Assembly (NCBI RefSeq): GCF_002162355.1
Contig: NZ_CP021434.1
Coordinates: 2,580,501 to 2,644,500 of the forward strand
Reading direction: 5' to 3'
DNA length: 64,000 bases
Source: Tumebacillus avium
Lineage (GTDB): Bacteria > Bacillota > Bacilli > Tumebacillales > Tumebacillaceae
In this document: in pieces, positions 1 through 64,000 of the stretch
How positions within the stretch are numbered: the first letter of the stretch is position 1
Layout: each line of letters begins with the position of its first letter
Made by a program: the position numbers and the translations under genes
The notes under the pieces: generated by a model
What the model saw: only the letters and a program-made list of their open reading frames with translations
Told to the model about the DNA's origin: nothing
The model's database searches: none

Positions 1-1
1 G

Positions 2-607
2 AGATTCCTTGACCCCGATGTTGAAAATCTTGAGGAAGGCGCAGACCTGATTAATCCATTCGACCCAACATACGACCGGAACTCACTAATTGGCCAGAAA
101 GTAAAATATAATCTTGAACTTCTTTATCAAGTGTTTGAATCGAATGAGATTTTGCCTCATTTATTTGATATGATTGTTTTTGATGCATTAATTGGTAATA
201 CGGATCGTCATCAAGATAATTTCGGAATTATTACTACGAATGAAACGAAACGATTTGCTCCGCTGTACGATAATGCCTCCTGTTTGGGGAGGGAATTGAA
301 GCTGGATGGGATCCATGAAAAAATGTCAAACCCACACAGCTTTGAAAACTATATCAAGAGATGCACCTCTCTGATACGGCTCGGAAATTCGAAAAAGCGA
401 ACCAAGCATTTTCAACTCCTTGAGGCAGTATTGGATTCATATAAGGAATCAGCCCGACAGTCGTTTCAAAAAGTGGAGTCCTTGGATAATAACAAGATCG
501 ATAAGATTCTGCACGCAGTGCCAACGCAGGTCATGCATGAAGACACAAAATCATTCGTGAACAAGGTGCTTACAACCAGAAGAGACATCATCTTAGGAAT
601 GAGGTGA
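2..607 (+). CDS. HipA-family Ser/Thr kinase, C-terminal part (partial)
   Basis: The frame is open from base 2, so the N-terminus lies outside the window and the GTG at 131 is unlikely to be a start. The kinase loop GNTDRHQDNFG matches the HipA catalytic loop (Asp as base), followed by APLYDN, the metal-binding Asp segment. HipA kinases inactivate translation factors such as glutamyl-tRNA synthetase by phosphorylation; the target here is unknown. The stop codon lies inside the GAGGTGA that serves as Shine-Dalgarno of the next gene 4 nt downstream, so the two form an operon. Base composition is clearly more AT-rich than the core genes to the right, suggesting acquisition. Confidence 0.8.
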   Translation, partial: RFLDPDVENLEEGADLINPFDPTYDRNSLIGQKVKYNLELLYQVFESNEILPHLFDMIVFDALIGNTDRHQDNFGIITTNETKRFAPLYDNASCLGRELKLDGIHEKMSNPHSFENYIKRCTSLIRLGNSKKRTKHFQLLEAVLDSYKESARQSFQKVESLDNNKIDKILHAVPTQVMHEDTKSFVNKVLTTRRDIILGMR

Positions 608-611
608 AAAA

Positions 612-1364
612 ATGAAGTTTACGACACCCCGCTTGATCTTGATGTGGAGCAATCCAGAGACGAAAGAAAACTGTACAATCGGTGTGCTAACCCGCAATGA
701 TCACGGATACTCGTTTCGCTATATTCAAAACGAAGTAAAGCGGGCATTTTCATTTGGCTTTACTTTGCTATCTGGATTTCCCTTATTAGAAAAAATGTAT
801 TTTTCGAATAAACTGTTTCCTGTATTTGAACGCCGAATTCCCAGCAAAGGACGACGTGATTACAAAGAAGTGATTCAGACGTTTAGCCTATCCTTATTCG
901 ATGATTTAGACTGGGAATATTTAAGGGTCACCAAAGGGGAATTGGCAACGGACCGTTTTTATTTTATTGAACCAATTCGCTTGGAAGACAGATATTTTAA
1001 AATTGATTTTAAAATTGCCGCCTGGAAGTTTGTAGATGAACAGGTTCGTTTACATCCAGGACAAGAGCTGAATTTTGTGTTGGAGCCAGGTAATTTATAT
1101 GACACTCAAGCGATTCAAGTGTTTACAAATGAATCGCACCCGAGAATGGTTGGATATGTTCCCAAACCTTATAATGGACCAATCTATAGTTGGATGAATA
1201 AACAGTGCGAAATCAAGGCGGTTGTCAGAATGGTGTTAGAAAAGCAAAACTATTGTCCAGTGCTTTTGGTCGCAGGAAGCCTCCCGCAAGATACTGATCA
1301 GGTGAAAGCCACTTCAGAATTTAAAGAGCTAGTGCTGAAGGTAGATCGTACGACAGAATCCTAA
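612..1364 (+). CDS. HipA N-terminal-like plus HIRAN domain protein
   Basis: 250 residues. Residues about 20-80 (IGVLTRNDHGYSFRY, then LLSGFPL and FPVFERRIPS) resemble the N-terminal subdomain of HipA (Couple_hipA type), which the kinase upstream may lack. Residues about 140-215 form a HIRAN-like domain (LEPGNLYDTQAIQVF, VGYVPKPYN). HIRAN domains bind DNA ends or single strands in eukaryotic remodelers; in bacteria their role is poorly known. SD GAGGTG at 602. Together with the upstream kinase this looks like a split HipA toxin-antitoxin-like module in which this protein may be the partner or antitoxin; that role is inference. Confidence 0.7.
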   Translation: MKFTTPRLILMWSNPETKENCTIGVLTRNDHGYSFRYIQNEVKRAFSFGFTLLSGFPLLEKMYFSNKLFPVFERRIPSKGRRDYKEVIQTFSLSLFDDLDWEYLRVTKGELATDRFYFIEPIRLEDRYFKIDFKIAAWKFVDEQVRLHPGQELNFVLEPGNLYDTQAIQVFTNESHPRMVGYVPKPYNGPIYSWMNKQCEIKAVVRMVLEKQNYCPVLLVAGSLPQDTDQVKATSEFKELVLKVDRTTES

Positions 1365-1389
1365 TATATTTATCTATATTCGCCAAAGA

Positions 1390-1423
1390 GGCGGAGGGAT
1401 GCGCGCGTGTCCCTTCGCCTTTT
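1390..1423. terminator. bidirectional terminator
   Basis: Stem GGCGGAGGGA / TCCCTTCGCC with T tracts in both directions, between the convergent HIRAN and LysM-3D genes. Confidence 0.75.
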
Positions 1424-1428
1424 GTGCA

Positions 1429-2166
1429 TTATGCGGATGCTGCTTTGCTGTCTTCGAGGATGTAGACTTTGATGTTGCGTTTCACGCCAAACTGGATGGC
1501 AGCAGACAGGTCGTTCATGTAGACGTCGATGCGGTTGCCGATGATCGCGCCGCCGGTGTCTTCAGCGGTGCGGATGCCGATTCCTTCAATGTAGACTTTC
1601 GTGCCGAGCGGGATGACAGACGGATCGGTGGCGATGGTGTGCTGGTCTTTCACATACTTGCCGCTGGCGGTGATGCCATACGCCGGATGTCCCGGCGCTT
1701 TGCCAGTCGATTCCGGTCCGGCCGTATAAGCGGTCAGGTCGGCGTTGAGCACTTGCTTGATCGTAAAGTCGGTTGCGATCTCTTCATTCGCAACGTTTGG
1801 CACTTGCAGTTCTTGTCCAACGGACAGAAGATTCGGATTTTGGATGCCGTTCAAACTGCTCAGCTCTTTGGTCGAAGTGCCGAAGACCTGGGCGATCTCA
1901 TACAGCGAATCCCCTGACTTGACCGTGTAGGCCAGCGTTTTTGGGGTGAGGGTGAGCACGTCTTTCAGCATCTTCGAGCCGGAGCGGGACGCCAGCGGCG
2001 GGAGTTTGGGGATCGGCGGTCCGTAGACCAGGGTCTGGCCTTCCTTATCGGTCGCCACTGCAAGGAGCGGCGGGTCGTAATCGGCTGCTACCGGGCTGAT
2101 CATCATTGTAAAGTAGAAAATGAGACTCATGACCATGGCGATCATTGTTTTGTTCATGTTCATCAT
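1429..2166 (-). CDS. LysM and 3D-domain secreted cell-wall protein
   Basis: 245 residues. An N-terminal hydrophobic segment (residues 5-28, ending SPVAAD) is a signal peptide. A LysM repeat follows at about 78-122 ([24 protein letters not shown]) and binds peptidoglycan. The C-terminal 3D domain at about 140-235 shows [23 protein letters not shown] and GNRIDVYM; its three Asp residues name the family (MltA-like fold; YocH/YabE/Rpf-type wall enzymes). Likely a secreted lytic or resuscitation-type peptidoglycan hydrolase. Start chosen at the ATG behind GGAGGT; a second ATG follows at once. Confidence 0.85.
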
Positions 2167-2347
2167 GATTGTGACCTCCGTTCAACATTCGAAATTTTGA
2201 TTTCCTGTCACTAGATTTGCCAGCATTGGAAGACTATAAACCTAGCACTGCAAAAACTTTCGGAATTAGCGAAAATTTCCCGCCGGAAAATCGCGTTTAG
2301 GGGTAGAAGGATTTCGCAAGATGGAATAGAATAAGAACAAGAGAGTT

Positions 2348-2363
2348 TTGACTGAACAGTCAA
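2348..2363. promoter_or_regulatory. 16-bp palindrome upstream of fad operon
   Basis: TTGACT-GAAC-AGTCAA lies in the 342-bp gene-free stretch 2167-2508. It could be a regulator site or a -35 region; no matching -10 at standard distance is seen. The rest of this stretch shows no gene. Confidence 0.35.
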
Positions 2364-2396
2364 TTTTGCTCGGATCAAATTTTTTTGTCTCGGTTC

Positions 2397-2416
2397 GACC
2401 GACCGTTTGGTCGGGG
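2397..2416. promoter_or_regulatory. fad operator candidate (TetR/FadR type)
   Basis: Perfect inverted repeat CCGACC-GTTT-GGTCGG at 2399-2414, about 95 bp before fadN. TetR-type FadR regulators of fatty acid degradation bind palindromes of this size near fad promoters. The half-site ACCGA also occurs in the palindrome in front of the TetR gene at 21132. Confidence 0.6.
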
Positions 2417-2508
2417 ATGAGGAAACGCTCAGCGAACAGAGATAATTGCAGCGTCCGATCCATACATTTCTATAAGAAGCAACGGACGAGACGAAGGAGG
2501 CATGGGAG

Positions 2509-4848
<2,340 letters not shown>

Positions 4849-4883
4849 TCGCGGGGATGATTGGATAGAGGAGGGAACCCACA

Positions 4884-6062
4884 ATGCGTGAAGCAGTGAT
4901 CGTATCGGGAGTCAGAACGGCTGTAGGCCGCTCACATAAAGGGTCGCTAAAAAACACGCGCCCGGAAGACCTTGGCGGTCTGGTCGTGCAAGAAGCGATC
5001 AACCGGGTCGGCGGGCTCGACCCGAAAGAGATTGAAGACGTCATCATCGGGTGTGCAATCCCGGAAGGCGAACAAGGGATGAACCTCGGCCGCATCGTCG
5101 CGATGCGCGCCGGGCTCCCGACCAACGTATCAGGCATGACGGTCAACCGTTTCTGCTCGTCCGGTCTGCAGACGATCGCCCTCGGCGCACAGAGCATCAT
5201 GTTCGGCTCGGCCGAGGTCGTGGTCGCAGGCGGCGTGGAAAGCATGTCGATGGTGCCGATGGTTGGCTACAAGTTGGCTCCGAACCCGTGGCTGGTCGAC
5301 AACATGCCGGAAGTGTACATGAGCATGGGTCATACCGCCGAGCAAGTTGCGCAGCGTTTTGGCATCACCCGTGAGCAGCAGGACGAATTTGCGGTCCGCT
5401 CGCACCAGCGTGCAGCAGCAGCGATTGCAGCCGGCAAATTCAAAGACGAAATTCTTCCGGTCACCGTGCGCAACGTGACGGTCGACGCGAACAACAAGCA
5501 GAAAGTGTCGGAGTTCATTTTTGACACCGACGAAGGCGTGCGTCCGGACACCACGCTGGAAGTGCTCGGCAAACTCCGCCCGGCCTTCCACGTGCAAGGC
5601 TCCGTCACCGCCGGCAACTCGTCGCAAACGTCTGACGGCGCAGCGGCGACCGTGCTGATGTCTGCTGAAAAAGCAGCTTCGCTCGGCGCGCAACCGTTGG
5701 CCGTCTTCCGCTCCTTCGCAGTGGGCGGCGTCGACCCGGACATCATGGGCGTCGGCCCGGTCGTAGCGATTCCGAAGGCGCTGAAGCAAGCGGGCCTGTC
5801 GATCGACGACATCGACCTGTTTGAAATCAACGAAGCGTTTGCCTCGCAAGCGTTTTATGTGACCCAGCAGTTGGGTCTCAACCCGGAGAAAGTCAACGTG
5901 AACGGCGGCGCGATCGCGCTGGGCCATCCGCTGGGCTGCACCGGCACCAAGCTGACCGTTTCGATCATCAATGAACTGCGCCGCCGCGGCGGGCGCTACG
6001 GAGTCGTGTCGATGTGCATCGGCGGCGGCATGGGCGCAGCAGGCGTGTTTGAACTGGTATAA
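4884..6062 (+). CDS. fadA: acetyl-CoA C-acyltransferase (3-ketoacyl-CoA thiolase)
   Basis: 392 residues, standard thiolase length. The nucleophilic Cys lies in [10 protein letters not shown], the His in [23 protein letters not shown], and the second active-site Cys in [14 protein letters not shown]. It cleaves 3-ketoacyl-CoA to acetyl-CoA and a shortened acyl-CoA, the last step of the spiral begun by FadN next door. SD GAGGAGGG precedes the ATG. Confidence 0.95.
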
Positions 6063-6100
6063 GCGTTCCTATAAAAAAACCCCTTGAGGAGGCAATCACG

Positions 6101-7873
6101 ATGAGCGATTTGAAAGACATTGTGCGCGGCGGTTCCTTTGTCATCAGCCAGACGGACGCACAGGACGTATTCACCCCGGAAGACTTCACCGATGAGCAGA
6201 AGATGATCGCGAAGACCACAGCCGACTTTATCGCAGGCGAAGTGGTTCCGCACCGCGAGCACCTCGAAAAGCTCGACATCGAACTGACCGTCAAACTGCT
6301 CAAGCAAGCGGGCGACCTCGGCCTGCTGGCAGCCGACATCCCGGAAGCGAACGAAGGTCTGGAACTCGACAAGATCTCGTCCACGCTGATCACCGAATAC
6401 ATCACCCGCGGCGGCTCCTTCGCGCTGTCCCACGGCGCGCACGTCGGCATCGGCACCTTGCCGATCGTCTTCTTCGGCAACGAAGAGCAAAAGGCGAAGT
6501 ACCTGCCGGACCTGGCGAGCGGCGCGAAATTTGCGGCGTACTGCCTGACCGAGCCGGGTTCCGGTTCGGACGCGCTGGGCGCAAAAGCGACCGCTGTGCT
6601 GAACGCGGAAGGCACCCACTACATCCTGAACGGCACCAAGCAGTTCATCACCAACGCAGGTTTTGCTGATGTGTTTGTGGTCTACGCGAAAGTGGACGGC
6701 GACAAGTTCTCCGCCTTCATCGTGGAAAAAGAATACCCGGGCGTATCGACCGGTCCGGAAGAGAAGAAGATGGGCATCAAGGCATCTTCCACTCGCCCGC
6801 TGATCCTCGAAGATGTGGCAGTTCCGGTGGAAAACCTGCTCGGCGAAGTGGGCCGCGGCCACGTGATCGCGTTCAACATCCTGAACATCGGCCGTTACAA
6901 GCTGGCTGCAGGCTGCATCGGCTCCTCGAAGTATGCGATCGAGCTCTCCTCGAAGTATGCAAACGAGCGCAAGCAGTTCGGCCAACCGATCGCGAACTTC
7001 CCGCTGATCCGTGAAAAGCTGGCAGAGATGAACATCCGCACCTACGCGACCGAGTCGATGGTCTACCGCATCGGCGGCCTGATCGAAACCGCACTGTCCG
7101 GCGAGCAAAAATCGGGCAAGGCTGTGGCTGACGCGATTGCTGAATATGCGATCGAGTGCTCGATCTCGAAAGTGTTCGCTTCCGAAGCGTTTGACTTTGT
7201 TGTCGACGAAGGCGTGCAGATCCACGGCGGCTATGGTTTCATCAACGAATACCCGATCGAGACGATGTACCGTGACTCCCGCATCAACCGCATCTTCGAA
7301 GGCACCAACGAAGTCAACCGTTTGCTGATCCCGGGCACGCTCGTCAAGAACGCGATGAAGGGCAAACTGCCGCTCTTGCAAGCTGCACAGGCGCTGCAAG
7401 GCGAACTGATGATGATGATGCCGTCTGTGATCGACGAAAGCGAAACCCTCGCGGTTGAAGCGGACCTGATCGAAAAGGCGAAGAAGATCTTCCTGATGGT
7501 CGGCGGCTACGGCGTGCAGAAGTACATGACGACGCTGGAGCAGCAGCAGGAAGTGCTGCACAACATGGCAGACATCATGATCGAGATCTACGCGATGGAA
7601 TCCTGCCTGCTCCGCGCGCAGAAGCAGATCGCCAAAGACGGCGAAGACAAAGCGAAGCACAAGATCAACATGACCAAGGTGTATGTCAACGACACCTTTG
7701 GCAAGATCGAACTGCTCGCTCGCGAAACCCTCGCGGCGATGGAAGAAGGCGACATGCTCCGCACCCAGCTGTCCGTTCTGAAAAAGCTGACCCGTTACAC
7801 TCCGCAAAACACCATCGCGATCAAGCGCGAACTGGCAAACATCATCGTGGATCAAGAAGGCTACGTGTGCTAA
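6101..7873 (+). CDS. fadE: acyl-CoA dehydrogenase
   Basis: 590 residues, the long FadE form of Bacillus with an added C-terminal helical region. FAD-binding segments YCLTEPGSGSDALG and INGTK-like LNGTKQFITN are visible; the catalytic Glu lies in RINRIFEGTNEVNR. It oxidises acyl-CoA to trans-2-enoyl-CoA and passes electrons to electron-transfer flavoprotein (etf genes are not in the window). Last gene of the fad operon, closed by the terminator at 7889. Confidence 0.94.
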   Translation: MSDLKDIVRGGSFVISQTDAQDVFTPEDFTDEQKMIAKTTADFIAGEVVPHREHLEKLDIELTVKLLKQAGDLGLLAADIPEANEGLELDKISSTLITEYITRGGSFALSHGAHVGIGTLPIVFFGNEEQKAKYLPDLASGAKFAAYCLTEPGSGSDALGAKATAVLNAEGTHYILNGTKQFITNAGFADVFVVYAKVDGDKFSAFIVEKEYPGVSTGPEEKKMGIKASSTRPLILEDVAVPVENLLGEVGRGHVIAFNILNIGRYKLAAGCIGSSKYAIELSSKYANERKQFGQPIANFPLIREKLAEMNIRTYATESMVYRIGGLIETALSGEQKSGKAVADAIAEYAIECSISKVFASEAFDFVVDEGVQIHGGYGFINEYPIETMYRDSRINRIFEGTNEVNRLLIPGTLVKNAMKGKLPLLQAAQALQGELMMMMPSVIDESETLAVEADLIEKAKKIFLMVGGYGVQKYMTTLEQQQEVLHNMADIMIEIYAMESCLLRAQKQIAKDGEDKAKHKINMTKVYVNDTFGKIELLARETLAAMEEGDMLRTQLSVLKKLTRYTPQNTIAIKRELANIIVDQEGYVC

Positions 7874-7888
7874 TTGCCTGAGATAGAG

Positions 7889-7925
7889 AAAGAGCCGTTC
7901 CTCGCTATGAGGAACGGCTCTTTTT
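7889..7925. terminator. bidirectional terminator
   Basis: 15-bp stem AAAGAGCCGTTCCTC / GAGGAACGGCTCTTT with a 5-base loop between convergent fadE and the ECF genes. Confidence 0.9.
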
Positions 7926-7929
7926 GCGG

Positions 7930-9801
7930 TTAGAGATAGCGACTGGCCAGCAGGATGGCGAACAGCAGGCCGCCGATGAGCAGAATCAGATGATCGTGGC
8001 GCACAAGGCGCAGTCTCACCGCCGAAGTGCGCCGGTTGCCAAACTTGGCATAGCCGCGCGCTTCCATGGCGACGGAGAGGTCTTCGCCGAGGCGCAGGAC
8101 GGACAGGAGCAGGGGAACGACAACAGCGCTGGTGTCGCGCAGGCGGAAGTTGCCTTTAGTTGATTTGCCCCTTGCTTTGGTGATCCGGGAGAAGCGGCGC
8201 AACTCCTGCAGGATGACCGGCACAAAGCGCAGCATCAAAGACGTGGCGAGGGCAAACGCCTCCACAGGCAGCTTGAATTTCTTGAGCGGGGCAAGTGCGG
8301 TCTCTAAGCCCTGTTTCATCATCAGCTGGCTCGTCGTCGCCGACAGCCACATCCCAAGCAGCATCAGCAGCAAAAACTTATACAGCTGCCCCAGCGTCCG
8401 TTCCGCCGCCGCCCAGTCAAAGGTCACCCCTTCGTCAAAACGCAGCCCGGACAGAGCCATCGAAAACAGGATGAAGAACAGAAACGGTTTCATCATCCGC
8501 CACACGTCCCGTTTCCACATCCCCGCCGCCCACATGCAGCCGATCGTCACCGCCGTCGCCAACGCCAGCCCCGCCCAGCTCTCCTGCACCAGCACCCCCA
8601 GCGACACCAGCAAGTAAAACGCCCACTTCGCGCGAGGGTCAAGCCTGCGGATCATAGCTCCCAGCCCACCCGCTAAAGCCCCGGTCGGGGGAGCCTGCTC
8701 CCGATCTGCAGATTCAACCTGAACGGCTACGGCAGATTGTTGTACCGTTTCAACGCTGTCAAATCTAGTGTCGCTCTCATTGCACCTGGAGTGATTCGAA
8801 TCCGTTTCTGAAGAGCTATCAATCCCAGCGTGATTCGCAATTACAGAAGAGCTCGTACCGGAGTCAAAGTGATTCGCAATTACAGAAGAGCTCGTATCAG
8901 TGTCAGCGTGATTCGTTCTTACAGTAGAGTATACGTTGAAGCTGGGGTCACTCGTATCAGATACAGAGTTTGCATAAGCTGACCCCGACAATTGCTTCAA
9001 GATCTCATCCGCCATCTGATCTGGTGCCAACGGGAGTGGCGTTAGCCCAAATCCCTGAGTGGCGAAAGCCTCAGACAACGCTGTGCTGCTTGGCAACCCG
9101 ACTCTTGCCTGCCGCAGCAGGTGCGGGTTGTCACACAGCTCTTGCGGGGTCGTGTAGGCGGCCAGACGGCCGTGGTCGAGGAGCAGGACGCGGTCGGCGA
9201 TGGGGAAGAAGGCATCGAGATCATGGGTGGCGATGACGATGCCGCCTAGGGTCTGCTGCTTGAAGCTTTGCAGGAACTCCACGAGGTGCTGCACCGCCTG
9301 CGGATCGAGACCGGCGGTCGGCTCGTCAAGAAACAGCCACTTGGGAGCGGTCGCAAAGGTCGTCGCCAGCGCCACACGCCTTTTCTGCCCGCCGCTGAGC
9401 ACGAGCGGGGACTGCGCGGTCATCTCCTCGGGGAGACCAACCTCCCGCAGCGCCTCCAGCGTCCTGGCCGTCGCTTCTGCCTTCGCAAGACGGAGCGGCT
9501 TCAGCGAATAGTCAAACTCCCCCTGCACCGTCCGCGCAAACAATTGATGCTCCGGAAACTGAAACACCACCCCAATCTCCTGCAACACCTTCGCATGCAC
9601 CTGTTTCCCATCCCACAGCGGCACACCGTCATACAGCACCGACCCGGCATCAAAAGCGTTCAATCCGGTCAGCACATCGAGCAGGCTCGACTTCCCTGCC
9701 CCCGTCTGTCCAACGAGCAGGGTGATCGTCCCTTCCTCCAATTCGAACGTCACATCCCGCAAAATACTTCCCAGCGATACTCCATCCACTTTTACCGGCA
9801 T
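7930..9801 (-). CDS. fused ECF transporter ATPase and transmembrane (T) protein
   Basis: 623 residues joining two normally separate ECF components. Residues 1-about 250 are an EcfA-type ATPase: Walker A GQTGAGKSS, signature LSGGQKRR, Walker B LFLDEPTAG. Residues about 265-370 are a polar Ser/Asn/Asp-rich linker made of 13-residue repeats. Residues about 375-623 are an EcfT (CbiQ-like) membrane protein with several hydrophobic segments and the coupling ARG motif near ITKARGKS. ECF modules energise vitamin uptake by S-components such as BioY, which is divergent next door. It overlaps the ecfA1-like gene by 10 bp. Separate A and T genes are the norm; the fusion looks intact. Confidence 0.9.
   Translation of the reverse strand: MPVKVDGVSLGSILRDVTFELEEGTITLLVGQTGAGKSSLLDVLTGLNAFDAGSVLYDGVPLWDGKQVHAKVLQEIGVVFQFPEHQLFARTVQGEFDYSLKPLRLAKAEATARTLEALREVGLPEEMTAQSPLVLSGGQKRRVALATTFATAPKWLFLDEPTAGLDPQAVQHLVEFLQSFKQQTLGGIVIATHDLDAFFPIADRVLLLDHGRLAAYTTPQELCDNPHLLRQARVGLPSSTALSEAFATQGFGLTPLPLAPDQMADEILKQLSGSAYANSVSDTSDPSFNVYSTVRTNHADTDTSSSVIANHFDSGTSSSVIANHAGIDSSSETDSNHSRCNESDTRFDSVETVQQSAVAVQVESADREQAPPTGALAGGLGAMIRRLDPRAKWAFYLLVSLGVLVQESWAGLALATAVTIGCMWAAGMWKRDVWRMMKPFLFFILFSMALSGLRFDEGVTFDWAAAERTLGQLYKFLLLMLLGMWLSATTSQLMMKQGLETALAPLKKFKLPVEAFALATSLMLRFVPVILQELRRFSRITKARGKSTKGNFRLRDTSAVVVPLLLSVLRLGEDLSVAMEARGYAKFGNRRTSAVRLRLVRHDHLILLIGGLLFAILLASRYL
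8792..8947. repeat. four 39-bp tandem repeats inside the A-T fusion linker
   Basis: TGATTCG begins units at 8792, 8831, 8870 and 8909, an exact 39-bp (13-codon) period. The middle two units are nearly identical (both TGATTCGCAATTACAGAAG); the outer two have drifted. On the minus strand they encode 13-residue units such as SSVIANHFDSGTS, so length changes stay in frame. Confidence 0.85.
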
Positions 9802-10586
9802 ACGTCACCCACCGCTTCACTCAACTCTTTTGGCGTCAAAGGCTGCCCTTCCAGCACAACGCCCTTGCCTTGCAAACTCTCCGCCACCTGCACCGCATAC
9901 GGCGGTACAAATCCAAGCTCCGCACAGACCCCGTCATAAAAAAACGCCCGTGCCGTCCCGTCATACGCCACCCGGCCGGCAGCCAGCGCTACCACCCGGT
10001 CCGCATAGGCCAGCTCTTCCATCCACTGCGTGATCCAGATCAAGGTCTTGCCCTGCTGCTGCAGCTCCTGCGCCACGCCAAGCACCATCTCGCGCGAGGC
10101 CGGGTCGAGCATCGCCGTGCATTCGTCAAATACGATCACATCTGCCTCCACCGCCAAACACCCCGCGATGCCAAGCAACTGCTTCTGCCCGCCGGACAGC
10201 GTCGTCACCGATTGGCCGGTCAGATGCGCCAACCTCACTTTTTCCAACGCAGCCCGCGCCCGCTCCGGCATCTCCTCCGGATCAACCGCACGGTTCTCCA
10301 TGCCAAAACACACATCTTCATAGACCGTTTCGCCGACGATCTGCGCTTCCGGATTCTGAAACACCATCTGCACCTGCAGATCATCACATTCGGCCAGACC
10401 TTTCGAAACGGGAGACAGCCCGCACAACACTTTGGCCAGCGTGCTTTTTCCGCTGCCGTTTTGCCCGATCAAGACGACCCATTCGCCCGCTGCGATCGTC
10501 AAATCAATCCCATCCAATACTGTATGCACACCGTCCGGCGTGGCAAAGGCGACGCTCACGCCGGAGAGGGTAAGATGCTTTTTCAT
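9792..10586 (-). CDS. ecfA: ECF transporter ATPase (EcfA1-like)
   Basis: 264 residues. Walker A GQNGSGKSTLAK, Q-loop VFQNPEAQIV, signature LSGGQKQL and Walker B DVIVFDECTAMLDP are all present. It is the second ATPase of an ECF (energy-coupling factor) vitamin importer and should pair with the ATPase half of the fusion gene that it overlaps by 10 bp. Start ATG behind TTTGGAGGAA on the minus strand, with the divergent bioY promoter beyond. Confidence 0.9.
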   Translation of the reverse strand: MKKHLTLSGVSVAFATPDGVHTVLDGIDLTIAAGEWVVLIGQNGSGKSTLAKVLCGLSPVSKGLAECDDLQVQMVFQNPEAQIVGETVYEDVCFGMENRAVDPEEMPERARAALEKVRLAHLTGQSVTTLSGGQKQLLGIAGCLAVEADVIVFDECTAMLDPASREMVLGVAQELQQQGKTLIWITQWMEELAYADRVVALAAGRVAYDGTARAFFYDGVCAELGFVPPYAVQVAESLQGKGVVLEGQPLTPKELSEAVGDVCR

Positions 10587-10628
10587 GATTCCTCCAAATT
10601 TTGCTTTTCAGTTTGTTTCGAGCTGTGC

Positions 10629-10671
10629 TACAATGCGGATTGTTATCTTCTTTCTCTATTCAAGTTAACAA
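10629..10671 (+). promoter_or_regulatory. bioY promoter with BirA-like operator
   Basis: -10 TACAAT at 10629-10634 (a weak -35 near TTTTCA 10605) is followed by TTGTTATC-N16-GTTAACAA at 10640-10671. This has the layout of the BirA operator, two TTGTTAAC-like half-sites 14-16 bp apart, which represses biotin genes when biotin is plentiful. One base differs from a perfect repeat. Confidence 0.65.
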
Positions 10672-10689
10672 AGATTTGGAGGGTTATCA

Positions 10690-11283
10690 ATGGGGGTACA
10701 ATTTACCGTTCGCGGCGTGGTGTTCAGCGCCTTGTTTGCCGCCTTGCTCGTCGTGCTCAGTTACGTCAACATCAACCTTGGATTCTCGCCCGTTCCGATC
10801 ACGCTCAGCAACATGACCATCCTGCTGGCCGGGGCGATGCTCGGCCCGTTCTATGGCTTTTTCTCGATGGCGCTCGTCGTCATTTTGACGCTGATCGGCC
10901 TGCCGATGTGGCACGGCACCGGCGGGATCGGCCTTGTTGCCGGTCCGACCGGCGGCTTTATCGTCATGTACCCGGTCGCAGCGTTCCTCGTCGGCTGGGC
11001 GGCGAACCGCATCAAAGGCCGCGGTGTGGCGGCACACATTCAGATGCTGCTCGTCACCTTCATCCTCGGCTCGCTGACCTTGTACGTGGGTGGCGTGCCG
11101 TGGCTGAAAATTGTCGCCGGGCTCTCCTGGAACGACGCGCTGGTCGGCGGCTTCTATCCGTTCTGGCCGGGCGACCTCGCCAAAGCGGTCGTCGCGACCG
11201 CCATCGTGCTGCAGGTGCGCAATGTTTACACCCCGCAGCGTCTGGTCGGCAAAGGCGGCTCGAAAGTCGTCACGCTCAACTAA
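10690..11283 (+). CDS. bioY: biotin transporter BioY (S component)
   Basis: 197 residues with about six membrane segments. Conserved BioY segments include NLGFSPVPITLSN, LAGAMLGP and GPTGGFIVMYP. It binds biotin and is energised by the ECF module encoded divergently (7930-10586), or works at low rate alone. SD TTTGGAGGG precedes the ATG, and a BirA-like operator lies upstream. Confidence 0.94.
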   Translation: MGVQFTVRGVVFSALFAALLVVLSYVNINLGFSPVPITLSNMTILLAGAMLGPFYGFFSMALVVILTLIGLPMWHGTGGIGLVAGPTGGFIVMYPVAAFLVGWAANRIKGRGVAAHIQMLLVTFILGSLTLYVGGVPWLKIVAGLSWNDALVGGFYPFWPGDLAKAVVATAIVLQVRNVYTPQRLVGKGGSKVVTLN

Positions 11284-11297
11284 ACAGCAATTGCAGC

Positions 11298-11334
11298 AAA
11301 AAGAGGGCTCGCCGCGCGCGAAGTCCTCTTTTTG
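11298..11334 (+). terminator. terminator after bioY
   Basis: AAAAAGAGG ... CCTCTTTTT stem with trailing T residues. Confidence 0.75.
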
Positions 11335-11458
11335 TTGTGTAAACTTCGCAAAACGGAACAGGATTTTTTCGATGAATGTCGAAATGTGGGGAAAAGAAAA
11401 GAAAAAGAAAATAGCAGTTTAGAATGATAGTGCGAATGGGTGATAAGGTGGTGAACGC

Positions 11459-12601
11459 ATGTTGCTGACACTTGGGTTGATCGTGCTCGGCACGATCGCT
11501 GTGTTCTCCATCGCAATGATGATAGGCAATGTGCTGAACAAGGGGCAGTACGGCAAAACGTGGGCGATGTTCTCGTTTATGTCGGTCGCGCTTTGCGGCA
11601 TCATGCTGCTGCTCCAGATGTTTATGCCGCCTGCAGAAGCGATGGATGACGAAGCAGGAGAAGAGACGCACCAGTCCAAAGAGCTGTCCGCCACGGCCGA
11701 CGGGGCCACAGGCACGGCAGCAGAAGCTCCAGCCGCTTCCGGAGACGGTGCGGTGGAGAGCCAGGTCGATGACCTGTCCTTCCTGGTGATCGTGCTCGAT
11801 TTGATCAAAAACAACAAGCCGATTCCGCCCGAATATCTGGCCTTGCTGCCGGACGGCGGGGCGAGTCTGGCGAAAGTATCACAAGACAATAACGCGCCGA
11901 AGCCGATTTTGCAGCCGGTTACGAATCAGACTTCGAACGCTCCCAATCCGTTCCAATCGTACCAGCCGTCGCAAGGTGGCACGACCGGTTCCGGCACCAA
12001 AACGGGGACACCGGCGAAATCGGGGGATGTTCAGGCCAAGCCGGGCGGAACGAGCGGCCAACAGCCGAACACCAACAATCCGCAGCCGGCCCCAACGCCG
12101 ACACCGAAGCCAACACCAGCCCCGCAACCGACGCCGAAGCCCACTCCGGCCCCGACACCTGCGCCAACACCGCAGCCGAAGCCGGAACCAACTCCGGCGC
12201 CTGCTCCGGTGGAGACAGCTGCGCTGCTTGACGGCGGCGTGCTGCAATCGGTGCTTGGCGCATCGCGCGCCGACGTGCAGAACTTCTTCCAGTTCAACCA
12301 GTCGCTGGGCGGTTCCGGCAACAAGCTGGTCTACCTGCGCGGGCAGTCGATCGTTGAAGTCACCTTCACCGGCGACACGGCGACCGGCATCAACATGCGC
12401 TTTGAGCGGCTCACTCCGCAAGGGGAGAGCATGGGGTATTTCGAAGAGTTCATGCGCATCGTCGCCGGCATGTCGAAAGCGGACGCGTCGAGCAAGAGCG
12501 GACGTGACATCTACTGGAACAGTGTCTATCCGGGCGCTTCCAGCATCCACTTCCACATCGACACAGCTTCGAATTACGGGTATATTGAAGCGAGAAACTA
12601 G
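11459..12601 (+). CDS. membrane-anchored protein with Pro-Thr linker, function unknown
   Basis: 380 residues. Two N-terminal membrane segments (about 2-24 and 36-58) are followed by an acidic, Ala-rich stretch. Residues about 205-255 are a Pro/Thr/Ala/Lys linker of [10 protein letters not shown]-type repeats, typical of a wall-spanning spacer. A folded C-terminal domain of about 125 residues follows ([22 protein letters not shown]). Probably anchored with the C-terminal domain outside the membrane. I do not recognise the family. The purine-rich stretch before it contains AAGGTGGTG as SD. Confidence 0.75.
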
Positions 12602-12613
12602 TCAACGTAACAG

Positions 12614-12648
12614 AAAAGACCTTGTTCCCAGGCGGAACAGGGTCTTTT
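12614..12648 (+). terminator. terminator
   Basis: AAAAGACC...GGTCTTTT stem enclosing TGTTCC/GGAACA. Confidence 0.85.
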
Positions 12649-12665
12649 GAAATGCAGGGGGTACT

Positions 12666-13163
12666 ATGGACAAACTGATGATGCAATCCATTCGCCGCTA
12701 TGTGGGACGTTCCCGCCTGCTGGATCGCACGATGATGCATATTGCTAAATACGGCCCGCTCTGGTTCTTTGCCGTCATGGGTATGATGGCCGTTCCGGGA
12801 GGTCGGACGGAGCGCCTTGCCGCGCTGCTCGCCATCCTCGCCGCCACCGTCACTCGCGGGGCGAACGGACTGGTCGGACAACTCTATTTTCGGGCGCGCC
12901 CGTTTATCAAAGAAGGATTCACGCCGCTGCTCAAGCACCGACCCAGCGCCTCGTTCCCCAGCAACCATGCCGCGTGCGGCTTTGCGCTGGCGGTGTCCGT
13001 CTGGCTGCTGGTGCCTGCTGTCGGGGCGTACATGCTGGTCATGGCGGCGATTCTTGCTGTCTCCCGCGTCTATGTCGGCCTGCATTACCCGTCCGACGTA
13101 ACGATTGGGGCAGTGCTAGGCTCTGTAATCGCGCTGCTCATTGAAAAAGCCATCTTCCCGTAA
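12666..13163 (+). CDS. PAP2-family phosphatase (undecaprenyl-diphosphatase-like)
   Basis: 165 residues, a short PAP2 protein. The three phosphatase motifs are present: FRARPF, SFPSNHA and SRVYVGLHYPSD (His nucleophile and His/Arg/Asp). Hydrophobic segments separate them. Likely membrane-bound, dephosphorylating undecaprenyl pyrophosphate or a phosphatidate; the exact substrate cannot be told. The 3' end runs into a terminator shared with convergent menA. Confidence 0.85.
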   Translation: MDKLMMQSIRRYVGRSRLLDRTMMHIAKYGPLWFFAVMGMMAVPGGRTERLAALLAILAATVTRGANGLVGQLYFRARPFIKEGFTPLLKHRPSASFPSNHAACGFALAVSVWLLVPAVGAYMLVMAAILAVSRVYVGLHYPSDVTIGAVLGSVIALLIEKAIFP

Positions 13164-13180
13164 TGGGGAGATGGCTTTTT
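13144..13180. terminator. bidirectional terminator
   Basis: AAAAAGCCATCT ... AGATGGCTTTTT, overlapping the last codons of the PAP2 gene. Confidence 0.85.
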
Positions 13181-14102
13181 AGATTTGCAAAAAGTAATAG
13201 AGGAAAATCCCAAACACGTTCAAGATCCCAAACAGCAGTTGCAAGAGCATCGACAGCCCAAGTCCGAGGTTCAGCTCCACCGGGTCGTCCGTCTTGGCGA
13301 CGAGCTGCACCGTCTTCCACGCCAGCGGCAAGGTGATCAGCACGAGCAGCGAGGAGAGCGGGGTGTAGCCGAGCAGCCAGATGACCACCATCACCGCATA
13401 GCTGAGCGCGAGCAGGACGTAAAGTTCCCATTTTGATTTGCGTTCCCCGAGGAACGTCGCTAAGGTGCGTTTGCCGATCGCATGGTCGTGACGCAGGTCG
13501 CGCAAATTTTTCGCGTGCAGCACGGCGGCGGAGAGCAGTCCGAACGGGATCGCGTTCAGGATGACATGCCCGTAGAGGATCTTCACCATCGCGTAGTAGG
13601 TGCCAAGGACGATCAGCGGCCCCATCACGATAAAGACGGTCAGTTCGCCCAGCCCGTGATAGGCGAGGGCGTAACGGGTGCCGGTGTAGAGGTAGCCGAG
13701 CAGGAGGCCGATCACGCCGAAGACGAGCACAAGCCAGTCGCCGACCGAGATGATGTAGCCGCCGACGATCGCGGCGGCGATGTAGCAGATCCAGCCTCCG
13801 AGATAGACGCGGGATGCGGTCAGCCAGCCTTGGCGCAGCGGATTGGGTGCGGCGAGCGATGATTCGTCATCCGCGCCTTTATGGTAGTCGAAGTAGTCGT
13901 TAAACAGATTGCTGCCCGCCTGGACGAGCATGACGGCAATGATGATAGCAAGAAACGTCCAGCCCTCAAAGCCGCGGTCGATCAAAGCCAATCCGCCGCC
14001 GAGCAGGACGGGGATCAGCGTGGAGATCAGAGACGGAGCGCGCACTGCGCGAAGCCAGATCTGCAGTTGAGAAGGCTTGTTCACTTTGGCATTCGCAGGC
14101 AT
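13179..14102 (-). CDS. menA: 1,4-dihydroxy-2-naphthoate polyprenyltransferase
   Basis: 307 residues, a UbiA-family membrane prenyltransferase with about eight membrane segments. The prenyl-diphosphate/Mg motif NDYFDYHKGADD and the second Asp motif DLRHDHAIGKRT mark MenA. It attaches the polyprenyl tail to DHNA in menaquinone synthesis, consistent with a type II NADH dehydrogenase at 41649. SD AAAGGA precedes the ATG. Monocistronic here. Confidence 0.92.
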   Translation of the reverse strand: MPANAKVNKPSQLQIWLRAVRAPSLISTLIPVLLGGGLALIDRGFEGWTFLAIIIAVMLVQAGSNLFNDYFDYHKGADDESSLAAPNPLRQGWLTASRVYLGGWICYIAAAIVGGYIISVGDWLVLVFGVIGLLLGYLYTGTRYALAYHGLGELTVFIVMGPLIVLGTYYAMVKILYGHVILNAIPFGLLSAAVLHAKNLRDLRHDHAIGKRTLATFLGERKSKWELYVLLALSYAVMVVIWLLGYTPLSSLLVLITLPLAWKTVQLVAKTDDPVELNLGLGLSMLLQLLFGILNVFGIFLYYFLQI

Positions 14103-14140
14103 CGCTTCGTTCCTTTCTGTACGATCATGTTGCGGCCGGG

Positions 14141-14536
14141 CTATTGTTGCGGGCGCACCTGAGCTTGGACTTTAGTATGGTAGACGGTGCGCAGGTAGTC
14201 GCGAATCGCGTGTTCCCGATAGACGTGGAAAACGCCGACCGCCTGGGCGACCTTGTGAGCTTCGTACGTTTGGAGCAGGGGCTTGATCTGTTCATACAGC
14301 ACCGGAGGCTGTTGGCGCAGCGTGATGACGGCGCGGGAAATCTCAATGATGGTGTCGATGTCGTTCGTGTAGTTCATCCAGATCAGATCGTGCGGCATGA
14401 CAACGACGTCGGTCGGCTCCGCATGTTCGCGGTCCCCGTACGCCAGCTTGGCCAAATGATACCCCAAAAACAGCAGCACCGGCATCATCAGCAAGAACAA
14501 CAACATCACCTGTCCAAAATCCCCCGCCTGGTACAT
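14141..14536 (-). CDS. small membrane-anchored protein, unknown
   Basis: About 131 residues with one N-terminal membrane helix (LLFLLMMPVLLFLGYH) and a mainly helical cytoplasmic remainder (ISRAVITLRQQ, LLQTYEAHKVAQAV). The start at 14536 is preferred because GGGGGAA lies just before it; an upstream in-frame ATG at 14554 would place that SD inside the gene. It lies 39 bp upstream of menA and may be cotranscribed with it. Family not recognised. Confidence 0.6.
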   Translation of the reverse strand: MYQAGDFGQVMLLFLLMMPVLLFLGYHLAKLAYGDREHAEPTDVVVMPHDLIWMNYTNDIDTIIEISRAVITLRQQPPVLYEQIKPLLQTYEAHKVAQAVGVFHVYREHAIRDYLRTVYHTKVQAQVRPQQ

Positions 14537-14585
14537 GTTTCTTCCCCCGCTCACCCATGAATCTCTATGAGTCTAACTATACTAT

Positions 14586-14602
14586 GGAATCGGCAAGATT
14601 CC
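14586..14602. promoter_or_regulatory. inverted repeat near gluconate operon promoter
   Basis: GGAATC-GGCAA-GATTCC just after a TATACT -10-like hexamer (14579). A possible operator for the gnt operon; no gntR gene is adjacent. Confidence 0.35.
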
Positions 14603-14685
14603 AATATGAGGATGATCGTGATTATTTTTCATCAACAGGAAACACTACCAAAACGGAACTTGTTAGCCAAAAGGTGGGACTGGAG

Positions 14686-16230
14686 ATGAAAGAAACGCAA
14701 GTGGTGATAGGACTTGATATCGGCACCACCTCGACCAAAGCGGTGGTTTTTGGGCCGCGCGGGCAGATTCGCGGGGTGCACAGCGTGGACTATCCGCTGC
14801 TGACGCCGCACCCGGCGTGGGCGGAGCAGGAGCCGGAGGAGATTTTTTTGGCATGTCTGGACGGTCTGCGCGGGGCGCTGCGCAAGTCGGGCGCGGCCAA
14901 AGAGGACGTGCTGGCGATCGGCATGAGCACCGCGATGCACGCGGTGATCGCCCTCGACGCCGACCACCGGCCGCTGACCCGTTCGATCATCTGGGCGGAC
15001 AACCGCAGCGTCCGGCAGGTCGAACGCATCAAAAAGGAACTGGACGGCGACAGCATCTACCGCCGCACCGGCACGCCGATTCACCCGATGTCCCCTTTGC
15101 CGAAGCTGCTCTGGATGCGCGAAGAAGCCCCCGACATCTTTGCCCAAGCCGCCATGTTCGTCTCGATCAAAGAATTTGTCCTGCACCGGCTGTTTGGCGA
15201 ATATGTCGTCGACTACTCGATCGCTTCGGCGACCGGCCTGTTCAACCTCGAACAGCTCGATTGGGATCGAGGCGCGCTCGAAGTCGCCGGCGTGCGCCCG
15301 GAACAGCTCTCAAGGCCCGTTCCGACCACGCACATCCTGACCGGCATGAACTCCGACTACGCCACGCAGATCGGGATCAACCCCGATACCCCGTTTGTGA
15401 TCGGGGCCAGCGACGGCGTGCTCGCCAACCTCGGTGTTGGCGCGATCGGCGACGGGGAAGTGGCGGTGACGATCGGCACATCCGGGGCGATCCGCACCGT
15501 GACCGACCTGCCGCGCACCGACCCGCAGAGCCGCACGTTCTGCTATGCGCTCACCGACAAGCACTGGGTGATCGGCGGGCCGACCAACAACGGCGGGATC
15601 ATGCTGCGCTGGCTGCGCGACGAATTTGCCGCCCCGGAGCAGGAAGTGGCCAAACGCCTCGGCGTCGATCCTTACGACCTGATGATCAAATACGCCGAAG
15701 CAGTTCCCGCCGGCAGTGAAGGGCTCTTGTTCCTGCCGTTTCTCTCCGGTGAACGCGCGCCGTACTGGAACGCCAACGCCCGCGGCATGTTTTTCGGCAT
15801 CTCGCTCAGCCACAAGCGCGAACACTTCATCCGCGCCGTGCTTGAAGGCGTGATCTTCTCCGTCTTTTCGGTTGGCGTGGCGCTGCGCGACCTGGCCGGC
15901 CCGGCCAAAGACATCCGCGCCTCGGGCGGATTTGCCCGCTCGCCGCTGTGGCGGCAGATCCTCTCCGATGTGATGGGACGCGAACTGCTCGTGCCGGAAA
16001 GCCATGAAGCTTCATCGCTTGGCGCTGCCGTCACCGCCTTGTTCGCCATCGGGGAGATCGACTCCCTGAACGACGTCAAAGAGTGGATCCAGATCCGCCA
16101 CCGCCACGAACCGAATCTGAAGAACACCGAAACGTACCTGCAGCTCTTTTACATCTACGAACGCGTGTACCAAAAGCTCAAGGACGAGTTTGACATCATC
16201 GCAGAGTTCCAGCGCAGCGGCACGTTTTAA
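14686..16230 (+). CDS. gntK: gluconokinase (FGGY family)
   Basis: 514 residues from the ATG behind AAAGGTGG; the frame is open further upstream without a good start. The N-terminal ATPase fold begins GLDIGTTSTKAVVF; FGGY signature segments (MSPLPKLLWM and SGGFARSPLWRQILSDV) are present. It phosphorylates gluconate to 6-phosphogluconate. Followed after 39 bp by the gluconate permease and then 6-phosphogluconate dehydrogenase, giving a complete gluconate-to-ribulose-5-phosphate operon like gntKPZ of Bacillus. Confidence 0.92.
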   Translation: MKETQVVIGLDIGTTSTKAVVFGPRGQIRGVHSVDYPLLTPHPAWAEQEPEEIFLACLDGLRGALRKSGAAKEDVLAIGMSTAMHAVIALDADHRPLTRSIIWADNRSVRQVERIKKELDGDSIYRRTGTPIHPMSPLPKLLWMREEAPDIFAQAAMFVSIKEFVLHRLFGEYVVDYSIASATGLFNLEQLDWDRGALEVAGVRPEQLSRPVPTTHILTGMNSDYATQIGINPDTPFVIGASDGVLANLGVGAIGDGEVAVTIGTSGAIRTVTDLPRTDPQSRTFCYALTDKHWVIGGPTNNGGIMLRWLRDEFAAPEQEVAKRLGVDPYDLMIKYAEAVPAGSEGLLFLPFLSGERAPYWNANARGMFFGISLSHKREHFIRAVLEGVIFSVFSVGVALRDLAGPAKDIRASGGFARSPLWRQILSDVMGRELLVPESHEASSLGAAVTALFAIGEIDSLNDVKEWIQIRHRHEPNLKNTETYLQLFYIYERVYQKLKDEFDIIAEFQRSGTF

Positions 16231-16269
16231 TCACCTTGACCTGAGAACACACAGACAGGAGGCAGTCAT

Positions 16270-17598
16270 ATGCTTTTGTTCTACATCATCGTCGCGATCC
16301 TCGTTCTGCTCTTGCTGGTCACATGGGCGAAGCTCAACCCGTTTGTCGCGCTGCTGATCGTCTCGATCGGCATGGGCTGGGCGGCCGGCATGCCGTTCCC
16401 CGAGATCGTCCAGTCGATCAAAGACGGCTTGGGCGGCACGCTTGGCTTCCTGGCTATCGTCTTGGCCCTGGGCACCATGCTTGGCAAAATGATGGCCGAG
16501 TCGGGCGGGGCGGAGCGAATCGCCAAAACGCTGATCGGCTGGTTTGGCAAGAAAAATGTGCACTGGGCGATGATGTTCGTCGCGTTTATCGTCGGCATCC
16601 CGGTCTTTTTCCAAGTCGGCTTCGTCCTGCTGGTCCCGCTTGTCTTCACGATCGCCGTCGAGACGGGCGTTTCGCTGGTCACCGTCGGCATCCCGCTCGT
16701 GGCCGGCCTCTCGACCGTACACGGCCTGGTGCCGCCGCATCCGGCGGCGATGGCGGCGGTCGGGATCTTTAAGGCCAATGTCGGCCTGACCATCTTCTAT
16801 GCCCTGATCGTAGGCTTGCCGACGGCGATCATCGCAGGTCCGCTCTACGGCAAATACATGGGCAAACGCATCCACAAAACGGTGCCCAAAGAGATCGGCG
16901 AGCAGTTCACCGAACACAAAGACGCCAAGAGCCTGCCTGGATTTGGCAACGTGATGTTCACGATCCTGCTGCCGGTGCTGCTGATGCTCTCCGCAGCTTG
17001 GGCGGACGTTACATATCCCAAAGAAAATCCAATCCGCCATTTCCTTGACTTTATCGGCGACCCGATCATTGCGCTGTTGATCGCGCTGGTCTACTCCTTT
17101 TTCTCGCTTGGGTTCTTTCGCGGGTTCAACCGCGAGACGGTGCTCAAGTTTACCAATGAATGCTTAGGCCCGACCGCATCGATCCTGCTCGTCATCGGCG
17201 CAGGCGGCGCGTTCAACAAAGTCCTGCTCAACTCCGGCGTCGGCGATTACATCGCTGAGCTGGGCGCCTCCTCGAACATCTCGCCGATCCTGCTCGGCTG
17301 GATGATCGCCGCGCTGATTCGCGTCGCCACCGGCTCGGCGACCGTGTCGATGATGACGGCCGCCGGCATCGTGCAGCCGATCTCGGCGGCGGTCGGCGGC
17401 GTGTCACCCGAACTGCTCGTGCTGGCGACCGGGGCGGGGTCGCTGATCCTGTCGCACGTCAATGACGCGGGCTTCTGGATGATCAAGGAGTTTTTCGGCA
17501 TGACGGTCAAAGAGACGCTGCTCACCTGGACGGCGATGGAGACGATCATCGCAGTAGTGGCGCTGGTGCTGATCATGGCGCTCGATATCTTTGTCTAG
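16270..17598 (+). CDS. gntP: gluconate:H+ symporter
   Basis: 442 residues with about a dozen membrane segments. GntP-family segments include GLGGTLGFLAIVLALGTMLG, VPPHPAAMAAV and SATVSMMTAAGI. It imports gluconate for GntK. SD AGGAGG precedes the ATG. A standard full-length family member in operon with gntK and gnd. Confidence 0.93.
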   Translation: MLLFYIIVAILVLLLLVTWAKLNPFVALLIVSIGMGWAAGMPFPEIVQSIKDGLGGTLGFLAIVLALGTMLGKMMAESGGAERIAKTLIGWFGKKNVHWAMMFVAFIVGIPVFFQVGFVLLVPLVFTIAVETGVSLVTVGIPLVAGLSTVHGLVPPHPAAMAAVGIFKANVGLTIFYALIVGLPTAIIAGPLYGKYMGKRIHKTVPKEIGEQFTEHKDAKSLPGFGNVMFTILLPVLLMLSAAWADVTYPKENPIRHFLDFIGDPIIALLIALVYSFFSLGFFRGFNRETVLKFTNECLGPTASILLVIGAGGAFNKVLLNSGVGDYIAELGASSNISPILLGWMIAALIRVATGSATVSMMTAAGIVQPISAAVGGVSPELLVLATGAGSLILSHVNDAGFWMIKEFFGMTVKETLLTWTAMETIIAVVALVLIMALDIFV

Positions 17599-17619
17599 TT
17601 GGAAGGAGATGCATCACTG

Positions 17620-18519
17620 ATGAAGCTTGGCATGATCGGTCTTGGCAAGATGGGCTTTAACCTCACGCAAAACCTGCTCGACCACGGACACACTGTCGTC
17701 GCCAATGACGTGAATGAAGACGCGGTGAAGGAAATCGCCGGCCACGGCGCTGTCCCGGCCAACTCGATCCGCGAGCTGGTCGCGGGGCTGGAAGCGCCGC
17801 GCATCGTCTGGATCATGGTGCCCGCCGGGAAAATCGTCGACGGCGTGCTCGACGAACTGTCCGGCCTGCTCGAAGCGGGCGACATCGTCATCGAAGGCGG
17901 CAACTCGCACTACAAAGAGTCGGTGGAGCGCGCCGCGCGGATGGGCGAACGGGGCATCGCCTACTTCGATGTCGGCACGTCAGGCGGCACGGAAGGGGCG
18001 CGTCACGGCGCTTGCTTTATGGTCGGCGGCGACAAGGACAAGTTTGCCGTCATCGAACCGCTGTTTCGCGACCTGTCCGTCCCGAACGGCTACCTCTACG
18101 GCGGTGCGGGCGGCTCCGGCCACTTTTTGAAAATGGTGCACAACGGCATCGAATACGGCATGATGCAGGCGATCGCCGAAGGGTTTGAAGTGCTCGACAA
18201 AAGCCCGTTCGATTTCGACTATGAGCAGGTCGCGCGCGTCTGGGCCAACGGGTCGGTGATTCGCTCCTGGCTGATGGATCTCACCGAGCGCGCTTTTTCC
18301 AAAGACCCCAAGCTCGCCGGCATCAAAGGGGTCATGCAGTCATCCGGCGAAGGCAAATGGACGGTGGAGACAGCGCTGGAGTTGCAGGCATCCGCGCCGG
18401 TCATCGCGATGTCCCTGTTCATGCGCTACCGGTCGCTCGACGACGACACCTTCCATGGCAAAGTCGTCGCCGCCCTGCGCAACGAATTTGGCGGACATGC
18501 GGTCGTCAAAAACGACTGA
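17620..18519 (+). CDS. gnd: 6-phosphogluconate dehydrogenase, decarboxylating (short form)
   Basis: 299 residues, the short NAD-preferring Gnd/YqeC form. NAD-binding MIGLGKMGFNL, substrate segment DVGTSGGTEGARHG and catalytic KMVHNGIEYGMMQ are visible. It oxidises 6-phosphogluconate to ribulose 5-phosphate. Start set at MKLGMIG; the GAAGGAG SD is a little far (about 13 nt), so the in-frame TTG at 17599 is a weak alternative. Third gene of the gluconate operon, followed by a terminator. Confidence 0.92.
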   Translation: MKLGMIGLGKMGFNLTQNLLDHGHTVVANDVNEDAVKEIAGHGAVPANSIRELVAGLEAPRIVWIMVPAGKIVDGVLDELSGLLEAGDIVIEGGNSHYKESVERAARMGERGIAYFDVGTSGGTEGARHGACFMVGGDKDKFAVIEPLFRDLSVPNGYLYGGAGGSGHFLKMVHNGIEYGMMQAIAEGFEVLDKSPFDFDYEQVARVWANGSVIRSWLMDLTERAFSKDPKLAGIKGVMQSSGEGKWTVETALELQASAPVIAMSLFMRYRSLDDDTFHGKVVAALRNEFGGHAVVKND

Positions 18520-18536
18520 GCAAACAATGGGCAGAG

Positions 18537-18575
18537 AGCCGCTTGTTTCCCATTTTGGGAGGAGGCGGCTTTTTG
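18537..18575 (+). terminator. terminator of gluconate operon
   Basis: AGCCGC ... GCGGCT with inner TTCCC/GGGA pairing, then TTTTT. Confidence 0.8.
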
Positions 18576-18628
18576 TGGTATAATAACCTTCGTCTTTTAC
18601 GAGAACTGAGAGAGCGGAGTTGAACGTG

Positions 18629-19066
18629 ATGAGCGATCAAATAAATGTGGAAGTAAAGTTTGAAAACGGACAGATCGTCTATACGAAGGAACTGATGGAA
18701 GCGATGTGGGCGCCGAGCCGCCTCGCGCCGCACAATGTGGATGGCGCGTACCAGTTCGACGTGGAAGGGAAAAACATCGGCATCGTCGACCTGCTCTGCT
18801 ACCTCGACGAAGTGAGCCCAGGCCTGCGCGACCAAGGGCCGGAGAAGATCGTCGAAGCGATTCTCGGGCTGATCAACGCCGTCTACCTCGGCGATGAAGA
18901 ATACATGCTGACCGGCGTCGTGCTCGACCTGTACGGCATCGAATATGAAGGGCGCGCCGGGATCGTCTTCCGCACCGCCGTGTTGTCCAACCAGATCGAT
19001 GTCGAAGAGATCCAGAAGATCCGCGAGATCGGCAAGATCAAATTCCCGGTGCCGAAGCCGGAATGA
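18629..19066 (+). CDS. conserved small acidic protein, unknown
   Basis: 145 residues, acidic, no membrane segment or signal peptide. Visible landmarks are KELMEAMWAPSRLAPHN and DVEEIQKIREIGKIKF. Start ATG at 18629 behind GCGGAG. Its last bases overlap the start of the next gene (ATGA), so they are translationally coupled. Function not recognised. Confidence 0.7.
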   Translation: MSDQINVEVKFENGQIVYTKELMEAMWAPSRLAPHNVDGAYQFDVEGKNIGIVDLLCYLDEVSPGLRDQGPEKIVEAILGLINAVYLGDEEYMLTGVVLDLYGIEYEGRAGIVFRTAVLSNQIDVEEIQKIREIGKIKFPVPKPE

Positions 19067-19869
19067 AGCCCCGCTACCGCTTCGTCGGCACGCCGCTGCC
19101 CCTGACCGAAAACGAAGCGTATCACCTGCAGAAGTATTGGAAAAAGGGACGCAAGAGCGGCGCGATCAAGGCGTGGGAAACATACGACCTCGATCTGCCT
19201 GCGCTAAACACGCCCGTCCTGCTCGACTGCGGACATTGTCACAGCGCGCACCATGAGTCGTGCTGCGAAGGCGGCTTTCCGTTTCCGCCCGCCGCCGAGC
19301 AGTTGCCGCTCTTGGAGCAGCACCTGCCCGCCATCGCCGCGCGGCATCTGCACGCCGGGAAGCAGGAGCGCCTGTCGCAGCGCGGCCTCTATGAGCGCCA
19401 CTACGAGACGGCCGGCCTGCCGACGATCGCTACGCATGAAGGCAACTGCCTGTTCTGCGCAGTCGAAGGAGGAGGTCCGGCCTGTGCCGCCCACCGCTAT
19501 GCGCTGGAGGAGCAGCTCATGCCCCAGCAGATGAAACCGTTTTCCTGCTCGCTCTTCCCGTTGGAACTGATCGCCGACGAAGACGGCCGCGTGCTGGTCA
19601 CGGCGCTGACCGAAGAGACTGCGAAGTTCTCCCGCTGGGGGAACGCCTACCGCGACGATTTTGTCTGCGCCAACCTGCCCTTGCGGCTGCAGGCGGAACA
19701 GACGCCGCGCGCTCCGGAGATCTCATCCAACGTGCGGAGGGCGCTGGCGGAGGATGCTTTTGCGCCGCAACGCTACCGCCCGGCTTGGCTGGAGATGAAG
19801 GAGATTCTCTGCAACACGTTTGGCGAATCGCTGTGGCAGCAGATCGAAGCCTCTTGCAAGGTAGATTGA
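19063..19869 (+). CDS. DUF3109-like Cys-rich (metal-binding) protein
   Basis: 268 residues with Cys clusters CCEGGFPF, NCLFCAVEGG, PACAAHR and FSCSLFPLE, the pattern of DUF3109/YkgJ-type proteins thought to bind zinc or iron-sulfur centres. Cytosolic. Overlaps the upstream gene by 4 nt and is followed after 13 bp by a YqgQ-family gene, forming a three-gene operon. Biochemical role unknown. Confidence 0.7.
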   Translation: MKPRYRFVGTPLPLTENEAYHLQKYWKKGRKSGAIKAWETYDLDLPALNTPVLLDCGHCHSAHHESCCEGGFPFPPAAEQLPLLEQHLPAIAARHLHAGKQERLSQRGLYERHYETAGLPTIATHEGNCLFCAVEGGGPACAAHRYALEEQLMPQQMKPFSCSLFPLELIADEDGRVLVTALTEETAKFSRWGNAYRDDFVCANLPLRLQAEQTPRAPEISSNVRRALAEDAFAPQRYRPAWLEMKEILCNTFGESLWQQIEASCKVD

Positions 19870-19882
19870 GAGGAGAGTTGAC

Positions 19883-20104
19883 ATGGACCTGAATACCCAT
19901 CGCGAAGTGCTGAAAGTGCGCGAGTTTCTCAAACAATTCGCAGTCATCGTCTACACCGGCAGCCAGATCGACGACATCGTCCTGATGGATCTGGAACTGG
20001 ATGACCTCTATGAGGACAAGCACCTGGACACGGAGGAATATACCAAATTCAAACTGGCTTTGCGCCGCGCCTACACCGAATTGGACAAAGGTGGGTCGCG
20101 CTAA
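19883..20104 (+). CDS. YqgQ-like (DUF910) small protein
   Basis: 73 residues. FAVIVYTGSQIDDIVLM and LELDDLYE match the YqgQ pattern (a small three-helix protein common in Bacillales, proposed to bind nucleic acid). SD GAGAGGAG. Last gene of the operon starting at 18629. Confidence 0.75.
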   Translation: MDLNTHREVLKVREFLKQFAVIVYTGSQIDDIVLMDLELDDLYEDKHLDTEEYTKFKLALRRAYTELDKGGSR

Positions 20105-20392
20105 TTACGAAATTCTGGAAAAAAGTCATGCGAGGAATATTCAGTTTACAGAATGGCAGGTATTCCGCTGTTCTTTTACAAAATTTGAGAATTAGCTTTG
20201 CTGCCAAGGCACCGTTTAGCAAGATAACGCATTAAACTCCGGAATCGAACGGAAAACCTCGTATAAATATTGAATTTTTATTCAATTCACCGTATATCTA
20301 GAACTATTTCGAATATTACCAAATTTTAAAGTCCTATTCCCAATTGCGAGTTTTCTGTGATACACTCCTGTCTGAAAAGGGGGAATTTAGTT
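20105..20392. other. AT-rich gene-free spacer
   Basis: No convincing ORF. It contains the palindrome TTGAAT-TTTT-ATTCAA at 20270-20285 and the presumed promoter of the lipoprotein gene at 20393. No clear riboswitch is seen. Confidence 0.5.
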
Positions 20393-20986
20393 ATGAAAAA
20401 GTTCTCGAAACTTCTTCTGGCTGCAGCATTCGCAACGACTGTTGTAACTGGCGTAGGTTGCGGTAGCGAAGCTACCACCGACAAGCCGGCTGCTGAAGCT
20501 CCGAAAAAGGAAGACGCAGAAAAAACTTACAAGGCTGCATTTGCAGCTGCAGTAATTGCAGAAGAAAAAATGGAATCTCAATTCACCACCGTCAAAGGTC
20601 TGGAAGGCGACAAAGAAGTTACCTTCGCAAAACCGGCTAAGCCGAAAGCAGACGCTCTGACCTTCCTGGGCACCTACTGGGATTCCGCACTGGCTGACAA
20701 GGAATACTCCGCACTCCTCGGCGACAAAGCTCTGCTCGACCAAGCGAACAAAGCAATCGAAGCTCTTGCGAAGAAGAACGAAAAAGAATTCGCAGCTGAG
20801 ACCGAAATTGCAAAAGCTGACGCGATCCGCGCTAACGCTCTGACTGCGACCGCTAAATACGAAGATGCTAAAGTCGAAGAAAAAGACGGCAACTACGTAT
20901 TGACCTACAAAGGTCTCACCTACACCATCAAAAAAGATGGCAACTCTTACAAAGTAGTCGGCAAAGAAGGCACTTTGGCTGAGTAA
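20393..20986 (+). CDS. Ala/Lys-rich secreted lipoprotein, unknown
   Basis: 197 residues from the ATG behind AAAGGGGG. The signal peptide ends in lipobox VTGVGC, so it is a lipoprotein. The mature part is Ala, Glu and Lys rich and probably helical (DAEKTYKAAFAAAVIAEEK), with a small C-terminal beta part (YVLTYKGLTYTIKK). Codons are strongly biased (for example GCA, GAA, AAA), suggesting high expression. Monocistronic with its own terminator. Family not recognised. Confidence 0.75.
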   Translation: MKKFSKLLLAAAFATTVVTGVGCGSEATTDKPAAEAPKKEDAEKTYKAAFAAAVIAEEKMESQFTTVKGLEGDKEVTFAKPAKPKADALTFLGTYWDSALADKEYSALLGDKALLDQANKAIEALAKKNEKEFAAETEIAKADAIRANALTATAKYEDAKVEEKDGNYVLTYKGLTYTIKKDGNSYKVVGKEGTLAE

Positions 20987-21023
20987 TTTAACTCATAACA
21001 TCCGATACGTTACGGATTACAAG

Positions 21024-21050
21024 AGAGCGGATTTCGATCCGCTCTTTTTT
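21024..21050 (+). terminator. terminator after lipoprotein gene
   Basis: AGAGCGGAT-TTCG-ATCCGCTCT then TTTTT. Confidence 0.92.
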
Positions 21051-21053
21051 GTG

Positions 21054-21114
21054 TTGTACTCACCGATTTTTTGCACTACAATAGAATATATAACCGAGCG
21101 AGCGCTCAGTCGGT
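21054..21114 (+). promoter_or_regulatory. tetR-icmF promoter with TetR operator
   Basis: -35 TTGTAC (21054-21059), 17-bp spacer, -10 TACAAT (21077-21082). The inverted repeat ACCGAGCGAGC/GCTCAGTCGGT at 21093-21114 sits on the transcription start region, as expected for TetR autoregulation. Confidence 0.75.
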
Positions 21115-21131
21115 TGGAGGGGAGGTGCGAG

Positions 21132-21794
21132 ATGACAGACAACTCCAGACCGATTCCCTCCCGCGTCGCCGATCCGCAACTGGTCGAGCAACGGCGCCGG
21201 CAGATCGTCAAGGCGGCTGTCGACCTGTTTGTGGAGAAAGGCTTCCACAAGACGACGACGCGCGAGATCGCCAAAGCCAGCGGGCTTGGCATCGGCACGC
21301 TCTACGAATACGTGCAGTCCAAAGAAGACGTGCTCTATCTGGTCTGCGCTTATATTCACAGCGAGGTGAAGCAGCGCCTCGACGAAGTGCTGCATGGCAC
21401 CGCGCCGGGCCGGGAATTGCTCGTCTCGTCGATCCGGCACTTTTTTGCCTGCGTGGACGAACTGCAAGACTATGTGCTGCTCATCTATCAGGAAACGAAA
21501 TCGCTGCCTGCAGATCGATTGAAGCTGGTGCTGCGCCAGGAAGAGGAGATCACCGCGCTGTTTGCCGACATCCTCGAGCGCGGACGCGCTGACGGCACTC
21601 TGTGGCTGGCAGCCGACAGCGTCAAGCTATTTGCACATAACATTGTTGTGCTCGGTCAGATGTGGACATTCCGCCGCTGGGCACTGCATCGCATTTATAC
21701 GCTCGAACAATATACGGAGAAGCAGACTTCGCTTTTGCTTCAGGAAATATGCCCGGACGCAACACGACCGGGCCACGGGAAAGGGGATAACTGA
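21132..21794 (+). CDS. TetR/AcrR-family regulator (FadR-like)
   Basis: 220 residues from the ATG behind AGGGGAGGTG. The N-terminal helix-turn-helix reads RQIVKAAVDLFVEKGFHKTTTREIAKASGLGIGTLYEYV, described here by its ends RQIVKAAV and GIGTLYEYV. The C-terminal domain should bind an acyl-CoA ligand. It lies 3 bp before icmF and behind a palindrome sharing ACCGA half-sites with the fad operator, so it probably regulates itself, icmF and perhaps the fad operon. Confidence 0.85.
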   Translation: MTDNSRPIPSRVADPQLVEQRRRQIVKAAVDLFVEKGFHKTTTREIAKASGLGIGTLYEYVQSKEDVLYLVCAYIHSEVKQRLDEVLHGTAPGRELLVSSIRHFFACVDELQDYVLLIYQETKSLPADRLKLVLRQEEEITALFADILERGRADGTLWLAADSVKLFAHNIVVLGQMWTFRRWALHRIYTLEQYTEKQTSLLLQEICPDATRPGHGKGDN

Positions 21795-21797
21795 TCC

Positions 21798-24700
21798 ATG
21801 GAGACCACCATCTATCGTCCAAAACATAAGATTCGCTTTGTCACGTCCTCCGCGCTGTTTGACGGCCATGACGCATCGATCAACATCATGCGCCGCATCT
21901 TGCAGGCGTCCGGTGCAGAAGTCATCCACCTCGGACATAACCGCTCCGCTGAAGAGATCGTCAACGCAGCGGTGCAAGAGGATGCGCAAGGCATCGCCAT
22001 CTCGTCCTACCAGGGCGGGCACGTGGAGTTTTTCAAATACATCTATGATCTGCTGCAAGAGCGCGGCGCGACGCACATCAAGATCTTCGGCGGCGGCGGC
22101 GGCGTGATCGTCCCGGAGGAGATCCGCGACCTCGAAAGCTATGGCGTCACCAAGATCTACTCGCCGGAAGACGGCCGCAAGATGGGCCTGCAAGGCATGA
22201 TCAACCACATGCTGGAAAGCTCCGACTTCCCGACCATCAAGCAGGCGGAAGCAGAACTGGCCAAACTGAAAGAGAAAAACGCCCTGGCGATCGCCAAGCT
22301 GATCACCGTGGCGGAAGAAGCGGTCTACCAAAACGATGCCGAGCACCAAAAGCTGCTCGCCGAGATCCGTGAGCAGGTGCAAAACGTGCCGGTCATCGGC
22401 ATCACCGGCACCGGTGGCGCGGGCAAATCGTCCTTGACCGACGAACTGGTGCGCCGTTTCCTGAACGATTTCACCGACAAGACGATCGCCATCCTTTCCG
22501 TCGACCCGTCGAAGCAAAAGACCGGCGGCGCGCTGCTGGGCGACCGCATTCGTATGAACGCGATCAACAACTCCCGCGTCTACATGCGCTCGCTGGCGAC
22601 CCGCGAATCGCGCTCCGAGCTGTCGGCTGCGATCAAAGAAGCGATCGACGTGGTGAAAGTGGCCGGCTACGACCTGATCATCGTCGAAACCTCGGGGATC
22701 GGCCAAGGCGACGCGGAGATCACCAAAGTCACCGACCTCTCCCTGTACGTGATGACTTCCGAGTTTGGCGCACCGTCGCAACTCGAGAAGATCGACATGC
22801 TCGATTTTGCCGACCTCGTTGCGATCAACAAGTTTGAGCGCAAAGGCTCGCAAGACGCGCTGCGCGACGTCAAGAAACAATACCAGCGCAACCACAACCT
22901 GTGGGAGCAAAACGCCGACGAGATGCCGGTTTACGGCACGATCGCCAGCCAGTTCAACGACCCGGGCACCAACGTCCTGTACCGTGCCTTGATCAACAAG
23001 GTCAACGAGAAAAAAGGCCTGAACTGGGAATCCCAGCTCGATGTGAAAGAAAGCATCTCCAAAAAGAACTACATCATCCCGCCGGAGCGCACCCAGTACC
23101 TCGGCGAGATCGTAAGCTCGATCCGCGACTATAAGAAATTTATCAACGCGCAGTCGGCGATCGCCCGCAAGCTGTTCCAACTGAAAGGCGTGCGCGAACT
23201 GTTCAGCGGCCAAGCGGAAATGCTGGCGGCGCTCGATGCGCAGATCGTCAACTTCGAAGGGCAGCTGCATCCGGAAGCGAAGCGCCTGATCGAAAACTGG
23301 CCGCAGCTGAAAGAGCTGTACACCGCCGATGAATTTGTCACCAAGATCCGCGACAAAGAAATCCGCACCACCCTGTTCACCGAATCGCTCTCCGGCACCA
23401 AGATTCCGAAAGTCGCGCTGCCGAAGTACGAAGACTGGGGCGACCTCTTGAAGTGGCTGATGAATGAAAACGTGCCGGGCGAGTTCCCGTACACGGCAGG
23501 CGTGTTCCCGTTCAAGCGGGAAGGGGAAGACCCGAAGCGCCAGTTCGCAGGCGAAGGGACGCCGGAGCGCACCAACCGCCGCTTCCACTACCTGTCCAAA
23601 AACGACGATGCGAAGCGCCTGTCCACCGCGTTTGACTCGGTCACCCTCTACGGCGAAGACCCGGACTACCGCCCGGACATCTACGGCAAGATCGGGGAAT
23701 CGGGCGTGTCGATCTGCACCTTGGAAGACATGAAGAAGCTGTACGCGGGCTTTGACCTCTGCGCGCCGTCGACCTCCGTCTCGATGACGATCAACGGCCC
23801 GGCGCCGATGATCCTCGCGATGTACATGAACACGGCGATCGACCAGCAGCTGGCGAAGTTCGCAGCGGACAACGGCCGCCAGCCGACCGCAGAAGAAGCG
23901 GCGCAGATCCGCGCGTACACCTTGTCGACCGTGCGCGGCACCGTGCAGGCGGACATCTTGAAAGAAGACCAGGGCCAGAACACCTGCATCTTCTCGACCG
24001 AATTCGCCTTGCGCATGATGGGCGACATTCAGCAGTATTTCATCGACCACAAAGTGCGTAACTACTACTCGGTGTCGATCTCCGGCTACCACATCGCCGA
24101 AGCGGGCGCCAACCCGATCTCGCAGCTGGCCTTCACGCTGGCGAACGCGTTCACCTATGTCGAGTACTACTTGAGCCGCGGCATGAACATCGACGATTTC
24201 GCTCCGAACCTGTCGTTCTTCTTCTCCAACGGCATGGACCCGGAATACACCGTCATCGGCCGCGTCGCGCGCCGCATCTGGGCGACGGCGATCAAGAACA
24301 AGTACGGCGGCAACGACCGCTCGCAGAAGCTGAAGTACCACGTGCAGACGTCCGGCCGTTCCCTGCATGCGCAGGAGATCGACTTCAACGACATCCGCAC
24401 CACGCTCCAAGCGCTCCTGGCGCTGCAGGACAACTGCAACTCCCTGCACACCAACGCGTATGACGAAGCGATCACCACGCCGACCGAAGAATCGGTGCGC
24501 CGCGCGATGGCGATCCAGATGATCCTGACCAAAGAGTTTGGCCTCTTGAAAAACGAGAATCCGGTGCAAGGCGCGTTTGTCGTCGAAGAGCTGACCGACC
24601 TCGTCGAAGAAGCGGTGCTGGCCGAGTTCCAGCGCATCTCCGATCGCGGCGGCGTGCTTGGCGCGATGGAGACGCAGTACCAGCGCGGCAAGATCCAAGA

Positions 24701-25043
24701 GGAATCTATGTACTACGAGCACAAGAAGCATGACGGCTCCCTGCCGATCATCGGGGTGAACACCTACCTCAACCCGAAGACCCAGGGCGACGACTACGAA
24801 GCGCCGGAGATCGAACTGGCCCGCGCGACGAAAGAAGAAAAAGAGCTGCAGATCCTGAACCTGCGCACGTTCCAATCGGACCATGCAGATGCAGCGGCAG
24901 CAGCCCTCAAGGCGCTGCAAGAGACGGCGATGAACGGCGGCAACATCTTCGCTCAGCTGATGGAGACGGTCAAAACCTGCTCCCTCGGCCAGATCACGCA
25001 AGCCCTGTACAAAGTGGGCGGACAGTATCGCCGCAACATGTAA
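21798..25043 (+). CDS. icmF: fused isobutyryl-CoA mutase (IcmF)
   Basis: 1081 residues, the length of IcmF. In order: B12-binding domain (about 10-135, DGHDAS at 22-27), MeaB-type G-protein chaperone (about 155-420, P-loop [12 protein letters not shown] near 202) and acyl-CoA mutase barrel (about 530-1081, with [11 protein letters not shown] and [14 protein letters not shown]). It isomerises isobutyryl-CoA and n-butyryl-CoA (some members pivalyl- or isovaleryl-CoA) with adenosylcobalamin. Coexpressed with the TetR gene upstream. It links branched-chain acyl-CoA to beta-oxidation. A terminator follows. Confidence 0.93.
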
Positions 25044-25048
25044 GACAC

Positions 25049-25085
25049 AAAAAAGCGACCCTCCGATCAGGAGGGTCGCTTTTTG
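25049..25085. terminator. bidirectional terminator
   Basis: GCGACCCTCC-gatca-GGAGGGTCGC flanked by A and T runs, between convergent icmF and the membrane protein gene. Confidence 0.92.
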
Positions 25086-25090
25086 CTGTC

Positions 25091-25702
25091 TTACGGAGCC
25101 AGCGGGATGTTGAACAGGGTGATCACGAGAAAGGAGATCACAAACACGATCACCGTCAACACAAACGAGATCAACAGCTCGACGAGCAGCGGGCCCCAGA
25201 AGGCGACGGCGCCGGAGACGCCAAACACTTCTTTTAACAGCTGGACGCGCAGCAGGTACATGTAGATCAACCCGAGGAACACGAGGAAGATCAGGAAAAA
25301 CGAGGTGCTTAGCGGTGCGGCCAGCACGCTCAGCACGGCGGTCGGATAGTAGGTGTACGGATAGTACTTTTTCAGCAGATTCCATTTGGCCTTGCGCTCG
25401 ATCGGATCGACGGGCAGGCGGTCGGCCGCAAACATCAGCAGGCCCAGCCGCGAGGTCAGCACAAACAAAAAGCGCTGCAGGAAATATTGCACCGGCGGCA
25501 AAAGCAGCACGAAAATCCATTTGTAATTGCCAAATTGCGTTTCGAAAAAGGGGTCGATGGCGAAATAGAATGCCAGGTTGATCATCATCAGCACGATGAC
25601 GACATTGACCAGACGGCTTGTCAGGTTCGCGTTTGGTTTTTGTAAAAGGTTCTGGATTGACTCCTGGGAGCGGAACATCAATCGCCCAAGCAATGACAAC
25701 AA
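25091..25702 (-). CDS. polytopic membrane protein, Yip1-like
   Basis: 203 residues with about five membrane segments (LVNVVIVLMMINLAFYF, WIFVLLLPPVQYFL, LLISFVLTVIVFVISFLV). Size and layout resemble Yip1-domain proteins, but I cannot confirm this. Start is a TTG at 25702, supported by AGGAGG 8 nt upstream. Monocistronic. Function unknown. Confidence 0.65.
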   Translation of the reverse strand: MLSLLGRLMFRSQESIQNLLQKPNANLTSRLVNVVIVLMMINLAFYFAIDPFFETQFGNYKWIFVLLLPPVQYFLQRFLFVLTSRLGLLMFAADRLPVDPIERKAKWNLLKKYYPYTYYPTAVLSVLAAPLSTSFFLIFLVFLGLIYMYLLRVQLLKEVFGVSGAVAFWGPLLVELLISFVLTVIVFVISFLVITLFNIPLAP

Positions 25703-25790
25703 GAAAAGTTCCTCCTATCTGCATCTCTCTTCCGTTAGTATAACGTAAAAAAGAAAACCCGGCATCAAATGCCGGGCAGACATGCAGTGG

Positions 25791-26981
25791 TTATCGGCCT
25801 TCAACCAGGTCGAGTTCGCGGTTGAGCTGTTCGACGAACAGACCGGCATCGGTGACGATCCCGACCGTCTGCGTGGAGCCGCGGTCGGCCAGCTTGGAGA
25901 CGACCGCCGGGTTGATGTCGACGCAGATCGTCTTGCAGGTCGCCGGAATCATGTTCGCGGTGCCGATCGCATGGAGCATCGTCGAGATGATGATCACCAT
26001 ATCGGTGCCCTGCACAAGCTCCGAGTAGCGCGCCTGCGCTTTGCAAAGGTCCATCTCGGTGTCCGGCAGCGGACCGTCGTCGCGGATGGAACCGGCCAGC
26101 GAGAACGGCACGTTGTGTTTGACCAGCGTGTACATGATGCCGGAGCGCAGTTCGCCTGCGTGCACAGCGTTGGCGATCGAGCCGTGGAAGCGCATGCGGT
26201 TGATCGCCGACAAGTGGTGGCGGTGGCCGCCGGAGACGACGTCGGCCGTCCGCGTGCTGATGCCAAGCGACGTGGAGTACAGCGCATTTTCGATGTCATG
26301 CGTCGCCAGCGCGTTGCCGGACAGCACCGCCTGCACGTAGCCTTTTTCGATCAGGCCGCAGAACGGGGTCATGCCGCCGGTGTGGACAACGCCCGGGCCC
26401 GCCACGAAGACGATGCGGCCGCCGCGGTCGCGGATCTCTTTCATATCGCGGGCGATCTTGCGGATGATCACCGGATTCTGGCGCTCCGAAGAAACCTCGC
26501 CTTGCATGAAGCCGAACTCTTCTTCGTTTTTCGTCGGCAGATCGAGGAAAGCGATGCGGATGCCGCCATGGCCGACGACAACCTCTTCGCCTGCCACGAC
26601 GTCGCGCATCAGGTTGCAGAACGGAATGCCGTTTTCATCAAACGTGATCATGCCGTCCATGCGCAGACGGGTGACCGGAATCCAGTTGCCGTCGCGGAAG
26701 ATAAAGGTCGGTTTATTGGAAGTGGCATGGAAATCATCCGGGACAACGCCGTCTTTGGGCGCCGGTTCGGTCTTGAGCTCGGTGGAGTGGATGCGTTTGC
26801 AGCCTTGTTCAATAAACAGCGCCGAGACATGCTCCAAACGCTCAGGGCCGATATAGATCGAGAAGCGCATCGGCTTGGTGCCGTGCAGTTCCAAATGGGC
26901 GTCTTCGCGAGCGGCGAGGTCTTCAAGATCGACCAGAGTCGGTGTATGTGCATGCAATTCAAAAACTTCCTGTATGTACAT
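25791..26981 (-). CDS. TIGR00300-family protein (LOR/SDH-like; archaeal-type ornithine cyclodeaminase relative)
   Basis: 396 residues. N-terminal FELHAHTPTLVDLEDLA and RFSIYIGPERLEHV, central VFVAGPGVVHTGG, and C-terminal NMIPATCKTICVDINPAVVSKLADRG match the TIGR00300 family, which includes a dinucleotide-binding-like C-terminal half. Members have been linked to ornithine cyclodeamination to proline; the substrate here is not shown. ATG behind GGAGGG. Neighbours give no pathway hint. Confidence 0.7.
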   Translation of the reverse strand: MYIQEVFELHAHTPTLVDLEDLAAREDAHLELHGTKPMRFSIYIGPERLEHVSALFIEQGCKRIHSTELKTEPAPKDGVVPDDFHATSNKPTFIFRDGNWIPVTRLRMDGMITFDENGIPFCNLMRDVVAGEEVVVGHGGIRIAFLDLPTKNEEEFGFMQGEVSSERQNPVIIRKIARDMKEIRDRGGRIVFVAGPGVVHTGGMTPFCGLIEKGYVQAVLSGNALATHDIENALYSTSLGISTRTADVVSGGHRHHLSAINRMRFHGSIANAVHAGELRSGIMYTLVKHNVPFSLAGSIRDDGPLPDTEMDLCKAQARYSELVQGTDMVIIISTMLHAIGTANMIPATCKTICVDINPAVVSKLADRGSTQTVGIVTDAGLFVEQLNRELDLVEGR

Positions 26982-27140
26982 GTGGAATGAACCCTCCCTG
27001 GGAATTATGCTAGTTTAAGTATACAATTTTCCTACATCAATTGATAGCATTTACAAGTTGAATTTTTGCGAATCTTGACGAAAGCAGGTAAAACGCGAAA
27101 CTTGTCGAATATCCTCCATTGTAATGAGGGGTGATCGCAG

Positions 27141-28229
27141 ATGCATATGACTTCCACTGAAGCCTTACAACCGGGTGCGAAGCTTGCCAAGCCAATCTAC
27201 AGCAGCAACGGCAGTGTGCTGCTGGCCGTCGGAAAAGAACTGAGCGAGAGCAATATTCAACGGCTGCTCGACCTGAATATCACACAGGTTTACATAGACG
27301 ATCCCAGAACCAGCGATCTGGTCATCGAAGACGCGATCTCCGAAGCGACGCGCAGCCGCGCGGTGAAAGTGGTGTATGAGACTTTTTCGCAGATGATCGA
27401 ATCGCGCAAATGGATGCGCTCGATCGCCAACCCGCGCCTGGGGCGGGAATTTCGCGGAGTCTTTGAAGATATTTTGTACGATCTGCAGTCAAAAAAGCAG
27501 GTCATGCTGCAACTGACCGGCATTTACACGACCGACAACTATCTGTACAGCCACTCGGTCAATGTCGGCATCTACTCGGCGGCGCTCGGCATGGCGCTGG
27601 GGCTGAAGCGCGATCAACTGATCGACCTCGGCATCGGCGCGATCTTGCACGACATCGGCAAAACGATGGTGCCGATGGAGATCCTGATGAAGCCGGGCAA
27701 GCTGACCGATGAAGAGTATGCCTTGATGAAGCAGCATGCTTTCTGGGGCTATGAGATTTTAAAAGAGCATGATGATATCCCGCTGATCTCTGCGCATTGC
27801 GCGCTGCAGCACCATGAGCGGCTCGACGGTTCCGGCTATCCGCGCTCGCTCAGCGGCGACCAGATTCATCTCTACGGACAGATCGTCGGCATCGCCGATG
27901 TTTATGATGCCCTGACTTCGAACCGCGTCTACCGCAAAGCGTATCTGCCGCACGAAGCGCTGGAGATTCTGTTTGCGTCGACCGGACAGTTCGACAGCGA
28001 CCTGATCCGCAAGTTCCGCGACAACGTGGCCCTGTACCCGTTGGGGCTGACGGTGACGCTCAATTCGGGCGAGACGGCGGTGGTTGTCGATATCAACACC
28101 AAGTATCCGCACCGCCCGATCCTGCGCGTGCTGAAGGACGCTGCGGGCAACGACCTGCAGCACCCGCACGAAGTGGACCTGTCGTCCGATCTGACGCTGA
28201 TGATTACCGATTGCGAGGAGATTTTGTGA
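27141..28229 (+). CDS. HD-GYP domain protein (c-di-GMP phosphodiesterase type)
   Basis: 362 residues. The N-terminal about 100 residues are a small sensory or linker region. The HD-GYP domain shows HSVNVGIYSAALG, ILHDIGKTM, HHERLDGSGYP and IADVYDALTSNR, with metal-binding His/Asp residues and the GYP signature retained. Such proteins hydrolyse cyclic di-GMP. A C-terminal about 80-residue beta extension (VTLNSGETAVVVDIN) follows. SD GAGGGG. Its 3' end overlaps the convergent gene at 28204 by 26 bp. Confidence 0.9.
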   Translation: MHMTSTEALQPGAKLAKPIYSSNGSVLLAVGKELSESNIQRLLDLNITQVYIDDPRTSDLVIEDAISEATRSRAVKVVYETFSQMIESRKWMRSIANPRLGREFRGVFEDILYDLQSKKQVMLQLTGIYTTDNYLYSHSVNVGIYSAALGMALGLKRDQLIDLGIGAILHDIGKTMVPMEILMKPGKLTDEEYALMKQHAFWGYEILKEHDDIPLISAHCALQHHERLDGSGYPRSLSGDQIHLYGQIVGIADVYDALTSNRVYRKAYLPHEALEILFASTGQFDSDLIRKFRDNVALYPLGLTVTLNSGETAVVVDINTKYPHRPILRVLKDAAGNDLQHPHEVDLSSDLTLMITDCEEIL

Positions 28230-28659
28230 TCTTGATCACGAGCGGATCGTGGCCGGTCGGGCGGATCAGCGTCGCTTGCTCCTGCCCGTGCAGGAGCTTT
28301 TTTACTTCCTGCTGGGAACCTGCGCGCGCCATTTCGAACCAGGCGTACAGCGGACTCTCTGTGCCGTAGTAGATGCGTTGGCGCACGCGGCGAAACGGCC
28401 ACAGCTCGCAGCCGTCGAGCAGCACGGAAGAGTCGGTCAGCACCTCATCGCTCTGGCGCCAAACGCCTCCGAGCAGCTTCAAGGTCGTCTCGCCAAGGTA
28501 GGCGCCGATCGACAGCACCAGCGTTTCATCGGGCGTTTGGCCCGGCTTGGTGATCAAGGAGATCAGGCGGTCGGCGTCTTTCAGGCTCTCTTCGCTGTAA
28601 TCGAGCACAAACGGCTCGCCGACCTGCCCGCGTAAAATTTCGGCAAGATCATGAAACAA
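28204..28659 (-). CDS. conserved hypothetical protein
   Basis: About 151 residues, soluble. Landmarks are LSIGAYLGETTLKLLGGVW and SPLYAWFEMAR, suggesting a small alpha/beta protein of the DUF-type found singly in spore formers. The start is uncertain: a TTG at 28659 is the longest option and lacks a clear SD. Overlaps the HD-GYP gene tail on the other strand. Codon use matches the genome, supporting a real gene. Confidence 0.6.
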   Translation of the reverse strand: MFHDLAEILRGQVGEPFVLDYSEESLKDADRLISLITKPGQTPDETLVLSIGAYLGETTLKLLGGVWRQSDEVLTDSSVLLDGCELWPFRRVRQRIYYGTESPLYAWFEMARAGSQQEVKKLLHGQEQATLIRPTGHDPLVIKITKSPRNR

Positions 28660-28788
28660 GTGTGAGATAATGATCAGTCCTTTCCAGCCAATACAGTCAG
28701 TCTACCATAGAATGGCACCATCTTTACAAACCCCCGGGTTATGGGTAAGTTAGAGAATAGAACTCGTTCAACAGAAAGGATGCTTCCT

Positions 28789-29547
28789 TTGTTTAAACTG
28801 CGTGACAACCCGTATGTGCGTTATCCGTCCCCGTGGGACGCCTATGCGACACTCCCTCTGTCGGTACCGATCTCCGAAGCGTTTTGCAAAACGAAGATCA
28901 CGCCGAACCAGATCACTGTGATATCTTTTGTCATCGCACTGTTTGCGGTGTGGTGTTTTGGATTAGGCACTCCGTGGATGCTGGTGCTCGGCGGCCTGCT
29001 TTATCAGCTGTCCTACATTTTGGATTGCTGTGACGGCTATGTGGCCCGCAAGACGAAGCAATCTTCCAACTTTGGTTTTTGGCTCGATCATATTTTGGAT
29101 GAACTGAAGCTGGCCCTGCTCGTGCTGGCACTGGTCTACGGCCAGCAGCGCATCGGCGAGCTTGAGGGCTGGATGCTCACCGCTTCGTGGGTGATGGCCG
29201 GTCTTTACATCTATACCCGCGCCTTCTCCAAAGGCGACCTGCTGATCAAAGAGACGATCGAGAACAGCGCCTCGGCCCAAGCGGACGCGTCCGCCAAGGA
29301 CAGCGGAGATGCGCCGGAGGGGATCGTGATCAACGGGATGGCGATGACGCCGTTCCAGGCCCGTCTGTACCGCAAGTTCATGATCGTGACGCCGTTTTCG
29401 GTCATCGAGAGCCAGGCGATCATCTTCTGCCTGATGCCGATCGTGCAGCTGCCGATCTTCGGGCTGCTGCTGACCCTCGTGATCACCGTGATCTGGCACC
29501 TGCTGTTTGATGTCTACCGCTACTGGAAACGCGCCGGCTGGCGCTAG
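28789..29547 (+). CDS. CDP-alcohol phosphatidyltransferase family protein
   Basis: About 252 residues from a TTG with AAAGGA 8 nt upstream; ATG codons at 28741 and 28780 are alternatives without good SD. The family motif is complete: DCCDGYVAR followed by G and FWLDHILD (D-x2-DG-x2-AR-x8-G-x3-D-x3-D). About six membrane segments. It transfers a phosphoalcohol from a CDP-linked donor in phospholipid or related synthesis; the alcohol cannot be told. Terminator follows. Confidence 0.85.
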   Translation: MFKLRDNPYVRYPSPWDAYATLPLSVPISEAFCKTKITPNQITVISFVIALFAVWCFGLGTPWMLVLGGLLYQLSYILDCCDGYVARKTKQSSNFGFWLDHILDELKLALLVLALVYGQQRIGELEGWMLTASWVMAGLYIYTRAFSKGDLLIKETIENSASAQADASAKDSGDAPEGIVINGMAMTPFQARLYRKFMIVTPFSVIESQAIIFCLMPIVQLPIFGLLLTLVITVIWHLLFDVYRYWKRAGWR

Positions 29548-29555
29548 TGAATCCG

Positions 29556-29589
29556 ACCCCCTTTGGGATGATCCCCAAAGGGGGTTTTT
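29556..29589 (+). terminator. terminator
   Basis: ACCCCCTTTGGG-atgat-CCCCAAAGGGGG then TTTTT. Confidence 0.92.
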
Positions 29590-29664
29590 CTGTCATAAAG
29601 AGCGGGGCGCGGTACTACTGTTTAGGTAAGGGAGCTGGAGAACGCCGAAAAGGGGGAAACGTTT

Positions 29665-30735
29665 GTGGAACCTTTCAACCTGGATGATGATACGCTGCTT
29701 GCCGCACATGATCCGTCCGATATGCTGGGGGCCATCTACGGGCTGCCTGAGCAGATGGAGGAAGCGGTGCGCCTGATGGAGCACACGGGTGCTAAGTTTG
29801 ATGCGTCTCTCGTGCAGACGATCGTCGTCACGGGACTCGGCGGCTCGGCGGTCGGCGGCGACATGCTGCGCACCTATGCCGGCGACAAATGTCCGGTGCC
29901 GATTCTCGTCAACCGGAGTTACACGCTGCCTTCGTATGTGGGAAAAGACACGCTGGTCATCGCGGTTTCTTATTCGGGCAACACAGAAGAGACGTTATCC
30001 GCCTACGCCGATGCCAAAGCGCGCGGGGCGCAGATCGTCGCCGTCACTTCGGGCGGCATTTTGAAAAAGCAGGCTTGGGAAGACGGCCATGCTGTGATCA
30101 CCGTGCCGGGGGGCTTGCAGCCGCGTGCGGCGGCCGGGTATTTGTTTATCCCGCAGCTGATGCTCCTGCAGCAGGCCGGACTTTTGCCCGAGGGGCATGC
30201 GGAGATTGAGGAGACGGTGCGCCTGCTGCGCGAAATGCGCAAACTTTTAGCTCCGGCGTCGCCGACGGAGCAGAACCTCGCCAAGCAGACCGCGCTGCGG
30301 CTGTACGGCAAGATTCCGCTGATTCACGGTGCGGTCGGGCTGACCGAAGTGATCGCCTACCGCTGGAAGACGCAGATCAATGAAAATGCGCAGACGCCTG
30401 CGTTTGCCCACTGCTATCCGGAGCTCAATCATAATGAGATCGTCGGCTTTGACGTGCCGCAGGAGTTGATCGAAAAGCTGGAGATCATTACGCTTACCTG
30501 CAGCCGCAACCATCCGCGCGTGCAAAAGCGGATCGAGATCACCGCAGGCGAAGTGCTGGCCGCAGCGTCCTGCGGGCAGACCGAATTGGCTGCGCTGGGG
30601 GAAAGCGATCTCGCGCAGATGTTCTCGCTGCTCTACCTCGGGGATTATGCGTCCGCCTATCTGGCGGCACTGTACGGCCTCGATCCGACCCCGGTGGAAA
30701 AAATTGAATACCTCAAGAGAAGGTTAGCAGACTAA
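29665..30735 (+). CDS. bifunctional phosphoglucose/phosphomannose isomerase
   Basis: 356 residues with tandem SIS sugar-isomerase domains: TGLGGSAVGGDML and VSYSGNTEETLSA in the first, and the conserved NHNEIVGF substrate segment in the second. It interconverts glucose-6-P/fructose-6-P and mannose-6-P/fructose-6-P. GTG start behind AAAGGGGG. Monocistronic, followed by a terminator. Confidence 0.9.
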   Translation: MEPFNLDDDTLLAAHDPSDMLGAIYGLPEQMEEAVRLMEHTGAKFDASLVQTIVVTGLGGSAVGGDMLRTYAGDKCPVPILVNRSYTLPSYVGKDTLVIAVSYSGNTEETLSAYADAKARGAQIVAVTSGGILKKQAWEDGHAVITVPGGLQPRAAAGYLFIPQLMLLQQAGLLPEGHAEIEETVRLLREMRKLLAPASPTEQNLAKQTALRLYGKIPLIHGAVGLTEVIAYRWKTQINENAQTPAFAHCYPELNHNEIVGFDVPQELIEKLEIITLTCSRNHPRVQKRIEITAGEVLAAASCGQTELAALGESDLAQMFSLLYLGDYASAYLAALYGLDPTPVEKIEYLKRRLAD

Positions 30736-30777
30736 CCTTGACGGATTGATAGATTTTAGTTTACGCTTTAAACTGGG

Positions 30778-30803
30778 GCTCCGTGTGTAACGGAGCTTTT
30801 TAT
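30778..30803 (+). terminator. terminator
   Basis: GCTCCGT-gtgta-ACGGAGC then TTTTTA. Confidence 0.88.
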
Positions 30804-30830
30804 TTCAACGGTTGGAAACGGAGGATGGAG

Positions 30831-31691
30831 ATGCGCTCGATCGAAACTCTCCGCATCATCATAGCGGATCAACAAGGAATTTTGGAAGAATGGATGAACC
30901 TGCTGACCGAACAAGGCTCCGAGATGCAGGACCGGTTTGGCAGAGAATACCTCACACAGCAAAGTGAACGCTTTCTTGGCAGTTTGATCAAACTGCTCGA
31001 GGAGCAGTCGGACAACTACCGCGTCGATGAGCGCGAGGGATTTAACCGCCTGCTGCAGGAATTGTCGCTGCTCGGCACGCAGGCCGGGTCCAGCCCGAAG
31101 TCATTCATGCCGTATGCGTTGACGCTCAAAGAAGTGATTTTCCATCGGCTGCAAACGCTGGAGGCGACAGAGCTCAGCGTCGTCTACGCCGTGATCAGCC
31201 AGTTGGACCGCATGTTCAGCAAAATGTCGCATTATTACTATGAAGAATATATCAACCGCCGCGAACAGGTGATCAAAGCCCAGGCGCTGGCGATTCAAGA
31301 GCTCTCCGCGCCGGTGATCCAAGTGTGGGAAGGCATTCTGGCCTTGCCGCTGATCGGCACGATCGACACCCAGCGCGCCAAAGGCATCATGGAAAATCTG
31401 CTTGAAGAGATCGTGCGCACCAAGTGCCCGCATGTGATCATCGACATCACCGGCGTGCCGATCGTCGATACAGGTGTGGCGGAGCGGCTGATCAAAACGG
31501 TCGAAGCCGGCCGGCTGGTCGGCGCGGAGTGCATCCTGACCGGGATCCGTCCGGAAGTCGCCCAGACGCTGGTCATGCTTGGTGTGTCGCTCGGCGACAT
31601 CGTCACCAAAGCAACGCTGCAGGCAGGTCTCGCTCACATTTTGAAAACGCGGGAACAAGGCAGACTTCAAGTGGAAGAGAGTGTTATCTGA
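30831..31691 (+). CDS. rsbR: stressosome sensor RsbR-like
   Basis: 286 residues from the ATG with GGAGG 6 nt upstream. The N-terminal about 150 residues are helical and variable (sensor turret); the C-terminal STAS domain has PLIGTIDTQRA and PIVDTGVAERL, retaining both Thr residues that RsbT phosphorylates in B. subtilis RsbRA. It forms the stressosome with RsbS. The stop overlaps the ATG of rsbS (TGATG), so the genes are coupled. Confidence 0.9.
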   Translation: MRSIETLRIIIADQQGILEEWMNLLTEQGSEMQDRFGREYLTQQSERFLGSLIKLLEEQSDNYRVDEREGFNRLLQELSLLGTQAGSSPKSFMPYALTLKEVIFHRLQTLEATELSVVYAVISQLDRMFSKMSHYYYEEYINRREQVIKAQALAIQELSAPVIQVWEGILALPLIGTIDTQRAKGIMENLLEEIVRTKCPHVIIDITGVPIVDTGVAERLIKTVEAGRLVGAECILTGIRPEVAQTLVMLGVSLGDIVTKATLQAGLAHILKTREQGRLQVEESVI

Positions 31692-32050
31692 TGCAGGTAC
31701 CGATTCTGAAGATGAACGATGTGCTCATCGTTACGCTTGGCAACGACATCACCGATGACGAAGCGATCGCCATCAAGCATAATATTTTGGTGAAGATCAA
31801 AGAAACAGAATGCCAGGGTCTGCTCATCGACATTTCGGTCGTCGATCTCATCGACAGTTTTATGGGCAGAATCCTCAACGAAATCGCCGAGATGGCAAAG
31901 CTGATGGGCTCCCGTACCGCCATTACGGGGATGAGTCCGCAAGTCGCCATCACGATGATCGAACTCGGCCTGAAGCTCCAAGGTGTATATACGGCACTAA
32001 CGGTCGAAAAAGGATTCGAATGGCTCAGAAATCCGAACACGGGAGCGTAG
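31691..32050 (+). CDS. rsbS: stressosome scaffold RsbS
   Basis: 119 residues, a single STAS domain. The phosphorylatable Ser is retained in LIDSFMGRIL. RsbS and RsbR co-assemble and trap RsbT until stress-induced phosphorylation. Start by overlap with rsbR; 3 bp before rsbT. Confidence 0.93.
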   Translation: MQVPILKMNDVLIVTLGNDITDDEAIAIKHNILVKIKETECQGLLIDISVVDLIDSFMGRILNEIAEMAKLMGSRTAITGMSPQVAITMIELGLKLQGVYTALTVEKGFEWLRNPNTGA

Positions 32051-32053
32051 CAG

Positions 32054-32464
32054 ATGCAGGACACAATACAGATTCTCAGCGAAACGGATGCGATTGTCGC
32101 CCGCCAGAGAGGCCGTGAAATCGCGCGGCAGTTGGGGTTCTCAGTGGTGGATCAGACGCGAATCGCGATCAGCATATCGGAGCTCGCACGGAACATCATC
32201 CTGTATGCGGGCTCTGGCGTCGTGGAAGTGACAGCGATGCATGGCGAACATGGTGATGTGGGAATCGAAGTGTTGGCGGCCGACAACGGGCCTGGGATTG
32301 CAGATCTCAACCTCGCGCTGCTGGACGGATATTCCACGTCAAACGGACTGGGCATGGGGCTGCCTGGCACGAAACGCTTGATGGACGAGTTTCAAATTGA
32401 CACCGTACCGGGTGCGGGCACGCGGATCACCATTCGTAAATGGTTGAACAGCCGCAACTATTAG
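32054..32464 (+). CDS. rsbT: serine/threonine kinase RsbT
   Basis: 136 residues, GHKL-type kinase: ISELARNIILYA (N-box), ADNGPGI (G1 box) and GLGMGLPGTKRLMDEF (lid and G2). It phosphorylates RsbS/RsbR, then is released to activate a downstream partner, which in Bacillus is the phosphatase RsbU. No rsbU, rsbV, rsbW or sigB lies nearby, so the output here is unknown. Confidence 0.93.
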   Translation: MQDTIQILSETDAIVARQRGREIARQLGFSVVDQTRIAISISELARNIILYAGSGVVEVTAMHGEHGDVGIEVLAADNGPGIADLNLALLDGYSTSNGLGMGLPGTKRLMDEFQIDTVPGAGTRITIRKWLNSRNY

Positions 32465-32480
32465 AGGGGAGTGGGCGACG

Positions 32481-33101
32481 ATCAGAATCGGAGTAGCGGT
32501 CTCCCCACTCGAGTCGAACAGCGGAGACGGGTATATCGTGCGCGACTATGGCGGCCAAACGCTGATCGTCGTCGCCGATGGACTTGGGCACGGGCTGCGT
32601 GCCTTTGAAGCTGTCGACACACTGCGCAAGCTGATCGAACTTGCGCCGGTGATGCCTTTGCCCGACCTGCTGTTGTGGTGTCACAAACAGATGCGCCAGA
32701 CGCGCGGCGCTGCGGTGGCGGCGCTTTTGCTCGACCGGGCCGGACGGACGGTCACCTACAGCGGGATCGGCAACATCGCCTTTTGGCACATCATCACCCG
32801 GGTCGGGGTGATCACCTCCAAACGCATGGTCAGCGGGATTCTCGGCTATCGCGAAGTTGCGCCGACAGCGATCACGTTTTCCTATGTGGAAGGCGACCGG
32901 CTGCTCTTGCACACCGATGGTGTACAAGGCAACTTGCGCGCGCATTTGGAGATTTGGCACCACCCGCCGGAGCGGACAGCCCTGGATGTGATCGATCTAT
33001 TCTCGACCGGGCAGGATGATGCGCTGGCGCTGGTCGTGCGCCTCGGGCGCGGCGACCCGCAGGTGCTGGAGCAGGTCTGTACGGCAAAACCAACTGAATG
33101 A
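32481..33101 (+). CDS. rsbX: PP2C-type phosphatase RsbX-like
   Basis: About 200 residues with the SpoIIE/PP2C fold: IVVADGLGHGLRA holds the metal-binding Asp, followed by VVAALLLDRAGRTVTY and TDGVQGNL. It dephosphorylates RsbS/RsbR to reset the stressosome. Homology extends upstream of the first usual start codon (GTG 32538) as RIGVAVSPLESNSGDGY, and the GAGGGGAG SD fits an ATC codon at 32481. Either ATC is used or the protein starts at 32538, losing part of the fold. Confidence 0.8.
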   Translation: MRIGVAVSPLESNSGDGYIVRDYGGQTLIVVADGLGHGLRAFEAVDTLRKLIELAPVMPLPDLLLWCHKQMRQTRGAAVAALLLDRAGRTVTYSGIGNIAFWHIITRVGVITSKRMVSGILGYREVAPTAITFSYVEGDRLLLHTDGVQGNLRAHLEIWHHPPERTALDVIDLFSTGQDDALALVVRLGRGDPQVLEQVCTAKPTE

Positions 33102-33123
33102 GAAAGCGTGCGGCAACAAAACC

Positions 33124-33160
33124 TAACGGTGGATTCCAATTCGGAAACCGCCGTTTTTTT
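33124..33160 (+). terminator. terminator after rsb operon
   Basis: About 13-bp stem starting AACGGTGG and ending CCGCCGTT, followed by seven T. Confidence 0.9.
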
Positions 33161-33193
33161 ATTACTCTTGCAGCCATGAGGGAGATACAAGCC

Positions 33194-34585
33194 ATGTCGT
33201 TGTTTCGTACAAAAAGCATCGAAGATCTGATCCGTACTTCTCAAGAGGGCAAAACGCTGAAAAAAACGCTGGGCACCTGGGACTTAACGATGCTCGGGAT
33301 CGGGGCGATCATCGGGACCGGCATTTTCGTGCTGACCGGAGAAGGAGCGCTGACCGCCGGTCCCGGCCTGATCCTGTCGTTTATCATCTCCGGCATCGTC
33401 TGTGCGTTTGCGGCGCTGTGTTACGCCGAATTTGCTTCGCTGGTGCCGGTGTCCGGATCGGTGTACACCTACAGCTATGCGACGCTTGGCGAGTTTATCG
33501 CCTGGCTGATCGGCTGGGATCTGATCCTCGAGTACGCCTTGGCTACGTCGGCCGTCTCAGCGGGCTGGTCCGGCTATGCGCAGTCGCTGGCGGCGGGCTT
33601 AGGTCTGCACCTGCCGACGGCGCTGAGCGCAGCGCCGGGCGCGGTGAAAGGCGTGACGACTTATTTCAACCTGCCAGCCTTTTTAATCGTACTGCTGGTC
33701 ACCACGTTGTTGTCGGTGGGCATCAAGGAATCGACGCGGGTGAACAACATCATGGTGCTGATCAAAGTGGCGGTGGTGATCTTGTTCATCGTCGTCGGGG
33801 TCGGCTATGTGCGGCCGGTGAACTGGACGCCGTTTCTGCCGTTTGGTTTCAAAGGGGTGCTCGAGGCATCGGCGCTGGTGTTTTTCGCGTACATCGGCTT
33901 TGACGCGGTGGCGTCGGCGGCAGAAGAGTCGCGCGATCCGCGGCGAGACCTGCCGCGCGGCATCATCTACTCCCTTGTGGTCTGCACGCTGTTTTATGTG
34001 GTCGTCTCGGCGGTGATGACCGGGATTGTCGAGTATCCGCGCTTTGAAGGGATCGCGCATCCGGTCTCGCTGGCGCTTCAAGTGGCCGGGCAGAACTGGG
34101 TGGCCGGGTTTATCGACTTGGGGGCGATCCTCGGCATGACCACGGTGCTGCTCGTCATGACGTACGGGCAGACGCGGATCTTTTTCGCGATGTCGCGCGA
34201 CGGTCTGCTCCCGCGGATGTTTTCCACCGTCCATCCGAAGTACCAAACGCCGTTTGGCTCGACGTGGCTGGTCGGCATCATCTCCTCGCTGGTCGGCGGG
34301 TTTGTGCCGCTCGGGCGCTTGGCAGAACTGACGAACATCGGGACATTGGCCGCTTTCACGCTGGTGTCTGTGGCGATCCTCGTGCTGCGGCGGACACAGC
34401 CTGACCTGCCGCGCGTGTTTAAAGTACCAGGTGTGCCGGTGGTGCCGATCTTATCGATCCTGTTTTGCATTACTTTGATGACCCAATTGCAGGCGCTGAC
34501 CTGGATTGCGTTTTTCGTCTGGCTGACGATCGGACTGTTCGTGTATTTTCTCTACTCTCGCAATCACTCGGTGTTGAACCACTAG
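33194..34585 (+). CDS. APC-superfamily amino acid permease
   Basis: 463 residues, twelve membrane segments. LTMLGIGAIIGTGIFVLTG is the APC substrate-binding helix, and FAYIGFDAVASAAEESRDPRRDLPRGI is the cationic amino acid transporter signature (seen as FAYIGFDAVAS and AAEESRDPRRDLP). Closest in pattern to YfnA-like permeases. ATG at 33194 behind GAGGGAG; an upstream in-frame ATG falls in the terminator. It precedes the spore lipoprotein gene by 20 bp. Confidence 0.9.
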   Translation: MSLFRTKSIEDLIRTSQEGKTLKKTLGTWDLTMLGIGAIIGTGIFVLTGEGALTAGPGLILSFIISGIVCAFAALCYAEFASLVPVSGSVYTYSYATLGEFIAWLIGWDLILEYALATSAVSAGWSGYAQSLAAGLGLHLPTALSAAPGAVKGVTTYFNLPAFLIVLLVTTLLSVGIKESTRVNNIMVLIKVAVVILFIVVGVGYVRPVNWTPFLPFGFKGVLEASALVFFAYIGFDAVASAAEESRDPRRDLPRGIIYSLVVCTLFYVVVSAVMTGIVEYPRFEGIAHPVSLALQVAGQNWVAGFIDLGAILGMTTVLLVMTYGQTRIFFAMSRDGLLPRMFSTVHPKYQTPFGSTWLVGIISSLVGGFVPLGRLAELTNIGTLAAFTLVSVAILVLRRTQPDLPRVFKVPGVPVVPILSILFCITLMTQLQALTWIAFFVWLTIGLFVYFLYSRNHSVLNH

Positions 34586-34605
34586 AAATAGAAAGAGGTG
34601 TTACG

Positions 34606-35430
34606 ATGCGTGCGAGCAAATGGGTGGCAATGACGCTGGCGATCGCGCTCGCGTCCACCGCAACGTCTGCCTGCGGAATTATGCGGACACCGTATGAGCG
34701 GCAAAAGATTCAGGAGAACGGCGGAACGGCCAAGAAGCCGAATGAAGAGCAGTCTGCCAACGCCGGCGGCGGTCAGGGAGAAGGCGGGGGCGAACAGGCT
34801 GCCGGGAAGAAAAAGAAAGAAGACCCGCAGATCGCCAAGGAGAAAAAAGAAGGCCAGAAGCAGAAATTCGAGTCGGAGAGCCCCGGCCAGCGCAAGGAAC
34901 GGTTAAAAGGGCAAGGGCTGCTCTACGTGCTCCCTGGCGCCAAAGAGCGACTGGAGGGGCTCCGTCCCGGTGCGAAAAAGGACGCGGAGCAAGCGAAGGC
35001 GAAGGTCAAAGGCGAAACTGAAAAGGCCGAGCAGCCGAAACAAGAGGTGCAGCTGCGCCACAGCGGCCCGCTGTCGGCCGAAGTCTCCAAGCTGGAAGGC
35101 GTCGTGGAAGCGATCGTGTTGGTCGATGAAAAGGGCAACGCGTTTGTCGCGCTGAACGAGGACCAGCAAGTGAAAGCCAAAATGGTCAAAGCGCCGCGCG
35201 AAGCCAACGAGCGAATCGATGTCAAAACGGAAGGCGACATCCCGCAGCCGATTCAGGAGCGGATCGCCTCCAAGCTGCGGGCGATGAACGAAAACATCGG
35301 AACGGTGCATATCACGAACAGCCCCGAACATGTGAAGAAATTTCAGCGCTATGCCGGAAAAGTCGTCAAAGGCGACATCGACGAGACCGCGCATGCGGCA
35401 GCCGATCACATCACCGACATCTGGAAATAA
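34606..35430 (+). CDS. YhcN/YlaJ-type sporulation lipoprotein
   Basis: 274 residues. Signal peptide with lipobox ATSAC; then a long Lys/Glu/Gly-rich low-complexity region (about 30-130). The C-terminal YhcN/YlaJ domain shows VVEAIVLVDEKGNAFVAL and ends in AADHITDIWK. Such proteins localise to the forespore inner membrane and affect germination or outgrowth. SD AGAGGTG. Supports an endospore-forming host. Confidence 0.82.
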   Translation: MRASKWVAMTLAIALASTATSACGIMRTPYERQKIQENGGTAKKPNEEQSANAGGGQGEGGGEQAAGKKKKEDPQIAKEKKEGQKQKFESESPGQRKERLKGQGLLYVLPGAKERLEGLRPGAKKDAEQAKAKVKGETEKAEQPKQEVQLRHSGPLSAEVSKLEGVVEAIVLVDEKGNAFVALNEDQQVKAKMVKAPREANERIDVKTEGDIPQPIQERIASKLRAMNENIGTVHITNSPEHVKKFQRYAGKVVKGDIDETAHAAADHITDIWK

Positions 35431-35463
35431 AAAAAGGTCGTGTCTCTTGGGACACGACCTTTT
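35431..35463. terminator. bidirectional terminator
   Basis: AAGGTCGTGTC-tcttg-GGACACGACCTT with flanking A and T runs. Confidence 0.9.
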
Positions 35464-35468
35464 CTCGC

Positions 35469-35663
35469 TTAAAATTCGGTGGCTGTGGTGTATGGCAGAC
35501 CGGGATAGCCTTGCGCGGTCAGGTTGCGCATCGCGCGGTCGACCATCGTGACCGGCACATCGAGCTGATTGGCGACATCGACCACCGACTCGATGTTGTT
35601 CCCTGCCTGCAGTTGCTGCAGGACATAGGTCTCGATATTGCGCTGCATTTCGCGTTGATCCAT
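35469..35663 (-). CDS. small helix-turn-helix-like protein, unknown
   Basis: 64 residues. VVDVANQLDVPVTMVDRAMRNL has the helical spacing of a winged-helix or HTH segment. ATG behind GGGGAGG on the minus strand. No partner gene is evident. Confidence 0.6.
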   Translation of the reverse strand: MDQREMQRNIETYVLQQLQAGNNIESVVDVANQLDVPVTMVDRAMRNLTAQGYPGLPYTTATEF

Positions 35664-35755
35664 CTGGGCGGGCCTCCCCTCAGGCGTAGACTTCCCTAGT
35701 AGGATGCCCGGCGCAGGGTTGTTTACTCAAGAGCAGCAGGAGCAGGGGTTCAATT

Positions 35756-37906
35756 TTACTGCGGAGCGTCTGCCGCCGGAGTGATGACGGTAAACGTATA
35801 GGTGCCGAGCAGGTTCACCAAAGCATGATCCGTGCTGGTGTAAGCGTACACCGAGTAGTAGTAGGTAGTGCCAGGCGTCAGGCCCTCTTCATGATAAGCG
35901 GATTCCGGGCCGGAATACTGGTCAGATCCCATTTTCTTGATCACGTAGTCGACCGCATTTGCGTTGGTCGGATGAGTTTCAAACGATACGGAGGTCGAAG
36001 TGCTTTCCAAGACAAGCGGCGACCATGCCAGATTTTGCGTATAACCGGTCGCTCTGGTGCTGATCATCAGTACGCCATTCGTATCGTAGAGTTCGTAATC
36101 ATACCAGACTTGCTGGTGCGGCATCAGGTTGGATTCTGTAAACGTGCCGGTGCCTTCATAGTACAGCTCGCCCATGCGACGCAGCACCATCTTGCCGACT
36201 TCAAAGTTGGTGCCGGTGTAGGTGGTGGTCATGGTATGTGCGTCCGGACTCGTCATTTGCAGTGTGCCGGTGGCTGCTTTGGTGCGTGCGAAGTCATACG
36301 CTCTTTGGCCAAGCGGCACTCCGTTTGCATCATAGGAGGAGACGACATAGTAGTACGGCTTGTTCGGAAGCAGCCCGGTGTCGATAAACGTCGTGTTCTT
36401 ACCTTCATAGAGCACCTGGTTGTCGCGGGTGACCACAAACTTGGCAACCGGGCCGCGGCCCGAGTAGCCCAGCTGAATCGAAGTAAATTCACTGCCGGTA
36501 TGCCAGACGTTGACCGTGCCGTCTTTCGTGGTGGCCGACAGGGTGCTTTTGGCCAGCTCATTGCCGTTGGCGTCATACGCGTAGATCGTGTAGGTATAGG
36601 CGGTGACGTTGGTCAGGCCTTTGTGCTCAAACGTCGTCTTGGTGCCCATGTACAGCAGTTGATTGGCGCCTGTGTACACGCGGTACTCGGCAACCGGACC
36701 GTCATAGGAGTAGTTCAGTTGAATCGACATGTAGGACGGGATCGCTTCCGCAGTCAGAGCCGGCGTCAGCGATTTGATTTCCACCGGGTAGTTGCTGGAA
36801 GTGGTGGTGCCATTGCCGAATTGCCCTTTGGCATTGGAGCCCCATGCCCAGACGCTGCCGTTCGCTCGCAGCGCATAGGAAGTCGTGCTGCCGGCCGAGA
36901 TGCTTTGCACGCCGGTCATATCTTGTACGGGGCGGGCGTCCAGACCGGTCATCGCGTAGCTGTGGCCGAGCTGGCCGTAGGTGCTGTTGCCGAACGACCA
37001 GACGGTAGCGTCGTTTTTCAGGATCAAAGTGTGGCCGTGACCGGCCGCAATCGCCGTCGCGCCAGTAAACGGTTCCAGGTAAAAGCCGCGCACCTGTGTC
37101 GGGGCTTGTGCGGTGACAGCGGTTGACAGGCCAACCGTGTCGGTGCCCCAGTACCAGACGGTGCCGTCCGCCTTGATCGCCACCGCATGTGTTTTGCCGG
37201 CATCGATCGCCGTTACGCCGGTGATCGGCACTTGTGACGGGCGGGTGGAGTTGTTGCTCGCCTTGCCATACTGATAAGAAGCGTTGTTGCCCCACGCCCA
37301 GACGGTGCCGTCCGTTTTCAGCGCCAGCGAGAAGCGTGCGCCTGCCGCGATGTCTTTGACGTCGCTGATCAGGGACTTGACCGGGGTGGACGAATTGGTG
37401 GCGGTGCCGTTGCCGAGCTGGCCGTTGTAGTTGCCGCCAAACCCGTACACGTCGCCGCTCGCGGTCAACGCCAGCGAGTGATGCTCGCCGCCTGCCACTT
37501 CCACGACATCGCTCAGCCCGGCAACTTGCAGGGGAGCGGTGATCGCCCCCGAAGGAGTAGCGCCGCCTTGTCCATAGTTGTTATCTCCGGCCGCCCAGAC
37601 GCTGCCGTCGCTTTTGAGAAACAGCGTGTGGTTGTACCCGGCATCGATGCTTGTGCCGCCGTTGGCGAATCCGCTGACGGGCATCGGGGAGAGCGCGGTG
37701 GAGTTGACGGTGCCGCCATCGCCGATCTTGCCGTTAAAGTCATACCCATAACCCCAGACCGAGCCATCGGACCGGACGAGTTGTGCATAGTCGAGGCCGC
37801 CGTTTACTTTCGTGACGTAGGCTGCATTTGCCTGACCGCTGTCAGCAAGCAGCATGCCTGTCGCCAAAGCAACGGTTGCGGCGCTCATGAGAGCCAATTT
37901 GTTCAT
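35756..37906 (-). CDS. secreted RCC1-repeat protein with fibronectin-like domains
   Basis: 716 residues from the ATG behind AAGGGG. A signal peptide ends SGQANAAY. Residues about 30-390 hold seven RCC1-type beta-propeller blades, each with SDGSVWGYG- or TDGTVWAWG-like cores and AAGxxHTLxL turns. Residues about 390-716 are four beta-sandwich repeats of fibronectin III type (YTYTIYAYDANGNEL). No wall-sorting motif is seen, so it is probably released or loosely bound. RCC1 propellers bind proteins; the ligand is unknown. Confidence 0.85.
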   Translation of the reverse strand: MNKLALMSAATVALATGMLLADSGQANAAYVTKVNGGLDYAQLVRSDGSVWGYGYDFNGKIGDGGTVNSTALSPMPVSGFANGGTSIDAGYNHTLFLKSDGSVWAAGDNNYGQGGATPSGAITAPLQVAGLSDVVEVAGGEHHSLALTASGDVYGFGGNYNGQLGNGTATNSSTPVKSLISDVKDIAAGARFSLALKTDGTVWAWGNNASYQYGKASNNSTRPSQVPITGVTAIDAGKTHAVAIKADGTVWYWGTDTVGLSTAVTAQAPTQVRGFYLEPFTGATAIAAGHGHTLILKNDATVWSFGNSTYGQLGHSYAMTGLDARPVQDMTGVQSISAGSTTSYALRANGSVWAWGSNAKGQFGNGTTTSSNYPVEIKSLTPALTAEAIPSYMSIQLNYSYDGPVAEYRVYTGANQLLYMGTKTTFEHKGLTNVTAYTYTIYAYDANGNELAKSTLSATTKDGTVNVWHTGSEFTSIQLGYSGRGPVAKFVVTRDNQVLYEGKNTTFIDTGLLPNKPYYYVVSSYDANGVPLGQRAYDFARTKAATGTLQMTSPDAHTMTTTYTGTNFEVGKMVLRRMGELYYEGTGTFTESNLMPHQQVWYDYELYDTNGVLMISTRATGYTQNLAWSPLVLESTSTSVSFETHPTNANAVDYVIKKMGSDQYSGPESAYHEEGLTPGTTYYYSVYAYTSTDHALVNLLGTYTFTVITPAADAPQ

Positions 37907-37983
37907 GAAGATTCCCCTTTTATATAAAATATGGGTAAAAAGTAATTTCATAGATTAGAGTACCATATCCTCCCACAAATAAA

Positions 37984-38003
37984 AACCCTCCAAAAGGAGG
38001 GTT
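37984..38003. terminator. short hairpin/terminator
   Basis: AACCCTCC-aaaa-GGAGGGTT flanked by an A run; lies upstream of the RCC1 gene and beyond the tatA terminator. Confidence 0.6.
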
Positions 38004-38032
38004 AACTGGTTATATGAAAATTATTTATCGTC

Positions 38033-38065
38033 AAAAAACCACCGCCCGAAACGGACAGTGGTTTT
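38033..38065 (-). terminator. tatA terminator
   Basis: On the minus strand AAAACCAC ... GTGGTTTTTT directly follows the tatA stop. Confidence 0.8.
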
Positions 38066-38067
38066 AC

Positions 38068-38235
38068 TTACTTGTCGTTCTCATGTTCACTTACAACATC
38101 CCGCATCCCGTCTTTAAACTCGCGAAGCCCTTTGCCGACCGCGCGGCCCACTTCGGGCAGTTTGTTCGGGCCAAATACGATTACCGCCAGCACGAGGATC
38201 AGGATCATGCCCGGCACGCCGATGTTGGCAAGCAT
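38068..38235 (-). CDS. tatA: twin-arginine translocase subunit TatA
   Basis: 55 residues, short for TatA but complete: one membrane helix (MILILVLAVIVF), the FGPNKLPEVGRAVGKGLREF amphipathic hinge with the conserved FGPxxLP motif, and a short charged tail. It forms the protein-conducting element of Tat export with TatC (not in the window). ATG at 38235 behind GGAGGTGA. No substantial ORF of this gene is longer than this. Confidence 0.92.
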   Translation of the reverse strand: MLANIGVPGMILILVLAVIVFGPNKLPEVGRAVGKGLREFKDGMRDVVSEHENDK

Positions 38236-38277
38236 CTCGCTCACCTCCAGCCATAGTTTCCTGCTTAGCGTGTGTTG

Positions 38278-39171
38278 CTAGGCTTTCGGATATGCATACT
38301 GCTGCACGAGGCAGACAAATTCGGACGCCGCCCGCGATTGAAACCGTCCGGCCCGCTCCAGCACGGAGAGGGGACGGGTGTAGTGAAAGCCATCCAGGGT
38401 CAGGCGCTGCAAACTGCCCGCGAGCATCTCGCGGCGGACACACCATTTGGAGAGGATGGCCAGGCCCATACCGGCCTCGACCGCTTCTTTGATGCCTTGC
38501 GTGCTGCCGATTGAGATGATTTTGCGGGGCGCGACCCCGATTTTTTGCAAATAATCTTCTGCCGTCGCCCGCGTGCCGGAACCTGCTTCGCGCAGGATAA
38601 ACGTGTGCTCCTCCAACTGCTCAGCGCGAACTTTGGAAACATCGGCAAGCGGATGCCCCGGCGGAGCGAACAGCACCACTTCATCGTCCAAAAAAGAGGT
38701 CAAAGTCAGATGACGATGCTGCAGCCGCCCTTCGACCACCCCGGCGTCGATGCTGTAATCGAGCATCATCTCGCCGATCTCCTCCGTGTTGTGAATCAGC
38801 AGATTGAGCTCAACTTCCGGAAAGCGCTGGGTGTATTCGGCCAGCACCTGCGGCAGAATATATTCTCCGATCGTAAAGGTGGCGCCGATCGTCAGCTTGC
38901 CAGTCACGCGACCCATCAGATCATCGAGCGCCCCTTTGCTTTTCGCAGACAGATCGAGAATCTGCTTGGCATAAGGCAGCAGCGTCTCACCGGCGGAGGT
39001 CAGTTCGACCCGCTTGGAGGTGCGCTCGAACAATTTGGTGCCGTAATACTCTTCTAATGTATGAATCTGCTGCGAGATCGCCGGCTGGGTCAGCCGAAGC
39101 GCTTCAGCTGCCCGGGAGAAACTCTTCTTCTCCGCGACCATCGCAAACACATGCAAATGCGTGTTGATCAC
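38278..39171 (-). CDS. LysR-family transcriptional regulator
   Basis: 297 residues from a GTG 7 nt after AAAGGGGG. N-terminal winged HTH: FSRAAEALRLTQPAISQQIH and LFERTSKRVELTSAGE. The C-terminal periplasmic-binding-like effector domain shows KLTIGATFTIGEYILP and REAGSGTRATAE, the pattern of CysB/CysL or YeiE-like regulators. It regulates a divergent or distant target; the LysM-CAP gene is divergent at 39286. Confidence 0.9.
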   Translation of the reverse strand: MINTHLHVFAMVAEKKSFSRAAEALRLTQPAISQQIHTLEEYYGTKLFERTSKRVELTSAGETLLPYAKQILDLSAKSKGALDDLMGRVTGKLTIGATFTIGEYILPQVLAEYTQRFPEVELNLLIHNTEEIGEMMLDYSIDAGVVEGRLQHRHLTLTSFLDDEVVLFAPPGHPLADVSKVRAEQLEEHTFILREAGSGTRATAEDYLQKIGVAPRKIISIGSTQGIKEAVEAGMGLAILSKWCVRREMLAGSLQRLTLDGFHYTRPLSVLERAGRFQSRAASEFVCLVQQYAYPKA

Positions 39172-39285
39172 AAAAAGGCCCCCTTTTGGTCCTCTCACCC
39201 TATTGTACCAGAGTTTACGTGGCGCAATGACTCCTCCACTGCGCAAACTACCCTTGCAAGATAAGGAGAAGGAGGAGTAGAGACC

Positions 39286-39921
39286 GTGAAAAAATGGATC
39301 AAAACCACAGTGGCCGCTCTGATGTTGGCTTCGACGATCGTCCTGCCGTCCTCCACACAGACAGCGGAGGCGGAATCGGCCGTTTCCTACACCGTACAGC
39401 CGGGCGACAGCGTCTGGAAGATCGCGGTGAAATATCAGATCGGGGTGTCCGACATCGTTGGCGCCAACAATCTGAAGAACCCGAGCCTGATCTATCCGGG
39501 GCAGAAGCTGATCATCCCGCAGCTTGACGCCCGCGTTGTGCAGTTCCAGAACCGCGTCGTGCAATTGACCAACGCCGAGCGCGCCAAAGTCGGCCTGCGC
39601 CCCTTGAAAATGAACTGGGAGCTGCAGCGCTGCGCCCGCGTGAAGTCGGAGGACATGCGCAACCGCAACTACTTTGCGCACAACTCGCCGACGTACGGTT
39701 CGCCGTTTACGATGATGAAAAGCTTCGGCATCAACTACTCCACAGCGGGCGAAAACATCGCGGCCGGACAGCAGACGCCGGAATCGGTGGTCGCTTCGTG
39801 GATGAAGAGCCCGGGGCATCGCGCCAACATCCTCAAGGCGGAATACGCGGAGATCGGCTGCGGCGTGGCTTTTGGCGGTTCGTACAAAGTGTACTGGACA
39901 CAGCAGTTCATCAAACGCTAG
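39286..39921 (+). CDS. LysM and CAP (SCP/PR1) domain secreted protein
   Basis: 211 residues. Signal peptide to about residue 30 (TQTAEAES); LysM at 34-78 (YTVQPGDSVWKIAVKY, YPGQKLIIP); CAP domain at about 85-210 with HNSPTYGSPFTMM, AGENIAAGQ and SPGHRANILK. YkwD/SafA-like proteins of this plan bind peptidoglycan and are often spore-coat or wall associated. GTG start behind AGGAGGAG. Confidence 0.88.
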   Translation: MKKWIKTTVAALMLASTIVLPSSTQTAEAESAVSYTVQPGDSVWKIAVKYQIGVSDIVGANNLKNPSLIYPGQKLIIPQLDARVVQFQNRVVQLTNAERAKVGLRPLKMNWELQRCARVKSEDMRNRNYFAHNSPTYGSPFTMMKSFGINYSTAGENIAAGQQTPESVVASWMKSPGHRANILKAEYAEIGCGVAFGGSYKVYWTQQFIKR

Positions 39922-39928
39922 GCCAGAA

Positions 39929-39965
39929 CGAAAGCCAGCCGGGTCACTGCCCGACTGGCTTTTCT
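39929..39965 (+). terminator. terminator
   Basis: AAAGCCAGCCGGG ... CCCGACTGGCTTTT. Confidence 0.85.
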
Positions 39966-40013
39966 ATGCTACTATAGGAAGAAGAAGCAAGGCTTGACGA
40001 GAGGAGCCACAGC

Positions 40014-40613
40014 ATGGCAATCGAAACGGAAGTCAAATTTCGCACCACAGCCGCGTCCTGGCAGGAGATCAAGGATGATTTTGAACGTACATACCAGCTC
40101 GACCACATCGAAGAGCAGACCAACCAATACTACAACACGAAAAACGGCGATCTCGACCGCCTCCGCATCGGCCTGCGCCTGCGTCTGGTAAAAGGCCGTT
40201 CTATCGTCAACATCAAGCGCGACACGAAAGAATCGCACAAGCGCGAAGAGATTGAAGAGGAGTACGCAGGCACGCTGGAGCGGCTGCCTCAAGACAGCCT
40301 GATCCTGCAAAATCTGCTCAACGAAGTCGGCTGCGCGTACGAAGACATCGTGCCGCACGTTCGGATGACCACCAAGCGGTACGTCTATCTGATCGAAGAG
40401 CCGACCGTGAAAATTGAAGTCTGTTTCGACGATGTCCTGATCTCCGGCAACGGGCAGGACCATCCGCTGTACGAGATCGAGTTTGAACTGGTGTCGGGCG
40501 ACGAAGCGCGCCTGCTGGAACTGACCGCCGCGTTTCGCGCCAAGCACGGCAGCCGGGTGGAGCAAAGCGCCGTTTCCAAGCTTGCCTACGCTTTGCAACT
40601 CGTGCAAAAATAA
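40014..40613 (+). CDS. CYTH-domain phosphohydrolase-like protein
   Basis: 199 residues. The CYTH signature ExExK is present as ETEVKF at residues 4-9, followed by YYNTKNGDLDRLRIGLRLR and the KRDTKE strand. CYTH enzymes bind triphosphates in a beta tunnel (class IV adenylate cyclase, thiamine triphosphatase, inorganic triphosphatase). The tenA gene 60 bp downstream hints at thiamine triphosphate, but this is inference. SD GAGAGGAG. Confidence 0.85.
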   Translation: MAIETEVKFRTTAASWQEIKDDFERTYQLDHIEEQTNQYYNTKNGDLDRLRIGLRLRLVKGRSIVNIKRDTKESHKREEIEEEYAGTLERLPQDSLILQNLLNEVGCAYEDIVPHVRMTTKRYVYLIEEPTVKIEVCFDDVLISGNGQDHPLYEIEFELVSGDEARLLELTAAFRAKHGSRVEQSAVSKLAYALQLVQK

Positions 40614-40672
40614 GTTCGTAACATCCTTGCAGACTAGAGCAGCCCACATTGACGGGCAGAGGAGAGGATTTT

Positions 40673-41344
40673 ATGAACAGTTTTTCTGAGCAGCTCCGCG
40701 CGGCAGGGGATGAGATCTGGCAGCAGATCCACGAGCATCCGTTTGTCGTCGGAATGGGGGACGGGACGCTGGAAGCGGAGCGTTTCGCCTACTACATGGT
40801 GCAGGACTACCTGTACCTGATCGAGTATTGCCGCCTGTTTGCGCTGGCGGCGACGAAAAGCGCAGACCTGCAGACGATGGGCAAGTTCGCCGAGCTGCTG
40901 CACGCCACGCTGCATGTGGAGATGGACCTGCACCGCCAGTACGCGGCCGAGTTCGGCCTGACGCCGCGCGACTTGGAAACGGCAAGCATCGCGCCCACCG
41001 CCCATGCCTACTCGCGCCATCTGCTGCACACCGTGCAAAACGGCACGATCGCCGAGATGATCACGGCGATTTTGCCATGCCAATGGGGCTATCACGAGAT
41101 CGCCGTGCGGCTCAAGGAACGGGGCGGGCTGGACAACGGCTCGCGCTACACCGCATGGGTGGCGATGTACGCATCTGACGAATTCAAGTCCCTGTCCGAC
41201 TGGCTGCGCGGCTGGCTCGATGACATCGCAGAGGACTTCACCGCCGCAGAGCGCCGCCGCCTGACCGAACTGTATCTCACCGGCAGCCGCTATGAGTGGA
41301 TGTTCTGGGACATGTCCTACAAGATGGAAACCTGGCCGGTCTAA
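40673..41344 (+). CDS. tenA: thiaminase II / aminopyrimidine aminohydrolase
   Basis: 223 residues, all-helical TenA. Conserved YMVQDYLYLIEYCRLFALA and the catalytic Cys in ILPCQWGYHEIA are visible. TenA hydrolyses base-degraded thiamine (formylaminopyrimidine) for salvage. Start ATG at 40673 behind GAGAGGA. A terminator follows. Confidence 0.92.
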   Translation: MNSFSEQLRAAGDEIWQQIHEHPFVVGMGDGTLEAERFAYYMVQDYLYLIEYCRLFALAATKSADLQTMGKFAELLHATLHVEMDLHRQYAAEFGLTPRDLETASIAPTAHAYSRHLLHTVQNGTIAEMITAILPCQWGYHEIAVRLKERGGLDNGSRYTAWVAMYASDEFKSLSDWLRGWLDDIAEDFTAAERRRLTELYLTGSRYEWMFWDMSYKMETWPV

Positions 41345-41357
41345 CTCCTGAAACGAT

Positions 41358-41395
41358 CAAAAAGCGTCCCCGCCAAGGCAGGGACGCTTTATATT
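41358..41395 (+). terminator. terminator
   Basis: AAAGCGTCCC-cgccaaggca-GGGACGCTTT. Confidence 0.85.
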
Positions 41396-41576
41396 TCCAG
41401 TGTGAGCGTTGTCAAAAACGGGAACAATTTTGGTACAATCCGTTGCAGATCAAAGCGGTGTCGACAAACATCGACAAACCCTGATCCGGCAATTCAAACC
41501 CGCTATATGATACCACATCACCGGAATGTTTTGCAATTGTCTGACAATGAAATTCATAAAAAAGTAACAAATCTCA

Positions 41577-41634
41577 TTGACGAATGTCACAAATTTGCTA
41601 GAATTAGAATCAAGTATGTGAAATTCGACACAAT
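41577..41634 (+). promoter_or_regulatory. ndh promoter with Rex-like operator
   Basis: -35 TTGACG (41577), 16-bp spacer, -10 TAGAAT (41599). ATGTGAAATTCGACACAAT at 41616-41634 has the TGTG-N8-CACA geometry of the Rex site. Rex senses the NADH/NAD ratio and represses ndh in Bacillus. Confidence 0.6.
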
Positions 41635-41648
41635 TAGGGTGGGGAATC

Positions 41649-42818
41649 ATGGCGAAAAAAGTCGTAATCTTAGGAGCCGGCTACGCTGGTCTCGTCTGTG
41701 CACTTGAACTCAACAAGTTGACGACGGCACAAGAAGTAGAGATTATCCTTGTCAATAAACATGAATACCATCAGTTGGTGACGCAGTTGCACGAGCCGGC
41801 TGTTGGCGCCAAAGAAGAGAAGGACGTCACGCTTTCGATCAACTCGATCCTCGGTGCGAAGAAGGTCAAGTTCGTCAAGGACGTTGTCGTCTCCATCGAC
41901 AATGAAGCGAAAGAAGTCAAGCTGGAGAACAGCAAGCTGTCCTACGATTACCTTGTTGTTGCGCTGGGTTCCGAAACGGAATACTTCGGCATCCCGGGCC
42001 TGAAAGAGTACAGCTTCACCTTGAAGTCTGTCAACCAGGCGAACCGCATTCGCGAACACATCGAGAACTGCTTGAAAACATACAGTCAGGACAAGAAAGA
42101 CAGCAAGCTGACCTTTGTCGTCGGCGGCGCAGGCTTCACCGGCATCGAGCTGGTCGGCGAACTGGCAGACATGCTGCCGGTGCTGGCACAGAAGCACAAC
42201 GTCCCGAAAGACAAGATCAAGCTGATCAACGTCGAAGCAGCGCCGATGATTCTGCCGGGCTTTGACGAAGAGCTGGTCTCCGTCGCCAAGAAATCGCTGG
42301 AAGCGCGCGGCGTTCAGTTCATCATCGGCACGCCGGTCGTCCAAGTCGAGCCGGGCATCGTGCACCTCAAGTCGGGCGACACCATCCCGACCGAGACGAT
42401 GATCTGGACCGGCGGCGTCCGCGGCGTTCCGGTTGTGGCGGAAGCGGGCTTCGAGACCGAACCGCGCGGCCGCGCCAAAGTGGACGAGTACATGCGTGCT
42501 GTCGGCCATGAAGACGTCTGGATCATCGGCGATTCCTGCTTCGTGCTGGCGCCCAACGGCCGCCCGTACCCGCCGACTGCGCAGATCTCCACGCAGATGG
42601 GCGAAAATGCAGCGGTGAACATCTACTCGACGATGAAGCACATGAAGAAAGAGAAGTTCGATCCGGTGCTGCTCGGCGCGGTTGCATCGCTTGGCCGCAA
42701 AGAAGCGATCGGTTCGATCGGCAACAAGATGAAAGCAAAAGGCTGGCTGGCGTACCGCGTGAAAGACGCGTCCAAGTACCGTTACCTGGCCAAGATCGGC
42801 GCACTGCTCAAGTCCTAG
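41649..42818 (+). CDS. ndh: type II NADH dehydrogenase
   Basis: 389 residues with two dinucleotide folds: FAD site VILGAGYAGLVCAL at residues 5-18 and NADH site FVVGGAGFTGIELVGELADM near 157. WIIGDSCFVLAPNGRPYPPTAQ is the conserved C-terminal FAD/quinone segment. A membrane-surface enzyme passing electrons from NADH to menaquinone without proton pumping. Preceded by a promoter with a Rex-like site; a small gene follows after 19 bp. Confidence 0.92.
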   Translation: MAKKVVILGAGYAGLVCALELNKLTTAQEVEIILVNKHEYHQLVTQLHEPAVGAKEEKDVTLSINSILGAKKVKFVKDVVVSIDNEAKEVKLENSKLSYDYLVVALGSETEYFGIPGLKEYSFTLKSVNQANRIREHIENCLKTYSQDKKDSKLTFVVGGAGFTGIELVGELADMLPVLAQKHNVPKDKIKLINVEAAPMILPGFDEELVSVAKKSLEARGVQFIIGTPVVQVEPGIVHLKSGDTIPTETMIWTGGVRGVPVVAEAGFETEPRGRAKVDEYMRAVGHEDVWIIGDSCFVLAPNGRPYPPTAQISTQMGENAAVNIYSTMKHMKKEKFDPVLLGAVASLGRKEAIGSIGNKMKAKGWLAYRVKDASKYRYLAKIGALLKS

Positions 42819-42837
42819 TTTACGGAGGCGGTCTTGC

Positions 42838-43083
42838 ATGAATCAACAAGGCGGCAAGAAGATGAACGTCTATAAAGACGACAACTGGAACCAAATGAAC
42901 ATCCACCAGCACGGACGCCGTTATGTGGTATCCGAAATCTCCTCGATCGAAGGCGAACTCACCTACGATTTCGCCTCCCGTCAAGAGATGCAGCGCTGGG
43001 CGGAACAGCGTTTCTCCCCGGCGAACTTCAGCGGCTCCGAAGAAGAGCGCACTGAAATCCTCGCCAAGTTCAAACGCGTATAA
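42838..43083 (+). CDS. small hypothetical protein downstream of ndh
   Basis: 81 residues, hydrophilic, with GRRYVVSEISSIEGELTYDF and an EMQRWAEQRFSP segment. ATG behind GGAGGCGG; an inner ATG (residue 9) is also possible. Probably cotranscribed with ndh. Not recognised. Confidence 0.65.
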   Translation: MNQQGGKKMNVYKDDNWNQMNIHQHGRRYVVSEISSIEGELTYDFASRQEMQRWAEQRFSPANFSGSEEERTEILAKFKRV

Positions 43084-43115
43084 TGCAAAGCCCCTCCTCG
43101 TGAGGGGCTTTTTTG
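43084..43115 (+). terminator. terminator
   Basis: AAAGCCCCTC-ctcgt-GAGGGGCTTTTTT. Confidence 0.9.
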
Positions 43116-43205
43116 ATAAATCCGCAGAAGCCCATCTCCCCGCTAAGGCCCGTATCATACTCTGTAAGTACAAGGATGATACAACCTTACGAAGGGGTGA
43201 ATCCA

Positions 43206-43502
43206 ATGTCTTTCGCACTGACCGGTTGGATGATGTACACCATGTGGGCCGTGCTGGGGTTGATGTCTCTCGATCTGCTGATGGGCATCTACAAAAGCAT
43301 GAAGAGCAATTCTTTCTCCCTTGATCAACTGTCCGATTTCCTCGGCGGCGTCCTGACCCATGTCTTCCCGCTCTTGATCCTCGCCAACTTGAACAAGACG
43401 GACATCGATCCTACAGGCGGCTGGATCCTGCTCGTGCTGTTCTACTTGACAGGGATCGGCGTGATCTGGAAGCTCTTGATGGGCCTCAAGGGCAAAATGT
43501 AA
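43206..43502 (+). CDS. small holin-like membrane protein, unknown
   Basis: 98 residues with three hydrophobic segments (WMMYTMWAVLGLMSLDLLMG, FPLLILANL, WILLVLFYLTGIGVIWKLL). The topology is holin-like. ATG behind GAAGGGG. Own terminator downstream. Not recognised at family level. Confidence 0.65.
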   Translation: MSFALTGWMMYTMWAVLGLMSLDLLMGIYKSMKSNSFSLDQLSDFLGGVLTHVFPLLILANLNKTDIDPTGGWILLVLFYLTGIGVIWKLLMGLKGKM

Positions 43503-43506
43503 ATTA

Positions 43507-43546
43507 CCTTAAGCACTTTGCTCGATTGGGCAAGGTGCTTTTTACA
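43507..43546 (+). terminator. terminator
   Basis: AAGCACTTTGC ... GGCAAGGTGCTT then TTT. Confidence 0.85.
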
Positions 43547-43743
43547 TAGGAAAAACTGTAAAATAAGTCTTTAGTCCCATGAGAAAGATGGTCAAGCGGT
43601 GTAGACTGGAAAGTATAAATAAAATAGAAAATCTTTTCTGACAACTGACTGACTGCTTGTCCGGTCATCGTGTGACCGAACCCTGACTACGAGTGTCTGC
43701 TTGCGGCCTGCCCGGAGCGTACTCGAACTAGGAGGTTGTGTCT

Positions 43744-43977
43744 ATGTTTCAGTGTCCTGCGTGTGGAGAATTAATGGAGATCTTAACCAATAACCATTGT
43801 GTAAGAGCTCACGGCATGACAAAGAAGGAACTGATTGACAACTTCGGGGCTCCGAAATACGTGACCCCCACGATGAGTCGGGAAGTACAAAACTGGATCA
43901 AAGAGTCCACCATCATCTCAAAAGTAGATTTCGATGTAGCACAGGCGGCGGCACGCAACATGGTCCGGCGCTCCTAG
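43744..43977 (+). CDS. small zinc-finger (ROS/MucR-like) regulator
   Basis: 77 residues from the ATG 8 nt after GGAGG (GTG at 43738 is too close). CPACGELMEILTNNHCVRAHG is a C2H2-like finger, then MTKKELIDNFGAPKYVTP resembles the ROS/MucR DNA-binding segment. Probably a DNA-binding regulator. The 190 bp upstream holds a CGGTCA/TGACCG hairpin and no other gene. Confidence 0.65.
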   Translation: MFQCPACGELMEILTNNHCVRAHGMTKKELIDNFGAPKYVTPTMSREVQNWIKESTIISKVDFDVAQAAARNMVRRS

Positions 43978-43996
43978 AGCGCATCCGCTTACATAA

Positions 43997-44043
43997 GATC
44001 CCCTTGCACCCCTTTGAGACAGTGTCGCGTGCAGGGGATTTTT
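43997..44043 (+). terminator. terminator
   Basis: GATCCCCTTGCAC ... GTGCAGGGGATT then TTTT. Confidence 0.8.
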
Positions 44044-44109
44044 GCATTCTAGAACTTTTGCGTTGGAATACTTTTCCGAGTACTATTAGAACATACTAGG
44101 AAGTATAGT

Positions 44110-45432
44110 ATGCCAAAAGGCTCGGAATACGAAAGGATGAACAGCCCGATGAACCAGTTTCAAACCCGTGAGGAACGCGGCATCTACGTTCACGTACTGC
44201 CCACCGACAAGTTCCGCATGAACACGATCGTCGCCACTTTTGCGCAGGAGCTGCGCGAAGACACCGCGACGCCATTGGCTTTGCTTCCCTATCTTTTAAA
44301 CCGAGGGTCTGAGCAGTACCCGACCCCGGAGAAACTGCAACTCGCGCTCGACGAACTGTACGGCGCCTCGATGTCGGCCACGATCGACAAAAAAGGGGAG
44401 CGCCAGGTCGTCGACTTCTCGATGAACGTCCCGAACGAGAAATTCCTCAAACAAGGCGAAGGCCTGTTCCAAAAGGCGCTCGGCATTCTCTCCGACGTGA
44501 TGCTCCGCCCGCAGCTGCAGGACGGCGCTTTTCTGCCCGAGTATGTGCAGGCAGAAAAAGAACAGCACAAAAAGCGCATCGCAGCGGTGATCGACGACAA
44601 GATGAACTATGCGGTCGAGCGCTGCAACGAAGAGATGACCAAAGGCGAACCGTATGCCATCCCGCGTCTCGGCTTCGAAAACAAGATCGACGAGATTACT
44701 CCTCAGTCGCTGTTTGACGTGTACCAGCGCCTGCTGAAGACCGCGCCGATCAACATCTATGTGGTCGGCGACGTGGACACCGATGCGGTGGCAGCGGAGA
44801 TCTTCCGCGTCTTTGACATGGAGCGCGACCCGCAAGCCGCGTTTGCCCCGGTGCAGATTCAGCATGAGACCCGCGCCGTCAAAGATGTGGTCGACCGCCT
44901 CGACATCAATCAAGGGAAGCTGAACGTCGGCGTGTGGACCAATGTGGCCTGGGCGTCTGACGACTATGCGGCGATGCAGGTCTGTAACGGCGTGCTTGGC
45001 GCGTTCCCGCATTCCAAACTGTTCGTCAACGTCCGCGAGAAGCACTCGCTGGCTTACTACTGCATGTCCCGCCTCGACGGGCACAAAGGCATCATCAGCG
45101 TCTTTTCCGGTGTGGAATTTGACAAGATCGATCAGGCGCTGGAGATCATCCGCGAGCAGTTTGACGTGCTCAAAAAAGGCGAGATCACCGCAGAGGAGAT
45201 GGAGTTCACGATCGCAGGTCTGGTCAACGCCTACAAGACGGCGATGGACAATCCGACGTCGATCGCCGATTTCCACCTGAACGGCCTGCTCGCCGGGCGC
45301 GTCCGCACGCGCGAAGAAATGATCGACGCCTTCCAAAAGGTCACCGTCGAAGATGTCGTGCGCGTGGCGCAAGGCCTGCAGTTTGATACGATCTACACGC
45401 TTCGCAATGAGGAGGGGAACCACGGTGCGTGA
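44110..45432 (+). CDS. ymfF: M16-family protein YmfF (YfmF), non-catalytic partner
   Basis: Up to 440 residues. M16 insulinase fold (YVHVLPTDKFRMNTI, LLNRGSEQYPTPEKLQLALDELYGA) but the zinc motif HxxEH is absent, as in the family's regulatory subunit. It pairs with YmfH, encoded 8 nt overlapping downstream. The pair is annotated as associated with EF-P aminopentanol modification in Bacillus; such split M16 pairs (AlbE/AlbF) also process RiPP peptides. The ATG at 44110 has AGGAAG at 6 nt; ATG 44137 and 44149 are alternatives. Confidence 0.85.
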   Translation: MPKGSEYERMNSPMNQFQTREERGIYVHVLPTDKFRMNTIVATFAQELREDTATPLALLPYLLNRGSEQYPTPEKLQLALDELYGASMSATIDKKGERQVVDFSMNVPNEKFLKQGEGLFQKALGILSDVMLRPQLQDGAFLPEYVQAEKEQHKKRIAAVIDDKMNYAVERCNEEMTKGEPYAIPRLGFENKIDEITPQSLFDVYQRLLKTAPINIYVVGDVDTDAVAAEIFRVFDMERDPQAAFAPVQIQHETRAVKDVVDRLDINQGKLNVGVWTNVAWASDDYAAMQVCNGVLGAFPHSKLFVNVREKHSLAYYCMSRLDGHKGIISVFSGVEFDKIDQALEIIREQFDVLKKGEITAEEMEFTIAGLVNAYKTAMDNPTSIADFHLNGLLAGRVRTREEMIDAFQKVTVEDVVRVAQGLQFDTIYTLRNEEGNHGA

Positions 45433-46708
45433 AATTCGCAATGAGCAGCTGAAATTATCCGCTTTTCACGATCAACTCGACAACGGACTCGACGTATACG
45501 TGATTCCGCGGGAAGGATTCAAGCAGACGTACGCGCTGTTCTCCACCAAGTACGGCTCGATCGACCGCGAGTTTGTCGTGCCCGGCGAGTCGGAACCGAC
45601 CATCGTGCCGGACGGCATCGCGCACTTTTTGGAGCACAAGATGTTTGAGCAGGAGAACGGGGAGGACGTGTTCAAGACGTTTGCCCGCTATGGCGCGATG
45701 TCGAACGCTTTTACGTCGTTTGACACGACGGCCTACCTGTTCTCGTCGACCGACAATCTGGACGAGAACCTGACCACGCTGCTGAATTATGTGCAGGAGC
45801 CGTATTTTACGGACGAAAACGTGGAAAAAGAAAAAGGGATCATCGAGCAGGAGATCCGCATGTACGATGACGACCCGAACTGGCGCGTCTATTTCAACCT
45901 GATCGAAGGCATGTACCAAGTGCATCCGATCGCGATCGACATCGCCGGCACGGTGGAGACGATCCAGCAGATCGACAAAGAGACGTTGTACAAGTGCTAC
46001 AATACGTTCTACCACCCGAGCAACATGTCGGTCGTCGTGGTTGGCGACTGCGACCCGGCGCGCGTGCATGCGCTGATCCGTGAAAACCAGGCCGGCAAAA
46101 GCTTCGAACGCCAGCCGGAGATCGAGCGTATCTTCCCGAACGAGCCGACCGAGGTGCGCCGTGCCCGTCATGAAGAGCGCATGCAGATCTCGATGCCGAA
46201 GCTGCAGTTCGGCTACAAGGACATGAGCCGTCCGAACGGCAAGGACATGATCATCAACGAGTACGCGACTTCGGTCGGCCTCGAAGCGTTGATCGGGAAA
46301 AGTTCTGCCCTGTTCAACAAAATGTACGAGGCAGGCATCGTCGACAAGCGTTTTGGCTGGTCGTATGACGCGACTCCGCGTTTTGCCCACTCGCTGTTTG
46401 GCGGCAACTCCAAAGATCCGGACCGCGTGCTGCAGGTGGTCGAGGAAGCGTTTGCCGAAGCGGCGCAAAACGGCATCCCGGAGGCAGACTTCAACCGGGC
46501 GCGCAACAAGATGATCGGCCAGATGGTCTCGACGCTCGATTCGGCGCGCGCCATCGCCCGCTATTTCGCGACCTACACGTTCCGCGATGCCGATTTCTTT
46601 GACATCATCGGCGTGATGGAAAGCCTGACCCTGGAGCAAGTCAACCAGCGTTTGCGCGAACATTTGGCGCCGGAGATGCGCACCGTGTCGATCGTGCTGC
46701 CGAAATAA
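45425..46708 (+). CDS. ymfH: M16-family zinc peptidase YmfH (YfmH)
   Basis: 427 residues. The zinc motif HxxEH is intact as HFLEHKMFE near residue 67, with downstream Glu in EKEKGIIEQEI. GTG start overlaps the ymfF stop; SD GGAGGGG. It should form a heterodimer with YmfF. Closed by its own terminator 95 bp before the MFS gene, so co-regulation with the peptide locus is not shown. Confidence 0.88.
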   Translation: MREIRNEQLKLSAFHDQLDNGLDVYVIPREGFKQTYALFSTKYGSIDREFVVPGESEPTIVPDGIAHFLEHKMFEQENGEDVFKTFARYGAMSNAFTSFDTTAYLFSSTDNLDENLTTLLNYVQEPYFTDENVEKEKGIIEQEIRMYDDDPNWRVYFNLIEGMYQVHPIAIDIAGTVETIQQIDKETLYKCYNTFYHPSNMSVVVVGDCDPARVHALIRENQAGKSFERQPEIERIFPNEPTEVRRARHEERMQISMPKLQFGYKDMSRPNGKDMIINEYATSVGLEALIGKSSALFNKMYEAGIVDKRFGWSYDATPRFAHSLFGGNSKDPDRVLQVVEEAFAEAAQNGIPEADFNRARNKMIGQMVSTLDSARAIARYFATYTFRDADFFDIIGVMESLTLEQVNQRLREHLAPEMRTVSIVLPK

Positions 46709-46725
46709 ATTTTCAACAACAACTG

Positions 46726-46770
46726 CCAGCAAGCAGGGTTTCGACCCTGTTTGCTGGTATTTTTATTTTA
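46726..46770 (+). terminator. terminator after ymfFH
   Basis: CCAGCAAGCAGGGT-ttcg-ACCCTGTTTGCTGG followed by a T-rich tract. Confidence 0.9.
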
Positions 46771-46803
46771 AGAGACCAATAACAACTAAAAGGAGACCCT
46801 TAC

Positions 46804-48048
46804 GTGAACGAGCCATCCTTGTTTCGCAATCGCAATTTCACGCTGCTCTATGTCGGGCAACTCGTCTCGCTGTTTGGAGACTGGTTCCGCGGCGTTGTGA
46901 TGATCGTCATCCTCTATGATCTGCATCCGGCCGCTTCGACCGTTGGCGGGATGTTTATCGCTACGATTCTGCCGACCTTGTTTGGCAGCATCTTTGTGGG
47001 TCCGTTTGTCGACCGCTGGAACAAAAAGAACATCATGATCTGGACCAACCTGCTGCGCTTCGTGCTGACGCTGGCCATGGTGTACGGGGTCTATCTGCAG
47101 AACATCTGGGTGCTTTACGGGCTGATCGTTGTCTCCAGTCTCGTCTCTGCGGCCTTCCAACCGGCGCGTACCGCTGTAATTCCGGAGATCGTCGAAGAGA
47201 AGCAGATCGTAAAAGCAACCTCGTCCTTCGCGATTTTGAACTCGGTGACGATGGTCGTGGCCAGCGCCTTGGGCGGGTTTGTCGCCGACTGGGCAGGTCC
47301 GTATCCGATCATGCTGTTTGATGCTTTCTCCTATCTGTTCTCCGCGATCTGCATCGTGCTGATGAAGTATCAGCCGCAGCAAAAGGAGGTCAAGGAGCGT
47401 CCGCCGTACTGGAAGCAGGTGCGGGAGGGCTACGATTATGTTCTCGCCACGCCGCAGCTGGTCGCCGTCTTTTGGATCACCGCCGCCCGCGACTTCGTGC
47501 TTGGCTATGTCTACATCCTGTTTGCGGTCTTCATCCTCGAAGTGGTGCAGACGGGCAATACGGGGATGGGCATCGGCTATTCAACGACAGCAGTTGCGTA
47601 TCTGATCGGAGCCTGGCTGATCAAGTGGTATTTCAAACAGAAGCCGTTTGATGAAAGCGCCTTTTTCAAAATTTTCCTGCCCTGCCACATCATCTACGGG
47701 GTGGGCCTGGGCGTGATGTTCTCGATGACAGGCTGGTATTGGTTCCTCGTCGCGCTTGTCGTGACCTACATCTTCTCGCAAGGCGTAAACATCATCGCCG
47801 AAACCTCGCTGATGACCTACTCGCGCGTGGACAACCGCGGCCGGGTCGTCGCTTCCTGGCTGACCGCTTCACGCCTCGCCTACGCGATCTCCTTGCCGCT
47901 GTTCTCGGTGATCGGCGGGTACATTCCGATCCATGTCGGCGGTTACATTCTGACGGCCGTCTGCGTGATCTCTGCGCTCTGCGTGTATCCGTGGCTGAAA
48001 ACCGCGCTGGGCACTCAAGTGAAAGAAAAATCGACATTGCAAGCGTAA
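46804..48048 (+). CDS. MFS exporter, cassette A
   Basis: 414 residues, twelve membrane segments. NFTLLYVGQLVSLFGDWFR opens the first helix and FVDRWNKKNIMIW is the conserved loop after helix 2, as in MFS macrolide/peptide efflux-type exporters. It is a clear paralogue of the MFS gene at 51752 (shared GPFVDRWNKK, ALGGF, AETSLMTYSR/TETSLMTYSK). GTG start behind AAAGGAG; own terminator downstream. Location at the head of a Trp-peptide/radical SAM locus suggests peptide export or self-protection. Confidence 0.88.
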   Translation: MNEPSLFRNRNFTLLYVGQLVSLFGDWFRGVVMIVILYDLHPAASTVGGMFIATILPTLFGSIFVGPFVDRWNKKNIMIWTNLLRFVLTLAMVYGVYLQNIWVLYGLIVVSSLVSAAFQPARTAVIPEIVEEKQIVKATSSFAILNSVTMVVASALGGFVADWAGPYPIMLFDAFSYLFSAICIVLMKYQPQQKEVKERPPYWKQVREGYDYVLATPQLVAVFWITAARDFVLGYVYILFAVFILEVVQTGNTGMGIGYSTTAVAYLIGAWLIKWYFKQKPFDESAFFKIFLPCHIIYGVGLGVMFSMTGWYWFLVALVVTYIFSQGVNIIAETSLMTYSRVDNRGRVVASWLTASRLAYAISLPLFSVIGGYIPIHVGGYILTAVCVISALCVYPWLKTALGTQVKEKSTLQA

Positions 48049-48080
48049 AGAACCCTTGGCTACTAAGGGTTCTTCTTTTT
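48048..48080 (+). terminator. terminator after MFS A
   Basis: AAGAACCCTT-ggctact-AAGGGTTCTT then TTTTTT; separates the exporter from the peptide gene. Confidence 0.9.
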
Positions 48081-48128
48081 TATTGTGTGTCGAAGTTTGT
48101 AGATTAATATTAAATTACTTATTACCTA

Positions 48129-48157
48129 TTGAAAAGGGAAATTACTAGAAATATAAT
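48129..48157 (+). promoter_or_regulatory. promoter of repeat peptide gene
   Basis: -35 TTGAAA (48129-48134), exactly 17 bp, -10 TATAAT (48152-48157). A near-consensus SigA promoter dedicated to the small peptide gene. Confidence 0.85.
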
Positions 48158-48202
48158 AACTATATGCAAGGCATAGTTTACTAAATAGTGGAGGTGTTAA
48201 AC

Positions 48203-48310
48203 ATGGAAAAGAACTCCTGGATCATCAATGTGGAGAAAAACTCTTGGATCATCAACGAGCGCAACTGGATCGTTGTTCAAGAGCGCAACTGGATCATTGT
48301 TGCAGTTTAA
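48203..48310 (+). CDS. 35-residue four-repeat Trp peptide (candidate RiPP precursor)
   Basis: A 35-codon ORF with SD GGAGGTG and a near-consensus promoter. It is four tandem units, MEKNSWIIN, VEKNSWIIN, ERNWIVVQ and ERNWIIVAV, each with one Trp followed by Ile-Ile/Val. No separate leader is seen. A terminator-like hairpin follows, then the radical SAM gene. The same Trp-Ile-Val signature recurs in three micro-ORFs before the second radical SAM gene. I infer a multi-core substrate for the HemN-like enzyme; a translational-attenuation leader is the main alternative. No known family is recognised. Confidence 0.8.
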   Translation: MEKNSWIINVEKNSWIINERNWIVVQERNWIIVAV

Positions 48311-48333
48311 TTGCTGAGAACTGATCTTTTGCT

Positions 48334-48371
48334 GACGGAGCGGGAACTGTGGTTCTCTCTCCGTCTTTCCT
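48334..48371 (+). terminator. attenuator-like hairpin between peptide and radical SAM gene
   Basis: GACGGAG ... CTCCGTC enclosing GAAC/GTTC, followed by TTTCCTT, a weak T tract. Partial termination would give more peptide mRNA than enzyme mRNA. Confidence 0.7.
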
Positions 48372-48437
48372 TAACGGCGTTAGAACTCATTGAGTTATCA
48401 TATACAAAAAATGGGAATCATAGGAGGCGTTTCTGAA

Positions 48438-49802
48438 ATGTCCAATCACGGAACCAAAGAATTGCCGTTTTCCAGCCTGCCGAAGATGTGGGTCTATCTG
48501 TACCCGTATCTCTCGCGCGGCGAACTGACGGTTGAACATGTGCACCAGTTTTTGCAGCAGGCAGCACCCAACCGTGGCAAGAAGACGTTGTACATGCACG
48601 TGCCGTTCTGTGACACGATCTGCACGTTCTGCCCGTTTGTCCGCTCGACCAACTACGCGGATAAGCTGCAGCCGTACGTGGACGCGCTGGTCAAAGAACT
48701 CAAGACGATCGCAGCCACTCCGCGCATGCAAGGCGTTGCGCTCGACGCGATCTTTGTTGGCGGCGGCACGCCGTCGGTGCTTTCGCCGCAGCAGATTCAC
48801 CTGATCGGCGAGACGATCCACAGCAACTTCAAGCTGAAAGAAGACTATGAGTGGACGTTTGAAGTCGAAGCGAAAAGCGCGACGGAAGACAAGCTGAAAG
48901 CGATGCATGAGGTCGGCGTGAACCGGATGTCGTTTGGCGTTCAGACGTTCAACCCGAAATTCCGCAAGATGTTCAACCTGACCGCATCGCACGATGAGAT
49001 CAAGCGCACCCGCGAACTGGCCGGGAAGTACTTCAAAGGTTTCAACATGGACCTCCTGTACCAGTTGCCGGGCCAGACGATGGAAGAGATCGTGCAGGAT
49101 CTGCAACACGCGGTCGAACTGAACACGACCTCGATCGACGCCTATCCGCTCGATTACACGATCACTTCGAAAGGCTTCCTGCAGTCGATCAAAAACGAGC
49201 GCCTGCCGAAACCGCCGAATGCGTACGAAAAAGTGGCGCAGCAGGAACTGGTCACCAACTTCCTCGTCGAGCATGGCTACAGCCAAGAGTTTATCTACAC
49301 CTTCATCCGCCAAGATGCGGAGCACAGACGTTTCGTCTTTGGCGAAACCTTGTACGGCCACTATGAAGACGAGTGCATCGGCGCAGGGCTCTCCGCGTTC
49401 TCGTACCAGGCCGGCATGGTCTACCGCAACTTCGATACGGTGGAAGAATACATCCGCGCCGTCGATGCAAATGGGCTGGCTGCCGACATCGTCAACGAGT
49501 ACCACGCGAAAGAGAAAGGCCTGATCTACTTCCCGAAACGGATGTCGATCGACACCGACGACATCGATCGTCAGGAGCTCGATGTGCGTTTCTACCAGCT
49601 GCTCGATGAGTTTGAAGCAAAAGGGCTGATCGTGCGTGAAGGCAACAAGCTCAAGCTGACCCGTGAAGGCCAGCCGTGGTACATGAACATGATGATCGAA
49701 ATGCTGCCGGAGCGCACGCGCAACCTGCACGAGACGATCTCCTCCCGACTGAACGAACGGGCGGACTTCACGTTTGACGATGAACTGATCGTCTTCAACT
49801 AA
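48438..49802 (+). CDS. HemN-like radical SAM enzyme, cassette A
   Basis: 454 residues from the ATG behind GGAGG (in-frame ATG 48390 precedes the SD). The 4Fe-4S motif CxxxCxxC is C58-DTI-C62-TF-C65 in HVPFCDTICTFCPF. HemN/HemW-family segments GGGTPSVLSP, GVNRMSFGVQTFNP and NMDLLYQLPGQT follow, then a C-terminal HemN-like domain of about 140 residues. HemN-type class C enzymes include coproporphyrinogen oxidases and methyl or cyclopropane transferases. No heme genes are nearby; the adjacent Trp peptide suggests peptide modification. Confidence 0.88.
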   Translation: MSNHGTKELPFSSLPKMWVYLYPYLSRGELTVEHVHQFLQQAAPNRGKKTLYMHVPFCDTICTFCPFVRSTNYADKLQPYVDALVKELKTIAATPRMQGVALDAIFVGGGTPSVLSPQQIHLIGETIHSNFKLKEDYEWTFEVEAKSATEDKLKAMHEVGVNRMSFGVQTFNPKFRKMFNLTASHDEIKRTRELAGKYFKGFNMDLLYQLPGQTMEEIVQDLQHAVELNTTSIDAYPLDYTITSKGFLQSIKNERLPKPPNAYEKVAQQELVTNFLVEHGYSQEFIYTFIRQDAEHRRFVFGETLYGHYEDECIGAGLSAFSYQAGMVYRNFDTVEEYIRAVDANGLAADIVNEYHAKEKGLIYFPKRMSIDTDDIDRQELDVRFYQLLDEFEAKGLIVREGNKLKLTREGQPWYMNMMIEMLPERTRNLHETISSRLNERADFTFDDELIVFN

Positions 49803-49814
49803 AAACTTTCAACC

Positions 49815-49843
49815 AACCGGACTGAATACAGTCCGGTTTTTTT
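49815..49843 (+). terminator. terminator after radical SAM A
   Basis: AACCGGACT-gaatac-AGTCCGGTT then TTTTT. Confidence 0.92.
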
Positions 49844-49975
49844 AATGTCCGATTACAACAAGCATTTCAAAGGACAAAACAAAATGATTTTCAGTTAATC
49901 ATTGAAATCACGTGTAATAATTTGTTTTACCCTTAAATATCTATATACCGTAAGCAAGACGAGGAGGTGTGCGGC
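49844..49975 (+). promoter_or_regulatory. AT-rich region before micro-ORF cluster
   Basis: 132 bp with no ORF. It holds an imperfect inverted repeat TGATTTTCA/TTGAAATCA (49885-49910) and AT-rich hexamers (TATATA 49942), so the cluster B promoter and a regulator site probably lie here. No hexamer pair with ideal spacing is found. Confidence 0.45.
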
Positions 49976-50008
49976 GTGAAACAATGGATCATCATCGCGG
50001 CTGAGTAG
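49976..50008 (+). CDS. micro-ORF B1, Trp peptide of 10 residues
   Basis: GTG start 8 nt after GAGGAGGTG, an ideal SD. It encodes (M)KQWIIIAAE, then TAG. The Trp-Ile-Ile-Ile core matches the units of the 35-residue peptide at 48203. Too short for gene finders. Candidate leaderless precursor of the radical SAM enzyme at 50300. Confidence 0.6.
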   Translation: MKQWIIIAAE

Positions 50009-50059
50009 TCCGGTCTTATGTATCGTTTGGAAGGAAAACGCTTGCGAGAGGGGGTGCCA

Positions 50060-50116
50060 ATGATGCAAAAATGGCTGCCGGTTGTGGAGTGGATTTCCGT
50101 TGTAGTTGTTGAGTAG
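50060..50116 (+). CDS. micro-ORF B2, Trp peptide of 18 residues
   Basis: ATG behind GAGAGGGGGTG encodes MMQKWLPVVEWISVVVVE, two Trp units in one ORF (QKWLPVV and EWISVVVV). An in-frame ATG at 50018 would add MYRLEGKRLREGVP, a possible short leader, but has a weak SD. Same signature and setting as B1 and B3. Confidence 0.6.
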   Translation: MMQKWLPVVEWISVVVVE

Positions 50117-50183
50117 TTACTGGTGTGGATTGCTCCGACAAGGTTTTTGCTGCGCCACAGGTACTCGGAGAGGGGGCGGAACC

Positions 50184-50213
50184 ATGCGCGAGTGGATCGT
50201 AGTAGCTGCTTAA
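50184..50213 (+). CDS. micro-ORF B3, Trp peptide of 9 residues
   Basis: ATG 7 nt after AGAGGGGG encodes MREWIVVAA, then TAA. It is the shortest of the set and nearly equals the last unit of the 35-residue peptide (ERNWIIVAV). Followed by a hairpin and the radical SAM gene. Confidence 0.6.
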   Translation: MREWIVVAA

Positions 50214-50241
50214 CATAACCTGGCACATTTGTTCACATACC

Positions 50242-50269
50242 GGCTGACAGGGGGCGACCTCTGTCAGCC
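50242..50269 (+). terminator. hairpin between micro-ORFs and radical SAM B
   Basis: Perfect 9-bp stem GGCTGACAG / CTGTCAGCC with a 10-base loop and no T tract. It may be an attenuator or an mRNA-stability/processing hairpin, in the same position as the hairpin in cassette A. Confidence 0.6.
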
Positions 50270-50299
50270 CCTGACCACGAAAAGGGGGTACTTACAAAG

Positions 50300-51661
50300 A
50301 TGTCGCAGCACAACGCATTGCCCTACAAAAAGCTGCCTAACATGTGGAACTATCTCTACCCGTTCATTCAAGATGGGCCAGAACCGGTGGAGACCGTTCG
50401 TCAATTTTTGAACTCGACGCGCACGCCGCTGCCCGGAACGAAATCGCTGTATGTGCACATTCCGTTCTGTGACACGATCTGCACGTTCTGTCCGTTCATC
50501 CGCTCGACGAACTACCAAGACAAACTGCAGCCCTACGTGGATGCGCTGCTGAAAGAGTTGAAAGCCATCGCCAGCACGCCGTATGTCAAGCAGATGAAGC
50601 TTGATGCAGTCTATGTCGGCGGCGGCACGCCTTCCGTTTTGTCTCCGAAGATGATCGAAGACCTCTGCACGACGATCCGCGAGAATTTCAATCTCAAGGA
50701 TGGAGTCGAGTGGAGCTTCGAAGTCGAAGCGAAGAGCGCTTCCGAAGACAAGCTGAAAGCGATGGCGGCGAACGGTGTCAACCGGATCTCCTTCGGTGTG
50801 CAGACGTTTAACCCGTACTACCGCAAGCTGTTTAACCTGACCGCATCGCTCGACGAGATCAAGCAGACCCGCGACCTCGCCGACAAGTACTTCAAAGCGT
50901 ACAACATGGACCTCCTGTACCAACTGCCTGGCCAGACGATCGAGCAGTTGCATGAGGACCTGGAGAACGTGCGTCAACTGTCCACCACCACCGTTGACGT
51001 CTATCCGCTGGAGTACCTCGTCACCTCCAAAGGCTTCCTGAACATGATCAAAGACGGCAAAGTACCGGAGCCGCCGAAAGCGGACGACAAAGTGCTGCAG
51101 CACCAATTCGTCAACTCCTACCTGCTCAACCACGGGTACGAGCAGACGCACATCTACACCTTCGCCAAAGGCGATGCCAAGTACAAAGACTTCAAATTCG
51201 GCGCGACCATCTACGGCCGTTACGAAGACGAGTACATCGGCTGCGGCCAGGCGGCTGCTTCCTACCTGAGTGGCATGTCGCACATGAACGTCGTGAAGAC
51301 CGACGAGTACATCCGCGCGGTCGAAAACGGCACTTTGCCGGTCATGCGCGCGCAAGAGTACGAGGCGAAAGAAAAAGGCCTGATCTACTTCGCGAAACAC
51401 ATGAAAGTCAGCCTCGAGTACCTGCGTCAGCACAACCTGCCGTCCGAGTACTGGGAGAAGATCGAGAAGCACGAAAAAATGGGTCTGGTCGTGCAGGAAG
51501 ACGGCTTGCTCAAGCTGACCGAGCTCGGCAAGATCTGGTACATGCACGTCATGATCGACCTGCTGCCGGAACAGCAGAAGAAGACGTACGACACCTACGT
51601 CGAAGTGCTGCAGAAAGACAAAGATTTCATTGAAGACACCGAGCTTACTGTCATTCAATAA
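50300..51661 (+). CDS. HemN-like radical SAM enzyme, cassette B
   Basis: 453 residues, a close paralogue of the enzyme at 48438 and colinear with it from MSQHNALPYKKLPNMW on. 4Fe-4S cysteines are C57, C61 and C64 in HIPFCDTICTFCPF; GGGTPSVLSP, GVNRISFGVQTFNP and NMDLLYQLPGQT are shared. SD AAAGGGGGT. It follows three Trp micro-ORFs and precedes an MFS exporter. The two enzymes likely act on the related peptide sets; reaction unknown (methylation, cyclopropanation, oxidation or cross-linking at Trp are options). Confidence 0.88.
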   Translation: MSQHNALPYKKLPNMWNYLYPFIQDGPEPVETVRQFLNSTRTPLPGTKSLYVHIPFCDTICTFCPFIRSTNYQDKLQPYVDALLKELKAIASTPYVKQMKLDAVYVGGGTPSVLSPKMIEDLCTTIRENFNLKDGVEWSFEVEAKSASEDKLKAMAANGVNRISFGVQTFNPYYRKLFNLTASLDEIKQTRDLADKYFKAYNMDLLYQLPGQTIEQLHEDLENVRQLSTTTVDVYPLEYLVTSKGFLNMIKDGKVPEPPKADDKVLQHQFVNSYLLNHGYEQTHIYTFAKGDAKYKDFKFGATIYGRYEDEYIGCGQAAASYLSGMSHMNVVKTDEYIRAVENGTLPVMRAQEYEAKEKGLIYFAKHMKVSLEYLRQHNLPSEYWEKIEKHEKMGLVVQEDGLLKLTELGKIWYMHVMIDLLPEQQKKTYDTYVEVLQKDKDFIEDTELTVIQ

Positions 51662-51668
51662 GCGTTTG

Positions 51669-51707
51669 CCAGCATGAAGAAGCCAGATGCTTCATGCTGG
51701 TCTTTGC
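51669..51707 (+). terminator. hairpin between radical SAM B and MFS B
   Basis: CCAGCATGAAG / CTTCATGCTGG with an interrupted T tract (TCTTTGCTTG); probably a leaky terminator, permitting read-through to the exporter. Confidence 0.7.
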
Positions 51708-51751
51708 TTGTTGCTTGTCCTGATGCGCTTTGGAAATAAGGGGGGCTGGAC

Positions 51752-53011
51752 ATGTCCACAGCAACAACGGAGAAATTGCCGTCTCCGTTTAAAAACCGCA
51801 ATTTTACATTGCTTTATTACGGTCAGATGATCTCGCTGTTTGGCGATTGGTTTAAAACGATCGCCCTGATCTCCGTCATTTATGCGATTGTGCCCAATGC
51901 GGCATCGATCGGCGGCCTGTTTATCGCCAGCGTCCTGCCGGTGCTGTTCGGCGGCATCGTCATGGGTCCGTTCGTCGACCGCTGGAACAAAAAGCACCTG
52001 ATGATCTGGGTGGACATCCTGCGCGTGTTCTCGACGCTTGGGATCATCGCAGGCGTGATGCTTGCGAACATCTGGGTGATCTATGTCTGCATCGCGTTTG
52101 GCGCGTTTGCTTCGGCTGCGTTTGCGCCGGCGAGAACGTCGATGATCCCGGAGATTTTGAAAGAGAAAAACCTGATCGCGGCGACCTCGTCGTTTGCGCT
52201 GCTCACTTCGACCACGATGGTGCTGGCGAGCGCCTTGGGCGGCTTTTTGGCCCAGTGGATCGGGGCGGTGAACATTCTGTATTTCGATGCGTTCTCCTAT
52301 GTGGTGTCGGCAGTGTTTATCGGGCTGATGAAGTATCAGCCGTTGGAGAAGCCGGTGAACAAGCGTCCGCCTTATCTGCAGCAGGTGAAAGAGGGCATCG
52401 ATTTCGTGAAAAAATGCCCGCAGCTGGTCGGCGTGTTCTGGCTGCAATTCTTCCGCGACTTCTGCCTCGGCTTCATCTACATCCTGTTCCCGCTGTATGT
52501 GCTCAATGAGCTGAAGGCAGGAGATGCCGGCGTCGGCATCGGGTATTCGGTGACGGCGGTGGCGTATATCATCGGCGCGTTTTTGCTGAAGCAGTACTTT
52601 AAGAAGCGCAAGTTTGATGACAGCTCGTACTTCAAGATCTACTTCCCGGCCAATATGTTGTACGGGATCGGGCTTGGCTGCATGTTTATCATCCACAACT
52701 GGTATTTGTTCTTTGCGGTGATGCTGCTCGCGAACATCTTCCAGTCCAAGGTCAACGTGATCACGGAGACCTCGCTGATGACCTACTCCAAGCCGGAACT
52801 GCGCGGCCGCGTCGTGGCGACCTGGCTGTCGATGTCCCGTCTGGCCTACGGAATCTCGCTCCCGCTGTTCTCGGCGATCGGCGGATTCATCCCCAGCGCC
52901 ATCGGCGGCTGGATGCTGGCCGCGATCTGCGTAGTGTCGGCAGCCGTGCTGATGCTGTGGCTGAAAGGGAAGCTGCAGAGCGGTCAGGTGGCGGAAGAGC
53001 AGGCGGTGTAA
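51752..53011 (+). CDS. MFS exporter, cassette B
   Basis: 419 residues, twelve membrane segments, paralogous to the exporter at 46804 (FVDRWNKKHLMIW, ITETSLMTYSKPELRGRVVATW). It opens NFTLLYYGQMISLFGDWFK. ATG behind AAGGGGGG. The locus therefore has two exporters flanking two radical SAM enzymes, all on one strand. Substrate unknown; export of the modified Trp peptides is the simplest inference. Confidence 0.88.
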   Translation: MSTATTEKLPSPFKNRNFTLLYYGQMISLFGDWFKTIALISVIYAIVPNAASIGGLFIASVLPVLFGGIVMGPFVDRWNKKHLMIWVDILRVFSTLGIIAGVMLANIWVIYVCIAFGAFASAAFAPARTSMIPEILKEKNLIAATSSFALLTSTTMVLASALGGFLAQWIGAVNILYFDAFSYVVSAVFIGLMKYQPLEKPVNKRPPYLQQVKEGIDFVKKCPQLVGVFWLQFFRDFCLGFIYILFPLYVLNELKAGDAGVGIGYSVTAVAYIIGAFLLKQYFKKRKFDDSSYFKIYFPANMLYGIGLGCMFIIHNWYLFFAVMLLANIFQSKVNVITETSLMTYSKPELRGRVVATWLSMSRLAYGISLPLFSAIGGFIPSAIGGWMLAAICVVSAAVLMLWLKGKLQSGQVAEEQAV

Positions 53012-53031
53012 GGGGAGAGAATATGTTGAGG

Positions 53032-53068
53032 AAACGGATTCGGGCGGGGGCCCGGGTCCGTTTTTTTA
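53032..53068 (+). terminator. terminator after MFS B
   Basis: ACGGA..CGGGC-gggg-GCCCG..TCCGT followed by seven T. Confidence 0.88.
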
Positions 53069-53071
53069 TTT

Positions 53072-53106
53072 GCCCTTGACCTTCCCCTAAGGGCAACCTT
53101 TATGCT
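53072..53106 (+). promoter_or_regulatory. MerR-type promoter/operator
   Basis: -35 TTGACC (53076) and -10 TATGCT (53101) are 19 bp apart, the long spacer typical of MerR-activated promoters. The inverted repeat GCCCTT/AAGGGC (53072-53094) lies between them. A relic of this site recurs at 59408. Confidence 0.85.
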
Positions 53107-53142
53107 GAGGGTACGAAATGAGAGCCAAAGGGGTCGAGGCAT

Positions 53143-53955
53143 ATGTTTACCGTCGGACAATTTGCCCGGATCAACCATATATCGGCGAAGACGCTGCGCC
53201 ATTATGACAGCATCGGGCTGTTGGCGCCGGTGCTGGTCGATGAGGAAAATCAGTACCGCTATTACAGCCGCGAACAGGTGCCGCTCCTGCGCCGGATTCT
53301 CTTTTTCCGTGAACTGGGGATGGGGCTGGAAGTCATCCGCGAGCTGGTGCAGAGCGGGGCGATGCATGATCCGGCGCGGGTGGAGGCGATCCTGCGGGAA
53401 CATGCCTTGGTCATCCAAGATGAGATCGCGAAACGCAACGAATTGCTTGCCCGCATCGACGAAGCGGTCACAGCCGCCCACGAAGACGGCGGTGAGGTGG
53501 CAGGGCTGGAGAAAAAGATTTTGATCAAGGAACTGCCCGCCATGGAAGTTGTCAGCGCCCACAGCATCATCCGTACCGACGAGGAGAAGCAGGAACTGAT
53601 CGAGGAAGCGGATGCCAAACTGCGCGGACGCCCGGCTGCGACGCGGATCAACGTGTACCACAACACCGATGCGATCCCGGAGTTTTTCGACCTTGAGATC
53701 ATGTTCCCGGTCGCCAGCGGCGGGGAGAAAACGATCCTCGCGATGCAGGTCGCCTCGCTTTTATATGAAGAAGAGATGGCGATCGGCGACTGCTACCGCG
53801 CCTTGTACATGTGGATCTATGAAAACGGGTTCGTGCCGTCGCAAAAACCGTTTGATGTGTTCACCACCAAGCCGGACCACCCGCGCGGGTATGAGCGGGA
53901 GATTCAGGTGCCGTTTACGAAACCTTTGATTGGGGGAGATCGAGATGATGCGTAA
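53143..53955 (+). CDS. MerR-family regulator with GyrI-like effector domain
   Basis: 270 residues. N-terminal MerR winged helix (TVGQFARINHISAKTLRHYD, IGLLAPVLVDEENQYRYY), a dimerisation coiled coil at about 75-120, and a C-terminal GyrI/BmrR-like ligand domain (ATRINVYHN, MFPVASGGEKTILAMQ). It resembles BmrR/BltR-type sensors of hydrophobic compounds. Behind a MerR-type promoter, hence autoregulated; it overlaps the lipoprotein hydrolase gene by 11 bp. Confidence 0.88.
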   Translation: MFTVGQFARINHISAKTLRHYDSIGLLAPVLVDEENQYRYYSREQVPLLRRILFFRELGMGLEVIRELVQSGAMHDPARVEAILREHALVIQDEIAKRNELLARIDEAVTAAHEDGGEVAGLEKKILIKELPAMEVVSAHSIIRTDEEKQELIEEADAKLRGRPAATRINVYHNTDAIPEFFDLEIMFPVASGGEKTILAMQVASLLYEEEMAIGDCYRALYMWIYENGFVPSQKPFDVFTTKPDHPRGYEREIQVPFTKPLIGGDRDDA

Positions 53956-54832
53956 AACCGTAACCATGATGACTGCCGCCCTGCTCTTGGGCTCGCTGCT
54001 CATCGGATGCAGCAGCGAAGAAGCTGCTGTTGACAAGCCGGAGAAAAAAATCGGCCTGAACAACATGCCGATCCAATACGAACTGCCCGGCATGGACAAG
54101 GTGAAAGTGAAAAAGGACATCACCTACCAGCAAGTCGCCGGACAGGACTGGAAGATGGATGTCTACTACCCGGACAAAATGAAAAAAGACGAACTGCGCC
54201 CCGCCGTCATCTTCGTGCACGGCCAAGCCGAACCGGCCGCGCTGAAAGATGCGAAAGACTTCGCGCAATACGTCTCCTGGGGTCAGGCCACCGCCAAATC
54301 CGGCATGGTCGCCGTCACCTTCAACCACCGTTCCAACGAGAACCTGACCAAAATCATGGACACCCAGCACGACATTGAGACGGCGATCCAATACGTCCGC
54401 GATCATGCCGCAGAGCTGAACATCGACCGAGACAACCTCGTCCTCTGGGGCGGCTCCGGCGGCCCGCAGACGATCGTGCGCATGGCGCTGACCAACCCGC
54501 AGCCGTATGTGAAAGGCATCATCGCCTACTACGGCCAGCTCGACCTCCCCGAGCAGTATCAGGAGTACTCGCCCTTGAAGCTGCTCAAAGAAAAAGACCC
54601 CAACACCAAACTCCCGCCCCTGTTCCTCGTCAAAGCCGGCCGCGACGGCGAAATCCTCAACCGCGACCACGACAACTTCGTGCAGGAAGCCCTGCGCCAA
54701 AACCTCGACCTCGAGCTCCACGTCCACCCGACCGGCCCGCATGTGTTTGATATTTTGGCCGATGATGAGAAAACGCATGAGATCATCGAGCGCACCTTTG
54801 AGTTTGCGAAAGAGCGGCTTGGGGTGAAATAA
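53945..54832 (+). CDS. alpha/beta-hydrolase lipoprotein
   Basis: 295 residues. Lipobox LLIGCSS anchors it outside the membrane. Alpha/beta-hydrolase elements: FVHGQAEPA (oxyanion), nucleophile Ser in LWGGSGGPQ, and C-terminal His in HVHPTGPHVF. Likely an esterase or peptidase-like hydrolase; substrate unknown. Two adjacent ATGs at 53945 follow GGGGGAG. Operon with the MerR sensor. Its 3' end is partly duplicated at 59450 upstream of the second CRISPR array. Confidence 0.82.
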   Translation: MMRKTVTMMTAALLLGSLLIGCSSEEAAVDKPEKKIGLNNMPIQYELPGMDKVKVKKDITYQQVAGQDWKMDVYYPDKMKKDELRPAVIFVHGQAEPAALKDAKDFAQYVSWGQATAKSGMVAVTFNHRSNENLTKIMDTQHDIETAIQYVRDHAAELNIDRDNLVLWGGSGGPQTIVRMALTNPQPYVKGIIAYYGQLDLPEQYQEYSPLKLLKEKDPNTKLPPLFLVKAGRDGEILNRDHDNFVQEALRQNLDLELHVHPTGPHVFDILADDEKTHEIIERTFEFAKERLGVK

Positions 54833-54848
54833 AATAACTTCTGTTTTG

Positions 54849-54880
54849 AAAACCTCGCTCTCAGCATGCGAGGTTTTTTG
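54849..54880 (+). terminator. terminator after hydrolase gene
   Basis: AACCTCGC-tctcagcat-GCGAGGTT then TTTT. A mutated copy stands at 59620 in the second leader region. Confidence 0.85.
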
Positions 54881-55088
54881 TTGTGATTTGTGCAAATGAT
54901 TCATTGTAACCCAAAAATGGATACCGTATACTGAAACTGGGAAAACTAGATGCAACAGGATATCCTTTCGAGGATGCCCGCCATTTTCGTGCAAAAAGAC
55001 AACCCTCGAAAAAATTGCAGTCTGAGGAACCATCTCGATTCATGAAAAACCGCATGATGACTGAGGTTAAAGCCGACCTTCAAGGTCG
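54881..55088 (+). promoter_or_regulatory. leader of CRISPR array 1
   Basis: Nearly identical over about 200 bp to the region before array 2 (59650-59851) and directly abutting the first repeat. The last 17 bases CCGACCTT-C-AAGGTCGG (55073-55089) form a palindrome whose final G is the first base of repeat 1. Degenerate repeats at the far end of the array confirm that the leader is on this side. Confidence 0.85.
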
Positions 55089-58000
55089 GTCACATTGAAA
55101 GACCCGAGTAGAAGGGGACTGAAAGGTGGAAGCCGCTCACCGCCATGAAGCTGAACGTTTGGCGTCACATTGAAAGACCCGAGTAGAAGGGGACTGAAAG
55201 TGCATGAGAAATTAATTCCGCTACAATCTAGCCATAGTCACATTGAAAGACCCGAGTAGAAGGGGACTGAAAGTGATTACGATGAGGTGGTGGGCAGACA
55301 GAGCAATTGCGTCACATTGAAAGACCCGAGTAGAAGGGGACTGAAAGCTCGACCACCTCGAAGATCTTGTCGTCTACGCCGCTCGGTCACATTGAAAGAC
55401 CCGAGTAGAAGGGGACTGAAAGATACAGTTCTGAGACCATCACAAGCAATGCTTGATAAGTCACATTGAAAGACCCGAGTAGAAGGGGACTGAAAGTTCC
55501 ATTTGCAAAAATCTTGCGCTGGGTCAGCATTTACGTCACATTGAAAGACCCGAGTAGAAGGGGACTGAAAGTTTATTTATTCCAGAATGGCTTTTTCTTG
55601 TAACGTATCGTCACATTGAAAGACCCGAGTAGAAGGGGACTGAAAGCTGACGATCAACGGCTTGGCCGTCGCTACGGATGTACGTCACATTGAAAGACCC
55701 GAGTAGAAGGGGACTGAAAGGGATAGTCTTCGTGCCGTACGTACCGGACGCGGAGTCGTCACATTGAAAGACCCGAGTAGAAGGGGACTGAAAGTGCTCG
55801 GGCCCTTCTCGATTGATTCCGGAATCGGAAGTCACATTGAAAGACCCGAGTAGAAGGGGACTGAAAGTTGAGCTGTTCATAAGCACCGGCGAGATTGTTG
55901 TTCAGTCACATTGAAAGACCCGAGTAGAAGGGGACTGAAAGTTGGGCGTAGACTTCCGCCACTCGCACGCGTTGCCTCGTCACATTGAAAGACCCGAGTA
56001 GAAGGGGACTGAAAGCAAGGATGCCGAAGTAGTACATGCCTTTCACCTCATTGGTCACATTGAAAGACCCGAGTAGAAGGGGACTGAAAGTGCTATATCA
56101 AGGTTTTCTAGGTGGTGCATAATCGTTGTCACATTGAAAGACCCGAGTAGAAGGGGACTGAAAGGGCATTCAGGACTTCTGCGAAGTTGGACAGATAATG
56201 GTCACATTGAAAGACCCGAGTAGAAGGGGACTGAAAGTTTGGGAGCCGCACAAGTGGCACGTACTCCCTCCTTGAGTCACATTGAAAGACCCGAGTAGAA
56301 GGGGACTGAAAGATAAGGCAAAGGTTTTCGGTGAAATCGCTTTGGAAGAAGTCACATTGAAAGACCCGAGTAGAAGGGGACTGAAAGCGCACAAGACGGA
56401 ATTTATCGAGGACAATCCGGGACGTCACATTGAAAGACCCGAGTAGAAGGGGACTGAAAGTTGATCGGTATCGTTGCTTGTTCTTGCAAGAGCTGAAGTC
56501 ACATTGAAAGACCCGAGTAGAAGGGGACTGAAAGGAAAAAGCCCAACGCTCCGGGATGCGATCGGAAATCGTCACATTGAAAGACCCGAGTAGAAGGGGA
56601 CTGAAAGTCGGGGTGGTAGTGATCTACAACATATGCTTTGTGCGGGTCACATTGAAAGACCCGAGTAGAAGGGGACTGAAAGTCGGGGTGGTAGTGATCT
56701 ACAACATATGCTTTGTGCGGGTCACATTGAAAGACCCGAGTAGAAGGGGACTGAAAGTTTCGTCCACGTAGGGCGGAACTTCACCGTTACGAGGTCACAT
56801 TGAAAGACCCGAGTAGAAGGGGACTGAAAGACATCGGGCCCATCGCAGCAAGCGGGCCAAGAAAGTCGTCACATTGAGAGACCCGAGTAGAAGGGGACTG
56901 AAAGAGTTCGATGCCATTTCCGTTAAGGAATCGGTTACGAGTCACATTGAGAGACCCGAGTAGAAGGGGACTGAAAGATTTGAAAAGCATAAGAAGCAGA
57001 ATCAAGAGAAGAAGGTCACATTGAGAGACCCGAGTAGAAGGGGACTGAAAGTTGAGATCACCTGCAGGGATCTCCTTACGATGACCCAAGTCACATTGAG
57101 AGACCCGAGTAGAAGGGGACTGAAAGTTCTTGAGCGGCTCTCCACCATTGAGTCGCAGGAACAGTCACATTGAGAGACCCGAGTAGAAGGGGACTGAAAG
57201 TCGGAACCGTCCGTGTTGCGGAACAGCAGCACATAAGTCACATTGAGAGACCCGAGTAGAAGGGGACTGAAATAGTTCTGATCAAGGAGCGCTTTGGTTT
57301 CCTCTGATTCGTCACATTGAGAGACCCGAGTAGAAGGGGACTGAAAGAGATCGCGGAGCGTGTCCGTAGTTTGGCGTGTAGCCTGCGTCACATTGAGAGA
57401 CCCGAGTAGAAGGGGACTGAAAGTCCGCGGCGACCGCAGTTGAGTACCAAGTTTCTGACGTCACATTGAGAGACCCGAGTAGAAGGGGACTGAAAGCGTT
57501 ATAGCTGTCGGCCGCCATTAACATTCCGGCGAAGTCACATTGAGAGACCCGAGTAGAAGGGGACTGAAAGCCAGATGCAGGCACTGCACCTTCTCCGCCT
57601 CTTTGACGTCACATTGAGAGACCCGCGTAGAAGGGGACTGAAAGATCATGACCAATTTGCATCGGTACTTGCGCAATTCGAGTCACATTGAGAGACCCGA
57701 GTAGAAGGGGACTGAAAGAGGTACTGGTCGAGCTCTTTCCAGACAAACGGCAGCGGTCACATTGAGAGACCCGAGTAGAAGGGGACTGAAAGGGTTGAAG
57801 ATCTCCGCGATCCGGGCGACCGGTTCGTAGTCACATTGAGAGACCCGAGTAGAAGGGGACTGAAAGGAAACTTCAGCCCAATCAGCCTAACATCTCTACA
57901 CATGTCACATTGAGAGACCCGAGTAGAAGGGGACTGAAAGAGCAAAATAAAAAGGCGATAGAATCATACTTCGATTGTCACATTGAGAGACTCGAGTAGA

Positions 58001-58236
58001 AGGGGACTGAAAGGAAGAATGCTATCGGGACGGACGATCAACCGATTACGTCACATTGAGAGACCCGAGTAGAAGGGGACTGAAAGCGCTCTGCTGCGCC
58101 GCCCGCATCAGCGTCTCATCGTCGTCCATTGAGAGACCCAAGTAGAAGGGAACTGAAAAGGTGCCACCGACTGGGGTGATGTAGATCGAGAGTGTGATGT
58201 CACATTGAGAGACCCGAGTAATAGGGGGACTGAAAG
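55089..58236 (+). CRISPR. CRISPR array 1, 43 repeats of 37 bp
   Basis: Repeats begin GTCACATTGA and end GGACTGAAAG; spacers are about 36-38 bp. I count 43 repeat positions, the first at 55089. Repeats 1-24 read ATTGAAAGACC and repeats from 56868 on read ATTGAGAGACC. Single variants occur at 57237 (last base T), 57608 (CGCGTAG) and 57977 (CTCGAG). The last two (58124 and 58199) are degenerate with indels. Spacers 56608-56645 and 56683-56720 are identical. The 3' ACTGAAAG fits an 8-nt crRNA handle of type I/III arrays. Confidence 0.97.
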
Positions 58237-58350
58237 TTCAAAAAGGACAATGATGTTGCTCTCGAACTTCACAATGATGTTTCTGATGTGATGAACAATG
58301 CTTGAATCGAGTGACTTCAGCATGGTAGAATCATCTTACAGATCTTGCAT

Positions 58351-58391
58351 AAAATAAAAAAGACCATAGGTGCTACCAACACCTACGGTCA
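58351..58391 (-). terminator. terminator of the small toxin mRNA
   Basis: On the minus strand GACCGTAGGTG-ttggtag-CACCTATGGTC followed by TTTTTTATTTT. Confidence 0.85.
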
Positions 58392-58440
58392 TTTGCACAA
58401 TTGATTACCCCAAAAGGGTATCGGCTCGAAAAAGTGGCAA

Positions 58441-58490
58441 GAAGTAGACCTCCTTGGCCGGGAAGCTCAAGGGAGGTCTACTTCTTTTTT
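58441..58490 (+). terminator. plus-strand terminator overlapping toxin 3' end
   Basis: 13-bp stem GAAGTAGACCTCC / GGAGGTCTACTTC then TTTTTT. It would end a plus-strand RNA antisense to the toxin mRNA tail, as in type I antitoxin RNAs such as RatA. Confidence 0.75.
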
Positions 58491-58594
58491 AGTAGGTTAA
58501 GTATGGCGATGACCACAGACAGCACACCGAATATGACCGCAGCAATTAGTGAGCCAAATCCAATCATCACAGTGAGCCATTGGTAATCCGTCAT
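58478..58594 (-). CDS. Hol-Tox-like type I toxin, 38 residues
   Basis: MTDYQWLTVMIGFGSLIAAV then a second hydrophobic run and NLLKKK at the end; 38 residues with one membrane helix and a basic tail, matching the pattern of the putative holin-like toxin family (TxpA/BsrG-like; FGSLI motif). SD AAGGGGGTGA precedes the ATG. Too short for gene finders. Convergent terminators on both strands suggest an antisense antitoxin overlapping the 3' end. It sits between the two CRISPR arrays. Confidence 0.78.
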   Translation of the reverse strand: MTDYQWLTVMIGFGSLIAAVIFGVLSVVIAILNLLKKK

Positions 58595-58809
58595 ACTGAT
58601 TCTCACCCCCTTTCACCAGGGGATGAGCCGACCACCCTTGAGGAGCCTATGCAATTGTGTTGATTGTATTCTATCACAGGAGAATGAAAATCGGAACGAG
58701 CACTCCGTTACTCCTGAATAATAATTTTATTAAGTGTGAATTGATGAGCAGGAGTTGAGTGGGGAAAATCGAATTAACGATTGGTAATTAAAACCAGTTC
58801 CGTGAGGAG

Positions 58810-59390
58810 TTGTTCCCCATCGTTACTTCCATCTATCTCGTGCGGCATGCACATTCGAACTTTGATCTTTCGATTGAAGAAACGCGAGGCCTCTCCGAAC
58901 AAGGCTGGAAGGATGCAAAGCGTGTCACGGATGTCCTCCTCGAGGAGGGAATTGAAGTTGTCGCGTCCAGTTCCTACGTCCGCGCGATCCAGACGGTGCA
59001 AGAGACGGCCGACAACCTTGGCGTCGAGGTGATCGTCGACCCGCGCCTGCGTGAGCGCGCGACCTTACCACTCGCTCACGCAGTATTCCACGTGAAGACT
59101 TCCCGAGCATGATGAAAAAAGTGTTCGCCGAGCCCGATTTTGCGTTCCCAGAAGGGGAGTCGAACAACCACGTGCTGGCCGCCTTGCACGATTTGCTGCA
59201 CAACCATCCGGGTCGCAAAATCGCCGTCGGGTTCCACGGTAATATCATGACGATCCTCATGGGCAACTTTGATGTCCGCTATGATCTGGCATTTGGCCAT
59301 ACTCTGGAAAAGCCTGATATTTACAAGCTCGCCTTCGAGGGAGATCAGTATCTGGGCACCGAGCGTATTTGGAAGCAAAGAGTTCTGTAA
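58810..59390 (+). pseudogene. frameshifted histidine phosphatase (phosphoglycerate mutase family)
   Basis: The first part has YLVRHAHSN (RHG-type motif with Ala for Gly), GLSEQGWKDA and SSSYVRAIQTV. The frame then shifts near 59052-59062 and continues as REDFPSMMKKVF, FPEGESNNHV and AVGFHGNIMTIL, with the second catalytic His. Removing two bases (GC) from the GCGCGC run restores one frame. A full gene would be about 193 codons. Thus a recently broken gene, or a sequencing error. Confidence 0.75.
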
Positions 59391-59405
59391 AGGACTCTTT
59401 TTCTG

Positions 59406-59592
59406 TTGCCCTTGACATTCCTCCTAAGGGCACCTTTACGCTGAGAAATGCTCAACCGCGACCACGACAACTTCGTGCAAGAAGCCATGCGTCGACCCGC
59501 AGATGCATGATATTGTGGCGGACGATTAGAAGAAGTATGAGATCATCGAACTTACGCTTGAGTTTGCGAAAGAGCGACTTGAGTTGAATAAA
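59406..59592 (+). pseudogene. relic of merR promoter fused to hydrolase 3' end
   Basis: 59408-59448 repeats the MerR promoter (TTGACA, 19 bp, TACGCT; GCCC/AAGGGC repeat) seen at 53072. It is joined directly to a decayed copy of the hydrolase 3' end (CTCAACCGCGACCACGACAA matches 54655 on), with an internal deletion and stop codons. merR and most of the hydrolase are missing. Confidence 0.85.
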
Positions 59593-59609
59593 ATAACTTT
59601 TGTTTGTTT

Positions 59610-59851
59610 TGAAAACCTCGCTCTCAGCATGCGAGGTCTTTTGTTGTAATTTGTGCAAATGATTCATTGTAACCCAAAAATGGATACCGTATACTGAAAC
59701 TGGGAAAGCTAGATACAACAGGATATCCTTTCGAGGATGCCCGCCATTTTCGTGCAAAAAGACAATCCTCGAAAAAATTGTAGTCAGGGGAACCATCTCG
59801 ATTCATGAAAACCCGCATGAAGACTGAGTTTAAAGCCGACCCTCAAGGTCG
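59610..59851 (+). promoter_or_regulatory. leader of CRISPR array 2
   Basis: Nearly identical to the leader of array 1, including GATATCCTTTCGAGGATG and the junction palindrome (here CCGACCCT-C-AAGGTCGG, one mismatch). The old hydrolase terminator is also copied, with one T-tract change. Confidence 0.85.
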
Positions 59852-61963
59852 GTCACATTGAGAGACCCGAGCAGAAGGGGACTGAAAGTAGTGATAATGA
59901 CCAGTTATAACTGCAAATCACCAAGTCACATTGAGAGACCCGAGCAGAAGGGGACTGAAAGTGGCGATCCAACGGCGTGTTGAACATCACCGAGATGTTG
60001 TCACATTGAGAGACCCGAGCAGAAGGGGACTGAAAGTCGTTTCACAGGTGGATTTCGGCACGAATTTTGAATCGTCACATTGAGAGACCCGAGCAGAAGG
60101 GGACTGAAAGTCTCGGAAGTCATATTTGTTTCTAGTAATAAACGGTTTAGTCACATTGAGAGACCCGAGCAGAAGGGGACTGAAAGGTTGGCCAAAAATA
60201 GAGACCTGCCGGATCGTCTTAGCGTCACATTGAGAGACCCGAGCAGAAGGGGACTGAAAGGGTTGTAGGCTTCATCCCAAAGCCCTCCTGTCAAAAGTCA
60301 CATTGAGAGACCCGAGCAGAAGGGGACTGAAAGTGTTACACCGTCGGCCAACTCCTGAAAGCTGTGGGGCGTCACATTGAGAGACCCGAGCAGAAGGGGA
60401 CTGAAAGAGTTATTCAGTAAATCAGGAGACGATAAATTATTATCGTCACATTGAGAGACCCGAGCAGAAGGGGACTGAAAGAGTTATTCAGTAAATCAGG
60501 AGACGATAAATTATTATCGTCACATTGAGAGACCCGAGCAGAAGGGGACTGAAAGAGGTATCCAATAAGGATACCCACGGCTACAATGATAAAGTCACAT
60601 TGAGAGACCCGAGCAGAAGGGGACTGAAAGGATCTTTTTGGGACATCCCGGTGGCTAACTGCATGAGTCACATTGAGAGACCCGAGCAGAAGGGGACTGA
60701 AAGCGAATGCCGTCCGCGCCGCTCATAGGCACCACGCCAGTGTCACATTGAGAGACCCGAGCAGAAGGGGACTGAAAGTGTGAGTCGAGCAGAATGTCCG
60801 GGTTTTCAATCGCAAGTCACATTGAGAGACTCGAGCAGAAGGGGACTGAAAGACCAGTAGGCGGAAACACTGAGGTTTCACCAGACGGTCGTCACATTGA
60901 GAGACCCGAACAGAAGGGGACTGAAAGCTTGGAAATCTTGGTCAACAGGTAACGTTACACCGTCTGTCACATTGAGAGACCCGAGCAGAAGGGGACTGAA
61001 AGAATGGAGCTCTATGTCGCGAATTTCAACAGCTCCGGGTCACATTGAGAGACCCGAGCAGAAGGGGACTGAAAGTTTGGTACTGCGCTACCAACTCCCG
61101 CTCCAAATCGCGTCACATTGAGAGACCCGAGCAGAAGGGGACTGAAAGCATCATCGAAACCTTGCAAATCCTCTGGAAAAAACAGTCACATTGAGAGACC
61201 CGAGCAGAAGGGGACTGAAAGTCCGTCAGCACCATAGCCTTGCTGTCTCTCAACGGCAGTCACATTGAGAGACCCGAGCAGAAGGGGACTGAAAGCAGCA
61301 AATCGGCCAAGGCCAATTTAGTCTCTTCGGTTGTCACATTGAGAGACCCGAGCAGAAGGGGACTGAAAGAGAACTACTGCCGCAAACAGAAAACAGCCAA
61401 TTGTTTTGTCACATTGAGAGACCCGAGCAGAAGGGGACTGAAAGTGAACTTTTTCAGGCCATCCGCTTGAGAAACCGCCCGTCACATTGAGAGACCCGAG
61501 CAGAAGGGGACTGAAAGCGGATCGATTGGATTCTGTAAGGGTGGTCGGATCGAGTCACATTGAGAGACCCGAGCAGAAGGGGACTGAAAGAACTCAGAGA
61601 TGAACAGCACATCTCCATCCGCTTCGTCGTCACATTGAGAGACCCGAGCAGAAGGGGACTGAAAGAAAGGGTGACGGATGGACATACATTATCGTAATTT
61701 TTTGTCACATTGAGAGACCCGAGCAGAAGGGGACTGAAAGGTGAAAGTTGCTACCTCAAACCATGCCGGTTCGTTGAGTCACATTGAGAGACCCGAGCAG
61801 AAGGGGACTGAAAGTCTTCCTCGACCTGCGCCTGATCCACTGGCGGCGGCAGTCACATTGAGAGACCCGAGTAGAAGGGGACTGAAAGTTCTGTATCTAA
61901 TTTATTTTTGTTTTTTTGAAAAAAAAGAGTCATATTGAGAGACCAGAGTACAGGGGACATATT
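59852..61963 (+). CRISPR. CRISPR array 2, 29 repeats of 37 bp
   Basis: Repeats differ from array 1 in CCGAGCAGAAG (C for T). I count 28 full repeats, 59852 to 61888, plus a decayed one at 61929-61963. Variants: 60816 (CTCGAGC), 60891 (CCGAACAG). The last full repeat (61852) reads GAGTAG, the array 1 form. Spacers 60408-60444 and 60482-60518 are identical. cas6 starts 28 bp after the decayed repeat. Confidence 0.97.
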
Positions 61964-61990
61964 CTATGTCAAATTGGAGGATATGAAAAA

Positions 61991-62956
61991 ATGTTGGATA
62001 ACTTACAAATATCAAAATACCGCTTTACCCTTGCAGCAGGAGAGAAAGGGCTCGAACTACCACCTTTCAAGTCTTCTGCTTTCCGGGGCGGATTCGGTCA
62101 CGTTTTTAAGGACTTAACGTGCGCTTTTCCGGGGAAAAATTGTGCTGAGTGCTCGATACAGGATTCGTGCCCTTATATCTATGTGTTTGAAACCCAGCCA
62201 CCTACGAATTCAAAAGTGTCTCCGAAGTTCGAAAGTGTTCCTCGGCCGTATGTCATTTGCACAGAGTTTGATGGGAAGCGATTTTATAAACCAAATGAGA
62301 CGGTTGACTTTGAGTTGCTAATCTTCGGCGATGCCTTTTCGTACGTCCCATTTTTTATTCATTCCTTCGAGGTGCTGGGTAAAAAAGGAATTGGGAAAGA
62401 ACGCAAACCTTACTCCTTGCATCGGGTGGAAGTAATCGATCTGTCTAACGGAACTTCCTACCTCGTATATGAAGGCACACAGAAACAGATCCGTCACCGT
62501 GAAGTCATCTTCACAGGCAAAGAATTACTGTCTCGTGCAGAAAAGATCAAGGAGACCGCAGTCACAGTAACGTTCGATACACCTTTAAGAATGAAATATC
62601 AAGGGAACTACACCGCAGATCCTCAGTTTCATCTCCTGATTCGAAATGCTCTGCGAAGAGTGACCAGCCTCTTGTATTTCCATCATGGTGGCCAAGAAAT
62701 ATCGCTCGATGTTCCTGAGTTGATCAGGAAGGCGGAACAGGTTCAACTGGTCAAATCAACAGCTCGTTGGGTGGATTGGGAACGGTATTCTGCACGACAG
62801 GATACAAAAATGAGCTTTGGCGGGATAATGGGAGAGGCAACGTACGAAGGGGAACTCTCCGAATTTGTTCCTTGGTTGCTGGCAGCTGAAGCGTTGGGAA
62901 TCGGCAAACAAACAGTCTTTGGCTTAGGCAGAATGCGACTCATTTGGGGCAAATAA
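61991..62956 (+). CDS. cas6: CRISPR pre-crRNA endoribonuclease Cas6
   Basis: 321 residues from the ATG 10 nt after GGAGG; an upstream in-frame ATG lies in the decayed repeat. The N-terminal Cys pattern CAECSIQDSCPYIYVFE and the C-terminal glycine-rich loop ALGIGKQTVFGLGRMRL are typical of Cas6 RAMP proteins. It cuts repeat RNA to leave the 8-nt handle. It directly follows array 2 and could be read by array transcription. More AT-rich than core genes. A terminator follows. Confidence 0.9.
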   Translation: MLDNLQISKYRFTLAAGEKGLELPPFKSSAFRGGFGHVFKDLTCAFPGKNCAECSIQDSCPYIYVFETQPPTNSKVSPKFESVPRPYVICTEFDGKRFYKPNETVDFELLIFGDAFSYVPFFIHSFEVLGKKGIGKERKPYSLHRVEVIDLSNGTSYLVYEGTQKQIRHREVIFTGKELLSRAEKIKETAVTVTFDTPLRMKYQGNYTADPQFHLLIRNALRRVTSLLYFHHGGQEISLDVPELIRKAEQVQLVKSTARWVDWERYSARQDTKMSFGGIMGEATYEGELSEFVPWLLAAEALGIGKQTVFGLGRMRLIWGK

Positions 62957-62969
62957 CAAAAATGATCAC

Positions 62970-63007
62970 GAACCACCGAAAACAAAAAAAGTTTTTGGTG
63001 GTTTTTT
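62970..63007 (+). terminator. terminator after cas6
   Basis: AACCACCgAAAAC ... GTTTTTGGTGGTT then TTTT; isolates cas6 from the following cas operon. Confidence 0.85.
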
Positions 63008-63144
63008 CGTCTGTAAAAGGTTTCCTCTATTTAAACAACAAAATAGATATGATAGCATTAGTTAGAACATAGTTTTGTTTGGGCTTTATGATTCGTCAGT
63101 GTAATTCAACAACGTAGGTTTATATATGATAAGGAGCGATCTCA

Positions 63145-64000
63145 TTGAGTGTAATTGACTGGCGCAGTTGGTTACGTGACCCGTTTCAAAAAATAGAAAA
63201 GCGGCAGTGCCGTGAGAAAGATTACCTTTGGCGGGACCCGGTTACCGGGGTACAGTTTGCGATGGAGAATAAAGACTACGATCAACTGCTTGACCGTGCT
63301 GAGAAGCAATTACAAGGCATGACACCTGAAGATGCCTATCGAGCGTGGACGACAACGGTGTTTCCATTCGGGCAGGTCAGTGATGATCTTCTCGCATTTC
63401 ATGTTCCGTATCCAGCTCCACAATCCTATCGGGAAAGTTCAAACGGACAAAACATAGAAACGCGAAACAGACTTGCGGATTTCGTCCTCCTCAGAACCGG
63501 GCTGTACTACGCCCTGTTTCACCCTGACGAGGACGAATGGAGCAATCTACGAGGTCAGCTGTTGCAAGTCAAGCCTGCGATGGGCGAGTTGCAGAATCGG
63601 GTGGACGCAATCGATCGGTTTCTCTTAACCGGGCAGGTCTCGGCAGAGTGGCAAGATCGCAAGTTCGCAATTGTCAAAGCAGGCGCAGTCAAGATCAAGC
63701 AATATCTTCTGGAATCGAATAAAATCCAAGAGATTCGAGGAGCCAGTCGTTTGCTTGAGGAGATCAGCCGTGAATATGTGCCGCAGTTTTTACGGGAAGC
63801 GGTGACTCCTGAGTCGGTCGTCTATAGCGGCGGCGGGAATATCTTGCTCCTTGTGCCTGAAGAGCAAGGCAAACGAGTGGCCGAGCGTATTGAAAACATG
63901 TACCGCGAGATGACAGGAAGCGCTCAAGCGGTTGCTTTTCCAGCGACCGTCACTTGGGGGGACATTGACACTTCCAACTTTGCTTCCACGCTTTCTTGGA
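63145..64000 (+). CDS. cas10: Cas10-like (Cmr2/Csm1) type III CRISPR protein, 5' part
   Basis: 285 codons visible, continuing beyond the window. TTG start 8 nt after AAGGAG. From residue about 178 a palm domain begins: AIVKAGAVKIKQYLLESNKI, IRGASRLLEEI and VVYSGGGNILLLVPEE, as in the first palm of Cas10/Cmr2. The N-terminal 175 residues (WRSWLRDPFQKIEKR) resemble the LHDP start of Cmr2-type proteins, but no HD dipeptide is seen in the visible part, so the HD nuclease may be absent. The GGDD region lies outside. Type III subtype cannot be fixed. Confidence 0.78.
   Translation, partial: MSVIDWRSWLRDPFQKIEKRQCREKDYLWRDPVTGVQFAMENKDYDQLLDRAEKQLQGMTPEDAYRAWTTTVFPFGQVSDDLLAFHVPYPAPQSYRESSNGQNIETRNRLADFVLLRTGLYYALFHPDEDEWSNLRGQLLQVKPAMGELQNRVDAIDRFLLTGQVSAEWQDRKFAIVKAGAVKIKQYLLESNKIQEIRGASRLLEEISREYVPQFLREAVTPESVVYSGGGNILLLVPEEQGKRVAERIENMYREMTGSAQAVAFPATVTWGDIDTSNFASTLSW

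Follow-up and report, generated by a model that had tools for sequence, protein, structure and literature searches.

Two diverged cassettes of Trp micropeptides, HemN-like radical SAM enzymes, and MFS exporters in Tumebacillus avium: a probable undescribed RiPP family

RiPP discovery normally proceeds from leader peptides, RRE domains, or annotated precursors; the locus described here has genes for peptides of 9 to 15 amino acids that come with none of these. The class C methylases NosN/NocN, TbtI, and PbtM2/PbtM3 have aromatic heterocycles in peptide-derived molecules as their targets; their role is tailoring within large thiopeptide clusters, in which the precursors are long and bear a leader. 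Known HemN-fold enzymes in general act on planar aromatic (hetero)cycles, namely, porphyrinogen, heme, indolic acid, and thiazole. Extremely short (pentapeptide) precursors and small clusters are found in the biarylitides, in which a cytochrome P450 cross-links aromatic residues and there is no radical SAM enzyme. Radical SAM chemistry on Trp or other aromatic residues of small peptides produces streptide and tryglysin (RaS-RiPPs) and the triceptide-type cyclophanes. These rely on SPASM-domain enzymes with auxiliary clusters and on leader peptides, often under Rgg/SHP regulation. The TVG poly-cyclopropylglycine peptides (TvgA/TvgB) combine a repeated short precursor motif, TVGG, which has no Trp, with one radical SAM enzyme, of the SPASM type, and exporters.

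We analyzed a window of 64,000 nucleotides (the whole stretch of DNA under study), positions 2580501-2644500 of the 5.25-Mb, single-contig T. avium genome. The nearest named relative at the locus is Tumebacillus lacus. The sequence-only reading had placed on one strand an MFS gene (MFS1), a 35-amino-acid (aa) peptide with four Trp residues (peptide 1), a radical SAM gene (rSAM1), three micro-ORFs of 10, 18, and 9 aa, a second radical SAM gene (rSAM2), and a second MFS gene (MFS2). We found all of them present in this order on the plus strand and at the positions given for them, and strong Shine-Dalgarno (SD) sites precede all the micro-ORFs. The features are as follows, in window coordinates.

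46724..46759, plus strand: intrinsic-terminator-like hairpin that divides the locus from an upstream M16 peptidase pair
46804..48048, plus strand: MFS1 exporter, MefA/EntS-type MFS, 414 aa (Pfam MFS_1, 1.4e-34; best NCBIfam match TIGR00900, below cut-off)
48048..48074, plus strand: terminator-like hairpin 3' of MFS1
48129..48157, plus strand: sigma-70-type promoter-like site before peptide 1, TTGAAA-17-TATAAT (11/12; a consensus match only)
48203..48310, plus strand: precursor peptide 1, MEKNSWIINVEKNSWIINERNWIVVQERNWIIVAV, 35 aa, four [S/N]-W-I-x-[V/N] units; SD GTGGAGGTG
48334..48365, plus strand: hairpin separating peptide 1 from rSAM1, at which transcription may partly terminate
48438..49802, plus strand: rSAM1, HemN-like radical SAM enzyme, 454 aa, C-DTI-C-TF-C motif
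49815..49838, plus strand: terminator 3' of rSAM1, end of cassette 1
49976..50008, plus strand: micro-ORF 2a, MKQWIIIAAE, 10 aa, GTG start; SD GAGGAGGTG
50060..50116, plus strand: micro-ORF 2b, MMQKWLPVVEWISVVVVE, 18 aa, two Trp units
50184..50213, plus strand: micro-ORF 2c, MREWIVVAA, 9 aa
50242..50269, plus strand: 12-bp hairpin GGCTGACAGGGG/CCTCTGTCAGCC between the array and rSAM2, kept in genomes G012 and G013
50300..51661, plus strand: rSAM2, HemN-like radical SAM enzyme, 453 aa (AlphaFold2 model, pLDDT 92, HemN fold)
51752..53011, plus strand: MFS2 exporter, same family as MFS1
53042..53063, plus strand: terminator-like hairpin 3' of MFS2

The hairpins and the promoter-like site split the locus into MFS1, peptide 1 with rSAM1, and the three-micro-ORF array with rSAM2 and MFS2. 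In both cassettes, a stable hairpin that lacks a clean U-tract separates the peptide genes from the enzyme, as it does in G012, G013, G364, and Cytobacillus kochii. This is compatible with, and no proof of, partial termination that would give more peptide than enzyme. We recognized no RRE domain (no such family was among the Pfam hits), protease, or immunity gene in the locus, nor an NRPS or other downstream enzyme, and there is no P450 among the locus genes in the window. A search of Rfam gave no match, and thus no known RNA element was recognized. The M16 peptidase pair directly upstream (YfmF/YfmH, 44110-46708) adjoins the system in the window genome, G012, G013, and T. lacus. It is probably a housekeeping neighbor because it is missing beside the loci of G008, G009, and G011. 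Downstream, the window holds large CRISPR repeat arrays from 55089 to about 61900, with about 71 repeats of GTCACATTGAAAGACCCGAGTAGAAGGGGACTGAAAG at a period of 73 to 75. Their 226-nt leader-like segment is duplicated (54900-55125 and 59663-59888, 95% identical). Between the arrays, on the minus strand at 58478-58594, an SD-preceded ORF encodes a 38-aa hydrophobic peptide, MTDYQWLTVMIGFGSLIAAVIFGVLSVVIAILNLLKKK, which we take to resemble a holin-like type I toxin.

The enzymes and exporters had been read as paralogous pairs, and this agrees with what we found: rSAM1 and rSAM2 are 54 to 55% identical, and the best-matching family of MFS1 is also that of MFS2. The same reading had noted four Trp units in each peptide set. 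This holds in T. avium, but the relatives differ, with 3 and 4 units in G013 and 2 and 7 in G012. The four-unit symmetry is a coincidence of the T. avium strain.

We compared the locus with 14 close (clade I) relatives, which belong to Tumebacillus, two other Bacilli families, and a Cytobacillus plasmid. The sequence-only reading had named homologues without nearby Trp micro-ORFs as evidence against itself; we found none among these close homologues, and SD-preceded peptides with W-[I/L/V/F]-x-[V/I/L] lie beside the enzyme at 14/14 loci. The central proposal, that HemN-like enzymes and leaderless, ultra-short Trp peptides probably make a new natural product, is thus well supported, and it is the four-unit symmetry that falls away. 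All six other genomes of the Tumebacillus family have the system. Orthologues of peptide 1 have three units in locus L019 (10000-10080) and two in L018 (10655-10702), and that of micro-ORF 2a in L019 is MKQWIVVAAE. G012 (L018) has seven micro-ORFs before rSAM2 and MSWIIHERNWIIIEN for cassette 1, with degenerate copies in between, and the G013 peptide is MEKNWIIAVERNWIVVQERNWIIVAA. In T. lacus (L001), four micro-ORFs (MREWIVVVEN, MREWIIVVEN, MREWIVIVEN, and MRKDWLVVV) lie downstream of the enzyme and the MFS gene, last in the operon. In G008, G009, and G011, the peptides are 12 to 33 aa long, for the most part repeats (for example, MSKWISVEPLWIAVEPLWLPVVPVAE), and are encoded on the other strand from the enzyme and MFS genes. 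This is the orientation at L021, L022, and L023, and the peptides of L021 have their own promoter-like site (10/12, with TG) and terminator-like site.

Beyond the family, MSNEWISVKNEWIAV occurs twice in G364, where near-identical transposase-like ORFs flank the locus on both sides; G204 and G240 encode MRQVNEWVAL and MRQSTEWFTV. The C. kochii plasmid encodes MKKEWVALKNEWVAL, which is absent from the gene table of that record, the sole annotated one in clade I. The system is rare and partly mobile: we found it in 11 of 399 class-level genomes, and among 398 phylum-level genomes only the window's own genome has it. A phage origin was also considered and rejected, as tblastn against phages returned only HemN-like matches of 26 to 34%. 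We also observed, at 8284-8492 on the minus strand of L018, apparently decayed micro-ORF copies (MREWLSIV... and MRAWMV...) between intact ones, which suggests birth and death of peptide genes.

Clade I loci contain 31 distinct SD-preceded ORFs of 8 to 40 codons with the motif, which together carry 54 Trp units, at 1 to 7 peptide genes per enzyme. As a control, we took the DNA flanking 11 loci (326 kb with both strands counted), where one of the 258 SD-preceded starts of 8-to-40-codon ORFs had [x]W[ILVF]x[VIL]. Similarly, a degenerate MREWI[IV]V pattern had five matches in 14 whole genomes, all within the arrays, and its reversed control had none. Judged from these counts, the Trp micro-ORFs at the loci are not there by chance. 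The residue after Trp (W+1) is I, L, V, or F in 54/54 units (I40/L10/V3/F1), the W+3 residue is V, I, or L in 50/54 (V41/I6/L3, with N, H, and A as deviants), and W-1 is E in 26/54. The motif was used in part for finding the ORFs, which biases the W+1 and W+3 counts toward it and leaves the whole-genome and flank controls unaffected. Codon variation at W+1 is 0.42, 0.00, and 0.51 at the three positions, so that position 2 never differs and position 3 often does, and the W+3 codons likewise vary mostly at third and not second bases. Codons that are held at position 2 and free at position 3 point to selection at the protein level. In the clade I peptides, the first Trp is preceded by no more than about 6 residues, and there is no leader. 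Peptide and enzyme divergences are correlated (Mantel test, r 0.54, p 0.0002), which is expected for partners and also follows from simple co-inheritance.

The best NCBIfam match of both enzymes, over nearly their full length, is the heme-degrading methyltransferase ChuW/HutW (TIGR04107), at 221.7 and 219.5 bits against a cut-off of 400. Matches to HemN and HemW reach 156 and 161 bits at best (cut-offs, 325 and 205), and rSAM1 and rSAM2 fall below the curated cut-offs for HemN, HemW, HemZ, and HutW. A separate HemW-like gene is present in the T. avium genome. The possibility that these would prove to be heme-pathway enzymes, which had been raised against the sequence-only reading, is therefore not borne out. 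For the rSAM2 model, HemN was the top fold match over the full length (TM 0.73-0.76, E 1e-26), and NocN ranks second among sequence relatives in the PDB. CxxxCxxC is the sole conserved Cys set, its three Cys residues being widely conserved among 22 sequences. We found no profile match to a SPASM domain with auxiliary clusters and no extra conserved Cys in these 22 sequences, and we rejected a SPASM-type enzyme on the latter ground. Tyr51 is invariant (22/22) and aligns with NocN Tyr34 and HemN Tyr56, which stack on the second SAM (SAM II) (PMC12871812). From the fold and this one residue, we predict that the enzyme binds two molecules of SAM, like HemN and NocN. Most of the enzyme family also keeps an N-terminal W/Y-N-x-x-Y/F-P segment; in HemN, the N terminus forms a "trip-wire," which is bound loosely and may have a part in substrate association (PMC12871812).

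In a tree of 22 enzymes and two HemW outgroup rows, a second clade (clade II) splits off at about 30% identity. Clade II loci also lie beside Trp peptides, in which aliphatic residues precede Trp and Trp ends the unit (PIIW repeats, DIVWDIVW, and leader-bearing ...SEW*). An Alicyclobacillus plasmid (L042) encodes MRDIVWDIVW, and a T. lacus genome (L024) encodes MENQPIIWKNVEPIIWKNAAEPIIWNNEVAPIIW plus MERNILIIW. L025, L026, L027, and L036 have a leader-core-like peptide of ~50 aa ending in ...RVVSEW or RLLSEW; their clusters contain the HemN-like enzyme and B12-binding radical SAM enzymes, with an MFS gene in most and a solute-binding protein in some. Glaesserella and Xenorhabdus plasmids (L043, 1204-1278, and L059, 2372-2443) encode 23- to 24-aa peptides, ME(N/S)A(I/M)ELF...W, near genes for AdoMet decarboxylase, the HemN-like radical SAM enzyme, and MFS, and for a P450 too in Glaesserella. 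In total, a P450 gene adjoins that of the HemN-like enzyme in two clade II relatives. A Klebsiella plasmid has the only clade II locus without a recognizable Trp peptide; a transposase gene lies inside it, and the DNA upstream resembles a transposon insertion. A family search centered on the clade II genome G340 returned only G340 itself. As a side observation, the Xenorhabdus plasmid enzyme is annotated hutW and scores far below the hutW cut-off. Trp is, by sequence, the common denominator of the clade I and clade II peptides.

We favor, with a probability of roughly 0.78, the reading that the locus consists of two diverged cassettes and that these belong to an undescribed RiPP family, with Trp modules modified by the HemN-like enzyme and the product exported by the MFS protein. 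According to this model, each micro-ORF would be translated into a complete, essentially leaderless peptide with one or more W-[I/L]-x-V modules, and the enzyme, with one [4Fe-4S] cluster, would recognize the module itself. Since there is no leader, recognition would have to be by module, and this would explain how modules are freely duplicated into arrays or fused into repeats. The modification site would most likely be the Trp indole or its beta carbon. An invariant indole fits as a target because the HemN-fold enzymes act on planar aromatic rings. As first-choice chemistry we propose class C-type one-carbon transfer, which would add 14 Da per module; the alternative would be HemN-type hydrogen abstraction to a dehydro or cross-linked product (-2 Da). 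We infer that one-carbon transfer to the indole is likelier than hydrogen abstraction (at Trp C-beta or a neighboring aliphatic residue), which in turn is likelier than other chemistry. A dedicated MFS pump would then export the short product, either intact or after trimming by housekeeping peptidases, for whatever biological role it may have. Export is proposed because the MFS linkage is constant in clade I.

Other readings of the same genes can be weighed against this model. If the micro-ORFs were regulatory leader peptides (Trp- or drug-sensing attenuators), ribosome stalling on them would control the enzyme or MFS gene. Such control would suit the layout upstream of rSAM1 and rSAM2, where short ORFs that start behind strong SD sites are followed by hairpins. 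It would also suit the resemblance of the MFS proteins to Mef efflux pumps, since some efflux genes have leader peptides. The peptides of L021 to L023, however, are on the opposite strand, with the promoter- and terminator-like sites of their own in L021, and those of T. lacus are downstream of both genes. Peptides so placed would be substrates in trans and not attenuator leaders, and on this sequence evidence the orientation already largely refutes the attenuator reading. Arrays of seven, repeat peptides of 26 to 35 aa, and conserved W+1 and W+3 residues are unlike stalling leaders, there is no Rfam match, and we consider attenuation very improbable. Still less credible is that the enzymes are heme-pathway proteins (HemN, HemW, or HutW) with coincidental micro-ORF neighbors. 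The HutW match of 220 bits speaks for this, but none of the cut-offs (400, 325, and 205 bits) is reached, no heme genes are nearby, the genome has its own HemW-like gene, and the micro-ORFs found at 14/14 loci are lacking beside the two other HemN-like genes of the T. avium genome.

The peptides might instead be sacrificial scaffolds on which Trp is modified, after which peptidases would free the modified Trp or a di- or tripeptide for export by the MFS protein as a small molecule. MFS pumps usually carry small molecules, the locus has no protease gene, and the peptides are very short. There is also a precedent in RufO, which modifies a pentapeptide that is later used as a building block (PMC12951456). 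Against this, the W+1 and W+3 conservation suits part of a product, though recognition alone could explain it, and the locus has no NRPS or other downstream enzyme; we regard a scaffold role as possible but unlikely. A similarly doubtful proposal is that the enzyme forms small cyclophane-like rings by a cross-link between Trp and the conserved aliphatic residue in position +3 (or +1). It draws on the strong conservation of V, I, or L at W+3 and on Aro-x-x-N motifs, which are predicted cyclophane substrates of other radical SAM enzymes (PMC9062424). Those enzymes, however, belong to a SPASM-type family and carry auxiliary clusters (PMC9062424), whereas the enzyme here has one cluster motif and the HemN fold, and the aliphatic residues of clade II peptides come before Trp.

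By kind, the system of Trp modules and a HemN-like enzyme is probably a RiPP system, and as a class it looks new. We found no description of it in the open-licence literature, and no curated family tested fits. We lean toward regarding it as a RiPP class of its own, defined by a HemN-type two-SAM enzyme as the sole installer of a new Trp modification, leaderless peptides, recognition by module, arrays that multiply and decay, and a wider branch of Trp-peptide-modifying HemN-like enzymes; that branch would include Trp-last peptides with a cobalamin radical SAM enzyme, P450, or AdoMet decarboxylase. If the enzyme modifies these peptides, this would be a minimal, leader-free system for radical modification of Trp on very short peptides, and a HemN branch usually annotated as coproporphyrinogen oxidase or HutW would be one that makes peptides.

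Among described systems, the class C methylases share with the T. avium enzyme the HemN-type fold, the single CxxxCxxC cluster motif, and a conserved Tyr, equivalent to the one that stacks on SAM II in NocN. In contrast to the thiopeptide systems, the HemN-like enzyme here would act alone, on precursors of 9 to 35 aa without a leader. The T. avium enzymes score well below the cut-off for ChuW/HutW, and their locus has Trp peptides and an MFS pump in place of a heme uptake context. With the biarylitides, the T. avium system shares extremely short precursors and small clusters; the two differ in the type of enzyme. Streptide, tryglysin, and the triceptide-type cyclophanes resemble it in pairing a radical SAM enzyme with Trp or aromatic residues of small peptides, but the T. 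avium locus has none of their SPASM domain, auxiliary clusters, leader, or Rgg/SHP regulation. The TvgA/TvgB system is similar in its repeated short motif, single radical SAM enzyme, and exporters, and it differs from the T. avium system in its TVGG motif, SPASM enzyme, and lack of Trp.

Follow-up and report, generated by a model that had tools for sequence, protein, structure and literature searches.

Unannotated leaderless tryptophan-repeat peptides linked to a HemN-like radical-SAM enzyme and an MFS transporter in Tumebacillus avium and its relatives

What purpose could be served by a 35-residue peptide composed of one short tryptophan-bearing unit repeated four times? The gene in question, micro-ORF 1 (48203-48310, plus strand), lies in a stretch of 64,000 nucleotides of Tumebacillus avium (contig NZ_CP021434.1, positions 2,580,501 to 2,644,500), which is the window analyzed here and to which all coordinates refer unless another locus is named. 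It encodes MEKNSWIINVEKNSWIINERNWIVVQERNWIIVAV followed by a stop codon, that is, the units MEKNSWIIN, VEKNSWIIN, ERNWIVVQ, and ERNWIIVAV. An earlier sequence-only reading had proposed a four-unit peptide ORF driven by its own near-consensus promoter and GGAGGTG, and both proposals hold: the frame is kept in two congeners (G001 and G002), the sigma-70-type promoter TTGAAA-N17-TATAAT (48129-48157, plus strand) matches the consensus at 11 of 12 positions, and the Shine-Dalgarno (SD) sequence GGAGGTG (48190-48196, plus strand) is read directly. In the alignment of the window with both congeners, TATTGAAAA, the ATAAT of the -10 box, and GGAGGTG are unchanged, and the -35 block of this first cassette is also invariant. 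The sole longer in-frame reading would start at the GTG at 48188, adding five codons at the N terminus, with an in-frame stop immediately before it. Moreover, a terminator-like hairpin (48048-48074) parts micro-ORF 1 from the upstream MFS gene, which fits a separate transcription unit. Within the ORF, units 1 and 2 differ over EKNSWIIN by four synonymous and no non-synonymous changes, whereas the only difference between units 3 and 4 is a single non-synonymous change, which is not enough for a verdict.

The sequence-only reading overlooked the neighborhood of this gene, its conserved relatives, and three further micro-ORFs at 49976-50213. Taken together, the locus is a cassette in duplicate, each copy consisting of one or more peptide genes, a radical-SAM gene, and an MFS gene, all on the plus strand. 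In cassette 1, the gene of a HemN/HutW-like radical-SAM enzyme (48438-49802) starts 127 bases 3' of micro-ORF 1; it carries the CxxxCxxC motif (PFCDTICTFC), and its model is closest to HemN (1olt). Profile matches identify the MFS transporter 1 (46804-48048) as EntS/Mef-like. Micro-ORFs 2 to 4, each with its own strong SD, sit between the two radical-SAM genes: micro-ORF 2, (V)KQWIIIAAE with a GTG start (49976-50008; SD AGGAGGTG at 49962-49969), micro-ORF 3, MMQKWLPVVEWISVVVVE with two units (50060-50116; SD GAGGGGGTG), and micro-ORF 4, MREWIVVAA (50184-50213; SD GAGAGGGGG), which is nearly identical in G001 and G002. They are followed by radical-SAM gene 2 (50300-51661), whose HemN/HutW-like product is 55% identical to enzyme 1, and by the EntS/Mef-like MFS transporter 2 (51752-53011), 56% identical to MFS 1.

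How widespread is this arrangement? We call group A the close radical-SAM enzymes and group B the distant ones, with 29-36% identity. A homologue at E <=1e-60 is present in 7 of 61 genomes (the window's own plus 60 relatives), all within the window's family. In the class sample, 11 of 398 genomes match at 1e-75, ten with group A and one (G339) with group B only; the group-A genomes outside the window's family were G204, G240, and G363. The phylum sample of 398 genomes returned the window's own genome alone, and within the orders to which G363 and G204 belong, the only matches were those already known (1 of 42 and 2 of 39 genomes). A plasmid collection added Cytobacillus kochii NZ_CP022984, whose enzyme is 45% identical. 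Group A thus amounts to 14 radical-SAM genes in 11 genomes or records from at least three families, with 31 micro-ORFs alongside; an MFS gene neighbors 14 of the 14 enzyme genes, and micro-ORFs are found in every cluster. Also, a protein scan of the genome contigs found only distant HemN relatives (identity <=31%) at eight loci; next to these matches, no micro-ORF with an SD carried the motif or ended in Trp, and at one distant-HemN locus (L017), a Trp-ending ORF lies about 1.8 kb away from it.

The peptides themselves are unannotated, 9-35 residues long (8-10 for the shorter members), and were collected with a filter requiring an SD, 6-40 residues, and W[ILVF]x[VILNH]. Variation in unit number, which the sequence-only reading had proposed as a check, is present, the orthologues of micro-ORF 1 carrying four units in the window's genome (G000), three in G001 (MEKNWIIAVERNWIVVQERNWIIVAA), and two in G002 (MSWIIHERNWIIIEN). 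In G002, this peptide is followed by seven ORFs in a row that pass the regular expression, for example, MIKEWLTVVEA (twice) and MREWIIVAA; the counts exclude two other readings there, MREWLSIV... (continuing in the same frame into MREWILVGVTIE) and MRAWMVSSTCVCCADAI, which either do not pass the SD/motif filter or share sequence with an ORF already counted. G005 encodes MREWIVVVEN, MREWIIVVEN, MREWIVIVEN, and MRKDWLVVV, and in G003, G004, and G006, W-I-A/S-V-E units occur, mostly several per ORF. Outside the window's family, G363 encodes MSNEWISVKNEWIAV, present twice, G204 MRQVNEWVAL, G240 MRQSTEWFTV, and the C. kochii plasmid MKKEWVALKNEWVAL, directly 5' of its radical-SAM gene.

Could such short ORFs arise by chance? 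In the window together with nine loci (186 kb), 85 micro-ORFs are preceded by an SD; 31 of these bear the motif, and 30 of the 31 lie at radical-SAM clusters. The sole motif ORF outside them, at 58478-58594 of the window (minus strand), encodes an SD-preceded hydrophobic peptide of 38 residues, MTDYQWLTVMIGFGSLIAAVIFGVLSVVIAILNLLKKK, which resembles putative holin-like toxins. As a chance control, twelve order-2 Markov sequences of 64 kb gave three motif ORFs altogether. However, the filter was fixed once ten of the eleven loci had been read, and a fair test therefore needs sequence fetched later: in the C. kochii locus (L086), the filter returned one motif ORF, MKKEWVALKNEWVAL, the expected one, which is missing from the PLSDB gene table, and in the later-fetched distant relatives (L087, L088, L089, and L093), it returned none. 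A further 30 genome places, 91 kb in total, contained 33 SD micro-ORFs and one motif ORF, a sample that is not neutral because the places were chosen via a pattern containing SD-ATG-TGGATH. A search for orphan arrays with GGAGG-ATG-TGGATH hit at least 16-42 places per genome, mostly ordinary genes, and the pattern GARTGGATHDYHGTNG occurred 24 times across 10 genomes, with 10 of these occurrences inside known clusters by coordinates.

The conserved core of the 31 group-A ORFs is narrow. Over their 54 tryptophans, position +1 is always I, L, V, or F (40, 10, 3, and 1), position +3 is V, I, or L in 50 cases (41, 6, and 3), and position -1 is E in 26 and N in 7. In 31 of 31 ORFs, a Trp stands 2-6 residues from the start, so a classical leader is absent; the lack of a leader remarked on in the sequence-only reading is therefore a conserved trait and no annotation error. 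Selection acts on this core as well. Across four pairs of orthologous peptides from G000 and G001 (for ORF 1, the last two units only), 15 of 33 synonymous sites differ versus 5 of 117 non-synonymous sites (Fisher p 5e-8), the excess of synonymous change that the sequence-only reading had proposed looking for; for the radical-SAM gene, the figures are 106 of 300 and 60 of 1059. The ORF 2 pair alone runs opposite, with no synonymous and two non-synonymous differences (Ile to Val). The micro-ORFs are under purifying selection, and they encode a real and conserved family of unannotated, leaderless repeat peptides whose genes accompany those of a HemN-like radical-SAM enzyme and of an MFS transporter.

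Do these ORFs act through their translation rather than their product? Trp codons in short, SD-preceded ORFs 5' of an enzyme gene, with a stem-loop between, are what would be expected of Trp-sensing attenuators of the trpL type controlling the radical-SAM gene. For example, a strong stem-loop, GGCTGACAG...CTGTCAGCC (50242-50269, plus strand), separates micro-ORF 4 from radical-SAM gene 2, and a further one (48334-48365, plus strand), weak over its whole region, lies between micro-ORF 1 and radical-SAM gene 1. When seven stretches from the last micro-ORF to the radical-SAM gene were folded, five gave z < -2.6, namely, cassette 2 of the window (-2.9), G001 and G002 (-2.8 and -3.9 in the two congeners), G204, and G240; G363 gave -1.8 and cassette 1 of the window -1.0, which is not exceptional. 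A further stretch, the eighth, closes the G005 array; its z was -4.5, with a T-run at its end. No T-run follows the stem of cassette 2, so partial termination or mRNA protection is no more than a suggestion. Nonetheless, in G003, G004, and G006, the micro-ORFs sit 3' of the radical-SAM and MFS genes on the opposite strand, which excludes attenuation there, and in G005, they come after the MFS gene. Moreover, the residues after Trp are conserved too, a locus holds as many as eight ORFs, and no Rfam match was found over 47900-50500 with E up to 1. On the gene order of these four genomes and the Rfam result, attenuation was rejected, and we regard it as extremely improbable for the family.

What the enzyme does is less easily answered. 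Its best curated match is HutW, and orthology with HutW/ChuW, HemN, or HemW was rejected because the NCBIfam scores fall under the cut-offs (221.7 of 400, 156 of 325, and 153.3 of 205.4 bits, respectively). The Pfam HemN_C match is likewise under its cut-off, so the reaction is not readable from the family. An AlphaFold model built with 16 sequences (pLDDT 87) places the enzyme in the HemN fold: in Foldseek, the nearest solved structure is HemN 1olt (TM 0.74/0.77), the rest being far behind, with TsrM, a Trp methylase, second at a low TM of 0.33. A profile search of the PDB matched only 1olt (138 bits) and the class C methylase NocN 9p2u (77 bits). All 16 enzymes compared share Y52, C58, C62, and C65, and Y52 aligns with HemN Tyr56, so that a HemN-like fold, CxxxCxxC, and this tyrosine, all features of class C radical-SAM methylases, are present. 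In PMC12871812, the Tyr56 equivalent is tied to binding of the second SAM (SAM-II), class C enzymes are described as acting on sp2 carbons, and the substrate of NosN/NocN is given as 3-methyl-2-indolic acid. A class-C-like reaction at the Trp indole is, on these grounds, a tentative and somewhat doubtful assignment, and it is the weakest step of our argument.

Since the micro-ORFs adjoin a HemN-like radical-SAM enzyme and an exporter, they are most likely the raw material of a leaderless modified-peptide pathway. The features of a RiPP system found here are an SD-bearing precursor conserved at the protein level and a linked plausible modifying enzyme and exporter; the division into leader and core is absent in 31 of 31 ORFs. 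The RiPP multi-core suggestion of the sequence-only reading thus gains support from the neighboring HemN-like radical-SAM and MFS genes and from the conserved relatives. Probably, then, the micro-ORFs encode leaderless, often multi-core precursors of the RiPP type; the HemN-like enzyme would modify their Trp motif, and the product would be exported. We infer that the enzyme acts on the micro-ORF peptides, with Trp as the site. In such a pathway, the HemN-like (class-C-like, two-SAM) enzyme would recognize (E/N)-W-(I/L)-x-V directly, with no leader, and would modify each copy of the motif, most likely at the Trp indole, by a one-carbon transfer or formation of a C-C bond; the adjacent MFS protein would export the product. 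Output might be raised by repetition, either of units in an ORF, of ORFs in tandem, or of the whole cassette, and the stem-loop that separates the peptide genes from the enzyme gene may hold the precursor above the enzyme. It speaks against this reading that no peptidase is conserved across all clusters.

Alternatively, the peptide could serve as a throwaway scaffold, with a small molecule derived from Trp being excised from it as PQQ is cut from PqqA. The repeats supply many near-identical W-I/L-x-V units, in group-B relatives Trp stands at the extreme C terminus, and a pair of M16 peptidase genes lies directly 5' of the locus (44110-46708, plus strand) and is adjacent also in G001, G002, and G005. 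However, the pair was not seen adjoining the cluster at the other loci, and it resembles the housekeeping pair ymfF/ymfH; being adjacent in four genomes only, the M16 peptidases were treated as neighbors rather than pathway parts. Moreover, the conserved +1 and +3 residues would be needless for a product made of Trp only. We therefore consider the scaffold explanation unlikely.

The distant enzymes of group B also adjoin Trp peptides, among them MRDIVWDIVW, PIIW repeats, 50-54-mers ending in SEW, and a 24-mer ending in VAW. In G003, G005, G006, and G339 (L032, L033, L034, and L055), conserved peptides of 50-54 residues ending in LLSEW or VVSEW are found together with an MFS gene, and in G339, two B12-type radical-SAM genes and an SBP_bac_5 gene join the run; G005 has, in addition, the group-B peptides MENQPIIWKNVEPIIWKNAAEPIIWNNEVAPIIW and MERNILIIW. 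The Glaesserella plasmid pD74 (L089) carries MENAIELFVSRKNEEHYDFNNVAW, speD, radical-SAM, P450, and MFS genes, and its 24-residue peptide, ending in NNVAW, is followed by a terminator-like hairpin. On a Klebsiella plasmid (L087), a HemN-like radical-SAM gene occurs with cytochrome P450 and MFS genes, an ISL3 transposase gene lying between the last two; no candidate peptide was seen 5' of the enzyme gene, where the sequence resembles another insertion element. The Xenorhabdus plasmid pXT141 (L093) has an enzyme annotated as HutW, whose gene lies between an annotated ORF, SpeD-like as judged by eye, and speF, and a peptide-like ORF, MESAMELFEV..., whose start resembles that of the Glaesserella peptide. 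Read by eye, this ORF has no Trp at its end, which counts against a simple Trp rule; the Klebsiella and Xenorhabdus copies thus lend the precursor reading only mixed support.

A group-B locus also bears on the proposal, made in the sequence-only reading, that the peptides resemble streptococcal-type signals. On a plasmid of Alicyclobacillus sp. TC (L088), a distant relative, the micro-ORF MRDIVWDIVW has a regulator of the HTH+TPR type (RRNPP-like) divergently upstream (3222-4439 of that locus, minus strand), making a modified quorum signal possible there. Applied to the whole family, the proposal would be that the MFS protein exports leaderless signaling peptides, unmodified or modified, akin to the LCP/SIP of RopB systems, and that a receptor in the cytosol senses them. 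The shorter members (8-10 residues, hydrophobic, leaderless usORFs with a strong SD) match the description of LCP in PMC10518010. The LCP/SIP-RopB systems, however, are defined by an adjacent RopB/Rgg receptor, and the Rgg C-terminal model TIGR01716 matched none of the 10 cluster genomes, while the positive control, Lactococcus lactis, was matched; for these genomes, Rgg signaling was rejected. Also, no HTH+TPR gene appeared among the flanking genes spot-checked in the window or group-A loci, and signaling leaves the constant radical-SAM partner and the multi-unit ORFs unexplained. The idea thus fails in its Rgg form and is possible for a modified leaderless signal; as a general explanation, we hold it to be very unlikely.

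Returning to leaderless modified precursors, how do they compare with known systems? The biarylitides, RiPPs made from a pentapeptide by a P450, are alike in several ways described in PMC13417212: their tiny precursor gene has an SD and escaped annotation, there is hardly any leader (two residues), and a neighboring redox enzyme modifies aromatic residues. They differ in having a single core of five residues, aromatic at positions 3 and 5, together with a P450 that cross-links (same source), whereas here peptides of 9-35 residues accompany a HemN-like radical SAM in group A, and no P450 is found among the annotated or Pfam-checked neighbors of the group-A clusters; the group-B copies on the Klebsiella and Glaesserella plasmids do have a P450 in addition. 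The terms radical SAM and MFS have 0 occurrences in the text of PMC13417212. Microcin C (MccA heptapeptide, MccB, and MccC) shares, according to PMC6495379, a seven-residue precursor used whole, an export pump gene, and a transcription terminator or hairpin between mccA and mccB; it differs in its single unit and in C-terminal nucleotide addition by a dedicated enzyme, without radical SAM. Given these near-leaderless precedents, the absent leader argues for a leaderless type and not against a RiPP.

Other systems resemble the enzyme or the repeats. In TVG peptides (TvgA/TvgB), repeated short units are each modified by a radical-SAM enzyme, although TvgB is an rSAM-SPASM protein that forms cyclopropylglycine on the Val of TVGG, that is, another family and another motif (PMC9062424). 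The class C methylases NosN/NocN, TbtI, and C10P are HemN-like and use two SAM, and some class C methylases act on peptide precursors and an indolic substrate (PMC12871812 and PMC11285071); NocN differs in that its own precursor has a 37-residue leader, as given in PMC12871812.

Our literature search found no account of this peptide-enzyme family, subscription papers being mostly outside its coverage. Whether the family is a new RiPP class is evenly balanced in our judgment. Such a class would combine leader-free, iterative recognition of the four-to-five-residue motif (E)W(I/L)xV, a dose scaled by repeats of motif, ORF, and operon, Trp-ending peptides in group B, and, for at least one relative, possibly a modified quorum signal, within an enzyme superfamily that also occurs with P450, SpeD, or B12 enzymes in other Bacillota and on gammaproteobacterial plasmids. 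Radical-SAM peptide enzymes are usually found through leader-bearing precursors; since leaderless peptides of 9-35 residues escape gene callers and RiPP miners, a HemN-like branch, currently named only radical SAM or HutW, may hide peptide enzymes. If (E)W(I/L)xV truly suffices, the enzyme could be used as it stands, with no leader, to modify Trp in short peptides, and the array organization would show how precursor dose evolves where the core is everything.

Finally, some genes recur beside the clusters. A DinB-family gene lies 3' of the MFS gene in the four group-A clusters beyond the window's family (L052, L053, L054, and L086; in L054, the call comes from sequence likeness only), and a DUF4760-like gene takes its place in L027, L028, and L030 (Pfam-checked in L028 only). 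In G001, an extra radical-SAM gene lies near the cluster (L025, 2488-4014, minus strand).

Follow-up and report, generated by a model that had tools for sequence, protein, structure and literature searches.

Biarylitides derive from bytA, an unannotated 18-bp gene with a five-residue precursor that was found by searches for a ribosome-binding site and a motif (PMC13417212). The mccA gene of microcin C has 7 codons and encodes a leaderless precursor of 7 residues, and here the short length itself is conserved (PMC6495379). As for the enzymes that concern us below, those of class C target sp2 carbons. Among them, NosN alkylates an indole, and TbtI depends little on a leader (PMC11285071).

In this study, we examined a stretch of 64,000 nucleotides from Tumebacillus avium (hereafter the window), which contains two adjacent cassettes, A and B, with Trp-containing precursor peptides, a HemN-like radical-SAM enzyme and an MFS exporter. 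Most likely, three genes of only 9-18 codons in this soil bacterium give rise to tiny modified peptides of an undescribed kind, which gene-finders overlook. The features of the locus are as follows.

46804-48048, plus strand: MFS exporter of cassette A, MFS_1 / MFS_3 type (PF07690, E 1.4e-34; PF05977, 3.5e-20)
48048-48074: terminator-like hairpin after this exporter gene
48129-48157, plus strand: promoter-like TTGAAA-17-TATAAT upstream of precursor A (11/12 consensus positions)
48203-48310, plus strand: precursor A, a 35-aa polyprotein with four Trp units, MEKNSWIINVEKNSWIINERNWIVVQERNWIIVAV
48438-49802, plus strand: radical-SAM enzyme A, HemN-like (PF04055, 1.6e-19)
49815-49838, plus strand: terminator-like hairpin closing cassette A (10 pairs, then a T run)
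49961-49967, plus strand: SD of micro-ORF 1, GAGGAGG, 8 nt upstream, kept in the congener G001
49976-50008, plus strand: micro-ORF 1, GTG start, 10 aa, (M)KQWIIIAAE
50046-50054, plus strand: SD of micro-ORF 2, GAGAGGGGG
50060-50116, plus strand: micro-ORF 2, ATG start, 18 aa, two Trp units, MMQKWLPVVEWISVVVVE
50168-50176, plus strand: SD of micro-ORF 3, GAGAGGGGG, 7 nt upstream
50184-50213, plus strand: micro-ORF 3, ATG start, 9 aa, MREWIVVAA
50242-50269, plus strand: hairpin GGCTGACAGGGG-GCGA-CCTCTGTCAGCC at the junction of the micro-ORFs and enzyme B (z -3.1)
50300-51661, plus strand: radical-SAM enzyme B, HemN-like (PF04055, 1e-18)
51752-53011, plus strand: MFS exporter of cassette B (PF07690, 4.1e-29)

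Cassette A is a sister copy of cassette B with its units fused in one ORF. The description in an earlier note on this DNA, that cassette A encodes a polyprotein and cassette B separate ORFs, was correct, and relatives alternate between both formats. The two enzymes share 55% identity. Precursor A is a three-unit polyprotein in G001 and a two-unit one in another relative, G002. Judged by eye, TTGAAA and TATAAT occur at the equivalent place in both genomes. Given the terminator-like hairpins after the exporter and enzyme genes of cassette A, each precursor set is probably co-transcribed with its own enzyme. No P450 was present among the typed window genes beside the cassette, and neither a self-resistance gene nor a dedicated protease was identified. 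The M16 peptidase pair at 44110-46708 was rejected as dedicated processing enzymes because there is one highly similar homolog per genome, located elsewhere in G003, G004, G006, G204, G240 and G363; we take the pair to be housekeeping and YmfF/YmfH-like. The window also holds a CRISPR array (55089-58000) of at least 39 repeats (GTCACATTGAAAGACCCGAGTAGAAGGGGACTGAAAG) with a period of ~74 nt, in which the repeat switches from GAAAGACC to GAGAGACC from ~56868 and one spacer is present in duplicate (56571/56646).

Three micro-ORFs with SDs had been claimed between 49976 and 50213, and all of them are present on the plus strand in more than chance number. Using a rule that accepted ORFs of up to 40 aa if they followed an SD and contained W[IL]x[VI], we found 3 qualifying ORFs in the 497-bp spacer; of 4000 dinucleotide shuffles, 14 contained one such ORF and none contained two or more. 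Across both strands of the window, the matches were the three micro-ORFs, the 35-aa precursor A and one unrelated 38-aa hydrophobic ORF. The latter (58478-58594, minus strand, SD-preceded, MTDYQWLTVMIGFGSLIAAVIFGVLSVVIAILNLLKKK) resembles a small holin-like or toxin-like membrane peptide. The earlier note had further regarded each micro-ORF as a single unit with its SD at 7-8 nt, which holds for the first and third but not for the second: micro-ORF 2 has two Trp units, QKWLPVV and EWISVVVV, and an SD spacing of 5-8 nt that is set by which purines pair, and an alternative start at 50063 is also possible. Its suggestion that these are among the shortest bacterial genes needs a caveat, as the precursor genes of biarylitides (5 codons) and microcin C (7 codons) are shorter. 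We consider it almost certain that the micro-ORFs are real, functional micro-genes, their translation itself not having been shown.

According to the earlier note, the micro-ORFs would be refuted if close relatives had lost the SD or the reading frame, and they withstood this test. G001 retains all three in frame with their SDs, and the third is also retained in G002. Between the window and G001, identity was 91, 81 and 93% in ORF1, ORF2 and ORF3 and 87, 71 and 87% in their SD segments, compared with 54, 45 and 56% in the spacers that follow them, and indels were found in both inter-ORF spacers. Eight of the nine changed codons of ORF2 were synonymous, and the only residue changes in ORF1 and ORF3 were Ile/Val exchanges (ORF1 of G001 is MKQWIVVAAE with an ATG start; the counterpart of ORF3 is MREWIIVAA in both G001 and G002). 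The array of G002 comprises seven micro-ORFs, two of them encoding an identical peptide. G001 also carries a third-cassette remnant (L031, 11069-11410, minus strand), in which the precursor start MERNSWVIEPREV runs on in frame into the last ~90 residues of a radical-SAM enzyme.

The enzyme is rare. Close homologs occurred in only 10 of 398 Bacilli genomes, a homolog in G339 being more distant, and none was found in 398 phylum samples apart from that of the window genome itself. In the enzyme tree, the family separated from HemW controls and split into two clades, with some joins on long branches. Clade I peptides were Trp-first, whereas those of clade II were Trp-last wherever a candidate precursor was found, and in nearly all precursors, whichever the clade, Trp was constantly paired with a branched aliphatic neighbour.

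Trp-unit peptides were present at all 11 clade-I loci examined (seven Tumebacillus-family genomes retrieved with enzyme B, and the more distant homologs of G363, G204, G240 and a Cytobacillus kochii plasmid), either as separate micro-ORFs (up to seven) or as polyproteins of 2-4 units, with the motif acidic or polar residue-Trp-Ile/Leu/Val-x-Val/Ile/Leu. T. lacus (G005), the nearest named relative that was found, has four micro-ORFs after the MFS gene: MREWIVVVEN, MREWIIVVEN, MREWIVIVEN and MRKDWLVVV. G003, G004 and G006 have mainly polyproteins, for example MTREWIAVEPQWIAVELSWISVNEPTWLPVTEL, on the opposite strand and past a small gene; thus, a transcript shared with the enzyme is absent there. 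G363 has two MSNEWISVKNEWIAV beside the enzyme homolog, and the peptides of G204, G240 and the C. kochii plasmid are MRQVNEWVAL, MRQSTEWFTV and MKKEWVALKNEWVAL, respectively. One fixed rule gave 31 matches in 54 kb of family loci versus 0 in 91.5 kb of control loci (23 loci around HemN-like genes of other Bacilli). It should be noted that this rule was composed after the family peptides had been seen, so the scan is a description with a control and no blind prediction. A search for orphan micro-precursors in the same genome with a degenerate pattern gave 16 matches versus 9 for the reversed control; those outside the locus mostly lay within long ORFs or read coding sequence out of frame and were rejected. 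One 35-aa ORF (MEVPEWIRKH...) was among the matches.

In clade II, a paralog in T. lacus (L037, 4885-4587, minus strand) is accompanied by a four-unit PIIW polyprotein, MENQPIIWKNVEPIIWKNAAEPIIWNNEVAPIIW, and a 9-aa micro-ORF, MERNILIIW. ECF-type transporter genes are neighbours of this paralog. The other clade-II peptides came from plasmids: MRDIVWDIVW in Alicyclobacillus, MENAIELF...NNVAW in Glaesserella (L060, 1204-4834) and the related MESAMELF...LCMW in Xenorhabdus (L061, 5372-10711). P450 and MFS genes lie beside the enzyme gene in Glaesserella and Klebsiella, and other neighbours are speD in Glaesserella and speF in Xenorhabdus. The Klebsiella cassette (L058, 6001-11003), which is also plasmid-borne, is split by an ISL3 transposase gene, its enzyme has Lys at the position of Gln168, no precursor was found for this copy, and the cassette had no match in E. 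coli genomes. For another four clade-II enzymes (L038, L039, L040 and G339), no Trp micropeptide could be recognised as precursor. At two clade-II loci that lack one, L040 and L065, similar ORFs of unknown function lie upstream and stop directly ahead of the enzyme gene. Considering the precursor-less enzymes and the long-branch joins, the basis of the polarity rule in clade II is four cases, and Glaesserella and Xenorhabdus among these are mutually related.

With regard to the enzyme itself, the best solved relatives in a profile search were HemN (1olt, 3.6e-41) and then NocN (9p2u, 4.1e-22). HemN also ranked first in the PDB match of an AlphaFold model built from three sequences. This model was only fair (pLDDT 58): its radical-SAM half was good, its C-terminal half poor. 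Cys57, Cys61 and Cys64 of the CX3CX2C motif are invariant in the family, and the fourth Cys of HemN (CX3CX2CXC) is Phe in all members. Also invariant are Tyr51, the counterpart of HemN Tyr56 and NocN Tyr34, and Asp204, which we equate with NocN Asp196; both match two-SAM residues of HemN and NocN (PMC12871812). These residues are retained in HemW too and thus do not prove class C methylation. The HemN model TIGR00538 gave 156 bits, below its cut-off of 325, and the nearest curated family, HutW/ChuW (TIGR04107), gave 221.7 and 219.5 bits against a cut-off of 400. The HemN_C domain scored 21.3 bits in enzyme A (cut-off 24) and had no match in enzyme B. No SPASM model of Pfam or NCBIfam matched, and neither resource reported an RRE domain.

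A hairpin was found between the precursors and the next gene at 11 of the 12 loci folded, and hairpins downstream of precursors were more stable than shuffles (z < -2) at 10 of the 12. Their sequences differ between genera; the palindrome at 50242-50269 is the same in G001, in G002 and after the last T. lacus micro-ORF. We infer that the hairpin raises precursor output over enzyme output, which has not been shown. A search of Rfam gave no match.

On the basis of these results, we propose with a probability of roughly 0.7 that the micro-ORFs encode the substrate peptides of enzyme B in a putative leaderless RiPP cassette, where micro-precursors are accompanied by an MFS exporter and a radical-SAM enzyme of HemN type. 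This proposal is drawn from sequence, and translation, modification, product and activity have not been shown. The part that makes the peptides substrates of the adjacent radical-SAM enzyme, although not assayed, appears highly probable. Each micro-ORF would be translated from its own SD, and the pre-enzyme hairpin may hold peptide output above enzyme output. The enzyme would recognise the short Trp unit directly, without a leader peptide, and would act through a 5'-deoxyadenosyl radical, probably with a second SAM in the manner of class C, so that a one-carbon group might be added to the Trp indole or a bond built from it. General peptidases may then trim multi-unit forms, and the MFS protein would export the product, most likely an antagonistic or signalling peptide, this role being a guess.

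The RiPP criterion of a precursor gene beside its modifying enzyme is met at every one of the 11 clade-I loci. Recognition through a leader peptide or an RRE is absent, and the precursors of 9-35 aa consist almost wholly of core units. Leaderless RiPPs are known, so the missing leader is a variant feature rather than a reason for exclusion. Within RiPPs, the system stands out by its leaderless precursors in tandem micro-ORFs and by a HemN-like enzyme that works alone. The wider view, that near-bare-core leaderless Trp micropeptides, encoded by tandem micro-ORFs or by polyproteins that can stand in for them and modified at the indole by a two-SAM HemN-like enzyme, form a new RiPP class, with two enzyme clades that read the Trp-aliphatic motif in opposite ways and one of which also occurs on gammaproteobacterial plasmids with a P450, has odds only somewhat better than even. 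No description of the system was found in the open-access papers searched; subscription papers lay outside the search.

Several other explanations should be considered. The micro-ORFs are very short, and GAGG-type purine tracts run all along the spacer, as would be expected if they were chance ORFs of a purine-rich region; the shuffle result, the conservation and the recurrence at all clade-I loci refute this as the main explanation, and it can practically be dismissed. They might instead be regulatory leader peptides of the enzyme operon, acting for example in Trp-sensing attenuation with products that are irrelevant. Cassettes A and B do have the layout of an attenuator, with micro-ORFs directly upstream of the enzyme gene and a hairpin between, and every micro-ORF has a Trp codon. 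However, the Trp codons are single per unit and do not form runs, the micro-ORFs of T. lacus lie downstream of the exporter gene, and the precursors of G003, G004 and G006 are on the opposite strand. Neither amplification to seven copies or fusion into polyproteins of up to four units nor the conserved peptide sequence and the unit polarity that follows enzyme clade agrees with attenuation, and the lack of an Rfam match also speaks against it. We rejected it on position (downstream or opposite strand in four genomes) and copy number, and it retains very little probability.

If the micro-ORFs are genes for exported peptides, the peptides could still be unmodified, as leaderless bacteriocins or signals sent out by the MFS protein, while the enzyme acts elsewhere, for example on a tetrapyrrole like HutW/ChuW. 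This draws on the closest named model, TIGR04107, whose enzymes have a heme substrate, but the score of 221.7 bits is far under the cut-off, enzyme clade predicts the polarity of the peptide motif, and the peptides accompany the enzyme even on plasmids; we regard such a separation as improbable. A further alternative keeps the same system and changes its chemistry: the enzyme would make a C-C or C-N cross-link (Trp-Ile/Val, cyclophane-like), a cyclopropane or a dehydro residue rather than a one-carbon modification of Trp. Streptide and triceptides are precedents for radical cross-links at Trp, and the constancy of Trp with a branched aliphatic neighbour in nearly all precursors would suit it. 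On the other hand, no SPASM domain was detected in the enzymes, and HemN-like is the architecture of class C one-carbon enzymes, which makes the cross-link unlikely, if still a serious candidate. Trp is the sole residue common to all candidate precursors of both clades, and on this ground we favour, as inference only, either Trp one-carbon or radical cross-link chemistry for the leaderless RiPP cassette; the one-carbon modification in particular is a tentative assignment that falls a little short of even odds, its chemistry being inferred only.

If the proposal is true, a class of peptide natural products has been missed by annotation because its genes span only 9-18 codons; for the plasmids of C. 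kochii and Alicyclobacillus, the PLSDB gene tables viewed have no entry where the micro-ORF lies. The enzyme would then be a small leader-free Trp catalyst for short peptides, useful for peptide engineering. Arrays of 3, 4 and 7 micro-ORFs, together with polyproteins of 2-4 units, offer a natural testbed for the multiplication and fusion of micro-genes, and the search rule (SD, Trp motif and adjacent HemN-like enzyme) is reusable in genome mining.

Compared with known systems, ChuW/HutW is the top NCBIfam model by score, and the Xenorhabdus relative is annotated as ChuW/HutW; that family is tied to heme use, whereas the present one is tied to Trp micropeptides and an MFS exporter. The class C methylases NosN/NocN, TbtI and PbtM2/M3 are likewise HemN-like and act on sp2 carbons of peptide natural products (PMC11285071, PMC12871812). 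However, they tailor thiopeptides that other enzymes have already built. In the present case a bare micropeptide is the presumed substrate, and no modifying enzyme besides the HemN-like one was recognised in the clade-I cassettes of Bacillota. TvgA/TvgB, which yield poly-cyclopropylglycine, are similar in that a radical-SAM enzyme modifies short core units that are repeated (PMC9062424) but differ in enzyme subfamily (IPR023867) and in their TVGG repeats, and separate micro-ORFs have not been described for them. Microcin C relies on adenylation by MccB, with no radical chemistry and no Trp motif. The window cassette fails the biarylitide criteria of a five-residue precursor and a P450 partner, as length and motif differ; in biarylitides a P450 modifies a peptide with another motif, and tandem arrays and polyproteins are a feature of the present system. 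What the two have in common is a micro-gene of almost bare core peptide beside one modifying enzyme, and in some clade-II gammaproteobacterial cassettes a P450 gene adjoins the radical-SAM gene.
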